Shown one piece after another: positions 1 through 64,000 of a DNA stretch of 64,000 nucleotides (within the stretch, counting starts at the first letter, position 1; every line of letters begins with the position of its first letter). The notes below the pieces were generated by a model. It saw nothing but the letters and a program-made list of their open reading frames with translations. It made no database searches and had not been told where the DNA came from. The translations under genes and the position numbers were made by a program. This stretch comes from Streptomyces humicola (GTDB lineage Bacteria > Actinomycetota > Actinomycetes > Streptomycetales > Streptomycetaceae), in the NCBI RefSeq assembly GCF_024436035.1, contig NZ_JANFNG010000016.1, forward strand, positions 62,001 through 126,000, written 5' to 3'.

Positions 1-1
1 C

Positions 2-223
2 CAGGTCAAGGACATCGCCTCGCGCGAGGACACCACACCGCTGCCGCTCGGCGAGGGTGTGCTGCCGCTGTCCGAGTGTGTCGAGGTGCTCAGCCGCGAG
101 GAGTGGGACGGCTGGCTGTGCTGGGAGTACGAGAAGCGGTGGTATCCGCAGGTCCCGGAGCTGCCCGGGCTGCTGCGCCCTGCGTACGACCATCTGTCGC
201 GGCTGCTCGGCGAATCCGCCTGA
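2..223 (+). CDS. Sugar phosphate isomerase/epimerase-like protein, C-terminal part
   Basis: The open frame enters from the left edge and ends in TGA at 221-223, giving the last 73 residues of a larger protein. It contains DIASREDTTPLPLGEG, then ECVEVLSREEWDGWLCWEYE and a tail ending LSRLLGESA. The D-G-W-L-C/S-x-E-Y-E pattern with an upstream LG.G resembles the last strands of xylose-isomerase-like TIM barrels (AP endonuclease family 2), where a conserved Glu on this strand binds the metal. The N-terminal two thirds lie outside the window, so the substrate cannot be inferred. Family assignment rests on this short stretch only. Confidence 0.6.
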   Translation, partial: QVKDIASREDTTPLPLGEGVLPLSECVEVLSREEWDGWLCWEYEKRWYPQVPELPGLLRPAYDHLSRLLGESA

Positions 224-299
224 TCGAGTGATCGTCTGATGGGCGTCGTCTGCCTATCCTGATGAACAGGGCACGCGGGGGGAGTGCAAGGGGGGCATC

Positions 300-1010
300 G
301 TGCACGCATCACGAACGAATCGGTATCGGCCGCGTCGGCATCGGCTACTGGCCACGGCGGGCGCACTCACGGGGTTCATGTGTGCGCTCGCGGCCGTCCT
401 CGCAGGCTGTATGACGGACACAGGGCCGACCGGCAGCGGCGCGTACACGCCGAGCGCCGGCAGCTCAGCGGGCTCCGAGGCGAGTGCTCCGTCAGGCGTG
501 TTCCTGGCGGCGGGCGCGTGTGCGGCCCGAATACAGACGAGCGGCGGTGTCTCCTTCCGAGAGGTGGCGTGCAACGACCGGTCGGCCGTCGCGAAGGTGA
601 CGGTACGCCGGACGCGAGGCGATCCGGGCGAGCCCGACTGTCCCGACGTCACCGACTTCGTGCTCGCCGTCCAGGGCGGAAGGGCGAAGGAGACACCGTC
701 CCCCACGGGCACGGGCACGGGCACGGGCACGGGTGCGAGCGACGGGTATGCATGCATGCGCAATCTCCGGCCACCGCACCCGGGCGACCCGGGCGGCGGC
801 GGAGGGCCGAACACCATCGTCGGGGACTGCGTCTACGACGCCGGGCACAACGAGGTGAAGGAGACCGCCTGCGACGGCGGCGGCAGCAACGGCCACGCCC
901 TGCAGTACAAGGTCGTTGCGATCGTCACCGACCGCGCCGGCTGCCCGCAGACCACCGCGCTCTATATAGGCGTGCGCAAGGGCGAGGTCGGCTGCGCCCG
1001 CCGGCTGTGA
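300..1010 (+). CDS. Putative secreted lipoprotein
   Basis: A 236-residue protein starting with GTG at 300. Basic residues at the N-terminus are followed by a hydrophobic stretch (about 17-36) and VLAGC, a good lipobox with the lipidated Cys near 37, so it is probably anchored on the outside of the membrane. The rest is Cys-rich and carries a Pro/Thr/Gly linker (TGTGTGTG, about residues 135-145) encoded by five tandem copies of a 6-bp unit at 705-734. Two related halves, each with a V.C....V.KV pattern, flank the linker and could be two copies of a small disulfide-bonded domain. I do not recognise a family or function. Confidence 0.6.
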   Translation: MHASRTNRYRPRRHRLLATAGALTGFMCALAAVLAGCMTDTGPTGSGAYTPSAGSSAGSEASAPSGVFLAAGACAARIQTSGGVSFREVACNDRSAVAKVTVRRTRGDPGEPDCPDVTDFVLAVQGGRAKETPSPTGTGTGTGTGASDGYACMRNLRPPHPGDPGGGGGPNTIVGDCVYDAGHNEVKETACDGGGSNGHALQYKVVAIVTDRAGCPQTTALYIGVRKGEVGCARRL

Positions 1011-1045
1011 CCCCCAGGACAGGGCCAGGGGGCCGCACCCCGCGG

Positions 1046-4000
1046 TCACGCCACGGCAGGCTCCTCGTCACCGAGGTACGTCCGCCACAGCTCCGCGTAC
1101 CTGCCGTCCCGCGTGAGCAGCTCGCGGTGCGTGCCGTCCTCGACGATGCGCCCGCGGTCCATCACCACCACGCGGTCCGCCCGCGCGGCGGTGGTGAGCC
1201 GGTGGGCGACCACCAGCGTCGTCCTGCGCACGGCAAGCCGGTCGGCCGCCTCGTTGACCAGACGTTCCGTTGCCAAGTCGAGGGCTGCGGTCGCCTCGTC
1301 GAGCAACAGCACATCGGGATCGACGAGTTCGGCGCGGGCGAGCGCGAGCAGTTGGCGCTGTCCCGCCGAGAGGTTCCTGCCGCGCTCCCCCACTCGGTGC
1401 AGATAGCCGTCGGGGAAGGTGGCGATCATCGCGTGCGCGCCGACGGCTCGCGCGGCGGCCTCCACCTCCGCGTCGGTCGCGTCCGGCCGTCCGTAGGCGA
1501 TGGCGTCGCGCACCGTGCCCTCGAAGAGGTAGGGCTCCTGCGGTACGACGCCGAGTCGGCGCCGGTATCCGACGGGGTCGTACTGGCGGATGTCGGTGCC
1601 GTCCACCCGTATCGCGCCCGATGTCGGGTCGTAGAACCGGGCGACCAGTTTGACCAGCGAGGACTTCCCGGCGCCCGTCTCCCCGACGAAGGCGACGGTC
1701 TGGCCCGCGGGGATCTGCAACCGGATCGCCGACAGCGCCTCCGGCGACTCCTCCGCCTCGCCGTCGCCGTAGGCGAAGCTCACGTCGTCGAAGACGATCT
1801 CGCCGCGCAGTCCCTGCGCCGCGACGGCCTCGGGGTGCTCCGCCGTGGGTGTCTTCGTCGGCACCCGCAACAGCTCGCGGATCCGCCCGAGCGAGATCGA
1901 CGCCTGCTGGTAGCCGTCGAAGACCTGCGACAGCTGCTGGACGGGCGAGAAGAACAGGTCGATGTAGAGCAGATAGGCCACCAGCGCGCCCGCGGTCAGC
2001 GTGCCGTGGCCGACACGCCCGGCGCCGACGATGAGCACGAGTGCCGCGGCAACGCTGGAGAGGAACTGGACAAAGGGGAAGTAGACGGAGATGTACCACT
2101 GGCCACGCACTCGCGCCGTGCGATATTCGTCGCCGCGCTCCGCGAACCGCCGCCCACCCGCCTGCTCGCCGCGGAAGGCCTGCACCACGCGCATCCCGGC
2201 GACGTGCTCCTGCAGATCGGCGTTGACCACGGCGATCTTGTCCCGGGCGAGCCCGTACGCGCGCACCGACTTGCGCCGGAAGACGACGGTGGCGATGACG
2301 AGCGGCGGCAGCGTTGCGAAGACGGTGAGAGCGAGCCCGGCGTCGAGGGCGAGGAGTGCGACGAGGATGCCGAAGAAGGTGAGCAGGCTGACCACGGCGG
2401 TGACGAGCCCGGTCTGCAGGAAACTGGAGAGCGCGTCGACATCCGTGGTCATCCGGGTCATGATGCGGCCGGCCAACTCGCGTTCGTAGAAGTCGAGTCC
2501 GAGCCGCTGCAGATGAGCGAAGATCTTCAGGCGGAGCGAGTACAGCACGCGTTCGCCGGTGCGGCCTGTCAGCTGCGTCTCGCCGACCTGCGCAGCCCAC
2601 TGCAGCAGAACGACGACGAGGGCGGCGATCGAGGCGACCCATACTCCGTGCAACACCATCCTGTCCACGCCCTGGTCGATGCCGCTCCTGATCAGCACGG
2701 GAAGCAGCAGCCCGCCGATCGCGTCCGCGGCGACGAAGACCAGGCTGAGCAGCAGCGGACCCCGGAAGCCGCGCAGCATGCTGCGCAGTCCGAAGTCGGG
2801 ATCGGCGGCGCGGGCCTTGCGTCCGTCGACGTCGGGCGTGTCGGTGGCGGCCGGGAGCGCGGCGACCCGCGCCAGCAGCTCGGGGGTGGCGGGCATCCCG
2901 GCGATCGCCCCGGCTATGCCGGGCCTGGCGGCCGCGGGTCCCGGGGTGTGCTGCGCGTCGTCGGCGGCCGCGGCGGCGGCCCGTTCCCGGGGCCACAGAG
3001 CCAAGGTCACGCCGTCGACCGGGTGGCGCGGGGCCGGCCCCTCGGCAGGCGCGTGGCCGGGCCCACCGTCGGGCGTGGAGTGCAGCTGCTCCCAGGGCAC
3101 CCACGTGCGTGCGGAGCCGGCCGCGGGGCCCCGCGCGATCGCCGTCCCACCGCCCGCGCCTGCCGACGACTCGCCGTCCCACTCCACGAATCCCGCCGAA
3201 TCGGCCGGGGTGTCGTCACTCGCCAGCTCGTCGGGGTCGGTGAGCAGGGTGCGGTAGCGGGCGCAGCGCTGTTCCAGCTGCTCATGGGTGCCGATGTCGA
3301 CGAGCCGCCCCTCGTCGAGGACCGCGATCCGGTCGGCGAGGGCGAGCGTGGAGCGGCGGTGGGCGATCAGCAGCGTCGTACGACCCGCCATGACCTCTCG
3401 TAGCGCCTCGTGGATCTCGGCCTCGATGCGCGCGTCGACGGCCGAGGTCGCGTCGTCGAGGAGCAGCAGCCGCGGGTCCGTGAGCACTGCACGAGCGAGC
3501 GCGACGCGTTGCCGCTGGCCGCCGGAGAGCGTGAGCCCCTGTTCCCCGACGACGGTGTCGTATCCCTCCGGCAGCTCGCAGATGAAGTCGTGTGCCTGTG
3601 CAGTGCGGGCCGCCGCGAGGATCTCCTCCTCGGTCGCACCTGGCCGTCCGTAGCCGATGTTGGCCCGGATGGTGTCGGAGAACAGGAAGCTGTCCTCGGG
3701 CACGAGGCCGATGGCCGCGCGTAGCGAGTCGAGCGTCAGCTCGCGCACATCCTGGCCGCCGACGCGTACGGCGCCGCCCGTCACGTCGTAGAAGCGGGGC
3801 AGCAGGAGTGAGAGGGTGGACTTCCCGGAGCCGGAGGCTCCAACGACGGCCATCGTCTCTCCGGGTTCGACGCGCAGCGAGAAGTCGTCGAGCACCGGAC
3901 GCGCGCGCCTCCACGGTCCGTCTGATCCACCCGGTCCACCCGTTCTGCCTGATCCACCCGTTCCGCCCGATCCATCCGATCCGTACGCGAAGGTGACGGC

Positions 4001-5101
4001 GTCGAACTCGACGGTGGCGACTGCGTCCGCGGGCAGGTCGCGGGCGTCCGGCGCCTCCTTGACCAGCGGCTCGGTGTCGATGAGCTCGTAGACGCGCTCG
4101 ACGCCCGCTCGTGCCTGCTGACCGATGGTGAGCATCATGGTCAGCATCCGGACCGGGCCGGTGAGCTGGGCGAGGTAGGTGGAGAAGGCGACGAAAGTCC
4201 CGAGGCTGATCTCGCCCTTGACGGCCATCCAGCCGCCGAGCGCGAGCATGGCGACTTGCCCGAGCGCGGGCACGGCCTGAAGCGACGGGTTGTACCGCGC
4301 ATTGAGGCGGATGGTGCGCAGTCGTGCGGCGAACAGGCGCAGGCTCACCCGGCGCAGCTTCTCCTCCTCCTGCTCCTCCTGGCCGAAGCCCTTGACGACC
4401 CGTACGCCGGTGACGGCACCGTCGACGACGCCGGCGACGGCCGCAGCCTGCCCCTGCGCGTACCAGGTGGCGGGGAAGAGGCGTTTGCGGCTGCGGTCGG
4501 CGATGAACCACAGGGCGGGCGCGACGGCGAGGGCGATCACCGTGAGCAGCGGGGACAGCACCGCCATGATGATCAAAGACATGACGAAGAGCAGCAGGTT
4601 GCCGATCATCATCGGCAACATGAAGAGCATGCCCTGGATGAGTTGGAGGTCGCTGGTGGCCCGGCCGACGACCTGTCCGGTGTTGAGCTCGTCCTGCCGC
4701 GCGCCGTCGAGCCGCGCGAGGGACGCGAACATCTCGTTGCGCAGGTCGTACTGGACGTCGAGGGCGAGGCGCCCGCCGTAGAAGCGCCGCACGTAGGTGC
4801 ACGCGTACACCGCGAGCGCGGCGACGACCATCAGGACCGCCCAGGGCGCGATCGGCTGGGTGTGCTTGACGATCACGTCGTCGATGATCACCCGCGGCAG
4901 GAGCGGGACGAGTGCGGTAACGGCCATCCCGGCGAGCGAGGCGCCGAGCGCCAACAGCACATTGCGCCGGTACCGCCAGCTGTGCGCGGTGATGCGCCGC
5001 AGCCACCCCTGCTGCCCCTGCGATCCGCCTCTCGCCGCCACCCGAAACCTCCGTCGCCCGTGGTCCGCGCCGTCCCCGTCGGCTGCTGCCGCAGGCTCCA
5101 A
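1046..5101 (-). CDS. Fused double ABC exporter (TMD-NBD-TMD-NBD)
   Basis: At 1351 residues this is two half-exporters in one chain, a membrane pump probably for drugs or lipids. TMD1 spans about 40-330 and NBD1 has Walker A GASGSGKST (421-429), signature LSGGQ (525-529) and Walker B LLLLDD (545-550). A Pro/Gly-rich linker covers about 630-770. TMD2 spans about 780-1075 and NBD2 has Walker A GETGAGKSS (1140-1148), signature LSAGQ (1244-1248) and LLLDEA with Glu1269. In NBD1 the catalytic Glu is Asp550 and the Q-loop Gln is Glu (VPED). NBD2 has the altered signature. This is the pattern of asymmetric exporters with one degenerate ATP site. A Gly-rich insert follows the A-loop Tyr (about 373-398). 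Substrate unknown. Confidence 0.93.
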   Translation of the reverse strand: MEPAAAADGDGADHGRRRFRVAARGGSQGQQGWLRRITAHSWRYRRNVLLALGASLAGMAVTALVPLLPRVIIDDVIVKHTQPIAPWAVLMVVAALAVYACTYVRRFYGGRLALDVQYDLRNEMFASLARLDGARQDELNTGQVVGRATSDLQLIQGMLFMLPMMIGNLLLFVMSLIIMAVLSPLLTVIALAVAPALWFIADRSRKRLFPATWYAQGQAAAVAGVVDGAVTGVRVVKGFGQEEQEEEKLRRVSLRLFAARLRTIRLNARYNPSLQAVPALGQVAMLALGGWMAVKGEISLGTFVAFSTYLAQLTGPVRMLTMMLTIGQQARAGVERVYELIDTEPLVKEAPDARDLPADAVATVEFDAVTFAYGSDGSGGTGGSGRTGGPGGSDGPWRRARPVLDDFSLRVEPGETMAVVGASGSGKSTLSLLLPRFYDVTGGAVRVGGQDVRELTLDSLRAAIGLVPEDSFLFSDTIRANIGYGRPGATEEEILAAARTAQAHDFICELPEGYDTVVGEQGLTLSGGQRQRVALARAVLTDPRLLLLDDATSAVDARIEAEIHEALREVMAGRTTLLIAHRRSTLALADRIAVLDEGRLVDIGTHEQLEQRCARYRTLLTDPDELASDDTPADSAGFVEWDGESSAGAGGGTAIARGPAAGSARTWVPWEQLHSTPDGGPGHAPAEGPAPRHPVDGVTLALWPRERAAAAAADDAQHTPGPAAARPGIAGAIAGMPATPELLARVAALPAATDTPDVDGRKARAADPDFGLRSMLRGFRGPLLLSLVFVAADAIGGLLLPVLIRSGIDQGVDRMVLHGVWVASIAALVVVLLQWAAQVGETQLTGRTGERVLYSLRLKIFAHLQRLGLDFYERELAGRIMTRMTTDVDALSSFLQTGLVTAVVSLLTFFGILVALLALDAGLALTVFATLPPLVIATVVFRRKSVRAYGLARDKIAVVNADLQEHVAGMRVVQAFRGEQAGGRRFAERGDEYRTARVRGQWYISVYFPFVQFLSSVAAALVLIVGAGRVGHGTLTAGALVAYLLYIDLFFSPVQQLSQVFDGYQQASISLGRIRELLRVPTKTPTAEHPEAVAAQGLRGEIVFDDVSFAYGDGEAEESPEALSAIRLQIPAGQTVAFVGETGAGKSSLVKLVARFYDPTSGAIRVDGTDIRQYDPVGYRRRLGVVPQEPYLFEGTVRDAIAYGRPDATDAEVEAAARAVGAHAMIATFPDGYLHRVGERGRNLSAGQRQLLALARAELVDPDVLLLDEATAALDLATERLVNEAADRLAVRRTTLVVAHRLTTAARADRVVVMDRGRIVEDGTHRELLTRDGRYAELWRTYLGDEEPAVA

Positions 5102-5159
5102 CGCGCAGGCATCCGGATTTCATCCGTCCGCAACAAATGGACGCCGAAGGTCGCAGTGA

Positions 5160-5498
5160 GGTACGTCTGCGGACCTAGACCGTGCGCGGCTGCGCCGAGT
5201 CCGCGACCGGATCGACCGGATCGACCGGGAGTACGTACAGCAGCTGGACGTCTGGGCGCTCGCCCACGGCGCGCACCGCCGTAGGGCTACCTGATGAACA
5301 CGGCGCATCGAGAGCGCGATGGCGCTACCGCATCGCGGTGACCTCAGCGTCACCGAGGTCCGCTTCGCGGTCGGCTGCTCGTCGCTGGACACCTTCAGCA
5401 CTCGCTTCACCCAGCTGGTAGGCGTGCCGCCCAGCGTCTGTCGGCGCCACGCGACGCGCGCGACGACGGGGGTTCCGTGGTGTGTCGCGAAAAGGTGA
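5160..5498 (+). pseudogene. Decayed AraC-family regulator
   Basis: Two separated fragments of an AraC-type regulator are visible. From 5175, LDRARLRRVRDRIDR leads to EYVQQLDVWALAHGAH and then a stop. From about 5305, RRIESAMALPHRGDLSVTEV continues into RFAVGCSSLDTFSTRF and a stop at 5498. These match the start and end of a typical AraC helix-turn-helix domain; the sequence between them (first recognition helix) is deleted and the frame is broken. In many Streptomyces, as I recall, such a gene precedes a VOC gene and a UvrA-like gene, and both follow here. Cannot make a working regulator. Confidence 0.75.
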
Positions 5499-5556
5499 CC
5501 AGACCGATCAGGATTCGAGAAGCGGGGACCTCCGAGCCGCAGCTAGCGTGACCGCC

Positions 5557-5640
5557 ATGGACATCGCCATTCATCCGAGTTTCCTCCGCACGACGACCCG
5601 GACGCATCCCTGGACTTTTATCGTGACTGCCCGGAGGTGA
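5557..5640 (+). pseudogene. Frameshifted remnant of a VOC/glyoxalase-like gene
   Basis: ATG at 5557 opens MDIAIHPSFL, then the frame shifts and HDDPDASLDFYRD follows in another frame. Together they read like the first 30 residues of a Streptomyces VOC protein (MDI.IH.SFLPHDDP.ASL.FYRD), a family that includes bleomycin-resistance-like proteins. Nothing recognisable follows until the next VOC gene at 5801. The stretch 5640-5800 holds no feature that I can identify. Confidence 0.6.
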
Positions 5641-5800
5641 TCCCGGTTGGTTATCCTCCTTCTCTTGCGGGCTGGGCCCGGTTAAGACGAAGGGCCGACG
5701 GCGAAATCGCCATCCGGGGCGATCGGGCTGTCGTTTCCGGACTTCCCGTTCGTCTTCAAGCCAGACAATCCCTTCCAGACCGACGACTTCAGGAGCGACC

Positions 5801-6153
5801 ATGACCGGCTCTTCCACCCAGGGAATCAAGACCGTGCTGCATCCCGTTTCCGACCTGGCGACGGCCAAGGAGGTGTACGCCGCCCTGCTCGGCGTACCGC
5901 CGCAGGCCGGTGAGCCCTACTACGTCGGCTTCGAGGCCGCGGGCCAGCACATCGGGCTGGTGCCGGGCGGTGGACCGCAGGGCATGACCTCACCAGTGGC
6001 CTACTGGCACGTGCCAGACCTCGAGGCGAAGCTGGCCGAGGTGACCGCTGGGGTGCCACCGTGAAGGAGCCCGCGCACGACGTCGGTGGCGGCCGCCTGG
6101 TGGCCACCGTCACCGACCCCGATGGCAACGTCCTCGGGCTGCTTCAGGACTGA
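5801..6153 (+). pseudogene. VOC family protein, C-terminal frameshift
   Basis: From ATG 5801, preceded by an AGGAG ribosome site, the frame encodes a VOC protein: GIKTVLHPVSDLATAKEVYA, PYYVGFEAAGQHIGLVPGGG and YWHVPDLEAKLAEVTAG. It then stops at 6064. Directly afterwards another frame continues with the expected end of the family: GATVKEPAHDVGGGRLVATV and TDPDGNVLGLLQD, stop 6151-6153. The break lies at about 6049-6053, where two bases appear to be missing. The intact product would be about 117 residues. Either a genuine recent inactivation or a sequencing error; the neighbouring remnants favour decay. Confidence 0.75.
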
Positions 6154-6154
6154 T

Positions 6155-6640
6155 GAGTTTCCGAGCCCCGCTCCCGCGCTCAGCGTCGTCGCGCACCGAG
6201 CACCGGCTCACCCGTGACAACGTCGTCCGAGTGACCAGTGCCTCGGCGGACTGGCGCCGTACCTGGTGCCGCTGTCCTTCGACCGGGAGGGCGAGGCGCT
6301 GCTGATGGGCACGCCGACGGCCAGTCCGACAGCCCGACAGCCCGACAGCCCGACGGCCCGACGGCCCGACCGGCAGGAACCTGGGCGACACGGTCCGTTC
6401 GGCTGGGGCTCGGCCACATCGCTACGTGTCCATGATCGAGGGCAAAGTCGCGGTCCTCGAGATCGACGCGCTGCCGCAGGAGCGGGGTGCCCGGTTCGTC
6501 GCGCACACCGGCTTCGACCCGCGTGCGCCGGCCACGCCGTACCGCTGATTCCGCATCTTCCCGCATCCAGGCTTGGCGCGAGGTGAACGAGGTGCTCGAC
6601 CGCGAGCTGATGCGCGGCGGCCGCTGGTTGGTCTCACGCC
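6155..6640 (+). pseudogene. Decayed pyridoxamine-5'-phosphate-oxidase-like gene
   Basis: Pieces of a PNPOx-fold protein appear in changing frames: YLVPLSFDREGEALLMGTPT from about 6258, SVRLGLGHI near 6392-6420, then MIEGKVAVLEIDALPQERGA from 6431, and finally IQAWREVNEVLDRELMRGG and RWLV up to about 6637. An 8-bp unit, (A/G)GCCCGAC, is repeated six times at 6323-6370; its length is not a multiple of three, so expansion shifts the frame just where the similarity breaks. An in-frame stop also interrupts the third piece. The gene is non-functional. The stretch 6641-6788 shows nothing recognisable. Confidence 0.7.
6323..6370 (+). repeat. Six copies of an 8-bp tandem unit in a pseudogene
   Basis: The unit AGCCCGAC/GGCCCGAC repeats without gaps from 6323 to 6370, the first copy having one mismatch. 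It lies inside the decayed PNPOx-like gene and is a likely slippage site that helped destroy its frame. Confidence 0.9.
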
Positions 6641-6788
6641 TCGGCCGGGTGCGCTGCGTGGCCGGGGCCAGAGGCTCCACGGGCCGAAGCGAAGGAGAAC
6701 CAGACGTATTGCTCGAAGCTGGTTGGATCGAGCCAGGCGACGCCGACGGAGACCGCGGAGGCGGCCCCGCCTAACAGATGGAGACACG

Positions 6789-9179
<2,391 letters not shown>

Positions 9180-9355
9180 CCGAGGCCCTCGCGGACACCG
9201 TGAGACGAGTTCTCCCACCTGTTTCGGCTCGTCCCAGTGAACCGGGAACGGGGCGTGTTCGCTTGCTGGGTGGGGACGGCTCGAACTGCCAGTCGTGCCA
9301 GGCGCTTAGTGGGGTATGGCCGAGCGCGTGCGCAGACGTTGCCTGACGCATCACG

Positions 9356-11011
9356 CTAGGTCGCGTCCGGACGCACGTCCGCACTCGTGTCCGGGGCCGC
9401 CTCCGGCAGGTGCGTCGGGGCGAACATCCGCAGGACGGCCGGGAGGACGAGGACGGACGGGCCGGGGGTGGCAAGGGCCTTGGCCAGGTCGTCCTGGAGC
9501 GACTCGGGGCTGGTGCGGTGCGCCGGGACGCCGAAGGATTCGGCGAGCGCGACGAAATCGGGGCGGGTCAGCTCCGTGGCCGTCGCGGCGCCGAAGGCCT
9601 CCGTCATGTATTCACGCAGGATGCCGTAGCCGCCGTCGTCGACGATGAGCCAGGTGACCGGCAGGTCGTACTGGCGGGCGGTGGCCAGATCCGCAATCGA
9701 GTACATGGCGCCGCCGTCGCCGGAGACGGCGAGCACCGGGCGGGTGCGGTCCGCCGCGGCGGCGCCGAGGGCCGCGGGGAAGCCGTAGCCGAGACCGCCT
9801 GCGCCCTGCGCGGAGTGCATCGGCCCCGGCCAGGCGGACCACGCCCAGTAGGCGAGGATCGTCATGTCCCAGAAGCTCGGTGCGTCCGGGGGAAGCGCGG
9901 CGCGCACCGACGCAAGGATGTCCTGTTCCGTGTCGAGGTGCTGCGCGGCGATACGGGTGCGGACGCGCGCCAGCAGACGCGCCGCGGACTTGGCAGCCGT
10001 GCCGTCGTCCGGGCGGGAGTCGACCGCTGCGAGCAGCTCCGCCAGCGCGAGACGGGCGTCGGCGTGGATGCCGAGGGCGGGATGGTTGGACTCCAGCTTG
10101 CCGAGGTCCGCCTCGATCTGGATGACCCGGCCGCGGGGGCGCAACGTGTGGTAGTTGGAGGAGAGTTCACCGAGGCCCGAGCCGACGACCAGCAGCACGT
10201 CGGCGTCCTCGAGGAAGTCCGTGGTGTGACGGTCCTCCAGCCAGGACTGCACAGACAGCGGGTGTTCCCAGTCGAAGGCGCCCTTGCCCCCGAAGGTGGT
10301 GGCGACCGGGGCCGCCACCTTCTCGGCGAGGGCGAGGAGTTCGGCGTGCGCACCGGAGCGGACGACGCCGCCGCCCGCGAGGATCACCGGGCGCTCGGCG
10401 GCGGAGAGCCGGCGCGCCGCCTCGGCGATCAGCTCGGGGCGCGGACGCAGCGGACGCGGAGCCGCCACCAGCTCCGTTACCGGAGGCACGTCGGGCACCG
10501 CGAGCAGCGCGTCCTGCGGGATCTCCACCCACACCGGGCCGTGGGGCGCGGTGAGCGCCGATTGCCAGGCGTCGGCGATCGCCGAGGGGATCTGGGACGC
10601 CGTACGCACCGGGTGCACGGACTTGACGATGTCGCGGAACGACGCCTTCTGGTCGGCAAGTTCATGCAGGTAGCCATGGCGGCCGCCGCCGAGCCCGGCC
10701 ACCGGCACCTGGCTGCCGATGGCGAGGACGGGCGCGGAGGCCGCGGCCGCCTCCTGGAGCGCGGCCAGCGTCATCAGTGCGCCGGGCCCGGTGGAGACCA
10801 GCAGCGGGGCGACCGAACCGGTCACCCGCGCGAAACCGTCCGCCGCGAAGCCCGCGTTGTTCTCCACCCGGAGCCCCACGTACTCCACCGAGGACCGCCT
10901 CAGTGCGTCGAAGGCGCCGAGCGCATGCTGGCCCGGCAGCCCGAAGACGGTCCGCGCGCCGAGGGCGGTGAGGGACTCTACGACCAGGTCGCCTCCGGTA
11001 CGCATCGTCAT
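9356..11011 (-). CDS. Thiamine pyrophosphate-dependent enzyme (acetolactate-synthase-like)
   Basis: A 551-residue three-domain ThDP enzyme: N-terminal PYR domain ([20 protein letters not shown], activating Glu in [12 protein letters not shown]), a central domain (about 190-330) and a C-terminal PP domain with the ThDP motif [13 protein letters not shown] ending DDGGYG. The usual NN of the motif is DD. The family covers acetolactate synthase, benzoylformate decarboxylase and relatives; no regulatory subunit or second ilvB gene is adjacent, so branched-chain synthesis is unlikely. Its ATG overlaps the stop of the ureohydrolase gene by 4 bp, giving tight translational coupling. A catabolic decarboxylase or carboligase for a product of amino-acid or guanidino compound breakdown is plausible but unproven. 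Confidence 0.85.
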
Positions 11012-11997
11012 CGGGCCTCGGCGCCGTGCTGTTGGCGCTGCCCGGCGGCAGCGACGTGACGCGACATGATGGTCGTCAGCTCGTACGCGGTGTGCGAGGC
11101 CGCGACCGAGGTGATCTCGGCGTGGTCGTACGCGGGAGCGACCTCGACGACGTCCGCCGAGACCAGGTGGCAGGAGGCCAGACCGCGCAGGATCTCCAGT
11201 AGTTCGCGGGAGGTGAGGCCGCCGGCCTCCGGGGTGCCGGTGCCCGGGGCGTGCGCGGGGTCGAGGACGTCGATGTCGATGGAGATGTACAGCGGCCGGT
11301 CGCCGATGCGTTCGCGCAGCTGCTGCGCGACCTCGTCCACGCCGCGCCGCATGACGTCGGCGGAGGTGACGATGCCGAAGCCCATCTTCTCGTCGTCGTC
11401 CAGGTCCTTCTTGCCGTAGAGGGGCCCGCGCGTGCCGACGTGCGAGAGCGCCTCGGTGTCGAGAATGCCCTCCTCGACGGCGCGGCGGAACGGCGTGCCG
11501 TGGGTGTACTCGGCGCCGAAGTACGTGTCCCAGGTGTCGAGATGGGCGTCGAAGTGCAGCAGCGCGACCGGTCCGTGCTTGCGCGCGACCGAACGCAGCA
11601 GCGGCAGCGCGATGGTGTGGTCGCCGCCCAGCGTCATCAGGCGTGCGCCGGTGTCGAGGAGGTCGTCGGCCGCGGCCTGGATGGTCTCGACGGCCTCGTG
11701 GATGTTGAAGGGGTTGGCTGCGATGTCACCCGCGTCGGCGACCTGCGCGAGCGCGAACGGCGAGGCGTCCTGCGCCGGGTTGTACGGGCGCAGCAGCCGC
11801 GACGCCTCACGGATCGCGTTGCCGCCGAAGCGCGCACCGGGGCGGTAGGAGACACCGCTGTCGAACGGGACGCCGACGACGGCCACATCGGCGGTGCCGA
11901 CCTCGTCCAGCCGGGGCAGCCGCGCGAACGTGGCGGGGCCCGCGTACCGCGGTGTGCGGGAGGAGTCGACGGGACCGCGGGGCTCGGTGGCGTTCAT
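11008..11997 (-). CDS. speB: Agmatinase/guanidinobutyrase-family ureohydrolase
   Basis: A 329-residue protein of the arginase/agmatinase fold with the full manganese-binding set: [21 protein letters not shown] and [19 protein letters not shown]. It hydrolyses a guanidino compound to urea and an amine or amino acid. Automatic naming would be agmatinase, but in actinomycetes this family also includes guanidinobutyrase of the arginine-to-GABA route; the sequence alone does not separate them. The start at 11997 has a good GGAAAGGAACG ribosome site. It lies between the symporter upstream and the ThDP enzyme downstream in one leftward operon, which suggests uptake followed by degradation of a guanidino compound. 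Confidence 0.88.
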
Positions 11998-12026
11998 GGG
12001 TGGTTCGTTCCTTTCCGGAGTGGGGC

Positions 12027-13493
12027 TCAGCCGGCGTGCGCCGGTGACGGTGAGGGTGTCGCGTCCGCGGGAACACGCCCCGCGAGCCGGTCGCGCCAGG
12101 CGGCGAGGACGGCCTCGTCGGTCGGCTTGGTGGCGAGGCTGACGATGACGTACGCGGCGAGCGAGGCCAGCAGCCCGTAGTACACGGGCTCGTTGGCGAG
12201 GATGCCCTTCCAGGCCATCGCGCCGATCACGGTGACGCCGCCGACCACGACCGAGGCGAGCGCTCCCGCGCCCGTGCCGCGCTTCCACAGCAGGCCGCCG
12301 AGGATGGGCACCAGCAGTCCGCCGACGAGCAGGTTGTACGCCACCGTCAGCGCCTCGACGACGTTGTCGATGCCGATGGCGAGGGCGATCACCGCAATGC
12401 CCATGACCAGGATGAACAGGCGGTTGCCGCGCACCTCGTCGTGGCCGTCCGCCGCTGTGGTGTGCTTCCTGCGCAGCCGCGCCCAGATGTCGTTGTTGGC
12501 GACGGTGGCACAGGCGATCAGTGCGCCGGAGGATGTCGACATCACCGCCGACAGCGCGGCGGCGAGCACCAGGCCGCGCACCCCGGCCGGCAGCGTGCCC
12601 TTGACGACGGTGGCGAACGCGTCGTCCGCGCCGGCCAGATGGGGGTAGAGGGTCTTGGCGGCGGTGCCGATCACAGCGCCCGCGAGCGCGTACAGCAGGC
12701 AGTACGTTCCGGCCACCGTGCCGCCGGCCCGCGCCACCTTGTCGCCGCGGGCGGTGAACACCCGCTGCCAGATGTCCTGTCCGATCAGCATCCCGAAGGT
12801 GTAGATCAGGACATAGGTGAAGATGGTCTGCCCGCCGATGCCGAGCGGCGCGAAGTACTCGTGCGGCAGCCGCGCCTCCATCCGCGTGAATCCGCCCGCC
12901 TTGACCACGGCGATCGGCAGCAGCAGCAACAGCACCCCGATCGTCTTGACGACGAACTGCACCATGTCGGTGAGGGTGATCGACCACATGCCGCCGAGCG
13001 TCGAGTACGCGACGACGATGGCACCGCCGAGCACGATCGCCGTGGTCCGGTCCATGCCGAAGAGCACGTCGAAGATGGTCGCGTAGGCGATGGTCGAGGT
13101 CACGGCGAGCATCAGCGTGTACGCCCACATCACGACGCCCGAGATCACTCCGGCCGTGCCGCCGTACCGCAGGTCGAGCATCTGGGCGACGGTGTAGACC
13201 TTCAGCCGCGCGATGCGTGCGGAGAACAAGACGCTGAGGGCGAGCAGCCCGAGGCCGATGGTGAAGACCATCCACGCCCCGGACAGGCCGTACTGGTAGC
13301 CGAGGCCGACACCGCCGATGGTGGAGGCGCCGCCGAGGACGATCGCCGCCATGGTGCCGGAGTACATCACGGGTCCGAGGCGCCGTCCGGCGACCAGGAA
13401 GTCGCTCTTGGACCTGGCGCGGCGCATGCCCCACCAGCCCATGCCGAGCATGCCCGCGAGATAGACGACGATCACCACGTAGTCCAGGGTCAT
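12027..13493 (-). CDS. Sodium:solute symporter (SSS family)
   Basis: A 488-residue membrane protein with about 13 hydrophobic segments, beginning [20 protein letters not shown]. Family hallmarks are the repeated small-residue helices [16 protein letters not shown] in TM2, [28 protein letters not shown] and [20 protein letters not shown]. The last contains the Ser/Thr-rich helix (TM8) associated with the Na2 site. Substrates of the family are sugars, amino acids, urea, polyamines and carboxylates. A GGAGG ribosome site lies 8 nt before the start. It is first in the operon with the ureohydrolase and ThDP enzyme, and so likely imports their substrate. Confidence 0.9.
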
Positions 13494-13616
13494 GCGCGTG
13501 CCTCCAGTTCAGGAGCTCAAGGAGCTAGGTCAGGGAGTCAAGGAGCGATCACTTCCGGGGGCCTCCGTCCGTTGAACCCTAGGTATCCGGTCGACGGCGG
13601 TGAAGTGTACGTTTTA

Positions 13617-13641
13617 TCCATCCCCTCGTATGCGAATGGAT
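13617..13641. promoter_or_regulatory. Possible operator in the symporter/pucR divergent region
   Basis: The arms ATCCAT (13617-13622) and ATGGAT (13636-13641) form an inverted repeat with a 13-bp spacer directly before the pucR start and in the only promoter-size gap of this divergent pair. PucR-type activators often bind such gaps. Only six bases per arm are matched, so this could be chance. Confidence 0.3.
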
Positions 13642-13650
13642 GGATTGCCC

Positions 13651-15210
13651 ATGTCCGATCTGGCTCCGCCGACGCCCGCGATCCCTTTGTCGTCATTGCT
13701 GGAGAGGGAGGACCTGGGCCTGCGGCAGGTGGCGGGGCCGGCGGCGGAGGCGGTCGCCCTGCACTGGGTGCACACCAGCGAGATGGCCGACCCGGTGCCC
13801 TATCTGCTCGGCGGTGAGCTGCTGCTGACCGCGGGCGTGCATGTTCCTTCCGCCGCTGGATCGGGCGCCTACCTCGACCACTATGTGCAGCGGACGGTCG
13901 AGGCGGGCGCGGCGGCGCTCGGTTTCGGGCTCGCGCCGGTGCACGACACCACGCCGCGTGCGCTCGCCGTGGCGTGCGAGCGGTACGGGCTGCCGCTGCT
14001 CGAAGTCCCGCCGCGCACCCCGTTCACGGCCGTCGCGCGCGCCGTGTGGCAGGCGATGGCGGAGGCGCGCCACCGAGAGCTGCGCCGGGTTGCCGATGCC
14101 CAGCAGGCACTGGCCTCGGCTGCGGCACGGTCCGAGCCTGTCCCTGCCGTGCTGCGGCAGCTCGCCCGTCACCTCGGCGCGCGGGCGGTGCTGCTCGACG
14201 CGGACGGGCACGAGGTGCATGCGGCGGGGCGGCGCCCATCGGGCGAGGTGGCCGATGCGATGCGGCAGCTCGCTGCGGTGGTACGGCCCTCGGGCGGCGC
14301 CGCGGCCCCGGTGTCCGCCGCCGACACCGTGGGGGAGACGCGTCTGGCCGCATACGCGCTGGCCGGGAACGCATCCGGCGCAGGCCTGGTGCTGGCCCTG
14401 GCCTCCGACCACCAGGACCCCGCGGACCATGCGATCGCCGGTGTCGGCTCGGTGCTGCTGTCGCTGCTCACCGGCGCATACCGGGGCGCGGGCGACGCCG
14501 AGCGCATCGGCGCACTGGTCCGGATGCTGCTCGGGGCGTCCGCGGAGGAGGTGGCGCCCCTGCTCACCCACGCAGGCAGCGCGGAGGCGCACTGGACGGT
14601 GGTGCACGCCCGGCGGGTGGGCGGCGGCAGACGCGGCGGGCACGCCCCCGATCCGCTCGCCGCGTCGGCTCTCGGTGCGGCGCTCGGCACCGCGCTGGTC
14701 GACATCTTCGACCCGTCCGCCGGTACCGTGCGTGCGCTGCTCCCCGGCGACCGTGAGCCGGGTGCCCGTCCCGGCTGGACGCTGGGCGCAAGCGCACCCG
14801 CCCCGGTGCGTGACCTCGCGGCTGCCGACGCCCAGGCTGCGGGCGCGCTGCGCCGTGCCGTCGCCGGCCGCAGCGCACTCGTGCGCCACCCGGCGCACGG
14901 AGCCGGTATCGATGCGCTGGTCGATCCGGGCACTGCGGCGGCGTGCGCCCGTGCGCGCCTCGCGCCGCTCGACGGCGCCCCCGCGCTCGTCGAGACGTTG
15001 CGCACCTGGCTTTCGCTGCACGGCAGTTGGGACCGTACCGCCGTCGCGCTCGGCGTGCACCGCAACACGGTCCGGCAGCGCATCGGCCGCGCCGCCGCCG
15101 TGCTCGATGCGGATCTCGACGATCCCGATGTGCGCGCCGACCTGTGGATCGCATTGCGTCACAAATCTCCGGGCGAACCCGGCGACCGGGTCACGCATTC
15201 GTCTCGATGA
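13651..15210 (+). CDS. PucR-family transcriptional regulator
   Basis: A 519-residue protein. The N-terminal PucR-like domain (about 8-130) contains LHWVHTSEMADPVPYLLGGE and LLLTAGVHV, with LGFGLAPVHDTTPRALAVAC further on. A GAF-like middle follows, and the C-terminus has the PucR helix-turn-helix: TLRTWLSLHGSWDRTAVALG then VHRNTVRQRIGRA (about 455-500). Members regulate purine, amine and amino-acid catabolism. I chose ATG 13651 (MSDLAPP) because similarity begins there; ATG 13636 and GTG 13600 are in-frame alternatives. It is transcribed away from the symporter-ureohydrolase-ThDP operon and is its most likely regulator. Confidence 0.88.
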   Translation: MSDLAPPTPAIPLSSLLEREDLGLRQVAGPAAEAVALHWVHTSEMADPVPYLLGGELLLTAGVHVPSAAGSGAYLDHYVQRTVEAGAAALGFGLAPVHDTTPRALAVACERYGLPLLEVPPRTPFTAVARAVWQAMAEARHRELRRVADAQQALASAAARSEPVPAVLRQLARHLGARAVLLDADGHEVHAAGRRPSGEVADAMRQLAAVVRPSGGAAAPVSAADTVGETRLAAYALAGNASGAGLVLALASDHQDPADHAIAGVGSVLLSLLTGAYRGAGDAERIGALVRMLLGASAEEVAPLLTHAGSAEAHWTVVHARRVGGGRRGGHAPDPLAASALGAALGTALVDIFDPSAGTVRALLPGDREPGARPGWTLGASAPAPVRDLAAADAQAAGALRRAVAGRSALVRHPAHGAGIDALVDPGTAAACARARLAPLDGAPALVETLRTWLSLHGSWDRTAVALGVHRNTVRQRIGRAAAVLDADLDDPDVRADLWIALRHKSPGEPGDRVTHSSR

Positions 15211-15254
15211 GCGACGCGTCGTGGATACGTCCTCGGACACGCGACAATGGCTGC

Positions 15255-16040
15255 ATGCCCATAGACCGAGCCCCGTCCCGCCAGGCCCTGATCGAACACC
15301 TCCTTCGCACCCGTATCGCCGGAGACGTCGCCACCACCCGCGAGAACAATCTCGACCACTACCGCGAGCTGGCGTCCGGCAACCGCTACTACTGGCTGGG
15401 GCTCGAACTCGGCGACCGGTGGACGGAGGAGGACGCGGTGCTGCAGGTGATGGCGCACCGCTGCGGTGTCGTCCCCGACCCCGGGCACCGCGCGGGCCAG
15501 GACACCATCGACCCGGAGCTGACCGTCGACGCGCTGGAGCGCCTCGCCATCCGGCTGCGCAAGGCGGCGGACGGCAGGCAGCGCGTGCTGCTCGCCACCG
15601 GCCACCCCGGCGGGCTCCTCGGCGTGCACCAGGCGACCGCGGCAGCGCTGCGGCAGGCCGGCTGCGAGATCGTCACCATCCCCGAGGGCCTGCACGCGGA
15701 CGAGGGCCGGCTGCTGCAGATGGGCGGGGTCGCCATGGTGCTGCGCGGTGCCGCCCTGGTGCACACCCACTCCCCCGAGCCGATGGCCGCGATCCTCGAC
15801 GCCATGGACGAGGCCGGCCGCCCGCTGCCCGACCTGGTGGTCGCCGACCACGGCTGGGCGGGATGCGCGGGGCAGCGGGGCATCGACGCCGTGGGCTACG
15901 CGGACTGCAACGACCCGGCGCTGTTCGTCGGGGAGGCCGAGGGCACGCTGGCCGTCACCGTTCCTCTCGACGACCACGTGGCGCCGCACTACTACGACCC
16001 GATGACGGCCTACCTGCTGGACGCGGCGGGCCTGCTGTGA
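15255..16040 (+). CDS. Phosphatase-annotated conserved actinobacterial protein
   Basis: A 261-residue protein starting MPIDRAPSRQ at ATG 15255. Conserved-looking segments are RTRIAGDVATTRENNLDHYR, LATGHPGGLLGVHQATA, TIPEGLHADEGR, LVVADHGWAGCAGQRGIDAV and GYADCNDPALFVGEAEGTL. Close homologues in Streptomyces are, as I recall, annotated simply as phosphatase; I see no classical DxDx[TV] or HxGxR phosphatase motif, so the label is weak. The His, Asp and Cys residues in the LVVADHGW and GYADCND blocks could form a metal or catalytic site. It follows pucR by 44 bp on the same strand and is convergent with tesB. Confidence 0.6.
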   Translation: MPIDRAPSRQALIEHLLRTRIAGDVATTRENNLDHYRELASGNRYYWLGLELGDRWTEEDAVLQVMAHRCGVVPDPGHRAGQDTIDPELTVDALERLAIRLRKAADGRQRVLLATGHPGGLLGVHQATAAALRQAGCEIVTIPEGLHADEGRLLQMGGVAMVLRGAALVHTHSPEPMAAILDAMDEAGRPLPDLVVADHGWAGCAGQRGIDAVGYADCNDPALFVGEAEGTLAVTVPLDDHVAPHYYDPMTAYLLDAAGLL

Positions 16041-16050
16041 GCTCCGCCCG

Positions 16051-16935
16051 CTAGCCGACCGACCGCGGGACGCGGACGAGGCCCTCCTGGATCACGGAGA
16101 CCACGAGCCGCCCGTCCTGCGTGTAGATCCTCGCCGTGCCGAGCCCGCGCCCGCCGGAGGCGGAGGGGCTCTGCTGGTCGTACAGCAGCCACTCGTCGGC
16201 GCGGAACGGCCGGTGGAACCACATCGCATGGTCGAGGCTGGCGCCGACCACGTCGCCCACCGCCCAGCCGCCGCGCCCGTGTGCGAGCAGCACCGAGTCG
16301 AGCAGCGTCATGTCGGAGACGTACGTGGCGAGGCATACGTGCAGCAGCGGATCGTCGTCGAGTTTGCCGCGGGTGCGGAACCACACCTGTGAGCGCGGCT
16401 CGCGCGGCCCCTGGCCCACCGTGACGAACGGGGGATCCTGGCAGTAGCGCAGGTCGACGGCGGCGCGCGCCTCCAGAATCCGTTCGACCGTGCCCGGCTG
16501 GGGGAAGACGTCGGCATGTGCGGGGAGCAGTTCCTCGGCCGTCGGCAACGTCTCGGGGTCCGGTGCCTGCGGCATGGGCTCCTGGTGCTCCAGGCCTTCC
16601 TCGGAGCTCTGGAAGGAGGCCGACAGGTGGAAGATCGGCTTGCCGTGCTGGACGGCGACGACCCGGCGGGTGGTGAAGGAGCGGCCGTCGCGGATCCGGT
16701 CGACCTCGTAGACGATCGGCGCGCCGGGGTCGCCGGGACGCAGGAAGTAGGCGTGCAGGGAGTGGGCGCCCCGTTCAGCCGGCACGGTGCGGCCGGCGGC
16801 GACGAGCGCCTGGGCCGCGACCTGGCCGCCGAAGACGCGCGGGATGAGGGCGAAGCGGCTGATGCCGCGGAAGATGTTCTCCTCGATCCGTTCGAGGTCG
16901 AGCAGATCGAGGAGCGACTGGAGGCTTGCGTTCAT
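16051..16935 (-). CDS. tesB: Acyl-CoA thioesterase II
   Basis: A 294-residue double-hotdog thioesterase that hydrolyses acyl-CoA to free acid and CoA. Typical blocks are DLERIEENIFRG, RVFGGQVAAQALVAA, SLHAYFLRPGD, DGRSFTTRRVVAVQHGKPIF in the first hotdog, then DMTLLDSVLL and LDHAMWFHRPFRADEWLLYD with GRGLGTARIYTQDGRLV in the second. The catalytic Asp of the TesB family corresponds to the Asp in SLDHAMWFH. Length is normal (about 285-290). It lies 41 bp downstream of an acyl-CoA dehydrogenase on the same strand and is probably cotranscribed with it, consistent with control of acyl-CoA pools. Confidence 0.93.
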   Translation of the reverse strand: MNASLQSLLDLLDLERIEENIFRGISRFALIPRVFGGQVAAQALVAAGRTVPAERGAHSLHAYFLRPGDPGAPIVYEVDRIRDGRSFTTRRVVAVQHGKPIFHLSASFQSSEEGLEHQEPMPQAPDPETLPTAEELLPAHADVFPQPGTVERILEARAAVDLRYCQDPPFVTVGQGPREPRSQVWFRTRGKLDDDPLLHVCLATYVSDMTLLDSVLLAHGRGGWAVGDVVGASLDHAMWFHRPFRADEWLLYDQQSPSASGGRGLGTARIYTQDGRLVVSVIQEGLVRVPRSVG

Positions 16936-16937
16936 CG

Positions 16938-16984
16938 GTCCGTCACAGGTCCAGGTCCGTCACAGGTCTGGGCCGGTCACAGGC
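16938..16984. repeat. Threefold short direct repeat between tesB and acyl-CoA dehydrogenase
   Basis: The 41-bp gap between the two genes is almost entirely three imperfect copies of (C)CGTCACAGGTC, separated by a few bases, the last with one change (CGGTCACAGGCC). It shows no hairpin potential strong enough for a terminator, so the two genes can be cotranscribed. Confidence 0.7.
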
Positions 16985-18134
16985 CCATGGACTTGGCGAT
17001 GATCGAGCGCATGACCTCGCTCGTGCCGCCGTAGATCCGGGTGACGCGGGTGTCGGCGTACAGGCGGGCGATCGGGTACTCCATCATGTAGCCGTAACCG
17101 CCGTGCAGCTGAAGGCACTTGTCGATGACGCGGGCCGCGACCTCGGTGCAGAACAGCTTGGCGGAGGCGGCGTCGGCCGCGGTCAGCTCGCCCGCGTCGT
17201 GCGCCTCCAGGGCTCGGTCGCAGACCGCCTGCGCGGCGTCGACCTCGGCCTTGCAGTCGGCGAGGACGAACTTGGTGTTCTGGAACTCCGCGACGGCCTT
17301 GCCGAAGACGGTGCGCTCCTTGACGTACTCGGTGGCGAAGCGGACGGCCGCCGCGGCCTGTGCGTACGCGCCGAGGGCGATGCCGAGACGTTCCTGCGGG
17401 AGGTTGTGCGTCAGGTAGGAGAAGGCCCTGCCCTCCTCGCCGAGCAGGTCCTCGACGGGGACGCGCACGTCGGTGAAGGACAGCTCCGCGGTGTCGGAGG
17501 CGCGAAGCCCGAGCTTGTCGAGCTTGCGGCCGACCGCGTAGCCCTCGCTCCCGGTGTCCACGACGAGGATCGATATCCCGCCACGGCGGTCCTCGGGCGT
17601 GGGCGGCGAGGTGCGGCAGCAGACCAGCACCCGGTCGGCCTGGACGCCGCCGGTGATGAAGGTCTTGGCGCCGTTGAGGATGTAGTGGGTGCCGTCCTCG
17701 GAGAGCTTGGCGGTGGTCTTCATCCCCGCAAGGTCGGAGCCGGTGCCGGGCTCGGTCATCGCGATCGCGGTCATCATCTCGCCCGAGACGAACGCGGGCA
17801 GCCAGCGCTTCTTCTGCTCCTCGTTGCCGTACTTGAGGATGTACGGCAGGCACAGCGCCGTGTGGACGCTGCTGCCGCCGAAGCTGACGCCGGCACGGGC
17901 GCACTCCTCGGTGATCACCGCGTTGAACTTGAAGCTGGTCTCGCCGGCGCCGCCGTACTCCTCGGGAACCTCGATACCGAAGACGCCGAGTTCGCCGAGC
18001 TTGAGGTAGAAGTCGCGCGGCACGCGGCCGGCCTCTTCCCACTCGTGGTACACGGGCGCGACCTCGGTGGCGATGAAGTCGCGGATCGTGGACCGGAACG
18101 CCTCGTGATCCTCGTTGAATACCGTGCGCCGCAT
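16977..18134 (-). CDS. Acyl-CoA dehydrogenase (S. coelicolor AcdH2-like)
   Basis: A 385-residue flavoprotein. Markers are FGIEVPEEYGGAGETSFKFN, the FAD-binding MTEPGTGSDLAGMKTTA, NGAKTFITGG, the family signature QLHGGYGYMMEYPIARLYAD and the end RIYGGTSEVMRSIIAKSMGL. The residue that is the catalytic Glu in medium-chain enzymes is Gly here (YGGTSE), as in the long-chain and isovaleryl groups, whose base sits elsewhere. It oxidises an acyl-CoA to the enoyl-CoA. The gene runs away from the TetR repressor gene (same strand) with an 86-bp gap that carries a candidate operator. Its position matches what I recall of SCO2774 (acdH2). Confidence 0.92.
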   Translation of the reverse strand: MRRTVFNEDHEAFRSTIRDFIATEVAPVYHEWEEAGRVPRDFYLKLGELGVFGIEVPEEYGGAGETSFKFNAVITEECARAGVSFGGSSVHTALCLPYILKYGNEEQKKRWLPAFVSGEMMTAIAMTEPGTGSDLAGMKTTAKLSEDGTHYILNGAKTFITGGVQADRVLVCCRTSPPTPEDRRGGISILVVDTGSEGYAVGRKLDKLGLRASDTAELSFTDVRVPVEDLLGEEGRAFSYLTHNLPQERLGIALGAYAQAAAAVRFATEYVKERTVFGKAVAEFQNTKFVLADCKAEVDAAQAVCDRALEAHDAGELTAADAASAKLFCTEVAARVIDKCLQLHGGYGYMMEYPIARLYADTRVTRIYGGTSEVMRSIIAKSMGL

Positions 18135-18193
18135 GGTGCGCCTCCCTGGAAGCAGGACATCAGCATGAATCAGGCAGCCGTCAGCCAGCCTAC

Positions 18194-18209
18194 CTAAGCA
18201 AGCGCTCAG
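18194..18209. promoter_or_regulatory. Candidate TetR-type operator upstream of acyl-CoA dehydrogenase
   Basis: CTAAGC-AAGC-GCTCAG is a quasi-palindrome with five of six arm positions matched, lying 60-75 bp before the dehydrogenase start and just after the tetR stop. It differs from the GTTAA-N6-TTAAC-like sites upstream of accD1, so it may serve another regulator. Confidence 0.35.
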
Positions 18210-18220
18210 AAAGTTACTTC

Positions 18221-18847
18221 TCAGTTGGCGGATCTGTCCAGGGCTGCGAAGGCGCCGAGTGCGAGGCGGTGCAGCAACGCCCCCGCGGCCTCGCGACCGG
18301 GCAGGCCACCCTGCGCCCCGATGTGCGGCCCCAGGTGCGGGGTGGAGTTGAGCAGCCCGAAGACGGCATGGACCGCCGCCCTGACCTCGTCCTCCGGGGC
18401 GTCGGGGTGCTCCTTGGCGACGACCTCGACCCACAGCTCCACGTACTGGCGCTGGAGCTGGCGGACGAGTTTGCGGTCGGAGTCCCGCAGGCGGTCGAGC
18501 TCCCGGTCGTGCAGGATGATCAATGGGCGGTCGTCGAGGGCGAAGTCGGCGTGGCCGCGGACCAGCGCGTCGAGCGCGGCGGCGGAGTCGGCGGCTTGCG
18601 CGACGCGGCGCTTGCCCTCGGCGAGCAGCCGGCCGCTGATGCCGACGAGCAGCTCGGCGAGCATCGCGTCCTTGCCCGGGAAGTGCCGGTAGAGGCCGGG
18701 CCCGCTGATGCCGACGGCGGCTCCGATCTCGTCGACGCCGACGCCGTGGAAGCCGCGCTCGGCGAAGAGCTGAGCGGCCTCGTTGAGGATCTGCTCGCGC
18801 CGGGTGGGCCCGGTCCTGGTCGGCTGCGTCGGCTGCGTGGGCTGCAT
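18221..18847 (-). CDS. accR: TetR-family repressor (AccR-like)
   Basis: A 208-residue TetR protein. The DNA-binding domain occupies residues 15-62: RREQILNEAAQLFAERGFHG then VGVDEIGAAVGISGPGLYRH and FPGKDAM. The rest is the ligand and dimer domain. It is divergent from accD1 with 107 bp between them, and two GTTA(A/G)-N6-TTAAC palindromes lie in that gap. From memory, the S. avermitilis repressor AccR sits in this position, binds GTTAA-N6-TTAAC and responds to short-chain acyl-CoAs. Identity as AccR is therefore an inference from synteny and operator match. An N-terminal QPTQPTQPT repeat precedes the domain. Confidence 0.85.
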   Translation of the reverse strand: MQPTQPTQPTRTGPTRREQILNEAAQLFAERGFHGVGVDEIGAAVGISGPGLYRHFPGKDAMLAELLVGISGRLLAEGKRRVAQAADSAAALDALVRGHADFALDDRPLIILHDRELDRLRDSDRKLVRQLQRQYVELWVEVVAKEHPDAPEDEVRAAVHAVFGLLNSTPHLGPHIGAQGGLPGREAAGALLHRLALGAFAALDRSAN

Positions 18848-18871
18848 GGAAATACATTCTAGACAAGGGGC

Positions 18872-18887
18872 GTTAGCGAGCGTTAAC
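18872..18887. promoter_or_regulatory. AccR-type operator, copy 1
   Basis: GTTAG-CGAGCG-TTAAC is a 16-bp near-perfect palindrome 25 bp before the tetR start codon, matching the GTTAA-N6-TTAAC pattern with one change. Its position suits autorepression of tetR. Confidence 0.75.
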
Positions 18888-18899
18888 GTGGAGGCGGAA

Positions 18900-18915
18900 G
18901 TTAACGAGCATTAAC
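18900..18915. promoter_or_regulatory. AccR-type operator, copy 2
   Basis: GTTAA-CGAGCA-TTAAC is a perfect-arm 16-bp palindrome 40 bp before the accD1 start and 28 bp from copy 1, centre to centre. It should control the carboxylase operon. Confidence 0.8.
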
Positions 18916-18954
18916 ACCACGTGAGGGTCTGAGGGCAAAGGAGCTCGAGGACAC

Positions 18955-20619
18955 ATGCAGGACACCGCACGACCACCTGCGGCGGCGAAGACGGGCGCGC
19001 CCGTGCTGCACAGCGCCGTCGATCCGGCATCGGAGGCATACGCGGCCAATGCCGCGGCCCACGCCGAGCTGTGCGCGCAGTTGCGCGAGAAGCTGGCCGC
19101 CGCGCGGCTCGGCGGGGGCGAGAAGGCGCGCGCCCGGCACACCTCGCGCGGCAAGCTGCTGCCGCGCGACCGTGTCGACGGGCTGCTCGACCCCGGCTCG
19201 CCCTTCCTGGAGCTCTCGCCGCTGGCCGCCGACGGGATGTACGAGGGCCAGGCCCCAGCTGCCGGGCTGATCACCGGGATCGGGCGGGTCGCCGGGCGCG
19301 AGGTGGTCGTGGTGGCCAACGACGCCACGGTCAAGGGCGGCACGTATTACCCCGTCACCGTCAAGAAGCACCTGCGGGCTCAGGAGGTGGCGCTCGACAA
19401 CCGGCTGCCGTGCGTCTACCTCGTGGACTCCGGCGGAGCCTTCCTGCCGAGGCAGGACGAGGTGTTCCCGGACCGGGAGCACTTCGGGCGGATCTTCTAC
19501 AACCAGGCGACGATGTCGGCGCGCGGCATACCGCAGATCGCCTCGGTCATGGGCTCGTGCACCGCCGGCGGCGCCTATGTGCCGGCGATGAGCGACGAGG
19601 CGGTGATCGTGCGCGAGCAGGGCACGATCTTCCTCGGCGGCCCTCCCCTGGTGAAGGCGGCGACAGGCGAGGTGGTCACCGCCGAGGAGCTCGGCGGCGG
19701 CGAGGTGCACTCCAGGGTCTCAGGCGTCACCGACCACCTCGCGGAGGACGACGCGCACGCGCTGCGAATCGTGCGCACCATCGTCTCCACCCTGCCGGAG
19801 CGCGGGGCGCTGCCGTGGCCGGTCGCGCCGGCCGAGGAGCCGGCCGTCGATCCCGCCGGGCTGTACGGGGCAGTGCCGGTGGACTCGCGCACCCCCTACG
19901 ACGTGCGCGAGGTGATCGCGCGTCTGGTGGACGGCAGCCGGTTCGCGGAGTTCAAGGTCGAGTACGGCACGACGCTGGTCACCGGCTTCGCGCGACTGCA
20001 CGGGCACCCGGTGGGCATCGTCGCCAACAACGGCATTCTCTTCGCCGAATCGGCGCTCAAGGGCGCGCACTTCATCGAGTTGTGCGATCAGCGCGGCATA
20101 CCTCTGCTCTTCCTGCAGAACATCTCGGGCTTCATGGTCGGCCGCCAGTACGAGGCGGGCGGCATCGCCAAGCACGGCGCGAAGATGGTCACGGCCGTCG
20201 CCTGCACGCGGGTGCCGAAGCTCACCGTCGTCATCGGCGGCAGCTACGGCGCGGGCAACTACTCGATGTGCGGCCGTGCGTACTCGCCCCGGTTCCTGTG
20301 GATGTGGCCCAACGCGAAGATCTCCGTGATGGGCGGAGAACAGGCCGCGTCCGTGCTCGCCACCGTCAAGCGCGACCAGATGGAGGCGGCCGGGCAGGAG
20401 TGGCCGGTCGAGGAGGAGGAGCGGTTCAAGGATCCGATCCGCCGCCAGTACGAGACCCAGGGCAACGCCTACTACGCGACGGCCCGGCTGTGGGACGACG
20501 GCGTGATCGACCCGCTGGAGACCCGCACGGTGCTCGGCCTCGCGCTCACCGCGTGCGCCAACGCACCGGTACCGGCGAAGGACCCGTCCGCTCCCGGCTA
20601 CGGCGTCTTCCGGATGTAA
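18955..20619 (+). CDS. accD1: Methylcrotonyl/acyl-CoA carboxylase beta subunit
   Basis: A 554-residue carboxyltransferase subunit. It transfers the carboxyl group from biotin to an acyl-CoA, here probably 3-methylcrotonyl-CoA in leucine breakdown. Two crotonase-fold halves are visible: N-terminal [20 protein letters not shown], then [20 protein letters not shown] and [18 protein letters not shown]-terminal [40 protein letters not shown] and [20 protein letters not shown]. The GGTYYPV stretch is typical of methylcrotonyl-type enzymes. A GGAG site precedes ATG 18955. It is the first gene of a four-gene operon with accA1, hmgL and acdH, and the operator pair lies directly upstream. Confidence 0.94.
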
Positions 20620-20632
20620 GGGGGGATCACCA

Positions 20633-22639
20633 GTGTTCGAGACAGTCCTTGTGGCCAACCGGGGCGAGATCGCCGTCCGGGTGATCCGCACACTGCGGCG
20701 GATCGGGGTGCGCTCGGTGGCCGTGTACAGCGACGCGGACGCCGGGGCCCTGCACGTCGCAGAGGCGGACACGGCGGTGCGCATCGGCCCCGCACCGGCA
20801 GTGGAAAGCTACTTGTCGATACAGCGGCTTCTCGACGCCGCTGCCCGCACCGGCGCACAGGCCGTTCACCCCGGCTACGGGTTCCTCGCCGAGAACCCCG
20901 CCTTCGCACGCGCCTGCCAGGAGGCCGGGCTCGTCTTCATCGGGCCGCCCGCGAGCGCCATCGAGCTCATGGGCGACAAGATCCGCGCCAAGGAGACCGT
21001 CCGGGCGGCCGGTGTGCCCGTCGTGCCCGGCAGCAGCGGAAGCGGCCTGACCGATGCCCAACTCATCGACGCGGCACGGCAGATCGGCACCCCGGTGCTG
21101 CTCAAGCCGTCCGCGGGCGGCGGCGGCAAAGGCATGCGGCTAGTACGGGACGAGGCGCTGCTCGCCGACGAGATCGCCGCGGCGCGGCGTGAGGCGCGCG
21201 GCTCGTTCGGCGACGACACACTGCTCGTCGAGCGATGGATCGACCGGCCACGGCACATCGAGATCCAGGTGCTGGCCGACGCCCACGGCCATGTCGTCCA
21301 CCTCGGCGAGCGCGAGTGCTCGTTGCAGCGCCGCCACCAGAAGGTGATCGAGGAGGCACCGAGCGTCCTGCTCGACCAGGCCACGCGTGTGGCGATGGGC
21401 GAGGCCGCGGTGCAGGCCGCCCGCTCCTGCGGCTATGTGGGTGCGGGCACCGTGGAGTTCATCGTCCCCGGCGCGGATCCCGCCGCGTACTGCTTCATGG
21501 AGATGAACACTCGCCTGCAGGTCGAGCACCCCGTGACGGAGCTGGTCACCGGGCTCGATCTGGTGGAGTGGCAGCTGCGCGTCGCAGCTGGTGAGGAGCT
21601 CGCCTTCGGCCAGCAGGACATCACGCTCACCGGCCATGCGATTGAGGCCCGCATCTGCGCGGAGTCGGCGCGGCTGACCGGAGAGCGGCTGGACTTCCTG
21701 CCCTCGAGCGGGACGGTGCTCGAACTCGACGAGCCGCGAGGCGAAGGCGTGCGCGTCGACTCCGGGCTGCGCACCGGCAGCGAGGTGGGCACGGCCTACG
21801 ACCCGATGCTCTCCAAGATCATCGCCCATGGGCCGGACCGGGCGACCGCACTCCGTAGGCTGCGCGCCGCCCTCGCCGGCACCGTGGTGCTGGGTGTCGA
21901 CACCAACACCGCTTTTCTGAGGCGGCTGCTCGCCCATCCCGCGGTCGTCTCCGGAGATCTCGACACCGGGCTGATCGATCATGAGGCGGTCAGGCTGGTG
22001 GACTCCGGCATACCCGACGAGGTGTATGCGGCGGCGGCGCTGCTGCGGCACTCAGCGCTGCGTCCCCGCCCGGCGGCCAGCAAGTGGACGGATCCGTTCT
22101 CGGTGCCGAGCGGTTGGCGGCTGGGCGGCGAGCCGGCGTGGACCGTGCACCACCTGCGGGTGCCGGGGCACGAACCGGTGGCGGTACGCGTCCGCGACGG
22201 CGAGGTGCGTGTGGGCGCGGCGGAGCCGGTGCCTGCGGCGCTGGACGTCGACGGGCCAAGAGCCCAGCTGCGCTGGGACGGTGTGACCCATATGTTCCGG
22301 CACGCCGACGGCTGGCTGGCACGCGACGGCGACTCCTGGCTCCTCAAGGACCACGACCCGGTCGAGGCGGCGCTCAGCGGGGGCGCGGCCGCCGCCCACG
22401 CCGGGACGCTCACGGCGCCGATGCCCGGCACGGTCACCGTCGTCAAGGTCGCCCCGGGCGACACCGTGACCACCGGGCAGAGCCTGCTCGTCGTCGAGGC
22501 CATGAAGATGGAGCACGTCATCGCCGCTCCACACGACGGCACGGTCACGGAGATCGACATCACCCCGGGCTCGACGGTCGCCATGGACCAAGTGCTCGCC
22601 GTCGTCACCCCGGCCGCCCCCGCGGAGGAGGAGTCATGA
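20633..22639 (+). CDS. accA1: Acyl-CoA carboxylase alpha subunit (biotin carboxylase + BCCP)
   Basis: A 668-residue biotin-dependent subunit starting with GTG at 20633, 13 bp after accD1. The biotin carboxylase part begins VLVANRGEIAVRVIRTLRRI and includes the ATP-grasp loop LKPSAGGGGKGMR, ERECSLQRRHQKVIEEAPS and EMNTRLQVEHPVTE. A short middle domain follows (about 450-590). The C-terminal biotinyl domain carries VVEAMKMEHV with the biotinylated Lys at residue 625. It carboxylates biotin with bicarbonate and ATP for the AccD1 subunit. The stop overlaps the hmgL start by 4 bp, so translation is coupled. Confidence 0.95.
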   Translation: MFETVLVANRGEIAVRVIRTLRRIGVRSVAVYSDADAGALHVAEADTAVRIGPAPAVESYLSIQRLLDAAARTGAQAVHPGYGFLAENPAFARACQEAGLVFIGPPASAIELMGDKIRAKETVRAAGVPVVPGSSGSGLTDAQLIDAARQIGTPVLLKPSAGGGGKGMRLVRDEALLADEIAAARREARGSFGDDTLLVERWIDRPRHIEIQVLADAHGHVVHLGERECSLQRRHQKVIEEAPSVLLDQATRVAMGEAAVQAARSCGYVGAGTVEFIVPGADPAAYCFMEMNTRLQVEHPVTELVTGLDLVEWQLRVAAGEELAFGQQDITLTGHAIEARICAESARLTGERLDFLPSSGTVLELDEPRGEGVRVDSGLRTGSEVGTAYDPMLSKIIAHGPDRATALRRLRAALAGTVVLGVDTNTAFLRRLLAHPAVVSGDLDTGLIDHEAVRLVDSGIPDEVYAAAALLRHSALRPRPAASKWTDPFSVPSGWRLGGEPAWTVHHLRVPGHEPVAVRVRDGEVRVGAAEPVPAALDVDGPRAQLRWDGVTHMFRHADGWLARDGDSWLLKDHDPVEAALSGGAAAAHAGTLTAPMPGTVTVVKVAPGDTVTTGQSLLVVEAMKMEHVIAAPHDGTVTEIDITPGSTVAMDQVLAVVTPAAPAEEES

Positions 22640-23658
22640 CCGCCCACCCCTCGCCCGGCCTCCCACCCGTCGCCCACCGCCACCCTCAACAGGCCTCCGG
22701 GCTGCCAATCCCCGATGGCCTGCCCATGGCGTTCCCGGCCGACGACATGCCGGACCGGATCCGTATTCACGAGGTCGGCCCGCGCGACGGCCTGCAGAAC
22801 GAGAAGACGGTCGTGCCGACGCCCGTGAAGGCGGAGTTCATCCGCCGGCTCGCGGACGCGGGGCTGCGCACCATCGAGGCGACGAGCTTCGTGCACCCCA
22901 AATGGGTGCCTCAACTCGCCGACGCCGAGCGGTTGATGGCGATGCTTGACGGCGTCGAGGCCAGGCTGCCGGTGCTCGTCCCCAACGAGCGGGGCCTGGA
23001 GCGCGCCCTGGCGCTGGGCGTCCGGGAGATCGCCGTCTTCGGCAGCGCCACGGAGTCGTTCGCCAAGGCCAACCTCAACCGCAGCGTGGACGAGTCGCTC
23101 GCCATGTTCGAGCCGGTGGTGGCCCGGGCCCGGGACGCGGGCGCGAGTGTGCGCGGCTACCTGTCGATGTGCTTCGGCGACCCCTGGGAGGGTCCGGTGC
23201 CCGTCGCGCAGGTCGTCGGCGTCGCCCGCCGCCTGTTCGACCTCGGGTGCACCGAGCTCAGCCTGGGCGACACGATCGGCGTCGCCACCCCCGGCCATGT
23301 CACGGAGCTGCTGGTCTCGCTCCACCAGGTGGGAATCTCGGCAGACCACCTCGCCGTGCACTTCCACGACACCTACGGCCAGGCACTCGCCAACACCCTG
23401 TCCGCCCTCCAGTCGGGCGTCACCACCGTGGACGCCTCGGCCGGCGGGATCGGCGGCTGCCCCTACGCCAAGAGCGCCACGGGCAATCTCGCCACCGAAG
23501 ACCTCGTGTGGATGCTGAACGGTCTCGGCATCGACACCGGGGTCGACCTCGACCGCCTCACCGCCACCAGCGTGTGGATGGCGGACCACCTGGGCCGGCC
23601 GAGCCCGTCCCGCACCGTTCGCGCCCTCTCCCACGAGGACTCCCACGAGGAGCAGTGA
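22636..23658 (+). CDS. hmgL: Hydroxymethylglutaryl-CoA lyase
   Basis: A 340-residue TIM-barrel lyase that cleaves HMG-CoA to acetoacetate and acetyl-CoA, the last step of leucine degradation. Motifs: HEVGPRDGLQNEKTVVPT (substrate and metal Asp), ATSFVHPKWVPQLADAE, GDTIGVATPGH, HFHDTYGQALAN with the metal His pair, and the active-site Cys loop AGGIGGCPYAKSATGN near residue 275. The ATG at 22636 overlaps the accA1 stop (ATGA); it gives an N-terminal extension of about 35 residues relative to the usual start, so a downstream ATG (MPDRIRIHE) is an alternative. Third gene of the operon. Confidence 0.95.
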   Translation: MTAHPSPGLPPVAHRHPQQASGLPIPDGLPMAFPADDMPDRIRIHEVGPRDGLQNEKTVVPTPVKAEFIRRLADAGLRTIEATSFVHPKWVPQLADAERLMAMLDGVEARLPVLVPNERGLERALALGVREIAVFGSATESFAKANLNRSVDESLAMFEPVVARARDAGASVRGYLSMCFGDPWEGPVPVAQVVGVARRLFDLGCTELSLGDTIGVATPGHVTELLVSLHQVGISADHLAVHFHDTYGQALANTLSALQSGVTTVDASAGGIGGCPYAKSATGNLATEDLVWMLNGLGIDTGVDLDRLTATSVWMADHLGRPSPSRTVRALSHEDSHEEQ

Positions 23659-23662
23659 CACC

Positions 23663-24829
23663 ATGACCATCGACCACCGGCTGCCTGCCGAATACGAGGA
23701 ACTGCGCCGCACCGTCGAGGAGTTCGCCCACGAGGTCGTCGCCCCGAAGATCGGCGAGTTCTACGAGCACCACGAGTTCCCGTACGAGATCGTGCGGGAG
23801 ATGGGCCGCATGGGCCTGTTCGGGCTTCCGTTCCCCGAGGAGTACGGCGGGATGGCCGGCGACTATTTCGCGCTGTGTCTCGCGCTGGAGGAGTTGGCGA
23901 GGGTCGATTCGTCGGTGGCGATAACCCTGGAGGCAGGCGTGTCGCTGGGCGCGATGCCCATCTTCCGCTTCGGTACCGAGGCCCAGAAGAACCAGTGGCT
24001 GCCGAAGCTGTGCTCGGGCGAGCTGCTCGGCGCGTTCGGCCTCACCGAGCCGGAGTGCGGTTCCGACGCCGGCGGCACGCGCACCACGGCACGGCTCGAC
24101 GAGGAGACCGGCGAGTGGGTGATCAACGGCACCAAGTGCTTCATCACCAACTCGGGTACGGAGATCACCGGTCTGGTGACGGTGACGGCGGTGACCGGCC
24201 GGAAGCCGGACGGGCGGCCGGAGATCTCCTCGATCATCGTGCCGTCCGGCACCCCTGGCTTCACGGTGGCACCGCCGTACTCGAAGGTCGGCTGGAACGC
24301 GTCCGACACCCGTGAACTCTCCTTCGCCGACTGCCGCGTCCCGGCTGCCAATCTGCTGGGCGAACCAGGACGCGGCTATGCCCAGTTCCTGCGGATCCTG
24401 GACGAGGGGCGGATAGCGATATCCGCGCTCGCCACCGGTCTGGCGCAGGGCTGCGTGGACGAGTCGGTGACGTATGCCAAGACGCGTCAGGCGTTCGGCA
24501 AGCCCATCGGTGACAACCAGGCGATCCAGTTCAAGCTGGCCGACATGGAGATGCGTGCCCACACCGCTCGGCTCGCCTGGCGCGATGCCGCATCCCGGCT
24601 GCTGCACGGCGATCCGTTCAAGAAGGAGGCGGCGCTTGCCAAGCTGTACTCCTCCGAGATCGCGGTCACCAACGCGCGCGAGGCGACGCAGATCCACGGC
24701 GGCTACGGCTTCATGAACGAGTACCCCGTGGCCCGTTTCTGGCGGGATTCGAAGATATTGGAGATTGGCGAGGGCACGAGCGAGGTGCAGCGCATGCTGA
24801 TCGCGCGTGAGCTGGGTCTCACCGCGTAG
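23663..24829 (+). CDS. acdH: Isovaleryl-CoA dehydrogenase-type acyl-CoA dehydrogenase
   Basis: A 388-residue flavoprotein beginning 5 bp after hmgL. It carries FGLPFPEEYGGMAGDYFALC, LTEPECGSDAGGTRTTARLD, NGTKCFITNSGTEI, the C-terminal signature IHGGYGFMNEYPVARFWRDS and ILEIGEGTSEVQRMLIAREL. It dehydrogenates a short branched acyl-CoA, by operon context isovaleryl-CoA, feeding the carboxylase encoded upstream. In S. coelicolor the gene in this position is AcdH (SCO2779, from memory), used for branched-chain and short acyl-CoAs; in S. avermitilis the orthologue is called fadE4. A strong hairpin at 24858 ends the operon. Confidence 0.94.
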   Translation: MTIDHRLPAEYEELRRTVEEFAHEVVAPKIGEFYEHHEFPYEIVREMGRMGLFGLPFPEEYGGMAGDYFALCLALEELARVDSSVAITLEAGVSLGAMPIFRFGTEAQKNQWLPKLCSGELLGAFGLTEPECGSDAGGTRTTARLDEETGEWVINGTKCFITNSGTEITGLVTVTAVTGRKPDGRPEISSIIVPSGTPGFTVAPPYSKVGWNASDTRELSFADCRVPAANLLGEPGRGYAQFLRILDEGRIAISALATGLAQGCVDESVTYAKTRQAFGKPIGDNQAIQFKLADMEMRAHTARLAWRDAASRLLHGDPFKKEAALAKLYSSEIAVTNAREATQIHGGYGFMNEYPVARFWRDSKILEIGEGTSEVQRMLIARELGLTA

Positions 24830-24857
24830 GCCGGAGACAGGCTCGGAAACCCAGGAG

Positions 24858-24879
24858 TCCTGCCCGAAATCGGGCAGGA
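24858..24879 (+). terminator. Rho-independent-like terminator of the acc-hmgL-acdH operon
   Basis: TCCTGCCCGA and TCGGGCAGGA form a perfect 10-bp stem with a 2-nt loop, 29 bp after the acdH stop, followed by TTCTTG. No T-run, as usual for high-GC actinobacteria. Confidence 0.75.
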
Positions 24880-24918
24880 TTCTTGCGAACCACCTCCTGC
24901 CTCCCGCAGGATCAAGCG

Positions 24919-25194
24919 GTGCTCGAACGCCGGAGTCCGCACGAGGACCTCATCGACCACCTGATGCGCACCACGCCGCTGCACCGCGGCGAGGCCGCAC
25001 GGGTGGTGCTCGACGTCCTCGCGTACTTCGACGAGTCGACCGAGGAGTACGTACGCCGTCGCCACCGCGAGCTGCAGTCCGGCGGACTTGCGAACCCGGA
25101 GATCTTCGAGCGGATCACCGAGGAGCTGCCGCATCGCGCGGTGGCGCCGCCGGAGCTCTCGCTGCGCCAACTGCGCCGCATCGTCTACGGCTGA
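24919..25194 (+). CDS. Small conserved hypothetical protein
   Basis: A 91-residue protein from GTG 24919, which has a GCAGGA ribosome site 10 nt upstream. It starts MLERRSPHEDLIDHLMRTTP, then HRGEAARVVLDVLAYFDEST, EEYVRRRHRELQSGGL and PPELSLRQLRRIVYG. It is helical, acidic and basic in blocks, without signal peptide or membrane segment. I recall similar small proteins of unknown function in Streptomyces. It lies after the acdH terminator and 41 bp before glmS on the same strand, so it may be cotranscribed with glmS. Confidence 0.7.
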   Translation: MLERRSPHEDLIDHLMRTTPLHRGEAARVVLDVLAYFDESTEEYVRRRHRELQSGGLANPEIFERITEELPHRAVAPPELSLRQLRRIVYG

Positions 25195-25206
25195 GCCGGC
25201 TCAGCC
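25189..25206. promoter_or_regulatory. Perfect 18-bp palindrome upstream of glmS
   Basis: GGCTGAGCC-GGCTCAGCC is a perfect 18-bp palindrome that spans the stop codon of the small gene and ends 29 bp before the glmS start. It could be an operator, a weak terminator hairpin or part of the glmS leader. It does not resemble a DasR site. Confidence 0.45.
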
Positions 25207-25235
25207 TGCCGATCCCACAGGGAGGAACCGCGTTC

Positions 25236-27059
25236 ATGTGCGGAATTGTCGGATACATCGGGAAACGTGACGCTGCCCCGCTTCTGCTGGAGGGGCTGCA
25301 GCGGCTGGAGTACCGCGGTTACGACTCCGCCGGGGTCGCCGTGAGCGGCAAATCGGGGGCGCTGAAGACGGTCAAGGCCAAGGGCCGGGTGCGTGACCTC
25401 GAATCCCGCCTTCCGAAGCGTTTCGCCGGCACCACCGGCATCGCCCACACCCGCTGGGCCACCCACGGAGCCCCCAGTGACGACAACGCGCACCCGCACA
25501 TGGACCCCGACGGCGTCGTCGCCGTGGTGCACAACGGCATCATCGACAACGCCCCGGAACTGCGGGCGAAGCTGACCGCCGACGGCGTCGAGTTCGCCTC
25601 GGAGACCGACACCGAGGTGCTCACCCACCTGATCGCCCGCTCCGAGGCCGACTCCCTCGAAGCGCGCGTCCGGGAGGCCCTGGCGCGCGTCGAGGGCACC
25701 TACGGCATCGCGGTGCTGCACGCCTCCTTCCCCGACCGCATCGTCGTCGCCCGCAACGGCTCGCCCGTCGTCCTCGGCATCGGCGAGAACGAGATGTTCG
25801 TCGCCTCCGACGTGGCCGCCCTGGTCCGCCACACCCGCCAGGTGGTCACCCTCGACGACGGCGAGATGGCCACGCTCAAGGCCGGCGAGTACCGCACGTA
25901 CACGACCGAGGGCAGCCGCACCTCCGGCTCGCCGACCACCATCGAGGGCGAGGCGGCCGACCCCGGGGCCTGGGACATCGGAGGCCACGAGCACTACATG
26001 CACAAGGAGATCTGCGAGCAGCCGGACGCGGTGGACCGGGTGCTGCGCGGGCGCATCGACGACCGGTTCGCCACCGTCCACCTCGGCGGCCTCGGCATCG
26101 ACGCCCGCGAGGCGCGCGGAGTGCGCAGGGTGAAGATCCTCGGCTGCGGCTCGGCGTTCCATGCGGGCCAGATCGGCGCCCAGCTGATCGAGGAGCTCGC
26201 GCGCATCCCCGCCGACGCCGAACCCGCGAGCGAGTTCCGCTACCGCAATCCCGTCGTCGATCCCGACACCCTCTATATCGCCGTCAGCCAGTCGGGTGAG
26301 ACCTACGACACACTCGCCGCCGTCCAGGAGCTCAAGCGCAAGGGCGCCTGCGTCCTCGGCGTGGTCAATGTGGTCGGCAGCGCGATCGCCCGGGAGGCGG
26401 ACGGCGGGATGTACGTGCACGCCGGACCCGAGGTCTGCGTCGTGTCCACCAAGTGCTTCACCAACACCGCCGTCGCCTTCGCTCTGCTCGCCCTCCACCT
26501 CGGCCGGGTGCGGGATCTGTCGGTCGCCGACGGCAAGCGGATCATCGCAGGGCTGCGCCGGCTACCCGCACAGATCGCGGAGATCCTGAGCGCCGAGGAG
26601 GAAATCAAGAAGCTCGCGCACTCCTACGCGGACGCCCGCAGCATGATGTTCGTCGGCCGCGTGCGCGGCTACCCGGTCGCCCGTGAGGCCTCGCTGAAGC
26701 TCAAGGAGGTCTCCTACGTCCACGCGGAGGCCTATCCGGCCTCCGAGCTCAAGCACGGGCCGCTGGCGCTCATCGAGCCCGATGTGCCGTCCGTCGCGAT
26801 CGTGCCGGACGACGAGCTGCTGGAGAAGAACCGGGCGACGCTCGAGGAGATCAAGGCGCGCCACGGCCGGATCCTGGCCGTGGCCCACGCGCCGCAGGAG
26901 GCGGCGGACGACACGATCGTGGTGCCGCACAACGAGCCCGAGCTCGACCCGGTGCTGCTCGGGATCCCGCTGCAGCTGCTGGCGTACCACGCCGCGCTCG
27001 CGCTCGGCCGCGACATCGACAAGCCGCGCAATCTCGCTAAGTCGGTCACCGTGGAGTAG
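25236..27059 (+). CDS. glmS: Glutamine-fructose-6-phosphate aminotransferase (isomerizing)
   Basis: A 607-residue GlmS that makes glucosamine-6-phosphate for peptidoglycan and other amino sugars. The Ntn-type glutaminase domain begins MCGIVGYIGKRDAAPLLLEG (processed Cys2), with LEYRGYDSAGVAV, AHTRWATHGAPSDDNAHPH and HNGIIDN. Two SIS domains follow: GCGSAFHAGQIGAQLIEELA, ISQ-like AVSQSGETYDTLAA and EVSYVHAEAYPASELKHGPL, ending PRNLAKSVTVE. GGAGGAA lies just before the ATG. In S. coelicolor two glmS genes exist; by synteny this would be glmS2 (SCO2789, from memory). No glmS ribozyme was seen upstream. Confidence 0.95.
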   Translation: MCGIVGYIGKRDAAPLLLEGLQRLEYRGYDSAGVAVSGKSGALKTVKAKGRVRDLESRLPKRFAGTTGIAHTRWATHGAPSDDNAHPHMDPDGVVAVVHNGIIDNAPELRAKLTADGVEFASETDTEVLTHLIARSEADSLEARVREALARVEGTYGIAVLHASFPDRIVVARNGSPVVLGIGENEMFVASDVAALVRHTRQVVTLDDGEMATLKAGEYRTYTTEGSRTSGSPTTIEGEAADPGAWDIGGHEHYMHKEICEQPDAVDRVLRGRIDDRFATVHLGGLGIDAREARGVRRVKILGCGSAFHAGQIGAQLIEELARIPADAEPASEFRYRNPVVDPDTLYIAVSQSGETYDTLAAVQELKRKGACVLGVVNVVGSAIAREADGGMYVHAGPEVCVVSTKCFTNTAVAFALLALHLGRVRDLSVADGKRIIAGLRRLPAQIAEILSAEEEIKKLAHSYADARSMMFVGRVRGYPVAREASLKLKEVSYVHAEAYPASELKHGPLALIEPDVPSVAIVPDDELLEKNRATLEEIKARHGRILAVAHAPQEAADDTIVVPHNEPELDPVLLGIPLQLLAYHAALALGRDIDKPRNLAKSVTVE

Positions 27060-27103
27060 GGAAGGCGTGCGGGGTACGGGCGGGATACGCCGCCGGCGTC
27101 ATC

Positions 27104-27625
27104 TCACGGGATGACGATCACCGGGCGCTGAGCACGCCGGGCGAGACGGCCGGCCACCGAGCCGAAGATCTTGCCGATGATGCCGTGCGTGCCGCCGACC
27201 ACGATCGCGTCGGCGGCATACTCCCGGCCGACCTCTTCCAGTTCGTGGCAGATGTCACCGCCCCGCTCGACGAGGATCCACGACACCTCGGAGAGGTAGT
27301 CCGCACAGGCCAGCTCCAGGCCCAGCACTTCGGTGCGGTGATCGGGTACATCCACGAAGACCGGCGGCTCACATCCGGCCCACACCGTGGCGGGCAATCG
27401 GTTGGCGACGTGCACGATGATCAGCCCGGAGCCGGAGCGGCGGGCCATGCCGATGGCGTAGGCGAGGGCGCGTTCGCTGGAGACGGATCCGTCGAAACCA
27501 ACCACCACACCGTGCTGGAACGCGGGATCACACGAATGGCGCGACTTTTCCCCCGCCTCGGGTTCCGCCGCCGAATGGGCTAGCGGCTTGCCGTCGGCAG
27601 GCTCTGGGAGCTCGTAACCGGCCAT
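27104..27625 (-). CDS. Universal stress protein family
   Basis: A 173-residue single-domain USP from ATG 27625 (MAGYELPEPA). The domain starts GVVVGFDGSVSSERALAYAI, continues IIVHVANRLP and ends VVGGTHGIIGKIFGSVAGRL plus ARRAQRPVIVIP. The ATP-binding glycine motif is present in shape (GTHG...GSV) but the spacer is shorter than the usual nine residues. It is convergent with glmS, separated by 44 bp. The family has stress and dormancy roles, and the target is unknown. The long gap on its upstream side is shared with adpA. Confidence 0.85.
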   Translation of the reverse strand: MAGYELPEPADGKPLAHSAAEPEAGEKSRHSCDPAFQHGVVVGFDGSVSSERALAYAIGMARRSGSGLIIVHVANRLPATVWAGCEPPVFVDVPDHRTEVLGLELACADYLSEVSWILVERGGDICHELEEVGREYAADAIVVGGTHGIIGKIFGSVAGRLARRAQRPVIVIP

Positions 27626-28100
27626 GGTGGGGTTTTCGGCGAAGGCGACGCCGGGAGCGCCGCTGAAGCGGACACGGACAGCTGGAGCAGCGGGACCGGC
27701 CGTATTGGCCGGTAAGGGCGTTGCCCTCCCACTGCCACCAGGGTACGGCGACGGAGCGTCCCTGCACAGACACACCGAGCGCTCCACCGGGTGGTGTTCG
27801 TACCCGGAGTTTCCAGGAGAATGCCGGAGCCGGGCGGGAAGTGCAACGCCCCCTGCCCAACGGGCGGAGCCTCCAGGACTTGCACCGACCATCCCCGGAC
27901 GGGGCGCTCGTCAAACAGCCGAACCGAACAGTCCCCGCAACCGGACGTTCACCTCGCAACCATTAGCCTTCCGTAAGTAATACGACGTTCGGGGTCACCG
28001 GGTTCACCGGTCCGCGTTCCCCGGCCCGGTCCCTCACAACGGCGCCCGGCCGGTTCTGCACCAGCGCAGGCCTGCGGCCATGACGGCGCATGGAGGCGCA

Positions 28101-28139
28101 CCTCCCAAGGAGGGGCGCACTACCCCTCCTCAGGAGGGG
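28101..28139 (+). promoter_or_regulatory. Alternating complementary arms in the adpA leader region
   Basis: Four GC-rich arms in a row can pair with their neighbours: CCTCC (28101-28105), AGGAGGGG (28108-28115), CCCCTCCT (28123-28130) and AGGAGGGG (28132-28139). Arms 2-3 and 3-4 are each perfect 8-bp pairs and exclude one another. The site lies about 355 bp before the adpA start in an 868-bp intergenic region. From memory, S. coelicolor adpA mRNA has a leader hairpin cut by RNase III, so this is a candidate counterpart. Confidence 0.45.
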
Positions 28140-28381
28140 AAGCAGGCTGGAGTTACGACTCTTTTCAGCCAACTTCTCGCCGTAGTGCGCCCATTGGGAA
28201 CACCCGCCATTAACCCGCGCGCTACCAGGGCAGACAGGAGCGCAGGGGGCTCAGGCGGTCAACCGCGCCGGGGGGTTACCGGGGGACATGCCAGAGGCGT
28301 ACTTCCCAGCGGAGCCTGTGAGTGGAACGCTTCGTGATCGAATGCTTCACGCCAAGTTGTCATGTCGACTTAGCGCCGGGT

Positions 28382-28396
28382 GGTGAACTTGTCACC
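28382..28396. promoter_or_regulatory. Inverted repeat upstream of adpA
   Basis: GGTGA-N5-TCACC lies about 100 bp before the adpA start codon. The 868-bp gap 27626-28493 otherwise holds the adpA promoter region and no gene that I can support. The repeat is a possible regulator site of unknown owner. Confidence 0.3.
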
Positions 28397-28493
28397 TCAG
28401 CCACTGTGGACACAGTAGATTCGATCTTGGGTAACACGGCGGGGGAACGTGCAGTACCAGGAGGACACGTCGACCGAGGGGGGCTCATCCGCC

Positions 28494-30050
28494 ATGACCC
28501 AGGACTCCAGGACCGGTGCGGCGACGGAGACCGCGATCTCGTCAACTCCGTCCCCCCGCACCCCGATGACGCAGGCCCCGCAGCCCGTGCCGGCCACGCC
28601 GGGCGGGGGCCCGGCAGCCGGCGCGGGTACCGGAACAGGCGCCGCGGGTGCCGGTGCGGCCGGTCGCAAGCTGTCCGCACGGCGCCGCAGGGAAGTCGTC
28701 GCCGTGCTGATGTTCAGCGGCGGACCGATCTTCGAAAGCTCCATCCCACTCTCCGTCTTCGGCGTCGACCGCCAGGACGCCGGTGTCCCCCGTTACCGGC
28801 TCCTGGTGTGCGCGGGCGAGGACGGACCGCTGCGTACGACGGGCGGGCTCGAACTCACCGCGCCCTACGGCCTCGAAGCGCTCAGCAGAGCAGGCACCGT
28901 CGTCGTGCCGGCCTGGCGCTCGATCTCCCAGCCGCCGCCCGCATCCGCCCTGGGTGCGCTGCGCCGCGCCCATGAGGAGGGCGCGAGAATCATCGGCCTG
29001 TGCACAGGCGCGTTCGTGCTCGCCGCCGCCGGCCTGCTGGACGGGCGGCCGGCGACCACGCATTGGATGTACGCCCCGACGCTGGCCAAGCGCTATCCGT
29101 CGGTCCACGTCGACCCGCGCGAGCTGTTCGTCGACGACGGCGACATCCTCACCTCCGCCGGTACGGCCGCGGGCATCGACCTGTGCCTGCACGTCGTGCG
29201 GACCGACCACGGCGCCGAGGTCGCCACTGCGCTCGCCCGCCGCCTCGTCGTGCCTCCGCGCCGCAGCGGCGGCCAGGAGCGCTTCCTCGACCGTTCATTA
29301 CCGGAGGAGATCGGCGGCGACCCCCTCGCTGAGGTTGTCGCCTGGGCGCTGGAACACCTCCACGAGCAGTTCGACGTGGAGACGCTCGCAGCGCGCGCCT
29401 ACATGAGCCGCCGGACCTTCGACCGTCGTTTCCGGTCGCTGACCGGCAGCGCTCCGCTGCAGTGGCTGATCACCCAGCGGGTGCTGCAGGCACAGCGGCT
29501 GCTGGAGACCTCGGACTACTCGGTGGACGAGGTCGCGGCACGGTGCGGCTTCCGCTCTCCGGTCGCCCTGCGCGGGCACTTCCGGCGGCAGCTGGGGGCA
29601 TCCCCCGCCTCATACCGCACCGCCTTCCGGGCCCGCAGACCCTCCGATCCGGTGGAACGCACGGAACGGGAACGGGAACGGCTGGAGCGCGGCGACCGAG
29701 GCGACCGAGGCGACCGAGGCGACCGAGGCGACCGAGGCGAGGGGACCGAACGCGAGCCGAGAGCCGATCGCCTGCCGCACCCGCGCAGGCCGGCCACCTC
29801 GCCGCCGGGCGGCGATGCGCCCGACCCCGGGAGAACGGCGAAGCCGGAGTCGGACGCCTACGCTCCGCGCCTGCCCGAGCAGCACGGCCGCGCCGACAGC
29901 ACCGACCCCTTCGGCGCTCCGGGCCTGACGCGGCTGCGCGGCGATCGGGGAGGCCGGACCGCGCTGCGTCCCGGCACTTCGGCAGCCACCTCCGCCGGCA
30001 CCTCTCGCAGCACGGCTATGCCAGGTCAGCGCGATCGCCCCGTAGGGTGA
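28494..30050 (+). CDS. adpA: AdpA/BldH pleiotropic developmental regulator, TTA-containing
   Basis: A 518-residue AraC-family activator of morphological development and secondary metabolism. An N-terminal DJ-1/PfpI-like dimerisation domain (about 68-240) has [40 protein letters not shown] and [20 protein letters not shown]. The AraC domain (about 285-380) has [40 protein letters not shown] and [14 protein letters not shown]. Codon 269, between the domains, is TTA (29298-29300), so translation should need bldA tRNA. Known AdpA proteins have about 400 residues; here there is an extra N-terminal tail of about 45 residues and a low-complexity tail of about 125 with five GDR repeats. ATG 28494 was chosen for its GAGGGGGG site. 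Confidence 0.96.
29691..29735 (+). repeat. Five copies of a 9-bp unit encoding GDR in adpA
   Basis: GGCGACCGA is repeated five times without interruption and encodes (GDR)5 in the C-terminal tail of AdpA. Unit length is a multiple of three, so copy number can change without loss of frame. Confidence 0.9.
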
Positions 30051-30055
30051 GACAT

Positions 30056-30676
30056 ATGAACGACCGCATGGTGTGGATCGACTGCGAAATGACCGGGCTC
30101 TCGCTTCGGCATGACGCACTGATCGAGGTGGCCGCCCTCGTAACCGATTCGGAGCTCAACATCCTGGGCGATGGTGTGGACATCGTTATCAAACCGCCCG
30201 CGGAGGCGCTCGAAACCATGCCGGAGGTGGTGCGTGACATGCACACCACCTCCGGCCTGCTCGACGAGCTGCCCGGCGGCACAACCCTGGCCGAGGCCGA
30301 GAAGGAGGTGCTCGACTACGTCCGCACGTTTGTGAAGGAGCCGCGCAAGGCCCCGCTGTGCGGGAACTCTGTCGGCACGGACCGGGGCTTCCTCGCCCGC
30401 GACATGCCCTCCCTCGAACAGCACCTGCACTACCGGATCGTGGACGTGTCCTCGATCAAGGAGCTGTCGCGGCGCTGGTATCCACGCGCCTATTTCAACG
30501 CGCCGCAGAAGAACGGCAACCACCGTGCGCTCGCCGACATCCGGGAGAGCATCGCCGAGCTGCGCTACTACCGGGAGGCCGTCTTCGTCCCGCCGCCGGG
30601 TCCCGATACCGAGACGGTGCGGGCGATCGCGGCGAAGTACGTGCTCCCCGCCGAAGCCGACCAGCCGCGGGGCTGA
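30056..30676 (+). CDS. orn: Oligoribonuclease
   Basis: A 206-residue DEDDh 3'-5' exoribonuclease that degrades di- to pentanucleotides, including pGpG from c-di-GMP turnover. Motifs: [20 protein letters not shown] (Asp and Glu of Exo I), [20 protein letters not shown] (Exo II Asp) and [20 protein letters not shown] (Exo III His and Asp). It starts 5 bp after the adpA stop, as in S. griseus and S. coelicolor, where ornA lies behind adpA and affects growth and aerial mycelium. Loss of adpA translation at the TTA codon may affect it by polarity. Confidence 0.96.
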
Positions 30677-30802
30677 TCGCTTCGGCAGCCGGAGAGGCGC
30701 GGCGCGCCCGTTATGCCCCGGCAACGGCTGGAGCGAGCACGCAGGAAAACCCTGTATGCTTCTTCTCGGCCGGTGCGGAAGGCGACGAAAGCGCCGGTCG
30801 TG

Positions 30803-30875
30803 GTGGGTGTAGCTCAGCTGGTAGAGCACCTGGTTGTGGTCCAGGATGTCGCGGGTTCGAGTCCCGTCACTCACC
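30803..30875 (+). tRNA. tRNA-His (GTG anticodon)
   Basis: A 73-nt cloverleaf: acceptor GTGGGTG pairs with CACTCAC (30868-30874), D-arm AGCTCAGCTGGTAGAGC, anticodon arm CCTGGTTGTGGTCCAGG with GTG, T-arm CGGGTTCGAGTCCCG. Base 30802 is G, which fits the G-1 of tRNA-His opposite C73 (30875). CCA is not encoded. A possible -10 (TATGCT, 30755-30760) lies upstream. Confidence 0.97.
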
Positions 30876-30883
30876 CTGCACCA

Positions 30884-30920
30884 TCAAGCCCCTGACCTGC
30901 AGTAATGGTCAGGGGCTTGA
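30884..30920 (+). terminator. Terminator hairpin after tRNA-His
   Basis: TCAAGCCCCTGACC (30884-30897) and GGTCAGGGGCTTGA (30907-30920) form a perfect 14-bp stem with a 9-nt loop, 8 bp after the tRNA. Confidence 0.9.
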
Positions 30921-30948
30921 TTCATGTCCGGCCAGCGAGGAGGGGACC

Positions 30949-31608
30949 GTGTCCGAGGGGACCGGAAGGACCGGAGATTCCGGCGAGACCGCGGAGCTCG
31001 TCGAGATCACGTCCGAGGCGGAGCTGCGCGAGCTGATCAGCGAGCCGCTGCCGCGGGCCTGGGAGAAGACGCGCCCCACGCTGCATGCGCTGGACGTGCA
31101 GTGGCTGGAGGCGTCCCCGTTCTGCCTGGTGGCGACGTCGGCGGCGGACGGGACGTGCGACGTGTCGCCCAAGGGCGACCCGGACGGTCTCGCACTGGTG
31201 CTGGATGAGAAGACCATCGCGGTCCCGGAGCGCCCGGGCAACCGCCGCGCCGACGGCTTCCGCAATGTGCTGTCCAACCCGCACGTCGGCCTGATCTTCT
31301 TCGTGCCCGGCCGCGGCGACACGCTGCGGATCAACGGCCGGGCACGGCTGGTGCGCGAGGCCCCGTTCTTCGACCGGATGGTGGTGCGCGGCCACCGTCC
31401 GGCCGTTGCGCTGCTGGTGGACATCGAGGAGGTGTTCCACCACTGCTCGAAGGCGTTCCTGCGGTCCTCCCTGTGGAGGCCGGAGACCTGGCACCCGGAC
31501 GCACTGCCGTCGCGGGCGCGCATCTCCAAGGCGCTGGAGCGCCGGGACAACTCGCTGGAAGAGCTGGAGCACTACTACGGGCCGTCCTATGAGGCGAATC
31601 TCTACTAG
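30949..31608 (+). CDS. Pyridoxamine 5'-phosphate oxidase-fold protein (MSMEG_1061-type)
   Basis: A 219-residue flavin- or F420-binding split-barrel protein from GTG 30949 with a strong GAGGAGGGG ribosome site. Characteristic stretches are FCLVATSAADGTCDVSPKGD, LVLDEKTIAVPERPGNRRAD, GFRNVLSNPHVGLIFFVPGR, GDTLRINGRARLV and VEEVFHHCSKAFLRSSLWRP-like IEEVFHHCSKAFLRSSLW. This matches a subgroup often named pyridoxamine-phosphate oxidase family (MSMEG_1061). The N-terminal 30 residues are poorly conserved and acidic. Substrate unknown; it stands alone between the tRNA terminator and a convergent hydrolase gene. Confidence 0.85.
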   Translation: MSEGTGRTGDSGETAELVEITSEAELRELISEPLPRAWEKTRPTLHALDVQWLEASPFCLVATSAADGTCDVSPKGDPDGLALVLDEKTIAVPERPGNRRADGFRNVLSNPHVGLIFFVPGRGDTLRINGRARLVREAPFFDRMVVRGHRPAVALLVDIEEVFHHCSKAFLRSSLWRPETWHPDALPSRARISKALERRDNSLEELEHYYGPSYEANLY

Positions 31609-31611
31609 AGG

Positions 31612-31639
31612 ACTGGAGGCACTGGAGGCACTGGAGGCG
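31612..31639. repeat. Triplicated 9-bp unit behind the PNPOx-like gene
   Basis: ACTGGAGGC is repeated three times in the 39-bp gap between two convergent genes. No function is apparent; it is not a terminator hairpin. Confidence 0.75.
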
Positions 31640-31647
31640 ATGAGAAC

Positions 31648-32694
31648 TCAGTCGGTGTCCACCGCGCGCACGGCGATCCGCGCGGCCTGCTGGACGCGCC
31701 CGATCCCCTCGTCCCAGCTGATGTTGCCGTTGGAGAGCACGACGACCAGCATCGCGTGCCCGTCGTATGTCACCCGGCCGATGCTGTTGACATCCCACAG
31801 TCCCGTGTCGGACCGCATCAGCCAGCCGTTCTTCAGCGCGCTGACCGTGGCACGGTCGGCCGCCGCCGAGACACCCCACGCCTGGTCGGGCTCGACGTGA
31901 CCCATCAGCTGCATCAGGTACTTCCGGCGGCCGGCGCTCAGCACCGATTTGGGGCCGAAGACGGATCGGAGCAGGGCCAGTTGGTCCGCGGCTGTGGTCC
32001 GTGTGAGCCCCCACCAGTGGCCCGCGCCGCCTCGCGTGGAACGCAGCCCGAGTCGGCGGTTGACGGCGTTGAGCGCGCGCGCCCCGCCGATCCTGCGCCA
32101 CAGGGCGGTCGCCGCCGTGTTGTCGCTCCGCTCGATCATCGCCGCTGCGTAGCGGCGCTCACGCGCGGTCAGGTTGCGCCCGGCCCGCTGGGCCTGGAGG
32201 AGCAGCGCCGTCAGGATGTCGACCTTGACGATGCTGGCGGTGTCGTACGCGCCGTGGCCATACAGGCCGCTGCTTCTGGTGGCGGTGTCGTAGACGGCGA
32301 CGGACAGCCCCGCCCCGTCGGCGTCGAGGGGGGCGAGGTCATGGGCGAGTTCCGGGCTCACGTCGCGGGGCTGCTCGTCCTTGCCGCTGTCATCGCCGCC
32401 GTCCGGCCCATCCGGCGCGCCCTCACCCGGAGCCGCGCTGTCGCCGGTCGCCTCACCTCGGACCGCGGGCCTGCGCATCAGGCCTGGGATGCCGATGCTG
32501 TACGGGAGGGTGCCGGCCGGCGGCATCGTGATGGCGCGCGGAGGCGCGCCGCGCTGCTGCGTCGGCGCATTGACCGCGGCACTGCACACCAGCACAGCGA
32601 CCGAGACGAACGCGCTCAGGCGGCGGGTACGCCGACGGGTGCGCGCCGCGGTCCGCTCCCCGGATGGCGATTCGCCGGGTTTGTACCATCCCAT
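31648..32694 (-). CDS. Secreted/anchored class A beta-lactamase-like serine hydrolase
   Basis: A 348-residue protein with an Arg-rich N-terminus, a hydrophobic segment (about 26-43) and a Gly/Asp/Pro-rich stretch (about 80-110) before the catalytic domain. The active-site set is SIVK (SxxK nucleophile in YDTASIVKVDIL), SDN (MIERSDNTAATAL) and KNG (SALKNGWLMRS) in place of KTG. The Glu-bearing omega loop is not obvious. Actinobacterial proteins of this type are extracellular serine hydrolases of unclear substrate rather than proven beta-lactamases. It is convergent with the PNPOx-like gene and divergent from chorismate mutase. Confidence 0.85.
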   Translation of the reverse strand: MGWYKPGESPSGERTAARTRRRTRRLSAFVSVAVLVCSAAVNAPTQQRGAPPRAITMPPAGTLPYSIGIPGLMRRPAVRGEATGDSAAPGEGAPDGPDGGDDSGKDEQPRDVSPELAHDLAPLDADGAGLSVAVYDTATRSSGLYGHGAYDTASIVKVDILTALLLQAQRAGRNLTARERRYAAAMIERSDNTAATALWRRIGGARALNAVNRRLGLRSTRGGAGHWWGLTRTTAADQLALLRSVFGPKSVLSAGRRKYLMQLMGHVEPDQAWGVSAAADRATVSALKNGWLMRSDTGLWDVNSIGRVTYDGHAMLVVVLSNGNISWDEGIGRVQQAARIAVRAVDTD

Positions 32695-32882
32695 GGGCCG
32701 GACGCTAGCAAGCGGATCGGCTCCGACTGTGCGACGTGGTCGACACCACGGGCGGATCTCCCTAACTTTGCCCGGATGGCTTCACGTTCCGGATGATGTC
32801 TAGGGTTGGTCCCCCGCATCGGAACACCGGGGCGGACCGATGGACCGAGGGACTGCAAGAGCGAGAGAGGCGGAGGCATCGC

Positions 32883-33233
32883 ATGGCGGGCGAGCAGGGT
32901 GCCGATCAGGCGGCACACACCCCTGACGTGGAGGAGTCGGCCCGGCAGGAGCTGCTGCGGCTGCGTGCCAGCATCGACAACCTTGACGCGGCACTCGTAC
33001 ACCTGCTCGCCGAGCGGTTCAAGTGCACGCAGGCCGTCGGGCGGCTCAAGGCGGTCCACGAGCTGCCCCCCGCGGACCCGGCGCGCGAGATCGCCCAGAT
33101 CGCGCGGCTGCGGCGGCTGGCGGAGGACGCGCACCTCGATCCGGCCTTCGCCGAGAAATTCTTGAACTTCATCATCGACGAGGTCATCCGCAACCATAAG
33201 GCGATCGCGCAGGAGCAGCAGGCTCGGCCGTAG
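32883..33233 (+). CDS. Chorismate mutase (AroQ type)
   Basis: A 116-residue all-helical protein from ATG 32883, with GGAGG 7 nt upstream. The AroQ pattern is LLRLRASIDNLDAALVHLLA, ERFKCTQAVGRLKAVHELPP, ADPAREIAQIARLRRLAEDA and FAEKFLNFIIDEVIRNHKAI, giving the conserved Arg, Lys, Arg, Asp/Glu and Gln-like positions of the active site. It converts chorismate to prephenate for Phe and Tyr synthesis. The last 50 bp overlap the 3' end of the antiporter gene on the other strand. Confidence 0.93.
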   Translation: MAGEQGADQAAHTPDVEESARQELLRLRASIDNLDAALVHLLAERFKCTQAVGRLKAVHELPPADPAREIAQIARLRRLAEDAHLDPAFAEKFLNFIIDEVIRNHKAIAQEQQARP

Positions 33234-34410
33234 TGCCGGAACTCCCCTCGTCGGCCGGGCAGTCACGGCGGCCTGCGGACAGCGGGAAGACGACGACGGA
33301 GACCAGGCCCGCCACCACCAGTGCGGCGGCTGCGCCCGGAGTCATGCGGTCGTCGCTCAGTGCGAGCGTCGTGACCACCACGACCAGCGGCAGCGCCGTG
33401 GCCGCGTCGAGCGCAAGTACCGCGCGCTCGCGCACCCGCAGTCCGCGCGGCGCGAACAGCGCGACCGGTCCGCCGCGTACGACGAGGAAGAGCAGGACGA
33501 AGAGGGGGACGAGCGCGAGCGACCGGAGGCTGCCGCCCAGCGCCCCCAGGTCGATGTCGACTCCGGTCACGACGTAGAGGAAGGGGACGAGGAAGCCGTA
33601 GCCGATGGCCTCGATCGTGCGCGGCAGGACCGGGTCGGCGCCGAGCACCCGGCGGGCAGCCACCCCGATGGCGAACGCCCCCAACAGCACGTCGAGGCCC
33701 GCCACTTGGGAGACCCAGACCATCGCGGCGAGCGGCAGCACCACCCAGCGCACGGCCGTAGGCCCGTCGATCTCGCGCCCGCGGCCTTCACGCGCGCGCA
33801 CCGCCCCGCGCGGCCGCATCGCCCACACCACCGTTGCGACGGTCACCGCGGCGATCGACGCGCCCACAGCCCCGCCCACCATCACCGCCAGTGCGACGAC
33901 CGGCCCGGTCACGCCCGCGGCAGCGCCCGACACTGCCGCCTCCCGCAAGCGGCCGCAGCGCGCGGGCAGCGCCGCCGACCCCAGCCCCAGCCCCAGCCCC
34001 AGCCCCAGCCCCAGCCCGGTCGTCGTCAGCGCCACGCCCACCATCGCGCCCTCGCCGAACCGCCCGCCGCGCAACAGCACACCGGCGCCGAGGCCAAGCG
34101 CCAGCGCCACCAGCCACGACCAGCCCGCACGCCGCAGCGCGTTGCCGCCGACCGCCGTGACGTCGGTCCCGACGCCGAAGCCCGTGAGGAAGATCAGCGC
34201 GGCTAGACCGGCGTGGGCCAGTACGTCCAGCACCTCGCTGTCCCACACCCACGCCAGCACACCTGGGCCCACCACCATCCCCAGGGCGATCTCGACGACC
34301 GCGGCCGGCACCGCCACCCGGCCTCGTCCCAGCCGCTTCAGTGCGGAGACGGCCAAGGACGACAGGACCGCGATACCGGCGATCAGGACAAGCGACCAGG
34401 ATTGCGACAT
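33184..34410 (-). CDS. Cation:proton antiporter (CPA2/KefB-like)
   Basis: A 408-residue membrane protein with about 12 hydrophobic segments, starting MSQSWSLVLIAGIAVLSSLA. Recognisable family stretches are VPAAVVEIALGMVVGPGVL, GLAALIFLTGFGVGTDVTAV, LDVLLGAFAIGVAARRVLGA and YGFLVPFLYVVTGVDIDLGA, close to the Na+/H+ exchanger transmembrane domain (core Asp in FLVPFLYVVTGVDIDL). Six copies of a 6-bp unit (33979-34014) add a (LG)n run inside one helix. The C-terminal 28 residues are hydrophilic and encoded antisense to the end of chorismate mutase. No TrkA-N domain is attached. The ion is not evident. Confidence 0.85.
   Translation of the reverse strand: MSQSWSLVLIAGIAVLSSLAVSALKRLGRGRVAVPAAVVEIALGMVVGPGVLAWVWDSEVLDVLAHAGLAALIFLTGFGVGTDVTAVGGNALRRAGWSWLVALALGLGAGVLLRGGRFGEGAMVGVALTTTGLGLGLGLGLGLGSAALPARCGRLREAAVSGAAAGVTGPVVALAVMVGGAVGASIAAVTVATVVWAMRPRGAVRAREGRGREIDGPTAVRWVVLPLAAMVWVSQVAGLDVLLGAFAIGVAARRVLGADPVLPRTIEAIGYGFLVPFLYVVTGVDIDLGALGGSLRSLALVPLFVLLFLVVRGGPVALFAPRGLRVRERAVLALDAATALPLVVVVTTLALSDDRMTPGAAAALVVAGLVSVVVFPLSAGRRDCPADEGSSGTTAEPAAPARSPYGCG
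33979..34014. repeat. Six tandem CCCCAG units inside the antiporter gene
   Basis: Six uninterrupted 6-bp copies encode an alternating Leu-Gly run on the minus strand. Copy-number change would lengthen or shorten a transmembrane helix by two residues without changing frame. Confidence 0.9.
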
Positions 34411-34487
34411 ATCGGCTATCTACCACGTATCGCCGCCGGTCGCTGCCCTTCGCGTGCCGCGTGCCACGCGCCTTGTGCGGCAACGCC

Positions 34488-34528
34488 CGATGCCCCGGCC
34501 GAGGAGGGGACTCCCGGCCGGGGCATCG
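34488..34528 (-). terminator. Terminator of the chitinase gene
   Basis: CGATGCCCCGGCC (34488-34500) and GGCCGGGGCATCG (34516-34528) form a perfect 13-bp stem with a 15-nt loop, 38 bp after the GH18 stop. Confidence 0.88.
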
Positions 34529-34565
34529 GCTGCGGTGCAGTTGCAGCCGAAGGAAGCGTCAGTCG

Positions 34566-35645
34566 TCAGCCCGTGTACGCCTTGAAGGCGTCGGCGAAGG
34601 CGTTCGCACTCTGCACGATCGAGCTGCAGGTGGGGTCGGCGTAGTTCTTGGCGCCTCCCGAGCACTGCTTGTCGCGCGCGGCGGACCACATCGACAGCCA
34701 CGCAAGCCCCTTGGACTTGGCGAAGTCGGCGAGCTTCGCCGCATCGGCGACCGTGAACGTCTCGGAGCTCACGTCGTTGACACCGATCATCGGGGTCACC
34801 GCGATCCTCTTCCACGCATCCGCGTCGGAAATCCCCAGTGCGCTCTTGACCTGGCCCTCCGTGGCGGTGGCCGCCTGGATCGCGTACTGGCCCATGTCAC
34901 CGCTGTAGGACGAGCCGTAGTCCATCGCCATGATGTTGACGGCGCCGATGGTCACGCCGTTGCTCTTCGCATTGGCGATCAGGTTGGTGCCGTCGGAGGT
35001 GAGACCGGTCGGCATCACGGGGAGCGTGAAGGAGACGTCCAGTCCCGGGTGGCTCTTCTGCAGCTGCGCGATGGCCTGCGCGCGGCGGGTGTTGGCGGCC
35101 GCGTCGGAGATGGCGCCGCCCTCGATGTCGAAGTCCACCTTCGTCAGCTTGTACTGGTCGATCACCTTGCCGTAGGCGGCCGCCAGGTCGGAGGCGGACG
35201 AGCAGGCCTGGGCCAGTTCGGTGCCGTTGGCGCCGCCGAACGAGACACGCACGTCGCCGCCGGCGGAGCGCAGCGCACTGATCTGGTTGGCCGTCGGGTT
35301 GCTGCCGAGGGCGGTCATGCCGCCCCACTCCGGGGCACAGCCGCCGCCCGCCGTGATGAAGGCCAGATTGAACTGCTTGACGCCGGTGTCCTTCTGGGTT
35401 GCCGTCAGGTCGTACGCCGGGTAGAGCGAGGTGTCGACGTACGGCGAGAAGCCGGCGTTCGACGCGCTGTCGCTGCCAGTGCCGGAGGCGGAGTTCGTCG
35501 TCGACGAGGAGGAGGCGGCGGAGGTCCCGTTCGCCATCGCCGAGCCTGCGAGGGTGGCCGTGGTGCCGGTGACCGCGACGGCCGCGACGATGCCGCCGAT
35601 CATCTTGACCTTGCGGCTGGTACGACGGCGGTGCGTGCTGCTCAT
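34566..35645 (-). CDS. Secreted GH18 chitinase-like glycoside hydrolase
   Basis: A 359-residue secreted protein. Signal peptide: RRRTSRK then a hydrophobic stretch and ALA-like SAMANG, cleavage near residue 39, followed by a Ser/Thr/Asn-rich linker (40-62) and the GH18 domain. Key motifs are VRVSFGGANG (SxGG) and TKVDFDIEGG (DxxDxDxE-type, catalytic Glu at the end), plus VNIMAMDYGSS and LAWLSMWSAARD in the C-terminal strands. It should cleave chitin or related beta-1,4-GlcNAc polymers. A DasR-box-like sequence lies about 90 bp upstream. A broken relative follows at 35858-36008 on the same strand, upstream of this gene. Confidence 0.93.
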   Translation of the reverse strand: MSSTHRRRTSRKVKMIGGIVAAVAVTGTTATLAGSAMANGTSAASSSSTTNSASGTGSDSASNAGFSPYVDTSLYPAYDLTATQKDTGVKQFNLAFITAGGGCAPEWGGMTALGSNPTANQISALRSAGGDVRVSFGGANGTELAQACSSASDLAAAYGKVIDQYKLTKVDFDIEGGAISDAAANTRRAQAIAQLQKSHPGLDVSFTLPVMPTGLTSDGTNLIANAKSNGVTIGAVNIMAMDYGSSYSGDMGQYAIQAATATEGQVKSALGISDADAWKRIAVTPMIGVNDVSSETFTVADAAKLADFAKSKGLAWLSMWSAARDKQCSGGAKNYADPTCSSIVQSANAFADAFKAYTG

Positions 35646-35727
35646 GCGTTGCCTACCTGAAGTCGGGGTCTGGGGACGGCAAGCACGCTAGCGGCTTCGA
35701 AACGGACAAAGTTCCTGATAGGGACGG

Positions 35728-35739
35728 TGGTTGAGACCT
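35728..35739 (-). promoter_or_regulatory. DasR-responsive-element-like site upstream of chitinase
   Basis: On the coding strand the sequence reads AGGTCTCAACCA, which fits the core of the dre consensus ACTGGTCTAGACCACT at GGTCT and ACCA. It lies 83-94 bp before the chitinase start. DasR controls chitin and GlcNAc genes in Streptomyces. The match is partial. Confidence 0.5.
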
Positions 35740-35785
35740 TTATGGACCGCTTAAGGACCCGATCGGAGACGGTTAAAGCGAATGC

Positions 35786-35810
35786 CCCGGCCAGGATCCA
35801 CCCGGCCGGG
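35786..35810 (-). terminator. Hairpin between the GH18 relic and the active chitinase
   Basis: CCCGGCC (35786-35792) and GGCCGGG (35804-35810) form a 7-bp stem with an 11-nt loop. The flanking AATGCCCCGGCC resembles the terminator of the intact chitinase (GATGCCCCGGCC), as if the relic kept its own terminator. Confidence 0.6.
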
Positions 35811-35857
35811 ACGTAGCGCTTGTGTGCGCTCGTGTGCGCTTGTGAAACCGCGGGGCG

Positions 35858-36008
35858 TCAGCCCGTGTACGCCTTGAAAGCGTCGGCGAAGGCGTTCGCA
35901 CTCTGCACGATGGAGCTGCAGTTGTCAGCGGCGTAGGACTGGGCGCGTGAGACGAGCCGTAGTCCTTCGCCGTGATGTTGACCGCGCCGATGGTCACGCC
36001 GTTGATGG
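35858..36008 (-). pseudogene. Remnant of a second GH18 chitinase gene
   Basis: Two pieces of the intact chitinase reappear here. 35858-35925 encodes CSSIVQSANAFADAFKAYTG and the same stop. 35955-36008 encodes NGVTIGAVNITAKDYGSS, compared with NGVTIGAVNIMAMDYGSS in the intact gene. About 110 codons between these blocks and the whole N-terminal part are missing, and the frame changes between them. The differences show an old paralogue rather than a fresh duplication. Confidence 0.85.
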
Positions 36009-36040
36009 GATGGGGGACGGTGAATCGTTCCAAGGCGGGC

Positions 36041-37435
36041 TCAGGAGCGGACCGCCCCGGCCCGGCGTCCGCGGCCGACGCGGTGCCCGCGCCGCACCCG
36101 TCGCCTGCCGCCCGACGCCCTGGGGCGCAGCGCCAGCCACACCCGTACTTCCGTGCCACCGAGCACGGAGTTGCCGATCGTGACGTCGCCGCCGGTCGAT
36201 TCCGCCACCCGCCGCACGATGTCGAGGCCGAGCCCGGTCGAGCCGGGGCCTCCGTCGCCCTGGCCGCGGCGCAGTGCGGCGTCCGGGTCCTGGATCCCGG
36301 GACCGGCGTCCGAGACGAGCACGATCACCGCGTCCTCACCGTTGTGCACGTCGACCGCGAAGGCGGTGCCTTCCGGGGTGTGGCGGAAGACGTTGCCGAG
36401 CATCGCGTCGAGCGCCGCCGCGAGGTCGGCACGGACGACGGGTACGCGCACCGGCCGGTCGGCCCCCGCGGTGCGCACCCGGCGTCCCTGGTCCTCGGCG
36501 AGCGCGGACCAGAACGCCATGCGCTCGCGGATCACCTCCGCCGCGTCACAGCCGACCGAGGCCGATCCGCCGGCGGAGGCGGAGCGCTGGGCGCGCGCGG
36601 TGCGGATGATCTGGTCGACCTCGCGCTCCAGCTGGGCGACGGCTTCCCGCGTCTGCTCGGCGGCCGGGCCGTCGCCGAGCGAGGCGGCATTGAGCCGCAG
36701 GACGGTGAGCGGCGTGCGCAGCCGGTGGGAGAGGTCGGCGGCCAGCTCACGCTCATTGGCAAGCAGTTGGGTCACCTGATCGGCCATCGAGTTGAACGCG
36801 ACGGCCGCCGCCCGCAGTTCGGACGGCCCGTCCTCCCGGACCCGTACGCCCAAGTCCCCCTGACCGAGGTCGTGGGCGGCGGCGGCGAGCAGCCGGGCGG
36901 GTCGCACCACCCGGGTGCCGAGCCGGTCGGCGATCACCACGGAGCCAACGACGAGCCCGGCGCCGACGAGCCCGAGCATCAGCCACGCGGTCGCTACGCC
37001 GCGGGTGATGTCCCCTTCGGGGACGAAGACTTCGACGACCGCGATCGATCCAGAGCTCACGGCGGTGGGCTGGAGCAGCGCGTAGCCGCCGGGCACGGAG
37101 ACGGTCGAGGCCCGGCCGAACCTGGTCGCGGTGTCGAGCTCGGCCTGCGTGACGCGCTGGGTGCCGATCTCCACCGCGCCGCTTCCGCCGGCCGCCGGGA
37201 CGTTCACGGCGATCTGTCCGTCGGCGCCCGCCTGGGTGGAGGCGACCGCGCGCTCCAGCTGGGTACGGTCGGTGGTGATCGCGAGCGCGGGGCCGATCGC
37301 GGCGGCCTGGCGTTCGGCGTTGGACATCGCCCGGTCGCGGGCAAGCTCCTTGACGACGAGCCCGAGCGGTATGGCGAAGGCCAGTACCACCATCGCGGTG
37401 ACGGCGAGCACGACCTTGACCAGCGCCCACCTCAT
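36041..37435 (-). CDS. Two-component sensor histidine kinase
   Basis: A 464-residue kinase: TM1 (about 7-27), extracytoplasmic sensor region (28-145), TM2 (about 148-168), HAMP (170-225), HisKA with ADLSHRLRTPLT (phospho-His237) and a HATPase with N box MLGNVFRHTPEG, G1 VSDAGPGIQD and G2 GSTGLGLDIVRRVAE. The C-terminus is a basic tail. The ATG overlaps the stop of the response regulator by 4 bp. The signal is unknown; the sensor loop has no recognised domain. Confidence 0.94.
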   Translation of the reverse strand: MRWALVKVVLAVTAMVVLAFAIPLGLVVKELARDRAMSNAERQAAAIGPALAITTDRTQLERAVASTQAGADGQIAVNVPAAGGSGAVEIGTQRVTQAELDTATRFGRASTVSVPGGYALLQPTAVSSGSIAVVEVFVPEGDITRGVATAWLMLGLVGAGLVVGSVVIADRLGTRVVRPARLLAAAAHDLGQGDLGVRVREDGPSELRAAAVAFNSMADQVTQLLANERELAADLSHRLRTPLTVLRLNAASLGDGPAAEQTREAVAQLEREVDQIIRTARAQRSASAGGSASVGCDAAEVIRERMAFWSALAEDQGRRVRTAGADRPVRVPVVRADLAAALDAMLGNVFRHTPEGTAFAVDVHNGEDAVIVLVSDAGPGIQDPDAALRRGQGDGGPGSTGLGLDIVRRVAESTGGDVTIGNSVLGGTEVRVWLALRPRASGGRRRVRRGHRVGRGRRAGAVRS

Positions 37436-38127
37436 CGCCCGTCATCCACGTCTCTCGGCGGCTCCAGTTTCACGCCCACCCCGCGCAGCGTGTGCAGATA
37501 GCAGGGTTTGGCGGCGGTTTCGCCCAGTTTGCGGCGGAGCCATGACAGGTGCACATCGATGGTCTGGTCGTCGCCGTAGGCCTGCTGCCAGACCTCGGCG
37601 AGCAGTTCACGCCGTGACACGACGACCCCGGGGCGGGCGGCGAGGAAGGAGAGCAGGTCGAACTCGCGGCGGGTCAGATCGAGGGCGGTGCCGTCGAGCA
37701 CCGCTTCCCTGCGCAGCACGTCGATCCGCAGGCCCCCGACGCGCAGTACCCGGGACGCCTCGGTGCCCCGCGAGCGGCGCAGCACGGCGGCCATCCGCGC
37801 CGACAGGTGTTCCACCGAGAACGGTTTGACGAGATAGTCGTCGGCTCCGTCGTTGAGCAGCCTGACGATCTCGCCCTCGTCGTCCCGCGCCGTGGCGATG
37901 ATCACGGGGACGTCGGTGAGGCCGCGGAGCATCTTCAGCGCCTCGGCGCCGTCGAGGTCGGGCAGGCCGAGGTCGAGGATCACCACGTCGAAGCCGACCT
38001 GAGCCACCTCGCGCAGCGCCTCGAGTGCGGTACCCACGCTGCGCACCGTGTGGGCGGCGTCGGTGAGGTGCCTGATGAGCGCGGAGCGCACGAATTGGTC
38101 GTCCTCGACGACGAGCACACTGGCCAT
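37432..38127 (-). CDS. OmpR-family response regulator
   Basis: A 231-residue regulator: receiver domain with acidic pocket VVEDD (9-10), phospho-acceptor Asp52 (VVILDLGLPDLDG), Thr in IIATARDDEG and Lys101 (LVKPFSVEHL), then a winged-helix domain with LDLTRREFDLLSFLAARPG, VVSRRELLAEVWQQAYGDD and TIDVHLSWLRRKLGE ending YLHTLRGVGVKLEPP. First gene of a two-gene operon with the kinase. Divergent from a secreted protein gene 123 bp away, a possible target. Confidence 0.95.
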   Translation of the reverse strand: MASVLVVEDDQFVRSALIRHLTDAAHTVRSVGTALEALREVAQVGFDVVILDLGLPDLDGAEALKMLRGLTDVPVIIATARDDEGEIVRLLNDGADDYLVKPFSVEHLSARMAAVLRRSRGTEASRVLRVGGLRIDVLRREAVLDGTALDLTRREFDLLSFLAARPGVVVSRRELLAEVWQQAYGDDQTIDVHLSWLRRKLGETAAKPCYLHTLRGVGVKLEPPRDVDDGR

Positions 38128-38250
38128 GGTCGGCACCGTACGCCATACGAGCGATCGCGCGGCCGCATAGCTTACCGGTCGGACGGGCACAGGAGTACGC
38201 AACCGGGCGGGCGCTTGACGCATCAGGCGCGTGCGACAGTATTGAGCCCG

Positions 38251-38799
38251 ATGCGACGAGGTTTGGTGCAAGCGGGAGCATGGGCGCTGGCGACCGGCGC
38301 AGCGGTGACGCTGTCCTGGTTCGGCGTCCGGACGGTGCTGGCGAGCACCGCGTACGACCCTCCCCGCGCCCTGCCCATCTCGTCCGTGCCGAGCAACGCC
38401 GCCACGGGGGTCAGCATCACCCCGCAGTCGTCCTCCACGCAGCAACCCCGCCCGTCGCACAGCGACTCGCCGTCGGGCTCCGCGCGTGCCACACCGACCG
38501 GGGGGACGTCCGCGGGGGGTTCCGCGGCCGGTCCGCGGCCGGCCCCTTCGGCCACGTCACCGTCGTCCTCGGAGACCGGCACCATTCACAGCTACACGGT
38601 CACCGGTGGCCGTGTGGCGCTCGACCTCGGGACGTCCTCGGCGACCCTGGTGTCCGCAACGCCCGACTCAGGGTGGTCCATGCAGGTATGGAAGCAACCC
38701 CAGTGGATCCGGGTGGACTTCACCTCCGGCAACCAGACCTCTTCGGTCTTCTGCACCTGGAACGATCACCCGCCGATGGTGACGACCACCACCGGCTGA
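38251..38799 (+). CDS. Secreted or membrane-anchored hypothetical protein
   Basis: A 182-residue protein from ATG 38251. A hydrophobic N-terminal segment (about 5-30, GLVQAGAWALATGAAVTLSW) is a signal peptide or anchor. A Ser/Pro/Thr-rich linker follows (about 45-110). The C-terminal 70 residues form a compact domain: HSYTVTGGRVALDLGTSSAT, LVSATPDSGWSMQVWKQPQW and IRVDFTSGNQTSSVFCTWND. I recall similar proteins in Streptomyces without known role. Divergent from the two-component operon. Confidence 0.75.
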   Translation: MRRGLVQAGAWALATGAAVTLSWFGVRTVLASTAYDPPRALPISSVPSNAATGVSITPQSSSTQQPRPSHSDSPSGSARATPTGGTSAGGSAAGPRPAPSATSPSSSETGTIHSYTVTGGRVALDLGTSSATLVSATPDSGWSMQVWKQPQWIRVDFTSGNQTSSVFCTWNDHPPMVTTTTG

Positions 38800-38829
38800 A
38801 GGGCCCGCCCTCCGTCAGCGGAAGCGTCC

Positions 38830-39714
38830 TCAGCGGAAGGCATCCGGCGGCGGCACGGGAGACGCGGCGGCCGTCACGTCGGTGACGGGAGCCGCTCCCC
38901 CGGTGAAGTCGGCAAGTTCCCTGCCGTGTTCAAGGCGTCCGGGGTGCGGGTCGCCGGCGATCCGGCGGGTCAGCTCGGCGAACGGGAGGGCCCGGCCGGA
39001 GGCGACCAGCATCGCGTTGCCGAAGCGCCGGCCGCGCAGCACCGCAGGATCGGCGGCCAGACAGCTCTCCTCGAAGCAGGAGCGCACGGTCGCCACCTGC
39101 GACCGGAGGAACGCAAGTCCTCCGCCGTCGGTGAGATTGGCCGCATATACCCCGTCGGGCCGCAGCACCCGCCGCACATCGGCGAGGAACTCCACGGACG
39201 TCAGATGCGCAGGCGTGCGCGCGCCGTGGAAGACGTCGGCGATCACGAGATCCGCCCAGTTCTCGTGGAGCTTGGCCAGCCCTTCGCGGGCGTCCCCGCC
39301 ACGCACGCGGATCCGCCATGTGCGGTCCAACGGCAGTTCGCGGCGGACGAGTTCGACGAGCGCCGTGTCGATCTCGATCACCTGTTGGGTGGAGCGCGGA
39401 CGGGTGGCGGCGACGTACCGCGGGAGGGTGAGCGCACCCCCGCCTAGGTGGACGACGTGCAGCGGCATGCCCTGCGCCGCCATCAGATCGATCATATGGC
39501 CGAGCCTGCGCTGGTAGGCGAAGTCGAGGCGTTCGGGGTCGTCGAGGTCGACATGCGACTGTGGGGCGCCGTCGATCAGCAGCGACCAGGCGCGCGGCCG
39601 CTCCCGGTCCGGTACGAGCTCGGCGGCGCCGCCGCCGACGAAGGCGCGCACCGGCTCCCGGCCCTGCCGGGCCGCCGCCCGTCCCCTGCCTGTCCTGCCC
39701 GTTCCGCCTGCCAC
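38830..39714 (-). CDS. Spermidine synthase-like SAM-dependent enzyme
   Basis: A 294-residue protein from GTG 39714. The Rossmann-fold aminopropyltransferase/methyltransferase core shows LVPDRERPRAWSLLIDGAPQ, SHVDLDDPERLDFAYQRRL, VHLGGGALTLPRYVAATRPR (cofactor loop), VIEIDTALVELVRRELPLD, GDAREGLAKL and DLVIADVFHGARTPAHLTS. In this actinobacterial subgroup polyamine substrate residues are only partly kept, so true spermidine synthesis is not certain. The C-terminus ends DAFR with a Pro/Ala-rich tail. The next gene upstream on the same strand stops 26 bp away. Confidence 0.85.
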   Translation of the reverse strand: MAGGTGRTGRGRAAARQGREPVRAFVGGGAAELVPDRERPRAWSLLIDGAPQSHVDLDDPERLDFAYQRRLGHMIDLMAAQGMPLHVVHLGGGALTLPRYVAATRPRSTQQVIEIDTALVELVRRELPLDRTWRIRVRGGDAREGLAKLHENWADLVIADVFHGARTPAHLTSVEFLADVRRVLRPDGVYAANLTDGGGLAFLRSQVATVRSCFEESCLAADPAVLRGRRFGNAMLVASGRALPFAELTRRIAGDPHPGRLEHGRELADFTGGAAPVTDVTAAASPVPPPDAFR

Positions 39715-39739
39715 CTCACCAGTATCGGCGGTGGCGTGA

Positions 39740-40168
39740 TCAGAGCGCGTCGGCGGCCTCGATGGTGCGCGCCGCCTCGCCGAGCGCCTGGCGCAGCAGC
39801 GCGGGATCGGTGACCGGGTGGCTGCTCTCCGGCGGTACGAGCCAGCCCGTGCCCGCGACCGGTGGATCGCCGGCGAGCCTGCGCCCGCCGCCGTCGGTCT
39901 CCGTGCACGCGCTGCCCGGCAGGTCCCAGCCGTCGGCGGTGCCGGGCGGGACCAGGAAACCGAGAGTGTCGCCCGAGGAGTCGTGCAGCACCGGCCCGAC
40001 GCCCGTGCGCAGCCGCAGAATGTCAACGGCTTCGAGGCCCTGCCGCGACGGCACGGTGACCAGATCCCAGTCGGGGGCCGCCACCGCCGACACCGCGTCC
40101 GAGGCGGGCGCGCCCGCCGCCTTCATCTTCGACCCGGATGATCTGTGCGCCCCTGAAGTCTCCAACAA
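39740..40168 (-). CDS. Conserved hypothetical protein, TTG start
   Basis: A 142-residue protein without signal peptide or membrane segment. Segments: DWDLVTVPSRQGLEAVDILR, GVGPVLHDSSGDTLGFLVPP, GTADGWDLPGSACTE and GTGWLVPPESSHPVTDPALL. The pattern of repeated LVPP blocks recalls conserved Streptomyces proteins of unknown function. The start TTG (40168, or the next TTG at 40165) is supported by GAGGAGGT 5-8 nt upstream; the first ATG (40126) has no ribosome site. Probably cotranscribed with the spermidine-synthase-like gene. Confidence 0.7.
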   Translation of the reverse strand: MLETSGAHRSSGSKMKAAGAPASDAVSAVAAPDWDLVTVPSRQGLEAVDILRLRTGVGPVLHDSSGDTLGFLVPPGTADGWDLPGSACTETDGGGRRLAGDPPVAGTGWLVPPESSHPVTDPALLRQALGEAARTIEAADAL

Positions 40169-40419
40169 GGGAACCTCCTCACTGTCGGGCCCTGAACGGT
40201 CACACCGGGATCAACGCGTGAAGGGCGTCAACAGCTACGGTCGCGAAACGCTGCAAAGGATGGCACTTCATGGCGGATCGCGGGTGAGATATCCGGTTTG
40301 TAGCCAAACACTGCGTACTTGCCGCATCACAGCGAGTACGGTCGTGCCGCCGAAATCACACACGTACCACACCCCGCACCATCCCAGCACCCCGAACACC
40401 CTCAGGAGGAGGCCTCGTC

Positions 40420-41769
40420 ATGGCACCCTCACCGCCGGCGCCCAACACAGCCTTCCGACGGCTGCGGGGCGACCTGTCGCCCGGCGAGTTCGCCGCGGCG
40501 GTACGGAGGGCGGCCCGCGAGATCGGTGAGCGGGTGAGCTGCGACGCGCGCTACATCGGCCGCGTCGAGTCGGGCGAGATCCGGTGCCCCAACTACGCGT
40601 ACGAGCGAGTCTTCAAGCACATGTTCCCCGGCTGCACGCTCACGGACATGGGGTTCGCACCGCGCGAGGCGGTACGGGGTCGCAGGCTGCACGCGGATGC
40701 GGGGCCCGTGGTGCCCATGGTGGATGACGGCACCTTCAGCACTGACAGCAACAACGAGGAGAGCGACGTGCTGCGTCGCGCATTCATGACCAGCGGCCCG
40801 GCTGCCGCACTGGCGGCAGCGCTGCCGGCGCCGATCGGCCCGGCACCGGCCGTACCGCGCCGGATCGGCGGCCGCGAGGCCCACTCGGTCGAGGAGGCGG
40901 TGCGACAGATCCGGCTGCTCGACGACAGGCACGGCGCGGAAGGGCTCTTCCAGCGGGCCGGCCACTCGCTGCGCAGCGCCTATGCGCTGCTCGACCAGGG
41001 GATGTACAGCCAGGCCGTCGCCGACAGATTGCACGCCGGATCGGGTGAACTCGCCATCTCCGTGGGATGGTTGGCGCACGACTCCGGGCGCCATGCCGAT
41101 GCCCGTTCGTACTATGCGGAAGCGCTGGCCACCGCCCGTATGTCCGGCGACCCGGCGCTGGAGGCGCACGCCTTCTGCAACACCGCGTTCCTCGCGCGCG
41201 ACGCGGGTCGCCCGCGCGAGGCGGTGCGAGCCGCACAGGCCGCCCAGCGCGCGGCCAGAGCGCTCGGATCGTCGCGCCTGCTGTCGCTGCTCGCCCTGCG
41301 TGAGGCGGGGGGCTGGGCCGGGCTCGGCGACCGGGCGGCGTGCGAGCGGGCGCTGCTGCGCGCCGCGCGGTTGTACGGCAAGGGGCCGTCCGACGCCGAT
41401 CCGGAGTGGATGACCTTCTACGGCGAGGCCGAGTTGGAGGGACTCGAGGCGCAGTGCTGGTCGCGGCTGGGCGAGTACCGTCGCGCCGCGGTGCACGCAC
41501 GGCGGGGCGTAGCCCTGCAGGATCCTCACTTCACGCGCAATATCGCGCTCTACAGTGCGGAGTTGGCGGGGGATCTCGCAGCGGGCGGTGAACCCGACGA
41601 GGCGGCGGAGGCGGGCCGGCGAGTGCTCGACCTGCTGGGCGAGCACGTCAGGTCCTCGCGCATCCGCACGATGCTGGACGCGGCGGCGACGACGCTCGGC
41701 CCGCACCGCAGGCGCGGCGCGGTGGCCGAGTTCCTGGCCCGGCATGCACACTCCAGGCGATCGGCGTAA
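40420..41769 (+). CDS. TPR-containing transcriptional regulator (NsdA-like family)
   Basis: A 449-residue protein. The N-terminal XRE-like part (about 15-75) has SPGEFAAAVRRAAREIGERV, SCDARYIGRVESGEIRCPNY and YERVFKHMFPGCTLTDMGF. The remaining 300 residues are helical repeats of TPR type: AGSGELAISVGWLAHDSGRH, ADARSYYAEALATARMSGDP and RRAAVHARRGVALQDPHF. This domain order is that of NsdA/NsdB-type streptomycete regulators, which hold back sporulation and antibiotic production; which member it matches is not clear. Its own promoter lies in 40169-40419, which contains no other gene. Confidence 0.8.
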   Translation: MAPSPPAPNTAFRRLRGDLSPGEFAAAVRRAAREIGERVSCDARYIGRVESGEIRCPNYAYERVFKHMFPGCTLTDMGFAPREAVRGRRLHADAGPVVPMVDDGTFSTDSNNEESDVLRRAFMTSGPAAALAAALPAPIGPAPAVPRRIGGREAHSVEEAVRQIRLLDDRHGAEGLFQRAGHSLRSAYALLDQGMYSQAVADRLHAGSGELAISVGWLAHDSGRHADARSYYAEALATARMSGDPALEAHAFCNTAFLARDAGRPREAVRAAQAAQRAARALGSSRLLSLLALREAGGWAGLGDRAACERALLRAARLYGKGPSDADPEWMTFYGEAELEGLEAQCWSRLGEYRRAAVHARRGVALQDPHFTRNIALYSAELAGDLAAGGEPDEAAEAGRRVLDLLGEHVRSSRIRTMLDAAATTLGPHRRRGAVAEFLARHAHSRRSA

Positions 41770-41841
41770 CGCTGCAACGCTTCACCGCGCGGCGGGCTCG
41801 CTTCGACGGGGAGCGAAGCGATGCCGCCCTACCGTGGGCGC

Positions 41842-42660
41842 ATGAGCGACTTCGCACCTGACGACGGGTTCCGCAGGTTCCAGGAGTTCCGGGAGCTGCA
41901 CCATCGTGAGCAGCCGTTGCTGCTGCCCAACGCATGGGACCACGCGTCCGCCGCGGCGCTCGCGGCACGCGGGTTCCGGGCGATCGGAACGACGAGCCTC
42001 GGGGTCGCCGCGGCCGCCGGCATGGTGGACGGGGCCGGGGCGACCCGGGCGCAGACCGTGGCGCTCGCACTCGGGCTGGCCAGGCTCGATGCGCTGATCA
42101 CCGTCGACATCGAGGGCGGGTTCGGCGAGGACCCCGGTGACGTCGCGGCGCTCGCGGCCGAGTTGGCCGACGCCGGGATCGTCGGGGTCAACATCGAGGA
42201 CGGCCGGGCCGACGGCTCGCTCGCCCCGGTCGCACGGCAGCGCGAGGTGATTGCCGCCGTCAAGGAGCGCGTGCCGCACCTGTTCGTCAACGCCAGAACG
42301 GACACCCACTGGCTGCGTGAGGCACCGTCGCTCGACGTGACGCTCCGCCGCGTCGAGGCCTACCAACAGGAGGGCGCCGACGGCGTCTTCGTGCCGGGCT
42401 TGGTCGACGACGACTCCGTCCGCAGCGTGGTGGAGGCGGTCGGCGTACCGCTGAACGTCCTGTTCGCGCCCGGTCGCGTCAGCTACGACCGGCTCGCGGA
42501 GCTGGGCGTGCGGCGCATCTCCACCGGCTCGTTGCTCTTCCGCGCGGCCCTGGACAGCGCCGTCGAGACGGCCTGGGCCGTCGCGCACCCGGATGCACCG
42601 GTCCGCGAGGTGCCCTCGTACGGGGAGGTGCAGGCGCTGGCGGAGCGGTTCCGCGGGTGA
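41842..42660 (+). CDS. Isocitrate lyase/PEP mutase family protein
   Basis: A 272-residue TIM-barrel enzyme: LLLPNAWDHASAAALAARGF, RAIGTTSLGVAAAAGMVDGA, ALITVDIEGGFGEDPGDVAA (metal Asp and Glu), GIVGVNIEDGRADGSLAPV and HLFVNARTDTHWLRE. The catalytic Cys of isocitrate lyase (KKCGH) is absent, so it is not isocitrate lyase; it belongs to the PEP mutase/oxaloacetase-like group that makes or breaks C-C or C-P bonds in 2-oxo acids. Convergent with the TetR gene, 9 bp apart. Confidence 0.88.
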   Translation: MSDFAPDDGFRRFQEFRELHHREQPLLLPNAWDHASAAALAARGFRAIGTTSLGVAAAAGMVDGAGATRAQTVALALGLARLDALITVDIEGGFGEDPGDVAALAAELADAGIVGVNIEDGRADGSLAPVARQREVIAAVKERVPHLFVNARTDTHWLREAPSLDVTLRRVEAYQQEGADGVFVPGLVDDDSVRSVVEAVGVPLNVLFAPGRVSYDRLAELGVRRISTGSLLFRAALDSAVETAWAVAHPDAPVREVPSYGEVQALAERFRG

Positions 42661-42669
42661 GCCGCCCGC

Positions 42670-43416
42670 TCACCCCGCACCCAGCAGGCCGTCGAGCAGC
42701 GCGTCGAGGCCGTGCTCGTACTGGCGCAGGCCGTCCTGCGCCGACGCCAGCTCCGGCGCGAGGTCGACGAGGTGAGGGAAGCGGTCCGCGGGCAGCCCGG
42801 CGAACCGTGTCCGCAGCCGCTCGCCGCCGTTCTGGTGGGCGAGCCCGCGACGGCGTCCGCTCGCGGTCCACAGCGCGGCGCCCACCGTGTACTGCATCAG
42901 CGCGGTCTCGGCGCGGGCCGCCGCCGAGCGGTCCATCCCCGATCGCAGCAGCAGGCCGAGCAGACGGTCGACGACGGCCGTGCCCTCGTCGCCGCGCACG
43001 GGCCCCCGGGTGAGGAGGTGGAGCACGGAGGGGTGGTCGGCGAGCAGTCGGTAGACGCTCCGGCACAGCGCACGCACGGCGCGCCGCGGTTCGGCGGGTC
43101 CGGGGTGCTCGGGGTGTCCGGGGTGTCCGGGGTGTCCGGCGTGTTCGGCGTGTTCGGCGGCGGGGAGGGCGATCTCGGCGAGCAGCCGTTCGCGCACGGC
43201 GTCGATGATCTCGTCCTTGCCGGTGAAGTGGGTGTAGACGGCCATGGTGCCGACGCCGAGGCGTTCGGCGAGGGCGCGCATGGTGAAGGCGTCGGGCCCT
43301 TCGTGGTCGAGGAGGGAGACGGCGGCATCGAGGACGCGCTCACGGTTGAGGGTGTTGCGAGGCGTGCGGCGGCGGGGAGTTGGACGTGTGGGGGGATGTA
43401 CGGGCGGCTTCGTCAT
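42670..43416 (-). CDS. TetR/AcrR-family regulator
   Basis: A 248-residue regulator. The DNA-binding domain (about 22-68) reads LNRERVLDAAVSLLDHEGPD, AFTMRALAERLGVGTMAVYT and HFTGKDEIIDAV. A His/Pro/Gly/Glu-rich insert (about 85-105, EHAGHPGHPGHPEHPGP) separates it from the C-terminal helices, which match the TetR_C class with DHPSVLHLLTRGPV. The basic Pro/Thr/Arg N-terminus is typical of actinobacterial members. ATG 43416 was chosen. It is divergent from the Dna2-like operon, with 137 bp between them, and could regulate it. Confidence 0.85.
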   Translation of the reverse strand: MTKPPVHPPTRPTPRRRTPRNTLNRERVLDAAVSLLDHEGPDAFTMRALAERLGVGTMAVYTHFTGKDEIIDAVRERLLAEIALPAAEHAEHAGHPGHPGHPEHPGPAEPRRAVRALCRSVYRLLADHPSVLHLLTRGPVRGDEGTAVVDRLLGLLLRSGMDRSAAARAETALMQYTVGAALWTASGRRRGLAHQNGGERLRTRFAGLPADRFPHLVDLAPELASAQDGLRQYEHGLDALLDGLLGAG

Positions 43417-43553
43417 GATGGGCGGCTCATCGGGACGGGGACGGGGACGATGCGGGCGCTTTATAACGTATGTCGTACGGTTCAGCGTCCGCAATGCGTT
43501 CATGTTCCCCCCGATACCCCGCGTTGTCGGTCCCGGATGCCAGACTTTCGGAC

Positions 43554-44690
43554 GTGACCGAGAGCACCACCCTGCGGGAGCGGCTGGCCGCGTTGCGCGG
43601 ACCGGCCGTTCCACCACGAGCGCTCGATGCCCGGGCGCTCGCCGCGCTGGCCGCCAATCCCGGGTGCGGACGGCGGGCGCTGCTCGACGCGGCCGGGGTG
43701 GACAAGGCCGCGGTGGCACGGGTGTTGGGGGCGCCCGCGCCATTCGGGCAGTCGCAGTTCGCTTTCGCGCGCGGGCACGCCTTCGAGGCGCGGGTGAAGG
43801 CCGACGGCTGCCAGGAGCTGCTGCGGCTGCTGGGCGCGACGAACAGCGAAGCGGATGCAGTGGCGGCGCTGCCCGACCTGAGCGCACCGGACCCGCAGGC
43901 GCGCGCCGCCCGTACCCGGCTCGCGCTCGAACAGCTGTCACCTGCGGGCGGCTGGGCGCTGCTCGACCACCCGATGCTCGTGCTCGACGTCGCCGGGTCG
44001 CCCGCATATCTGGAGCCCGACGCGATCGCCGTGCGCCCGGACGGGTCGTGGACGGTGATCGAGGTCAAGTCCTTCCCCGTCCTCGACGGGAGCGCCGATC
44101 CGGTGAAGGTGGGCGCGGCGGCGCGGCAAGCCGCCGTCTACGTGCTGGCGCTGGAACGGATCCGGCCGGGCGCGGCCCGGCCGGAGGCGCTGCTGGTCTG
44201 CCCGAAGGACTTCTCCAATCTGCCCACCGCCGAGCTGCTCGACGTACGCAAGCAGCTGTCGGTCACCCGGCGGCAGTTGGCCCGGCTCACCCGGGTCGAG
44301 GAGCTCCTCGCAGGCCTGCCGGAGGGCACCACGTTCGATCTGCGGCTCGCGGACGACGACAGACAGCAACATGAGCCGCTGGCGCGGCGGGCCACCCGGC
44401 CGGGCGCCGAACTCGCCGCGGCCGTCGACTCGGTGCCGTCCGCCTACGCACCGGAATGCCTCGCGACCTGTGAACTCGCCTTCCACTGCAGGGAACGGGC
44501 GCGTGCCATGGGGTCGGTCGAATCGCTGGGGCGCTCGCTGCGCGGCGAGCTCGGTGCGCTGGCCACCGTCGAGCAGGTGCTCGCGGCAGCCTCCGCGGAC
44601 GGCGGCGCCTCGGACGATCCGGCGGTGGCCGCGCTGCGCAGGGCCGCGGCGCTGCGCTCCCAGGCACTGCAGGAGGCGGCATGTCGCTGA
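43554..44690 (+). CDS. PD-(D/E)XK nuclease of Cas4/Dna2/AddB type with Fe-S cluster
   Basis: A 378-residue protein from GTG 43554. Signs of a RecB-family nuclease with an iron-sulfur cluster: Cys38 in NPGCGRRALL, Gly74-His75 in ARGHAFEARV, Asp156 in YLEPDAIAV, Glu170 and Lys172 in TVIEVKSFP, Gln192 and Tyr196 in RQAAVYVLAL, and three C-terminal cysteines 302, 306 and 312 in ECLATCELAFHC. The one-plus-three Cys layout is that of Dna2, Cas4 and AddB. First of three overlapping genes ending in an SF1 helicase, so a DNA end-processing or ssDNA nuclease subunit is inferred. No Cas gene or CRISPR is nearby. Confidence 0.82.
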   Translation: MTESTTLRERLAALRGPAVPPRALDARALAALAANPGCGRRALLDAAGVDKAAVARVLGAPAPFGQSQFAFARGHAFEARVKADGCQELLRLLGATNSEADAVAALPDLSAPDPQARAARTRLALEQLSPAGGWALLDHPMLVLDVAGSPAYLEPDAIAVRPDGSWTVIEVKSFPVLDGSADPVKVGAAARQAAVYVLALERIRPGAARPEALLVCPKDFSNLPTAELLDVRKQLSVTRRQLARLTRVEELLAGLPEGTTFDLRLADDDRQQHEPLARRATRPGAELAAAVDSVPSAYAPECLATCELAFHCRERARAMGSVESLGRSLRGELGALATVEQVLAAASADGGASDDPAVAALRRAAALRSQALQEAACR

Positions 44691-46219
44691 TGGTGACTCT
44701 CGCGCGAGCGCAGGCCGCGGCCGAGGGGCGCGCCCAGCCGCTCGCAACGGTCGGACACCGCCATCTGTCCCAACGCCCCTTGGTCCTGGTGATGTTGACG
44801 ACCGCGGGCGAGGTGGGCGCTCCGCTGGGCGCGCTGGTCGGGACGGACCGGGACGCGCCGCGGCTGCTCGTCGTGCCGCAGCCGCGCGACCGGCAGCTGC
44901 GCTTCGCCTTCCTCGCGGAGCTGGCCGATGCCGTGCTGCCGTACATCGAGTCGTACGAGGACGCGGTCGAGACCGAACCTGCGACGCGGGCCAGGGAGGA
45001 GTCCGAGATCTGCGCGGACGCGCCGCAGCTGATCGTGCCGAACACCACGGCTATCGAGTACGTACGGCTGCTGGGCCGCTCCACGCGCTTTCGCCGCACC
45101 GCCGAGGACGACCCTGAAGAACCTTACCCGGCGCCCGAGCGGGTCCCGCTGCTCGGGCGCTGGCTGACGCATTACGGCGAGCGGGCGCGCACCCCGGGCA
45201 GTGCGCTGCTCATGGCCATGACCGACCTGCTCAGCCGCCACTGGGCGACCGGGCAGAGCGCCCTGGAGGACCAGCATCTGGGGGCGCTGCTCGCCTGGAT
45301 CGATCCGCCGACGGGGACGAACGGCGCGGCCGCCGCGCGTCTTGCGGAGGTGGCGCGCGACGAGCACGGTCTGCTGCTCAGCCCGCCCGCAGGGCCGCCC
45401 ACCGATCCAGTCTTCGACAACCGCGCCCTCGCCCCGGCGATGGCGCGATTCGACGCGGCGAGGACGGCGGGTGCGGACCTGGGCCCCGCCGAGCGGGCGA
45501 TACGCGACCTCGTGGCCGGCCAGCTACGTCCGACGTGGGACAACGTCTGGCGCGGCATCGATCTGCTGCGCACGTTGCCGCCGGCGTCCCGGGCCGGCGA
45601 CCGCTGGAAGCGCGACCGCTGGTCGTTCACCGGTCACCGGGACCGGGTGCGAGCGGGCGAGCCGCCGCAGCCGAAGCGCGACGACGCGGTCACGGCCGCG
45701 CAGAAGCTCGCCGGGCGCGAGGCGGCGCAAGCCCGTCTCGAGGCGCAGGAGGCGCTGGACGACCCACTGGTGATGGCGGGACGGCGGCTGGCCGGCGAGG
45801 CGTTCGCGGGTGAGGTCGTCGAGGTCGAGATGGCGTACTCGGACGGCAGACGCCCGATGCCGCGGCCGCTGGTGAGCGTCGTCACGGGGGACCGGCCGCG
45901 CCTGGAGCCGGGCGCCAAGGTGTACCGAGTGCCGCCCGTGGCCGCCGTACCGTCCGCCCAGACCGCCGAGTTCGTCGCCGAGCGCGACGGGGCGCTGCTG
46001 CTCAGGCTGGTCAGCGGCATGGGCCGCGGCAAGGTGCCGGAGCCCGGCTCGGTGCCGGGCCAGGGCGACTTCGTCTGCTGGACGCTCTTCGAACACGCGC
46101 CCCACGGCGGCCCCGAGCTGCCGGACCCGCAGGACATCCCGTGGACCCACGGCGGCCCGCCCGGCTCCGCCCCGGCCGCCGCCGCGCCCGATCCCGTGAC
46201 CGCGGAGGACTTCCTTTGA
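44681..46219 (+). CDS. Conserved hypothetical subunit between nuclease and helicase
   Basis: A 512-residue protein that overlaps the nuclease gene by 10 bp and the helicase gene by 4 bp. The first 330 residues are helical, without known motif (ELADAVLPYIESYEDAVETE, MAMTDLLSRHWATGQSALED). Residues about 330-360 are a charged coiled-coil-like stretch (AQKLAGREAAQARLEAQEAL). The last part, about 370-490, is beta-rich: GEVVEVEMAYSDGRRP, RPRLEPGAKVYRV and TAEFVAERDGALLLRLVSGM. This could be the beta-barrel (1B-like) that precedes the helicase core in Dna2/Upf1 proteins. The role is inferred from context only. An alternative start is ATG 44690. Confidence 0.65.
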   Translation: MSLMVTLARAQAAAEGRAQPLATVGHRHLSQRPLVLVMLTTAGEVGAPLGALVGTDRDAPRLLVVPQPRDRQLRFAFLAELADAVLPYIESYEDAVETEPATRAREESEICADAPQLIVPNTTAIEYVRLLGRSTRFRRTAEDDPEEPYPAPERVPLLGRWLTHYGERARTPGSALLMAMTDLLSRHWATGQSALEDQHLGALLAWIDPPTGTNGAAAARLAEVARDEHGLLLSPPAGPPTDPVFDNRALAPAMARFDAARTAGADLGPAERAIRDLVAGQLRPTWDNVWRGIDLLRTLPPASRAGDRWKRDRWSFTGHRDRVRAGEPPQPKRDDAVTAAQKLAGREAAQARLEAQEALDDPLVMAGRRLAGEAFAGEVVEVEMAYSDGRRPMPRPLVSVVTGDRPRLEPGAKVYRVPPVAAVPSAQTAEFVAERDGALLLRLVSGMGRGKVPEPGSVPGQGDFVCWTLFEHAPHGGPELPDPQDIPWTHGGPPGSAPAAAAPDPVTAEDFL

Positions 46220-47562
46220 GTGAGGCAGGTGAGGATTTCGACGCCGCTGCCGCCGCCGAGGCCGCCACCGAGGCGATCCTGCGCGATGCCCGGGACAGCC
46301 CGCACCGCGGCGTCGTCGTGGATTCGCCGCCGGGCGCGGGCAAGTCGACGCTGGTGGTGCGCGCGGCACGCCGACTCGCCGCCGACGGCGAGTCGTTGAT
46401 GATCGTCGCGCAGACCAACGCCCAGGTGGACGATCTCGTCGACCGGCTCGCGACCGCGGAGCCCGGCCTGCCCATCGGCCGGTTGCACGGCTCGGACGCC
46501 CCGCCCGACCCGGTGCTCGACCGGCACGCCTCGGTGCTGAAGTCCACGAAGGCGGCCGAACTGCGCGGGCAGCAGGTGGTGATCGCGACCGCCGCGAAGT
46601 GGGCGTACGTCAAGGGCAAGGACATCGAGCCGTGGCGCCACGCGATCGTCGACGAGGCCTACCAGATGCGCTCCGACGCGTTGCTGCGCGTGGCCGGGCT
46701 CTTCGAGCGCGCACTGTTCGTGGGCGACCCCGGCCAGTTGGACCCGTTCAGCGTGGTGGGCGCGGAGCAGTGGGCGGGGCTTTCGTACGACCCGTCGGCG
46801 AGCGCGGTGGTGACGCTGCTGGCGCACAATCCGCACCTGCCGCAGCACCGGCTGCCGGTCTCGTGGCGGCTGCCTGCCTCGGCTGCGCCGCTGATCTCCG
46901 ACGCCTTCTACCCATACACCCCGTTCCGCAGCGGCACGGGACCGGGCGAGCGGCGGCTGTCGTTCGCGCTCGCGTCGGACGGCGAGGGTCCGGACCGGGT
47001 GATCGACGAGGCGGCGGCGAGCGGCTGGGGGCTGCTCGAACTGCCGGCGCGGCTCACGCCGCGTACCGATCCGGAGGCGGTCGCGGCGGTGGCCCGCGTC
47101 GTGCGGCGGCTGCTGGACCGGGGCGGGGCCACGACCGGCGAGCGTGCGGCGGAGCCGGCGCCGCTCACCGCGGACCGCATTGCCGTCGGCACAGCCCACC
47201 GCGATCAGGCAGCCGTGGTACGGGCGGAGCTCGGCGCGCTCGGGGTGGCGGGGGTCACGGTCGACACCGCGAACCGGCTGCAGGGCCGGGAGTTCGACGT
47301 CACCGTTGTGCTGCACCCCCTGTCGGGGCGCCCCGACGCGACGGCGTTCCATCTGGAGACCGGCAGGCTGTGCGTGCTGGCGTCCCGGCACCGCCACGCA
47401 TGCGTCGTGGTGTGCCGGGCAGGCGTTGCCGAGCTGCTGGACGAGCATCCGTCGACCGAACCGGTGCAGCTCGGTGTGACGGTGAAGTTCCCGGACGGCT
47501 GGGAGGCGAACCACGCGGTACTCGCCCGGCTCCGCGAGCACCGCATCGCCTGGACCCCCTGA
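46216..47562 (+). CDS. SF1 (Dna2/Upf1-like) helicase
   Basis: A 448-residue ATPase starting with TTG 46216, which overlaps the previous stop (TTGA). Helicase motifs in order: I VVVDSPPGAGKSTLVVRA, Ia MIVAQTNAQVDDLVDRL, II AIVDEAYQMRSDALL, III LFVGDPGQLDPF, IV-like PVSWRLPASAAPLI, V VDTANRLQGREFDVTVVLHP and VI CVLASRHRHACVVV. DEAY, GDPGQL and the Arg finger in SRHRH fit superfamily 1B (Dna2, Upf1, IGHMBP2). It lacks attached nuclease and barrel domains, which the two upstream genes seem to supply. It should act as DNA translocase or helicase of a three-subunit complex. Confidence 0.85.
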   Translation: MSEAGEDFDAAAAAEAATEAILRDARDSPHRGVVVDSPPGAGKSTLVVRAARRLAADGESLMIVAQTNAQVDDLVDRLATAEPGLPIGRLHGSDAPPDPVLDRHASVLKSTKAAELRGQQVVIATAAKWAYVKGKDIEPWRHAIVDEAYQMRSDALLRVAGLFERALFVGDPGQLDPFSVVGAEQWAGLSYDPSASAVVTLLAHNPHLPQHRLPVSWRLPASAAPLISDAFYPYTPFRSGTGPGERRLSFALASDGEGPDRVIDEAAASGWGLLELPARLTPRTDPEAVAAVARVVRRLLDRGGATTGERAAEPAPLTADRIAVGTAHRDQAAVVRAELGALGVAGVTVDTANRLQGREFDVTVVLHPLSGRPDATAFHLETGRLCVLASRHRHACVVVCRAGVAELLDEHPSTEPVQLGVTVKFPDGWEANHAVLARLREHRIAWTP

Positions 47563-47628
47563 GCGGCCCCGGGGGGCTTGTGCCGTGCGGGACAATGGAT
47601 GGCGGCCCGAAAACCTGGAGGTACGCAG

Positions 47629-47994
47629 ATGTCCGAGCCGAAGCCGGCTCACCAGACGCCGCAGGAAGGACGACGCAGGATGCGCCCGGCACCGCTGCTG
47701 TTCGAGCCCGAAGCGGCCGCGTCCGACCCCGAGCACTTCTTCGACCTGGAGTCGATGGAGGACCCGCAGGAGCTGCTCGAACGGTCGACGGAGCTGGCGC
47801 TGGCGTTCCAGGCCGCCGCCGACCGGGCCACCGAGTTCCAGGCGATGGCTGCGGCACAGCTCGCCGACCCCAAGCGCTTCGACCGGATGTCGGTGGCAGG
47901 GATCGCGCAGCGGGCGGAGTGGAGCGAGGACTATGCCAAGAAGATGATCGAGTTCGGCGCCGGTCTCCTCAAGCAGGGTGGTCCGCGGGACTGA
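47629..47994 (+). CDS. Small conserved hypothetical protein
   Basis: A 121-residue acidic helical protein with GGAG before ATG 47629. Segments: RMRPAPLLFEPEAAASDPEH, FFDLESMEDPQELLERSTEL, ALAFQAAADRATEFQAMAAA and VAGIAQRAEWSEDYAKKMIE. Residues 60-90 are probably a coiled coil. No catalytic motif. It follows the helicase gene by 66 bp on the same strand and may share its transcript. Function unknown. Confidence 0.75.
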   Translation: MSEPKPAHQTPQEGRRRMRPAPLLFEPEAAASDPEHFFDLESMEDPQELLERSTELALAFQAAADRATEFQAMAAAQLADPKRFDRMSVAGIAQRAEWSEDYAKKMIEFGAGLLKQGGPRD

Positions 47995-48141
47995 GTGGCG
48001 ATGGTCCCGGACCGGGGGCCAACGCCGCGTACACGATCCGTTGGCATATGCGAGCGTAGCGTACTGGGTCGGCTGCCATCCTGTCCCGGATTCAAGTGTT
48101 TCGCTGGGGCGGGTGCCATCGCGCGGGTAGATGTATCGCGC

Positions 48142-48771
48142 ATGAGCGAATCGACGTGGGACAGCTCGTACGGACGGCACGCGCGCGGCATCTGGGGCAT
48201 CGACCGGCACGGCGAATGGCGTGACGACTCCCCCGGGCCCGCCGCCCCGGAGTCCGAGTACGTCACCGTGGCGGGCGCCGACTGGCTCGCCTCGGCGAGC
48301 TCCTTCCCCCGCAGCGTGCAGGCGCTCTGGTCGGCCAGGCCGACCTCGCCGAGCGTGCTGCCGTGCGGCACGGCCTTCGACGTGGTCAACCTCCCCGCGC
48401 TCTTCGGCCGCCGCGTTCTCGACCGGTTATGGGCGGCGGGACCGGGCTGCGGCCCGGTCGCCTCGCACCGCGGACGGATGCTGCTCTTCGCCGCCCCCGG
48501 CACCGCCGACCGGCTGCCGGCACTGCTCGCCTGGGAGGAGTGGGGGGCAAGCGTGCCGCCGCTGCTCTTCCACGGGCTGGGCGACGCCGTGACCGTGCCG
48601 CCTCTGGTGCCGTCCGAGCGGGCCGCGGACGGGGCACGCGCCCGCTGGCTGGTGGCTCCGGACGCCCGGCACCCCTGGCTGCCGGGCGCCGATGTGCTGT
48701 TGTGGGCATGTCTGCGTGCCTCGCGGGCGGAGGCGGTCACGGAGGCGCTGGTCGCGGCCGATCCGACGTGA
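48142..48771 (+). CDS. Prim-pol-like (bifunctional DNA primase/polymerase-annotated) protein
   Basis: A 209-residue protein from ATG 48142. Conserved-looking blocks are VAGADWLASASSFPRSVQAL, WSARPTSPSVLPCGTAFDVV, NLPALFGRRVLDRLWAAGPG, HRGRMLLFAAPGTADRLPAL and RWLVAPDARHPWLPGADVLL. Similar short Streptomyces proteins are, as I recall, annotated as bifunctional DNA primase/polymerase; the metal-binding residues of an active prim-pol are not evident, so catalytic activity is doubtful. It lies between the small helical protein gene and tRNA-Lys. Confidence 0.6.
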   Translation: MSESTWDSSYGRHARGIWGIDRHGEWRDDSPGPAAPESEYVTVAGADWLASASSFPRSVQALWSARPTSPSVLPCGTAFDVVNLPALFGRRVLDRLWAAGPGCGPVASHRGRMLLFAAPGTADRLPALLAWEEWGASVPPLLFHGLGDAVTVPPLVPSERAADGARARWLVAPDARHPWLPGADVLLWACLRASRAEAVTEALVAADPT

Positions 48772-48830
48772 GGACATACCGATTTTTCATCCCTGTGAGC
48801 TGGGTGCTACTGTCTCCTTCGTCGAAACGG

Positions 48831-48903
<73 letters not shown>

Positions 48904-48928
48904 CTCCACGGCCATAGCCGTTGACCTG

Positions 48929-48953
48929 GGCGTTCCACTCACGGTGGGACGCC
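48929..48953 (+). terminator. Terminator hairpin after tRNA-Lys
   Basis: GGCGTTCCAC (48929-48938) and GTGGGACGCC (48944-48953) pair over 10 bp with one G-U, 5-nt loop, followed by TTTCGTC, 25 bp after the tRNA. Confidence 0.82.
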
Positions 48954-48996
48954 TTTCGTCATACGCCCCTCCCGTCGGACTCCCCTCAAGCTCCCC

Positions 48997-50349
48997 TCAG
49001 CCCCTTTTCACCTGCACCGTCCAGCCGCCTGCCGCGTCCTTGCCGAGGACGTCGATCTCGATGCCCGCGCCGCTGTCGATGAACCGTCCGCCCGTACCGA
49101 AGGGCGCGCGGTTGAGGGAATTGAACGAGCCGCTGCTGTAGTCGCACGCATTGGTGTTCGGGTGCGCGTTGACGATGGAGATCGGGCCGTCCCCGGTGTC
49201 GACGTCCGTGCGGACCCGGTAGATCAGCACACCCTGGGAGCACGCCTGCGCGTCGTTGCCGAGGGAACGGCGAACCTCGACGACGTACGCGGCGGCGCGC
49301 CCATACGGCACGACGACCGCCTTCTGCCCGCCGGGCGTCTCCAGGGGGGCGAGGTGGTAGAGCCGCCCCGGCGGATCGGCTGCCCGCTGCCCCCGCTGCC
49401 CCCGGCGTCCCTGCGCAGCCTTCGCCGCTTTCGCCGCCTTGGCCGGGACGACGCAGTCCACCTGGGAGTCGGAGAGCCAGCCGAGCCGCCATTTGTGCCA
49501 GGCGAAGAAATCGCCCTGCAGCCCCCAGTCGAGCGACATGCTGTCCCACTGCCCCGCGAGGGTGTCGGTGCGGCGGAAGTCGCTCACCGAGTACAGGTCG
49601 GGCAGGCCGAGCAGGTGGCCGTTCTCGTGCACGAGGACCCGGTATCCGGCCTGGTCGTGGCCGTATATCACGGAGACCCTGTCGAGCCGGGTGCCGTCGG
49701 CGGTGGTGGCTGCGTTGCCGCCGGTCCACGTGACGGACAGAACGGTCTCGTCGGCGGGCGGCCCCGCGTTGGGGGTGGCAATGACGTTGACCATGTTGTA
49801 GCCGCGGAAGTCGACGGCGTGGCCGACGACCTTGACCAGGTCGCGCATCATGGCGCGGTGCACGGGCCAGCCGTAGCCGCGCTCTATGCCGTACGAGGAG
49901 AAGGGCCGCGGCATCCGGAAGTACCGCAGCACCGGCACCGCGTGATAGCGCAGCCTGCCGTACGAGGCGCGGGCGTACCACTGCTGCACGGCCGGGAAGA
50001 ACTCGGCGTACCGCGCGGGGGCGCTCTCGGCGGCCGGCGCGTCGGGGAAGTCGATGAACAGGACCAGGGCACGCACGTCGCCCGTGGAGTGGGCGTAGTC
50101 GCTGCTGGGAGCGAGTGGGAAGCCCTCGGACATCGGGACGCCGGGGGTGGCGCGCAGTGCGCACGGGCGGGAGGCGGGCGCGGCGGGCGGAGCCGCGAGC
50201 CCGGCGGAGGCGGGCGAAACGGCCGATCCGCCGGCGGCGAGGAGCAGCAACGCGACAAGGGCCGCGACCCGTGCGGCCCTCGGACCCCTGACGCCTGTGC
50301 CCGCGTCGTCGCGTGCCCGCCGACGACCGGAATCATGCATTCTGCTCAT
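48997..50349 (-). CDS. Secreted M6-family metalloprotease
   Basis: A 450-residue secreted protease. Signal peptide: twin-Arg-poor basic start, hydrophobic VAALVALLLLAAGGS (about 28-42) and SPASAG cleavage site. The peptidase shows VRALVLFIDFPDAPA, VHENGHLLGLPDLY with the zinc motif HENGH, and LAGQWDSMSLDWGLQGDFFA with the downstream Met/Asp turn, as in immune inhibitor A-type M6 peptidases. The C-terminal beta domain ends GAGIEIDVLGKDAAGGWTVQ. An AKAAKAAKAAQGRRGQRGQR repeat interrupts the region near residue 300. ATG 50349 was preferred because GGTGGATGAG precedes it; ATG 50361 is an alternative. Confidence 0.88.
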   Translation of the reverse strand: MSRMHDSGRRRARDDAGTGVRGPRAARVAALVALLLLAAGGSAVSPASAGLAAPPAAPASRPCALRATPGVPMSEGFPLAPSSDYAHSTGDVRALVLFIDFPDAPAAESAPARYAEFFPAVQQWYARASYGRLRYHAVPVLRYFRMPRPFSSYGIERGYGWPVHRAMMRDLVKVVGHAVDFRGYNMVNVIATPNAGPPADETVLSVTWTGGNAATTADGTRLDRVSVIYGHDQAGYRVLVHENGHLLGLPDLYSVSDFRRTDTLAGQWDSMSLDWGLQGDFFAWHKWRLGWLSDSQVDCVVPAKAAKAAKAAQGRRGQRGQRAADPPGRLYHLAPLETPGGQKAVVVPYGRAAAYVVEVRRSLGNDAQACSQGVLIYRVRTDVDTGDGPISIVNAHPNTNACDYSSGSFNSLNRAPFGTGGRFIDSGAGIEIDVLGKDAAGGWTVQVKRG

Positions 50350-50646
50350 CTCATCCACCATGTGGCGGATTGCGGGCTTCTGCCCTGTTGTGCTGGTCCG
50401 GTCGAGTCAACCCGACATCATTACTTTCCGTAGCGGACGATCGCCATCGATCAGTTGAGTGCAGGCTGGCGCATCACTGGCACATCACCGGTGCAGGAAC
50501 GGTCATTCCGTATGTGCGTGCCGAGAATCACCGTGGGAAACGGTGGCTCCTCGACACCGGAACCCTCTATGATCGCCACATTTCCAGCGTGAAACCGTCT
50601 TCTGACGGTATTCCAATACCTCCCCGACTACCTGTGCGAGACGACT

Positions 50647-52446
50647 GTGAAGCGGGAGCAAGCTGAAGGCGGACCCCAGGTCGGCCCCAGCAGCGAGCCC
50701 TCATCTCCCTCTCGCCCCGTCACGGAATGTGACATTCCGGCGCCGGGATCGGCGCCGGATGCATTCCCGCTCGCGGAGGTCCGCGACTACCACGCGGCCT
50801 TCAACGTCGCCCGCACCGCCATGGCGCTCGTCGACCCCGACGGACGGCTCCTCGCCGCCAACTCCGCGCTCGGCTCGCTCCTCGGCGCCGACCCGGCCCG
50901 CCTCACCGCCTGCCGCGCCGCCGACCTGCTGGGAATCGCCGCCGACCGGCGGCTGAAGGACTCCTATCGCGAGGTGCTCGGCGGCCGCCGCGACCGACTG
51001 CGCTGCACCCGCCGCCTCAAGCACCCCGACGGTCGCGCGCTGTGGGCCGAGGTCACCGTCGCAGCGCTGCGCGGCGGCACCCCCGGCGCGCTGGTGTCGG
51101 TGGAGGATGTCACCGAGCGCCGGGAACTCGCCTCCAGGCTGCGCCACCTCCAGATGCACGACCCCGTGACCCGGCTCCCCAACCGCGCCCTGTTCTTCGA
51201 GCGGCTCACCGCCGCACTGCGCTCCCCCACCACCGGCCGGGTCGGGATCTGCTACCTCGATCTCGACGGATTCAAGGCGGTCAACGACACCCTCGGCCAC
51301 GCGATCGGCGACCGGCTGCTCTCCGCCGTCGCGGCCCGGCTGCGCACAGTGGTCGAACACGGCGGACACCTGGCCGCCCGGCTCGGCGGTGACGAATTCG
51401 CCCTGCTGGTCGAGGAGTCGGAGGGAACGGAGCAGGCGGTCTCCCTCGCCGGCTCCGTACTCGCCGCGCTGCAGCGCCCGTTCGACCTCGAAGGCCACCG
51501 GCTGGCGATCTCGGCCAGCGTCGGCGTGGTCGAACGCCCCGCCGCCGGCACCACTCCCACCGGACTGATGCAGGCCGCCGACACCACGCTGTACTGGGCG
51601 AAAGCCGACGGCAAGGCCCGCTGGACGCTCTTCGACCCGGAGCGCAACGCCCACCGGATGACCCGCCAGGCACTGTGCAGCACCCTGCGGCAGGGCGTCG
51701 AACGCGGTGAGTTCACCCTCGAATACCAGCCGCTCGTCGCGCTCGACAACGGACGGCTGCGTGGCGTGGAGGCCCTGGTCCGCTGGGACCACCCACAGTT
51801 CGGGCGGCTGGCGCCGAATCGGTTCATCGGATTGGCTGAGGAAAACGGCTCGATCGTCCAGCTGGGCCGCTGGGTGCTCGCCGAGTCCTGCCGCCGCGCC
51901 CGCGCCTGGCAGAAGGACCACCCCGACGACCCGATCTTCGTCAGCGTCAATGTCGCGGTCCGCCAGGTATGGGACTCGGACCTGGTGACGGATGTGGCCA
52001 CCATCCTCGACGAGACGGGCCTGCCGCCGGAGCTGCTGCAGCTCGAACTGACGGAGTCGGCGGTGATGGGCTCGGCGGGCCGGCCCCTGCAGGCGCTGCA
52101 CGCGCTGAGCGAGATGGGCGTGCGGATCGCCATCGACGACTTCGGCACGGGCTATTCCAACCTGTCCTACCTGAGCAGACTGCCGGTGGCCGCGCTCAAG
52201 CTGGACGGGTCCTTCGTCCGCGGCTTCCGCTCCCATGAGCATCCGAATGCGGCCGATGAAACGATTGTCGAGGCATTGGTCCAACTCGCCCACCGGCTCG
52301 GTCTCACCGTCACCGCCGAGTGCGTGGAAAGCGCCGACCAGGCCGAACGGCTGCGCCGCATCGGCTGCGACACGGGCCAGGGCTGGTTCTACTCCCGCGC
52401 GGTCGCGCCCGACGGCATCTCGGCCATACTGGGCACCAGCCGGTAG
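50647..52446 (+). CDS. cdgA: PAS-GGDEF-EAL c-di-GMP enzyme (CdgA-like)
   Basis: A 599-residue cytosolic protein from GTG 50647. PAS (about 45-160) with FNVARTAMALVDPDGRLLAA; GGDEF (about 165-325) with VTRLPNRALFFERL and an intact ARLGGDEFALL active site; EAL (about 345-595) with VEALVRWDHPQFG, SVNVAVRQVWDSD, LELTESAVMGS, IAIDDFGTGYSNLSYLSRLP and TAECVES. Both the synthase and hydrolase motifs look complete. By domain order and synteny with S. coelicolor SCO2817 this is CdgA, a diguanylate cyclase under BldD control that affects development. No transmembrane segment. I did not find a convincing BldD box in 50362-50646, a gene-free promoter region. Confidence 0.9.
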   Translation: MKREQAEGGPQVGPSSEPSSPSRPVTECDIPAPGSAPDAFPLAEVRDYHAAFNVARTAMALVDPDGRLLAANSALGSLLGADPARLTACRAADLLGIAADRRLKDSYREVLGGRRDRLRCTRRLKHPDGRALWAEVTVAALRGGTPGALVSVEDVTERRELASRLRHLQMHDPVTRLPNRALFFERLTAALRSPTTGRVGICYLDLDGFKAVNDTLGHAIGDRLLSAVAARLRTVVEHGGHLAARLGGDEFALLVEESEGTEQAVSLAGSVLAALQRPFDLEGHRLAISASVGVVERPAAGTTPTGLMQAADTTLYWAKADGKARWTLFDPERNAHRMTRQALCSTLRQGVERGEFTLEYQPLVALDNGRLRGVEALVRWDHPQFGRLAPNRFIGLAEENGSIVQLGRWVLAESCRRARAWQKDHPDDPIFVSVNVAVRQVWDSDLVTDVATILDETGLPPELLQLELTESAVMGSAGRPLQALHALSEMGVRIAIDDFGTGYSNLSYLSRLPVAALKLDGSFVRGFRSHEHPNAADETIVEALVQLAHRLGLTVTAECVESADQAERLRRIGCDTGQGWFYSRAVAPDGISAILGTSR

Positions 52447-52449
52447 CCG

Positions 52450-53553
52450 CTAGCCCTCGCCGCCGGGGAGCTCGTACGCGTCGGCGATGAGCTCGAACGA
52501 GCGGAGCCGTGCCTCGCCGCCGTGGGCGTTGGAGGTGATCATCAGCTCGTCGGCGCCGGTGCGCTTGGCGAGCGCACCCAGGCCCTCGCGCACCGCCTCC
52601 GGCGTGCCGTACTCGACATTGGCGAGCCACGAGTCCACGAACTCCCGCTCCAGCGAGGTGAAGTGGTAGGCCTCCGTCTCCTCCGGTGACGGGACGAGCC
52701 CCGGGCGGCCCGTGCGCAGCCGCAGCATCGCCAGGGCACCGGTCAGCACCTGGCGCCGCGCCTCACGCTCGTCGTCGGCCGCGAAGGCCTGGACGCCGAT
52801 CAGCGCGTACGGGCGGTCGAGCACCGCCGACGGCCGGAAGGAGTCCCGGTACAGCGCGAGCGCCGGGATGGTGTTCGCGGCGGAGAAGTGATGGGCGAAG
52901 GCGAACGGCAACCCGAGCGCGCCGGCGAGCTGGGCGCTGAAGCCGCTCGACCCGAGCAGCCAGACGGGAGGCCTCCCCGCCGTCGTCCCCTGGACCGGGC
53001 CGGGCACGGCATGGATACGGCGATAAGGGTGGCCGTCGGGGAAGTCGTCGTCGAGGAAGCGGATCAACTCCGCAAGTTGCTGAGGGAAGTCATCGGCGCC
53101 CTCGGCACGCTCGGTGCGGCGCAGCGCGGCCGCCGTCGCACCGTCGGTGCCGGGCGCGCGGCCGAGGCCCAGGTCGACGCGGCCGGGCGCAAGCGCCTCC
53201 AGCGTCCCGAACTGCTCGGCGATCACCAGCGGCGCGTGGTTGGGCAGCATCACGCCGCCGGAGCCGAGCCGGATGGTACGGGTGTGGGCGGCGAGGTTGG
53301 CGAGGATGACGGCGGGCGAGGAGCTGGCGACGCCCGGCATCGAATGGTGTTCGGCGACCCAGTAGCGGTGGAAGCCGCGCGCCTCTGCCCGGCGGGCGAG
53401 CGCGGCGCTGGTGCGCAGCGCGTCGGCGGAGCTGCGGCCGCTGCCGACGGTCGCGAGATCAAGAACGGAGAGCGGTACGGGTGCGGTGCCCCGGGCCGCG
53501 CCGCGGATCCCCTGTGCGTCAGCCGTCTGCTGCTCGGCCTGCTCGTCGCCCAC
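52450..53553 (-). CDS. LLM-class flavin-dependent oxidoreductase
   Basis: A 367-residue luciferase-like monooxygenase from GTG 53553, preceded by GGGAGG. Typical segments are [80 protein letters not shown] and [20 protein letters not shown]. This is the MsnO8/LuxA-related subgroup that uses FMN or F420. Substrate unknown. It is followed on the other side of an 80-bp gap by the GntR gene on the same strand; whether they are cotranscribed is open. Confidence 0.9.
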
Positions 53554-53633
53554 GCTTCGTCGCCTCCCGGATGCCGGATGCACCTGTGCCTTCGGCAGCG
53601 GTCAACCGGATCAGCGGCTGTGCGTATTCCCGT

Positions 53634-54371
53634 TCACGCGGGGCGGTCCTGCGGCGTGCCGGGCAGCCCGCAGGCTTGCATTCCGTCGACGGGGACGAGC
53701 CGCCGCAGCGCATCCTGCATGTGCTCGTCGAGCAGTTCGATCAGCAGCTTCTCGTCGCCCTCCCGCAGCGCCTCGATGATCGCCGCATGCTCGGCGACGA
53801 GGTCGGTCGGGGCGCTGTAGGTGACCGTGAGCGCGGACAGGCACATCCGCGTCTCGACGAACAACGTGTCGGCCATCCGGGCGAGCCGCGGACTGCCGGA
53901 CTCGGCGATGAGGATCTGGTGCAGCTCCATGTCGGCCGCGGCGAGCGCCGCTGGGTCGCCTTGCCGTGCCGCCGCCGCCATCGCACGGTGCGCCGTGGCG
54001 AGCCGGGCGGCGGTGCGCTGCGGGTGGTGGCGGATCACGATGCGGCAGGCGGCGGCCTCGATCGCGGTCCGGGCGAGGTAGATGTCGGTGACGTCGTCGT
54101 CGGACAGTTCGACGACGAACACCCCGCGGTGCGGTTCGCTGCGCAGAATGCCCTGTTGGACCAGGCGTTGCATGGCCTCGCGCAGCGGCCCGCGGCTCAC
54201 CCCGAGCTGGGCGGCGAGCTCGACCTCGCCGAGCTGGCGGCCGGGGGCGAGGGTGCCGTCCATTACCGCCTCGGTGAGACGACGTGCGATGACGATCGCG
54301 GCGGGTTCCCGCTTGACGGGAGCGAGACGCCGCTCGCCCTCCCGGGACTCACTGGCTGGGCCGGACGTCAC
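53634..54371 (-). CDS. GntR-family regulator (FCD/FadR subclass)
   Basis: A 245-residue regulator. The winged helix (about 20-85) includes IVIARRLTEAVMDGTLAPGR, LGEVELAAQLGVSRGPLREA and MQRLVQQGILRSEPHRGVFV. The FCD ligand domain (about 95-225) has DIYLARTAIEAAACRI, ADMELHQILIAESGSPRLA and EHAAIIEALREGDEKLLIEL, giving the Asp-His-His metal pattern. GTG 54371 is chosen because GAGGAG lies 5 nt before it; ATG 54374 would be too close. It is likely the regulator of the isomerase, dehydrogenase and amidase genes around it; two matching palindromes lie in their promoter gaps. Confidence 0.9.
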   Translation of the reverse strand: MTSGPASESREGERRLAPVKREPAAIVIARRLTEAVMDGTLAPGRQLGEVELAAQLGVSRGPLREAMQRLVQQGILRSEPHRGVFVVELSDDDVTDIYLARTAIEAAACRIVIRHHPQRTAARLATAHRAMAAAARQGDPAALAAADMELHQILIAESGSPRLARMADTLFVETRMCLSALTVTYSAPTDLVAEHAAIIEALREGDEKLLIELLDEHMQDALRRLVPVDGMQACGLPGTPQDRPA

Positions 54372-54441
54372 CATCGCTCCTCGTGCCACTGGGACTGGCG
54401 GTCTGCTGGGCAGGGCTGGACTGCCGGGACAGGCGCTCGAG

Positions 54442-55215
54442 CTAGCCGCTCGCCGCGTCGAAGAGCGTACCCAGCCCCTCGCGCGCGGTGTCGGCGCCCA
54501 ACAGCCGCAGCCCCTCCCACACCGTGACCTGGTTGGCGGTGAGCACCGGCTTGCCGACCGCGTCCTCCAGGTCGGCGAGGTACGCGGCGGTGTGCAGCGC
54601 GGTGTCCGGCAGCAGGACCGCCTCGGCCTCGGGGTGGTCGCCGCCGCGGGCCAGCGCGAGCACCTCGGAGCGGCCCCAGGTGCCGACCTCCGCCGCGGTG
54701 ATGATCCCGCTGCCGTGGGTGGAGACGACCTCGGCGCCGGACTCCTTCAGGAACGTGGTGAAGTGCTCGGCGACGTCCTCGGGGTAGGTCGCGGCGACGG
54801 CCACCCGCCGGACGCCAAGCGCCTGCACGGCGTGCGCGAAGGCGAACGAGGTGGAGGAGGCGGGGATTCCGGCCACCTCGGAGAGCTCCCGCACCTGCTG
54901 CTCCGCGCCGTGCCGGCCGAAGACGAAGCTGGCGCTGGTGCACGCCCACACCACCGCCTGGGCTCCGTGGACTGCGAGCTCCCGCGCCCCGGCGGCGAGC
55001 CGTGCGGCCGATCCCATCTCCAGCAGCGCGTCGACGCGGTGCGCGTCCTCGCCGATGTCGGTATGGACCAGCGGCAGCCGGACGCGGGGACCGGAGCGCG
55101 CGACGAGCCGTTCGAGCAGCGGATAGTCGTCCTCGGCGGAGTGGCCGGGATAGAGGAAGCCGACCGTGCGGGCGATGCCCCCGGTGGATCCGGCCCGGTT
55201 GTGCGTGACGGTCAT
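54442..55215 (-). CDS. Asp/Glu racemase-superfamily protein lacking the second Cys
   Basis: A 257-residue member of the maleate isomerase/arylmalonate decarboxylase group. The first active-site Cys is present (Cys92 in VVWACTSASFVFG), but the place of the second Cys holds Asp204 (VLLPDTALHTAAYL). The end LTANQVTVWEGLRLLGADTA is typical. Proteins that use both cysteines isomerise or racemise; loss of one suggests a decarboxylase-like or altered reaction. It follows a GntR-type palindrome (55256) and precedes the GntR gene on the same strand by 70 bp. Confidence 0.85.
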   Translation of the reverse strand: MTVTHNRAGSTGGIARTVGFLYPGHSAEDDYPLLERLVARSGPRVRLPLVHTDIGEDAHRVDALLEMGSAARLAAGARELAVHGAQAVVWACTSASFVFGRHGAEQQVRELSEVAGIPASSTSFAFAHAVQALGVRRVAVAATYPEDVAEHFTTFLKESGAEVVSTHGSGIITAAEVGTWGRSEVLALARGGDHPEAEAVLLPDTALHTAAYLADLEDAVGKPVLTANQVTVWEGLRLLGADTAREGLGTLFDAASG

Positions 55216-55255
55216 GGCGCCCCCTTCCGTCCGTCAGCATAGGCGGGATCCGCGG

Positions 55256-55286
55256 ATTGTCGACAGTCCTACAGAAGTCCTACAGA
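55256..55286. promoter_or_regulatory. GntR/FCD-type operator plus 11-bp direct repeat
   Basis: TTGTCGACAG, with core palindrome TGTCGACA (55258-55265), lies 41-50 bp before the racemase-like gene. It runs directly into AGTCCTACAGA repeated twice in tandem (55265-55275 and 55276-55286). The palindrome resembles the one at 56476 and suits an FCD-class GntR dimer. Confidence 0.6.
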
Positions 55287-55333
55287 CTTCCTTCCCTGCA
55301 ACCTCAGTTGAGGCCTCAGGTGAAACTGAAACC

Positions 55334-56365
55334 TCAGGTGAAGCCGAGCCGGCCGCCGAGGTCGTCGGGCGGGGACGGTGGAGAGGGCGGGTCGAGGGCG
55401 TCGAACGCCTCCGACTCCCCGACCGCCTCCGCCACCGCCTCGGCCAGCGGCTCGCCGAGCGGCTGGCCCGCGAGGGCCGGCTCGGGCACGCCGGCCGACG
55501 GCTCGGTGAACGCCTGCTCGGCCAGGGCCGGCTCCGCCAGCGCCTGCTCGGGGAAGCCCTGCCCGGGCTCGACGATCTCCATCGGCGGCAGCACCACGGC
55601 CGACACCGCAGGCGCGATCCCGACCCGCGCCTCCGGGTCGAGCAGGGCCTGGTACGGGCCGACCGCCTGCGCCCCCATCCGCCGCAGCGCCGCCCACATC
55701 GTCACCTGGTTGGCGGAGAGCACCGGCATCCGCAACTCCGCTTCGAGCTGCGGGATCACGTCATACGTCGGGAGGTTGGTGCAGCTGATGAAGAGCGCCT
55801 CGGCGGCGCCGACCACCGCATTGCGGGCCATGTCGACCACGTCCCGGTACGGCACCCGCCAGATCTCCCGGGTCAGACCGAGGTACGCGCGCCCGGTGAC
55901 CGCGATCCCCGCCTCACCGAGGAACGCCTCCAGGGAGTCGGTCACCGACTTGGTGTACGGGGTGACGACGGCGATCCGCCGTGCCCCGACGTCGCGCAGC
56001 GCTTCGAGGAGCGCACCCGAGGTGGTCACGGCCGGCAGCCCGGCCGCGCTCTCGCGCATCGCCGCGCACATCGCCTCCTCGCCGGCCCGGCCGCCGACGA
56101 AGCTGCCCGACGTGCAGGCATATGCGAGGGATTCGGGCATGACGATGTGCAGCGCGCGGACGGCCTCGCGCAGCGTCTCGTGCTCACTGATCATGCGGGC
56201 CATGTCGAGGCTGACCTCGACGGGCACAAAAGGGGTTCGCGTCAGATGCAGGGAGACCTCGTCGGGCACCCAGCGCCACAGTTCGCGATCGAGCGCGAAA
56301 TCGAACGGCGCTACGACACCGACACCCCGCTGTGGCAGCGGTCCGCCGAGAAAAGTGATGTCCAT
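55334..56365 (-). CDS. Maleate isomerase-like Asp/Glu racemase-superfamily enzyme
   Basis: A 343-residue protein from ATG 56365 with AAGGGG 8 nt upstream. The catalytic core (about 1-255) has both expected cysteines: Cys84 in SLAYACTSGSFVGG and Cys195 in ALFISCTNLPTYDV, plus SANQVTMWAALRRMGAQAVG. This fits maleate cis-trans isomerase and related racemases. The last 80 residues are a low-complexity Ala/Glu/Pro tail (EPALAEQAFTEP, EPLAEAVAEAVGESEAFD) not part of the family. It lies next to the single-Cys paralogue and is divergent from the 2-hydroxyacid dehydrogenase. Confidence 0.85.
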   Translation of the reverse strand: MDITFLGGPLPQRGVGVVAPFDFALDRELWRWVPDEVSLHLTRTPFVPVEVSLDMARMISEHETLREAVRALHIVMPESLAYACTSGSFVGGRAGEEAMCAAMRESAAGLPAVTTSGALLEALRDVGARRIAVVTPYTKSVTDSLEAFLGEAGIAVTGRAYLGLTREIWRVPYRDVVDMARNAVVGAAEALFISCTNLPTYDVIPQLEAELRMPVLSANQVTMWAALRRMGAQAVGPYQALLDPEARVGIAPAVSAVVLPPMEIVEPGQGFPEQALAEPALAEQAFTEPSAGVPEPALAGQPLGEPLAEAVAEAVGESEAFDALDPPSPPSPPDDLGGRLGFT

Positions 56366-56475
56366 GGACGAGGCCCCTTCACGGACGCAGGGACGCAGGG
56401 CTGGATGCGGACGAGAGCAGGTCCGCAGGCATGTCCGAAACGGACGACCGGTGTGTGGAGCTGTGGACAGGTAGA

Positions 56476-56485
56476 TTGTTGACAA
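56476..56485. promoter_or_regulatory. GntR/FCD-type operator in the isomerase/dehydrogenase divergent gap
   Basis: TTGTTGACAA has perfect TTGT and ACAA arms, in the 236-bp gap between the divergent isomerase (start 56365) and dehydrogenase (start 56602). It shares TTGT-YG-ACA with the site at 55257-55266, so one regulator probably binds both. Confidence 0.6.
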
Positions 56486-56601
56486 CGGTAGATACGGATT
56501 CCTAACGTGGTCAATCCGCCATGGGACCCCACCGGGGACACGCCATTGCAGCGGGCCTCCACCATGACAGCAGGCTCACATTTCGGGGCGGTTTCACGCC
56601 A

Positions 56602-57579
56602 ATGACCGTTCACACCCTTCTTGTCCTTGTCACGGGCGGTGAGCTTCCGCCGCAGCTGGACCGGTTGACACCCGGTGCCAGGATTGTGCGGGCCGACAGC
56701 GACCCGGCGCGCCTTTCCTCCCAGCTCTCCGAGGCGGATGTCCTGCTCGTCTGGGATTTCGACACCGACCTGATCCGCGCCGCATGGCCGGACGAGGGGC
56801 CCGTGCCCGCCTGGGTGCACACCGCAAGCGCGGGCGTCGACCGGCTCATCTTCCCTGCGCTCGTGGAATCCAAGGCGGTCCTGACCAACGCGCGAGGCAT
56901 TTTCGAGCAGCCGATCGCCGAATACGTCGCTGGGCTCGTGCTCGCCATGGCCAAGGATTTCCGCGGCACATGGGAGCTTCAGCGGCAGCGCCGTTGGCGG
57001 CACCGGGAGACATTGCGGGTGGCCGGCACAAAGGCGCTGGTCGTCGGCTCGGGGCCGATCGGACGGGCCGTCGGCTGCACCCTCGCCGCGCTCGGCATCG
57101 CCGTCGACCTCGTCGGGCGCACCGGGCGCGACGACGATCCGGAGTTCGGCCGAATCCACCCCTCCGACGCCCTCTCGGGGCTGCTGCCGGAGGCCGACTG
57201 GGTGGTGTGCGCGGCGCCGCTCACCGAGCAGACGCGCGGCATGTTCGGCGCCTCCGCCTTCGCCAGGATGAAGTCGTCAGCGCGGCTGATCAACGTCGGG
57301 CGCGGGCCGCTGGTCGTCGGTGACGAACTGGTGGATGCGCTGCTGGAGCACCGTATCGCCGGCGCGGCGCTCGACGTCTTCGAGGACGAGCCGCTCCCCG
57401 AGGACCACCGCATGTGGGATGTGCCCGGCCTTCTCGTCTCGCCGCACATGAGCGCCGACACCATCGGGTGGCGGGACGATCTGGCCGAGCAGTTCCTTGA
57501 CAACTACGCACGGTGGGTGGACGGTCGGCCTCTGCTCAATGTCGTCGACAAGCGCCTCGGCTACGTGCCCGTTGCCTGA
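56602..57579 (+). CDS. D-2-hydroxyacid dehydrogenase
   Basis: A 325-residue NAD(P)-dependent dehydrogenase from ATG 56602. Substrate domain: SEADVLLVWDFDTDLIRAAW and WVHTASAGVDRLIFPALVES. Cofactor domain: ALVVGSGPIGRAVGCTLAAL (GxGxxG), with the catalytic Arg in LINVGRGPLVVGDELVDALL, Glu in LDVFEDEPLPEDHRMW and His in LLVSPHMSADTIGWRDD. It reduces or oxidises a 2-oxo/2-hydroxy acid, as in glyoxylate or hydroxypyruvate reductase relatives. The amidase gene starts 24 bp downstream on the same strand, so the pair forms an operon. Confidence 0.92.
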   Translation: MTVHTLLVLVTGGELPPQLDRLTPGARIVRADSDPARLSSQLSEADVLLVWDFDTDLIRAAWPDEGPVPAWVHTASAGVDRLIFPALVESKAVLTNARGIFEQPIAEYVAGLVLAMAKDFRGTWELQRQRRWRHRETLRVAGTKALVVGSGPIGRAVGCTLAALGIAVDLVGRTGRDDDPEFGRIHPSDALSGLLPEADWVVCAAPLTEQTRGMFGASAFARMKSSARLINVGRGPLVVGDELVDALLEHRIAGAALDVFEDEPLPEDHRMWDVPGLLVSPHMSADTIGWRDDLAEQFLDNYARWVDGRPLLNVVDKRLGYVPVA

Positions 57580-57603
57580 AAAAACTCCGTTCGGAGGGCC
57601 CGC

Positions 57604-58992
57604 ATGACCGACCTGCACGAACTGACGGCTCGTCAACTCCTTCAGGGCTACGCGGACCGGACGTTCTCGCCGGTCGAGGTCGTCGGCTCAGTGCTGGAGC
57701 GCATCGAGGCCGTGCAGCCGCGCGTCAACGCCTTCTGCCGTATCGACTCCGAGGCGGCGATGGACACGGCGCGCGCCTCCGAGGAGCGGTGGCGGCGCGG
57801 GGAGCCGGCCGGGCTGGTCGACGGCGTACCGGTCTCGGTCAAGGACATCCTGCTGCTGCGCGGCGGCCCGACGCTGCGCGGCTCGCTCACCATCGACCCG
57901 AAGGGCCAGGCGTGGGACGAGGACGCCCCGTCGGTCGCGCGGCTGCGCGAGCACGGCGCCGTCTTCACCGGCAAGACGACGACGCCGGAGTTCGGCTGGA
58001 AGGGCGTCACCGACAGCCCGGTCTACGGCATCACCCGCAACCCGCACGATCCGTCACGCACCGCGGGAGGGTCCAGCGGCGGCAGCGCGGCGGCCGTCGC
58101 TCTCGGCGCCGGACCGATGAGTCTGGGCACGGACGGCGGCGGCTCGGTGCGCATCCCGGCGTCCTTCTGCGGGGTCTTCGGACTGAAGCCGACGTACGGC
58201 AGGGTGCCGCTGTATCCGGCGAGCGCGTTCGGGACGCTGGCCCATGTCGGTCCGCTCACACGGGACGCCGCCGACGCCGCCTTGATGATGGACGTCATCA
58301 GCGCCCCCGATTGGCGCGACTGGTCCGGGCTCCCGGCGATGGAAGGCGACTTCACCTCGGTCATCACGGGCGGCGTTGCAGGACTGCGGATCGCGTACAG
58401 CCCGTCGTTGGGCGGCATCGCGAGCGTGGCCCCGGATGTCGCGGCGGTCGTCCGGCGGGCCGCGGACCGCCTCGCCGGGCTCGGCGCGATCGTCGAGGAG
58501 GCCGATCCGCCGATCGGCGAGGACCCGGTTGAGGCCTTTCACACCCTGTGGTTCAGCGGCGCTGCCAAGGTCGTGGAGCATCTCGCGCCGGAGCAGCGCG
58601 CGTTGCTCGACCCGGGTCTGCGGGAGATCTGCGAGCAGGGCGCCGGCTACAGCGCGCTGGAGTACCTGGGCGCGGTGGACGTACGCATGCGGCTGGGCCA
58701 CGCGATGGGCTGCTTCCACGAGTCCTACGACCTGCTGCTCACCCCAACGCTGCCGATCACGGCCTTCGCGGCGGGCCGCGAGGCGCCGGAGGGCGCGCCG
58801 AGCCCGCGGTGGACGGGGTGGACGCCGTTCACCTACCCGTTCAACATGACCCAGCAGCCGGCCGCGTCGGTGCCGTGCGGCACGGACGGGAGCGGGCTGC
58901 CGGTGGGTGTGCAGCTGGTGGGGGCGCGCCATGCGGACGCGCTGGTGCTGCGCGCCTCGCACGCCCTGTACGAGTCGGGACTGCCGCTCTGA
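57604..58992 (+). CDS. Amidase (amidase-signature family)
   Basis: A 462-residue amidase. Catalytic triad: Lys in [20 protein letters not shown], cis-Ser in [19 protein letters not shown] and nucleophile Ser in [20 protein letters not shown], followed by [12 protein letters not shown]. It hydrolyses an amide to acid and ammonia; the family is broad, and GatA is unlikely because gatB and gatC are absent. With the hydroxyacid dehydrogenase and the maleate isomerase-like genes it forms a plausible catabolic set for an amide whose acid product is isomerised or reduced. That pathway is an inference from gene neighbourhood. Confidence 0.92.
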
Positions 58993-59100
58993 CTCGTAGA
59001 TCGAACAAATGGCGCGTTTCCTTCTTCCGCCGCACTGCGCCGCCGATACGGTCAACAGCAGCATGGTTTCAGCCACGTTGCGACAGTGCGGAGACCGGAC

Positions 59101-60195
59101 ATGACAGAGGTAGCGGATCGAATACCTGCACCACCGCTGAAAGCCGTCCCGTTCTATTGCCCCATCGCGCCGGCCGTCCACCCTCTTGTCGACGACATCG
59201 ACGCCGCAGCCGTGCGGTGGATGATGCGACAGGAACTCGACTCCGACCCCCGTCAACTGCACCGTCTCACCCTGTGTGATTTCGGGGGGTTGACGGCGAA
59301 GACGATGCCGTACGGCTTGCCCCGCGCGCTGACGGCAATGGCGAAATTCCACTCTGTGCTCTTCTCGCTCGACGACAGCCAATGCGACGAAGTGCCCGTC
59401 ACGCCGGCTGATCTCTCCCGTACGACCGCGAACATCCTGCGCGCCGTGGAAGGCGCCGGGGATGCCGGATCCGATGGCGACTCGCCGCACGCGGCCGCAA
59501 TGCGCAAGCTGCGCACGGAAATGGAGGAACACGCCTCACCCAATCAACTGCGGCGCTGGGCCGAGGCGATGCGCACCTATGCCCATGGCTTGGTATGGGA
59601 GGCCGAATACCGCACGGCGAGCGGTCTTCCCGCGCTCAACGACTACGTCGCCATGTGGATGCGGGCGATAGGAATGGCACCGTCCACGGCACTGATCGAT
59701 GTGATGGCCGGATATGAGGTGCCCGATCGCGATCTGGAGCGTCCCGCCGTCCGCGCTCTCACCGAGATGACGTGGACATTGGTGAGCTGGGACAACGACT
59801 TCTATTCCCGGAACAAGGAGATCTCCCGGGCCGGGGACGATCTCAATCTGATCGATGTCCTCGCCCATGAGCGCGGTTGCGATCCCGCCGAAGCGCTCGA
59901 AGAGGCGGTGACGCTGCGCGACCGGGTCATGGTGCATTTCCTCCGTCTGCGACAGCAGGTCGTCGCCGGCGGCGCGGGCAGTGAACTGCGGCGCTATGTG
60001 CACGGCCTGGGCCAGTTCATCCGCGGCCACCTCGACTGGGCCTCGCACTGTGCGCGGTACACGGCCCCGTCCGTGGCACCCGTGGCGGCACCGGCCTCGC
60101 CTGCGGACTGGTGGAAGGGGCTCCCGGCGGACGTCAGCCGAGAACCCCTTCCCATCCCGGCCATTGCCTGGTGGTGGGGAACCCTGGACGCGTAG
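59101..60195 (+). CDS. Class I terpene synthase
   Basis: A 364-residue terpene cyclase of the bacterial sesquiterpene type. The Asp-rich motif DDSQCDE is at 91-97 (LFSLDDSQCDEVP) and the NSE triad NDFYSRNKE at 232-240 (SWDNDFYSRNKE), with the conserved Arg-Tyr pair in CARYTAP near the C-terminus. These bind the magnesium and diphosphate of an acyclic prenyl diphosphate, probably farnesyl diphosphate. Product cannot be predicted from sequence. It is convergent with the conservon P450 gene, 7 bp apart, so it is not in that operon, although the P450 could act on its product. Confidence 0.93.
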   Translation: MTEVADRIPAPPLKAVPFYCPIAPAVHPLVDDIDAAAVRWMMRQELDSDPRQLHRLTLCDFGGLTAKTMPYGLPRALTAMAKFHSVLFSLDDSQCDEVPVTPADLSRTTANILRAVEGAGDAGSDGDSPHAAAMRKLRTEMEEHASPNQLRRWAEAMRTYAHGLVWEAEYRTASGLPALNDYVAMWMRAIGMAPSTALIDVMAGYEVPDRDLERPAVRALTEMTWTLVSWDNDFYSRNKEISRAGDDLNLIDVLAHERGCDPAEALEEAVTLRDRVMVHFLRLRQQVVAGGAGSELRRYVHGLGQFIRGHLDWASHCARYTAPSVAPVAAPASPADWWKGLPADVSREPLPIPAIAWWWGTLDA

Positions 60196-60202
60196 CCGTC
60201 CG

Positions 60203-61717
60203 TCAGCCCGCCGGTCGCCGCAGCCAGTCGGCCAGCCGCCGCCACCAGCGACGGCGGCGCGGGCCCGCCGCCGTGTCCGCAGCCTCCGTCCCGGGGCCTG
60301 CAGCGTCCGCCGGCTGCCCGGACTCCGACGCCGACTCCGGCTGCCGCTGGGCGGGCGGTGTCACGGGCAGGTAGGGAGCCGACTGCTCCGGCTGCTTCGG
60401 CCCCGGTGTGAACTCCACGGGCAGTTCGACCAGATGGCGGGACATCAGCGAAGAGTTGACGCGCAGCTCGCTATCGGGCACGGAGAGGTGGAGGTCGGGG
60501 AGCCGGGTCAGCAGTACGTCGATCCCGGTGTCCGCAATGGCCCGGCCGATGGCGCGGCCGGGGCATTCGTGCGGACCACCGCTGAAGGCGAGATGGGAGG
60601 AGTTGGCGCTGCCGTCATCGGGGTCGTCGGGGTCGGTACGGATGGCCGGGTCGACGTTGCCGGCGGCGAGCCCAAGGATCACCATGTCACCGCCCTTGAT
60701 GTGCTGTCCGCCGAGTTCCGTGTCGCCGGTGGCCCAGCGGCCGAGGATGGTGGTGAACGGCGGCTCGTTCCACAGCACTTGCTCCACGGCGTCGGGCAGG
60801 CTGAGGTGCCCTCCCCGGGCGGCCAGTGAGGAGCGCAGATTGCGGTCGGTGAGCAGCCTGCGCAGCGTGTTGGCAATCAGGTTGGCGGTGGTCTCGAACG
60901 CCGCGATGAGCACGAGCCGCAGGTGCTGCTCGGCCTCGGCGTCGGTGAGGTTGGAGTGGTGTTCGATGAGCCAGCTCGCGAAGTCGGGGCCGGGCGCGAC
61001 ACGCTTCTCCGCGACGAGCTCCCCGAGCAGCTGCATGATGTAGGCATTGCTGGCGACGGCCGTCTCCGTCCCCTGGATCATGTCGCGGGCGGCCTCGACC
61101 AGCCGTGGCCCGTACTTCTCGGGCATGCCGAGCAGCTGCGTCATGACGAGCATCGGAAGCTGTTCGGCGAACTGGTTCACCAGCTCCGCGCGCCCGTCCG
61201 TGGTGAAGTCGTCGATCAGCTGATGGGCGAAGCGGGTGATGTGGCGGCGCACGCCTCGGCCGTTGAATCGGTCGAGGCTCGCGGTGACGGCGCCGCGCAG
61301 CCGCTCGTGCTCGGCGCCGTCGGTGAAGACGCAGATCGGCTGCCAGGCCACGATGGGCGCGAGCGGGTGCTCCGGGCCGACCTTCCCGTCCTGCAGGGCG
61401 TGCCAGCGGCGGGAGTCCCGCGAGAAACGCGAGGGACTGCGCATGACTTCGAGGTTCTCGTGGTAGCCCAGGACGAGCCAGGCCGGCACGTCACCATGGA
61501 CGAGGACCGGCGCCACCGTGCCGTGTTCGCGGCGCAGACGCTCGTAGAGGCCCATCGGGTCCGATTCGGCCTCGGCGCCGAACAGCCGCCGCAGGGCGGG
61601 GCCCGACGAGCCGTGGGCGGGGCACCCAGGCGGCGGCGCGGTCAGCGCGTCGGCGTGGGCGTCGGCATGGGAGTGGTCCGTGGGGGACGGGACAGGAGGG
61701 TTGCTTGGACTGGTCAC
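60203..61717 (-). CDS. cvnE: CYP157-type cytochrome P450 of a conservon
   Basis: A 504-residue P450 from GTG 61717, overlapping the cvnD stop by 4 bp. Haem loop FSGGPHECPGRAIG (Cys385) and I-helix AAFETTANL are normal. The K-helix reads EQVLW (312-316), so the EXXR motif is absent, as reported for CYP157 (EQSLW in CYP157C1). An extra Asp-rich insert (DPDDPDDGSAN) precedes the haem loop. After the usual end (about 440) there is a Pro/Gln/Ala-rich tail closing with RRRRWWRRLADWLRR, a possible membrane-binding helix. Last gene of the conservon. Catalytic activity is uncertain. Confidence 0.93.
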   Translation of the reverse strand: MTSPSNPPVPSPTDHSHADAHADALTAPPPGCPAHGSSGPALRRLFGAEAESDPMGLYERLRREHGTVAPVLVHGDVPAWLVLGYHENLEVMRSPSRFSRDSRRWHALQDGKVGPEHPLAPIVAWQPICVFTDGAEHERLRGAVTASLDRFNGRGVRRHITRFAHQLIDDFTTDGRAELVNQFAEQLPMLVMTQLLGMPEKYGPRLVEAARDMIQGTETAVASNAYIMQLLGELVAEKRVAPGPDFASWLIEHHSNLTDAEAEQHLRLVLIAAFETTANLIANTLRRLLTDRNLRSSLAARGGHLSLPDAVEQVLWNEPPFTTILGRWATGDTELGGQHIKGGDMVILGLAAGNVDPAIRTDPDDPDDGSANSSHLAFSGGPHECPGRAIGRAIADTGIDVLLTRLPDLHLSVPDSELRVNSSLMSRHLVELPVEFTPGPKQPEQSAPYLPVTPPAQRQPESASESGQPADAAGPGTEAADTAAGPRRRRWWRRLADWLRRPAG

Positions 61718-62376
61718 AGCCGCTCCGGGGTCAGGGCGAGATCGTGCAGGTAGTGCATGAGCTTCATCAGCACATCGCGGCTGGACGCGCGTTGCCGGGC
61801 GTCGCAGTCGACGATGGGGACGTGCTGGGGCAGGTCGAGTGCCGCTCTCAGTTCCTCCGCCGCATGGCGGGGGGCTCCGGGGAACGCGTTGTTGGCGACG
61901 ACGAACGGCACCTGGCGTTCCTCCAGTTGCCCGATGACGTCGAAGCTGACCTCCAGCCTGCGGGTGTCGACGAGGACCACGGCACCGAGCGCCCCGTCGA
62001 ACAGCCCCCGCCACAGGAACCAGAAGCGCTGCTGGCCAGGGGTGCCGAAGAGGTAGAGCACCAGCCGGTCGTTGAGGCTGATGCGGCCGAAGTCCATGGC
62101 GACAGTGGTGGTGACCTTCTCCTCCACTCCCAGGGTGTCGTCCACGCCGACGCCCGCCTGGGTCATCGTCTCCTCCGTCCGCAACGGACGGATTTCGCTG
62201 ACGGAGCCGACCAGGGTGGTCTTGCCCACCCCGAACCCTCCGACGATCACGATCTTGACGGCGGCGGTGACCGATGCCGGAAGGACGTCCTCCTTGCGCG
62301 GTCCCCTGCGCGGCGCCGCGATCGTGTCGGACGCGACCCCATCGGACGCGGACGTGTCAGAGCTTTCCCAGTCCAT
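61714..62376 (-). CDS. cvnD: Conservon GTPase (CvnD)
   Basis: A 220-residue Ras-like ATP/GTP-binding protein. P-loop GGFGVGKTT (46-54), switch region MTQAGVGVDDTLGVEEKVTT, G3-like LFGTPGQQRFWFLW and VVLVDTRRLEVSFD; the G4 position reads ANNAFPG rather than NKxD. CvnD proteins form a complex with CvnA, B and C that resembles a G-protein-coupled sensor at the membrane. Its start lies 20 bp inside the 3' end of cvnC and its stop overlaps the P450 start. Confidence 0.93.
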   Translation of the reverse strand: MDWESSDTSASDGVASDTIAAPRRGPRKEDVLPASVTAAVKIVIVGGFGVGKTTLVGSVSEIRPLRTEETMTQAGVGVDDTLGVEEKVTTTVAMDFGRISLNDRLVLYLFGTPGQQRFWFLWRGLFDGALGAVVLVDTRRLEVSFDVIGQLEERQVPFVVANNAFPGAPRHAAEELRAALDLPQHVPIVDCDARQRASSRDVLMKLMHYLHDLALTPERL

Positions 62377-62719
62377 CCATCACCTCCTTGATCAGCGTCG
62401 TATTGCGACGGTGTGCGGCGGGAAGCGGTGCGCGTACCTCCACTTGGTCCCGCTCCACCAAGTCGGCGAGGAGAACGGTGACCGCGCTGAACGGCAGCGC
62501 GAGATAGGAGGAGATCTCGGCGATGGATGTCGGATTTCCGCACAGGCGCAGGATGTCAGCGTGCTCGGGCGGCATTCCGGGCCGTGGCTCCTGCCGGGAG
62601 ACGATCAGTGAGACCAGATCGAGTCCGGCGTCCCTCGACGCCTGGGTCCTGCCGCCGGTGACGGCGTAAAGCCTGTCCGGTGTGCCCTCCTCTTCCACGC
62701 CCTCATCGGGTTCACGCAT
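62357..62719 (-). CDS. cvnC: Conservon DUF742 protein (CvnC)
   Basis: A 120-residue DUF742 protein: RLYAVTGGRTQASRDAGLDL, VSLIVSRQEPRPGMPPEHAD, CGNPTSIAEISSYLALPFSA and VTVLLADLVERDQVEVRAPL. It has a winged-helix-like fold and links the kinase-like CvnA and roadblock CvnB with the GTPase. The gene overlaps cvnB by 8 bp upstream and cvnD by 20 bp downstream. Confidence 0.93.
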   Translation of the reverse strand: MREPDEGVEEEGTPDRLYAVTGGRTQASRDAGLDLVSLIVSRQEPRPGMPPEHADILRLCGNPTSIAEISSYLALPFSAVTVLLADLVERDQVEVRAPLPAAHRRNTTLIKEVMDGLGKL

Positions 62720-63134
62720 GCGGGCTGCCCGTCATGCGCGGCGGACTCGTCAGATGCTCTCCGATGCGCGCCACCAGATCTCGCATGCACTGCGCGAGAA
62801 GCCCCGCGTCGACGCCGTGATCCGCCATCACGGCCAAATAGGCCCTGGCACCGGCCGCCATCAGATAGAGGAATCCACCGGAGACCTCGATCACGACCAT
62901 CCGCATCTTCCCGTCGCCGTGCGGGAACATCTCACCGACGGCCGCCGCGAGGCTTTGCAGACTCGCGCATGTGGCAGCGAGATATTCCGCCGTGTGCGGG
63001 TCGCTGTTGTCCGGGTCAGTGGCATATTCGGCCATGCGCAAACCATCCGCGGAGAGCAGCACCACGTGACGGATCTGCGGAACACTGGCCGCCAGGTCCT
63101 TGAAAATCCAGTCCATCTCGTCCCACCGTGGCAT
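62712..63134 (-). CDS. cvnB: Conservon roadblock/LC7 protein (CvnB)
   Basis: A 140-residue roadblock/LC7-domain protein: IFKDLAASVPQIRHVVLLSA, DGLRMAEYATDPDNSDPHTA, EMFPHGDGKMRMVVIEVSGG and FLYLMAAGARAYLAVMADHG. It is the presumed GTPase-activating or adaptor subunit for CvnD. ATG 63134 overlaps the cvnA stop by one base (TGATG); a GTG at 63137 is an alternative. Confidence 0.93.
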   Translation of the reverse strand: MPRWDEMDWIFKDLAASVPQIRHVVLLSADGLRMAEYATDPDNSDPHTAEYLAATCASLQSLAAAVGEMFPHGDGKMRMVVIEVSGGFLYLMAAGARAYLAVMADHGVDAGLLAQCMRDLVARIGEHLTSPPRMTGSPHA

Positions 63135-64000
63135 CACTGCTCCGCCTCTCCGTCGTGCCCGTCACCGGCCTGGCCGGCCTGGCCCTCCGGGCCACTTGTC
63201 GCCGGAGCACCGCTCAGACCCCGCATGAAGTCGGCCACCCACATGCCCGGTTCCTCGGTCACGGGGGTGCCGGAGGAGGCGGAGGTGCCGGACGTGGTCG
63301 AGGATGCGGGCGGCGGGGGCGCATCGGGGGGCGTGTCCGCACGCATCTGGCTGATGACGGTCGCGGCGGCGGCGTCGGATCCGGCGGGAGGTACCGCCAT
63401 ACGGCGATGACGCTGCGGCAGCCCGTTCGCGGTCCGCTCGTACGCCACCGGCATGTCGTCCTGCTCGGCGTCGGCAAAGGGCTGCCTGGGCCCGGGCATC
63501 CGGCGGGCCGGCGGGTCGACCGGCCGTGGCGGCGAGGCGAGCGCCCTGGAACGAGCCCTGACTCCGCTCACCGGTGCGGTGGTGATCCAGCGACGCGGCA
63601 CTGTGAGCACCGCGCGCACGCCTCCGTAGGCGTTGGGCCGCAACTCCACCTGGAAGCCGTGGGTCTGGGCGAGCCGGCCGACCACGGCGAGTCCGAGCTG
63701 CGGCGTCTCGCCCAGCTCGTTGAGGTCGATGCCGCGCCGCGCCTGCTCCAGGACGTGCTCGGCGCGGGCCCGTGTCTCCTCGCTCAGGCCGAGACCGCGG
63801 TCCTCGATCTCCATGGCGACGCCCGCCTGGACCTCGGTGGCGCTGAGGATGACGCGGGTCTTGGGCGGCGAGTACTGGGTGGCGTTGTCGAGCATTTCGG
63901 CCATCGCATGGATCAGCGGCTCCACGGCGGGACCGTCGACGGCGACCTTGGGCACGGAGGCGATGTCCACCCGGGTGTAATGGAGGATCCGTCCGACCGC
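63134..64000 (-). CDS. cvnA: Conservon sensor kinase-like protein (CvnA), C-terminal part
   Basis: The frame is open from the right edge (it begins AVGRILHYTRVDIASVPKVA), so the nitrate-sensor-like and transmembrane part lies outside. Visible is the HATPase domain: N box HAMAEMLDNATQYSPPKTRV, G box MEIEDRGLGLSEETRARAEH, and LGLAVVGRLAQTHGFQVELR with AYGGVRAVLTVP. A long Pro/Ala-rich C-terminal tail (about 150 residues) follows. No HisKA phospho-acceptor helix is seen in the part present. First gene of the leftward conservon operon. Confidence 0.9.
   Translation of the reverse strand, partial: AVGRILHYTRVDIASVPKVAVDGPAVEPLIHAMAEMLDNATQYSPPKTRVILSATEVQAGVAMEIEDRGLGLSEETRARAEHVLEQARRGIDLNELGETPQLGLAVVGRLAQTHGFQVELRPNAYGGVRAVLTVPRRWITTAPVSGVRARSRALASPPRPVDPPARRMPGPRQPFADAEQDDMPVAYERTANGLPQRHRRMAVPPAGSDAAAATVISQMRADTPPDAPPPPASSTTSGTSASSGTPVTEEPGMWVADFMRGLSGAPATSGPEGQAGQAGDGHDGEAEQ

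Follow-up and report, generated by a model that had tools for sequence, protein, structure and literature searches.

A three-gene locus of Streptomyces humicola with the predicted parts of a Dna2-like nuclease-helicase on separate polypeptides

Introduction

Dna2 consists of a nuclease, then a beta barrel carried on a stalk of two helices, and then helicase domains 1A/2A (PMC4716839). A bacterial DNA2-like enzyme, Bad from Geobacillus stearothermophilus, has been purified and acts as a 5′ to 3′ motor and a single-stranded DNA endonuclease (PMC7430649), and a Cas4-like nuclease and a UvrD helicase occur as separate neighbors in a predicted operon, mostly in Clostridiales (PMC5704561); here and below, each of these papers is cited for part of its text.

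Here we analyze a stretch of 64,000 nucleotides from Streptomyces humicola (the window; contig NZ_JANFNG010000016.1, positions 62,001 to 126,000), in which a preliminary description had proposed a Dna2-type nuclease-helicase divided over three genes. We consider it likely that these genes encode one ATP-driven DNA-processing machine distributed over three polypeptides, with a core form that serves vertically inherited genome maintenance and with accessory copies that were recruited to defence.

Results

The three genes (the trio) span positions 43554-47562 of the window, and all are co-directional on the + strand:

Gene 1, 43554..44690, + strand: 378 aa, predicted PD-(D/E)XK RecB/Cas4-fold nuclease, candidate Fe-S cysteines C38, C302, C306 and C312
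Gene 2, 44681..46219, + strand: 512 aa middle protein without an above-cut-off match in Pfam, NCBIfam, PHROG or PADLOC
Gene 2 N-terminal part, residues 31-311, 44771..45613, + strand: predicted RNase-H/3′-5′ exonuclease-like fold, probably non-catalytic
Gene 2 C-terminal part, residues 333-487, 45677..46141, + strand: predicted stalk helices and 1B beta-barrel, Upf1/Dna2-type
Gene 3, 46216..47562, + strand: 448 aa SF1B (Upf1/Dna2-type) RecA core, without its own 1B barrel

Translation of the window bore out the three overlapping genes and the residue positions first described, with starts at GTG 43554, ATG 44681 and TTG 46216, stops ending at 44690, 46219 and 47562, and overlaps of 10 bp between genes 1 and 2 and of 4 bp between genes 2 and 3. 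A tRNA-Pro prediction at 43692-43778, inside gene 1, was taken as a false positive. With starts picked by script and locus L008 left out, 74 Streptomycetaceae loci have all three genes; the overlap is again 10 bp between genes 1 and 2 in 51 of them and 4 bp between genes 2 and 3 in 53. L008 has genes 2 and 3 in a single frame, which we judged to be an assembly artefact (its draft contig is frameshifted and interrupted by a run of N) and therefore dropped from this count; no true fusion of any two trio genes was found in the loci examined. The preliminary description took the overlaps to imply fixed stoichiometry, which does not follow, since the intergenic gaps vary among loci and, in one genome (G095), the helicase lies ~36 kb from the nuclease-middle pair.

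The lack of fusions, the detached helicase of G095, and three plasmids where no nuclease was found beside the gene 2-helicase pair would all suit three independent proteins in one operon, i.e., a Cas4-like nuclease and a Upf1-like helicase that each stand alone, with an unrelated protein encoded between them. We regard this as quite improbable, because the genes overlap, because a helicase core without a barrel adjoins a protein predicted to end in one, and because the gene order is conserved across families in both core and accessory copies (see below), as a neighborhood survey in actinobacteria, suggested as a check in the preliminary description, demonstrated.

Gene 1 contains C38, D156, E170-x-K172, Q192-x3-Y196, C302, C306 and C312 where they had been placed. 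In an alignment of 80 loci and the window itself, the four cysteines and D156, E170, K172, Q192 and Y196 are identical in 81/81 rows, so this pattern is more than chance; variation of the cysteines or the D-ExK residues among orthologues, singled out beforehand as a point to check, is absent from the core copies. A G-H motif had been counted as part of the nuclease set, but its H is not conserved, with position 75 being N in 69/81 rows. Of the proposed Fe-S layout, the four cysteines are invariant; their spacing is C-x3-C-x5-C at the end of the window protein, whereas the second and third cysteines of Dna2, AddB and Cas4 are usually spaced C-x2-C (C-x2-C-x5-C at the end in Cas4 and AddB). For gene 1, searches of Pfam, NCBIfam, PHROG and PADLOC yielded no family above cut-off (Pfam PDDEXK_1 scored 18.9 bits, below the cut-off of 22), and its PDB sequence matches, to designed proteins over a short helical stretch, were taken as chance. 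Its model (pLDDT 88.3) matched Cas4 (7mi4_A) with Z 10.4 over 195 residues and Dna2 (5eaw_A) with Z 6.4 over 209 residues. Gene 1 is thereby predicted to encode a RecB/Cas4-fold nuclease with candidate Fe-S cysteines.

Gene 3 carries the motifs PPGAGKS (P-loop, residues 38-44), DEAY, GDPGQL and SRHRH at the positions first given, and both Pfam AAA_11 and AAA_12 are above cut-off, confirming the SF1B helicase core proposed for it. The best PDB sequence match is Dna2 (E 2.4e-6, residues 36-186 to 648-803), and the next is IGHMBP2 (E 1.2e-5). Searched against PADLOC-DB 2.0.0, gene 3 gave nine short hits, each to the helicase portion of a larger model (best MkoA, 1.1e-8), genes 1 and 2 gave no match, and the trio fits no known anti-phage system model in this database. 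Neither MkoA nor PHROG 25411 (function unknown, E 6.5e-16) was adopted as the identity of gene 3, both being generic helicase matches, and the same applies to NCBIfam PLuB_AAA (2.2e-11, far below cut-off) and the IGHMBP2 family TIGR00376 (6.5e-8, below cut-off). A search of 50,697 phage records with gene 3 gave no match at E <= 1e-5; PHROG 25411 shows that a phage-encoded relative exists. Since gene 3 begins ~37 residues before the P-loop, it has no room for a 1B barrel.

Weak Pfam matches of gene 2, e.g., Caa3_CtaG (16.6 bits, cut-off 27.7), were taken as chance; remote sequence comparison gave no significant match to solved structures, and Foldseek gave none at E <= 0.001. The beta-rich stretch noted at its C-terminus is real, since the model (mean pLDDT 88.1) has six strands between residues 374 and 468, and the guess that it forms the barrel preceding an Upf1/Dna2 helicase core was borne out by fold comparison, which added the stalk helices. 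Residues 333-487 matched residues 5-159 of IGHMBP2 (4b3f) with Z 9.3 (133 residues, rmsd 4.5), and there were also matches to Senataxin (Z 8.0), Sen1 (Z 7.8) and Dna2 462-569 (Z 7.1-7.2), in a match list where barrels of unrelated enzymes score Z 7.0-7.7. Seven family B polymerase exonuclease domains matched the N-terminal part with Z 8.4-9.3 (rmsd 3.6-3.9 over 180-186 residues), and one more did so with Z 7.4. The fold assignment of gene 2 is based on Z ~9 from one aligner. The gene 2 C-terminus is thus predicted to be the stalk and 1B barrel of Upf1/Dna2-type helicases, and the N-terminal RNase-H/3′-5′ exonuclease-like domain is probably non-catalytic, with the two exo I acidic positions expected at V37 and L39, judged by aligned-range offset. 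This RNase-H-like fold is seen by structure only, as Pfam RNase_H_2 gave no match at E <= 1 in 35 gene 2 family members.

Upf1 and Senataxin act on RNA, and the gene 2 barrel fits IGHMBP2, Senataxin and Sen1 no worse than Dna2, which would favor an RNA-directed helicase-nuclease, e.g., one clearing R-loops or phage RNA. We consider this very improbable, given that characterised RecB/Cas4-fold nucleases are known to act on DNA, that the best sequence match of gene 3 is Dna2, and that SbcCD and Wadjet, both of which act on DNA, are among the genes that accompany the accessory copies.

Our survey demonstrated that gene 2 is present in 291/297 Streptomycetaceae genomes and that the chromosomal trio of the window is the core copy of this family. 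The core locus is partly conserved: five flanking genes are present in 66-72 of 80 core loci, and the two immediate upstream neighbors of the window trio are not conserved (0/80 and 14/80). Core copies form one clade (15 rows, SH-aLRT 100). A second, accessory form, with relatives of the trio and an extra (fourth) gene, is found in 22/297 Streptomycetaceae genomes and also on plasmids; the extra gene is present in 0/80 core loci, and the search for it in the window's own genome returned an empty result of limited reliability.

Defence genes (Wadjet, CRISPR I-E, pPIWI-RE, Hma or type III methylase) share a stretch of 14-20 kb with 18 of the 24 accessory loci, versus 0/80 core loci, where none of the 24 labelled defence or SbcCD query proteins matched, a comparison that is partly circular since these queries came from the accessory loci themselves. 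Of the remaining accessory loci, three (L143, L215 and L230) contain SbcC/D only and three (L228, L229 and L231) none of the labelled genes. The control, 18 stretches (331 kb, two of only 5-6 kb) at hand-chosen places in 18 of 20 genomes, was searched with the 24 query proteins alone. At E <= 1e-10, PADLOC matched 27 of 34 accessory neighbors, hand-picked by size and nearness and with some matches being to SbcC or to a generic helicase or SMC only, versus 0 of 10 window neighbors of the trio.

It is in our view unlikely that the chromosomal core copy serves in its own right as an anti-phage or anti-plasmid defence, fixed in Streptomycetaceae, with the four-gene copies as its mobile versions. 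Defence systems are usually patchy in distribution, which is at odds with the near universality of gene 2, and the mostly conserved core neighbors without a detected defence gene, the single core clade and the absence of the extra gene from core loci also argue against it; the accessory neighborhoods and their PADLOC matches speak for it, as does the occurrence of Cas4-like nucleases and UvrD helicases in defence contexts (PMC5704561). Under the reading we prefer, a genome-maintenance core with accessory copies recruited to defence, the presence of related copies inside defence islands suggests that the machine handles DNA that is damaged or foreign.

The invariance of the nuclease residues holds for the core copies (81/81) but not for the accessory ones. 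Among 23 accessory copies no variation is seen in the four cysteines, the P-loop G40-K43, D146-E147 or G170-D-P, and in 8 of these 23, D156, E170 or K172 is altered with the cysteines retained; nuclease activity is therefore not obligatory in the wider family. In addition, a two-gene form without the nuclease is present on three plasmids, where the gene upstream of the helicase resembles gene 2 by hhalign (probability 91.5, E 8.6e-7, 210 columns). The motor and middle protein look indispensable and the nuclease optional. A changed nuclease co-occurs with PprPDDEXK in 6/6 cases versus 2/17 others (Fisher p 0.0003), but the altered nucleases group together in a single region of the tree, so that this link may reflect a single event. 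A more specific reading, possible but to be held tentatively, is that this is an actinobacterial family of modular motors with the 1B barrel provided in trans by a separate scaffold subunit. One lineage would have become the almost universal chromosomal enzyme of Streptomycetaceae, and others, with the fourth gene, would be a so far undescribed component of defence islands that lends its motor to Wadjet I-III, CRISPR I-E, pPIWI-RE and Hma, its own nuclease being off where the partner brings a PD-(D/E)XK nuclease.

Discussion

In the machine that we propose, gene 1 would be an Fe-S-stapled RecB/Cas4-type nuclease, gene 2 a scaffold made of a probably inactive RNase-H-like domain and, after it, the stalk and 1B barrel, and gene 3 the RecA motor, taking its barrel in trans from gene 2. 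What is observed directly is which genes are present and in what order, how well they and their key residues are conserved, how they are distributed and what surrounds them; the folds of genes 1 and 2 come from models. We infer that the three proteins assemble in one complex, and the motor polarity, substrate and biological role are predicted in the same way: the motor would move 5′ to 3′ along single-stranded DNA and pass it to the nuclease, which would trim ends, flaps or forks. In the window, the chromosomal copy would be a vertically inherited genome-maintenance enzyme of Streptomycetaceae, and the accessory copies, with their extra gene, would have been recruited to defence islands with the motor retained and the nuclease dispensable.

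If this is true, a Dna2-like enzyme that is still uncharacterised is present in nearly every Streptomyces, and its division into three separable pieces means that nuclease, barrel and motor could be added or omitted at will, which is impossible in single-chain enzymes. The defence-island relatives, in which cysteines and P-loop are invariant and the nuclease is often altered, point to a cassette associated with defence that is so far undescribed, and the neighbors of the accessory copies name possible partner systems, making this idea directly testable.

The trio compares with Dna2 and Bad as follows. A four-cysteine RecB nuclease with D, E and K is present by residues and fold, and the stalk and barrel between nuclease and helicase by predicted fold only; gene 3 is an Upf1-type SF1B helicase core, and the nuclease and helicase are not in one polypeptide. 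The Dna2 domain order originally proposed, nuclease, barrel and helicase, is therefore common to eukaryotic Dna2 and the predicted folds of the trio, but most of gene 2 differs, its RNase-H-like fold being absent from Dna2. Dna2 is a single chain with an N-terminal OB domain, and the cited part of its description mentions no RNase-H-like domain (PMC4716839). Bad shares the four-cysteine iron-staple RecB nuclease and SF1B helicase of genes 1 and 3, but it is a monomeric single chain, again with no RNase-H-like domain mentioned in the part cited (PMC7430649). The preliminary description knew of no characterised bacterial complex of this form; Bad is a characterised single-chain counterpart (PMC7430649), and for a helicase-nuclease of the Dna2/Bad class with the 1B barrel as its own subunit we found no report among the matches listed in the open-access literature. 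The Cas4-like/UvrD pair, like the trio, has its nuclease and SF1 helicase in separate genes, but its helicase is UvrD-like and 3′-5′, and a separate barrel or RNase-H-like subunit is not mentioned in the part cited (PMC5704561).

By sequence, only gene 3, the helicase, can be securely linked to the single-chain TM0106-type proteins of actinobacteria (E 1.5e-28). Gene 1 reached P 0.01-0.014 only, and gene 2 has no sequence similarity to them (hhalign P 0.16 and 0.31, near the reversed control of 0.46); the comparison of architecture covers the nuclease part, RNase-H fold and helicase. TIGR03491 matched no trio protein at E up to 1 among NCBIfam searches and had no match at E <= 0.01 in the window's own genome; it is found in 30/118 genomes of the class, with 0/8 Streptomycetaceae among them. 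The front part of the TM0106 proteins, in which Pfam gave no match at E <= 0.001, we take to be a RecB-like nuclease from the family name TIGR03491. The closest architecture is nevertheless the single-chain TM0106 type, because gene 2 starts with an RNase-H-like fold absent from Dna2: TM0106-type proteins join the TIGR03491 nuclease part, RNase_H_2 and AAA_11/AAA_12 in one chain (open frames of 1131-1726 aa, 18 aligned) versus the three chains of the trio, and in four of them RNase_H_2 precedes AAA_11/AAA_12, the same order of RNase-H fold and homologous helicase as in genes 2 and 3.

A near-universal three-gene locus in the Streptomycetaceae

Translation confirms that three overlapping genes lie at 43554-47562, as proposed in the preliminary description, with overlaps of 10 and 4 bp:

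43554-44690, + strand: gene 1, RecB/Cas4-type nuclease, start GTG, 378 aa
44681-46219, + strand: gene 2, middle protein, start ATG, 512 aa
46216-47562, + strand: gene 3, SF1B helicase, start TTG, 448 aa

ARAGORN also predicts a tRNA-Pro within gene 1, in the same orientation (43692-43778), which is probably a false call. The S. humicola genome (7.07 Mb, 78 contigs) contains one match each for nuclease, middle gene and helicase.

Using the best 80 of 390 stretches encoding a gene 1 relative, all Streptomycetaceae by title, as a set of core loci, we observe gene 2 in 79 of 80 and gene 3 in 75 of 80, with a contig end cutting each of the five loci where gene 3 is missing. The four cysteines, D156, E170 and K172 of gene 1, whose variation among orthologues had been named as a finding that would refute the split Dna2-type reading, are invariant in 81 rows (this set plus the window's own copy), as are Q192 and Y196. 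Five flanking genes are kept in 66-72 of the 80 core loci, and the two genes immediately upstream of the trio are not conserved:

38830-39714, 39740-40126, 40420-41769, 47629-47994 and 48142-48771: flanking genes kept in 66-72 of 80 core loci
41821-42660: directly upstream gene, found in 0 of 80
42670-43416: directly upstream gene, TetR-like by eye, found in 14 of 80

None of 10 neighbours of the trio in the window has a PADLOC match at E ≤ 1e-10, and the middle gene is present in 291 of 297 Streptomycetaceae genomes (no match in G424, G504, G544, G607, G612 and G644). The mostly kept flanks, the absence of PADLOC matches among the neighbours and this near-universality point to a housekeeping role for the core copy.

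Of 148 genomes of the class, 21 contain the helicase, 11 of them from Streptomycetaceae and 10 from elsewhere, and the middle gene occurs in 11 of 296 genomes spread over the phylum, all 11 belonging to the class. The three genes lie side by side in 13 of the 14 regions retrieved, among which are two loci of the core type and two that are second copies; in one of the 13 (L117) the helicase reads as two pieces. In the fourteenth, in genome G095, the helicase stands apart, with the nuclease and middle genes (strong profile matches) ~36 kb off (L109 and L140-L141; G095:C1:3.13-3.17 Mb), and beside it are genes that we take, by eye, to encode an IS3 transposase, an Mrr-type restriction enzyme and DarT/DarG.

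Predicted folds and sequence matches of the three proteins

AlphaFold2 models of gene 1 (pLDDT 88.3, pTM 0.84; 37 sequences) and gene 2 (pLDDT 88.1, pTM 0.86; 35 sequences) are confident as predictions. The gene 1 model matches Cas4 (Z 10.4 over 195 residues), MGME1, RecE and AddB (Z 7.0), and Dna2 residues 28-420 (Z 6.4). Gene 2 is predicted to have two parts. Residues 31-~311, modelled as an RNase-H-like fold, match the 3′-5′ exonuclease domain of family B polymerases, with Z 8.4-9.3 in seven rows and 7.4 in one more; catalysis by this part appears unlikely, since the exo I acidic positions would, by alignment offset, sit at V37 and L39. Residues 333-487 match IGHMBP2 5-159 (Z 9.3, rmsd 4.5), which precedes the IGHMBP2 P-loop region, and also Senataxin, Sen1 and Dna2 462-569; barrels of unrelated enzymes score Z 7.0-7.7 against gene 2 too, and a Foldseek search with its model returned no match at E ≤ 0.001. 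Gene 3, which starts ~37 residues ahead of its P-loop, aligns by sequence to IGHMBP2 208-257 and has its best match in Dna2 residues 648-803 (E 2.4e-6). Genes 1-3 thus match successive stretches of Dna2 (28-420, 462-569 and 648-803), which bears out the earlier claim that gene order mirrors Dna2 domain order.

An accessory four-gene form, often beside defence systems

In two Streptomyces plasmids the trio sits between a leading 281-aa gene and genes that are annotated as, or resemble, Wadjet JetA-D. The leading gene, which we call g0 (L121:2318-3163 and L122:3377-4222; 281-291 aa, no known family), showed no PADLOC or Pfam match in the three copies scanned. It is present in 22 of 297 Streptomycetaceae genomes, giving with the two plasmids 24 accessory loci, and 23 of these have the order g0, nuclease, middle, helicase; L231 contains g0 alone, without the trio, and in L226 the helicase is interrupted. 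No g0 was found in the 80 core loci. Since g0 also lies ahead of the trio in three (L107, L108 and L110) of 10 loci from other families, and in L126 of Nonomuraea, its absence from the core copy may reflect a loss. A quick tree of the helicase places the 15 core rows in a single clade (SH-aLRT 100) and requires two or more origins or losses to explain the accessory copies.

Companions in the accessory stretches include Wadjet I, II and III, CRISPR I-E, Hma, a type III methylase, PD-Lambda-1, PprPDDEXK and PprDinG of pPIWI-RE systems and, from plasmid annotation, SbcCD. With 24 labelled query proteins, a partly circular set as it was taken from the accessory loci, a defence gene is found in 18 of 24 accessory loci (21 with SbcC/D), in none of the 80 core loci (975 kb) and in none of 18 hand-chosen control stretches (331 kb). 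Three closely related cassettes in different genomes (L142, L213 and L214; helicase end branches 0.006-0.02) adjoin different systems, Hma versus PprDinG and the type III methylase, suggesting that such cassettes have recently moved from one defence system to another. A ~1060-aa protein between helicase and type III methylase (L213:12726-15935; cluster c11, four genes, e.g., L225:4329-7505) is a possible further component; the one c11 member scanned, that of L213, had no PADLOC match at E ≤ 1e-10.

The accessory helicases are invariant at the P-loop (G40-K43), D146-E147, Y149, G170-D-P, Q174 and R218, with position 328 being H or R, S44 and A327 replaced by T in L143, and no residues across the last motifs in L226. 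Constancy of the nuclease residues holds here only in part: the four cysteines are kept in 23 of 23 accessory nucleases, and 8 of 23 differ at one or more of D156, E170 and K172 (L142, L213, L214, L217, L219, L221, L226 and L228). All six PprPDDEXK loci fall within these eight. That the altered domain is retained for structure or DNA binding, with another nuclease cutting, is at most a lead, because these loci are related to one another.

A two-gene form on plasmids

A helicase relative is encoded by 49 plasmid records, of which six were examined. In three of the six, from Rhodococcus, Mycobacterium and Euzebya (L123, L124 and L125), a helicase 30-34% identical lies behind a 387-448-aa gene, directly in two plasmids and with an intervening transposase gene in that of Rhodococcus. 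Combined into a profile, the three 387-448-aa genes match gene 2 (probability 91.5, E 8.6e-7) and show no match to gene 1 or gene 3. A search of the three loci for a nuclease homologue gave nothing at E ≤ 1e-8. The middle protein and the motor therefore look like a constant pair. An ORF of 65-70 aa precedes the two-gene form in all three.

Comparison with known systems

Single-chain designs are known in Bad (PMC7430649) and Dna2 (PMC4716839), and Cas4-like nucleases with UvrD have been described (PMC5704561). Actinobacterial defence has been surveyed (PMC10482375), in a paper whose main text contains neither "helicase" nor "Dna2" by word search. Among the matches listed, mainly open-access literature without bioRxiv preprints, no title or abstract start indicated a paper on this trio.

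The closest architecture is that of TIGR03491, which we take to be the TM0106 family. Its proteins occur in 30 of 118 genomes of the class, and in 0 of the 8 Streptomycetaceae included there; in 18 of 20 fetched loci, the long open frame with the TIGR03491 part also carries a helicase. Pfam scans of four of these single-chain proteins show RNase_H_2 followed by AAA_11/AAA_12 and, at E ≤ 0.001, no nuclease match in the N-terminal region; they share with the trio the same order, an RNase-H-like fold before the helicase. In profile comparisons with TM0106-type proteins, gene 3 matches the helicase strongly (E 1.5e-28), gene 2 shows no similarity, and gene 1 matches weakly (P 0.014 and 0.01; reversed control 0.45), in register across QxxxY, the cysteine cluster and the tail. 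The trio is therefore best described as a split TM0106-type enzyme, a description of its architecture rather than of its descent.
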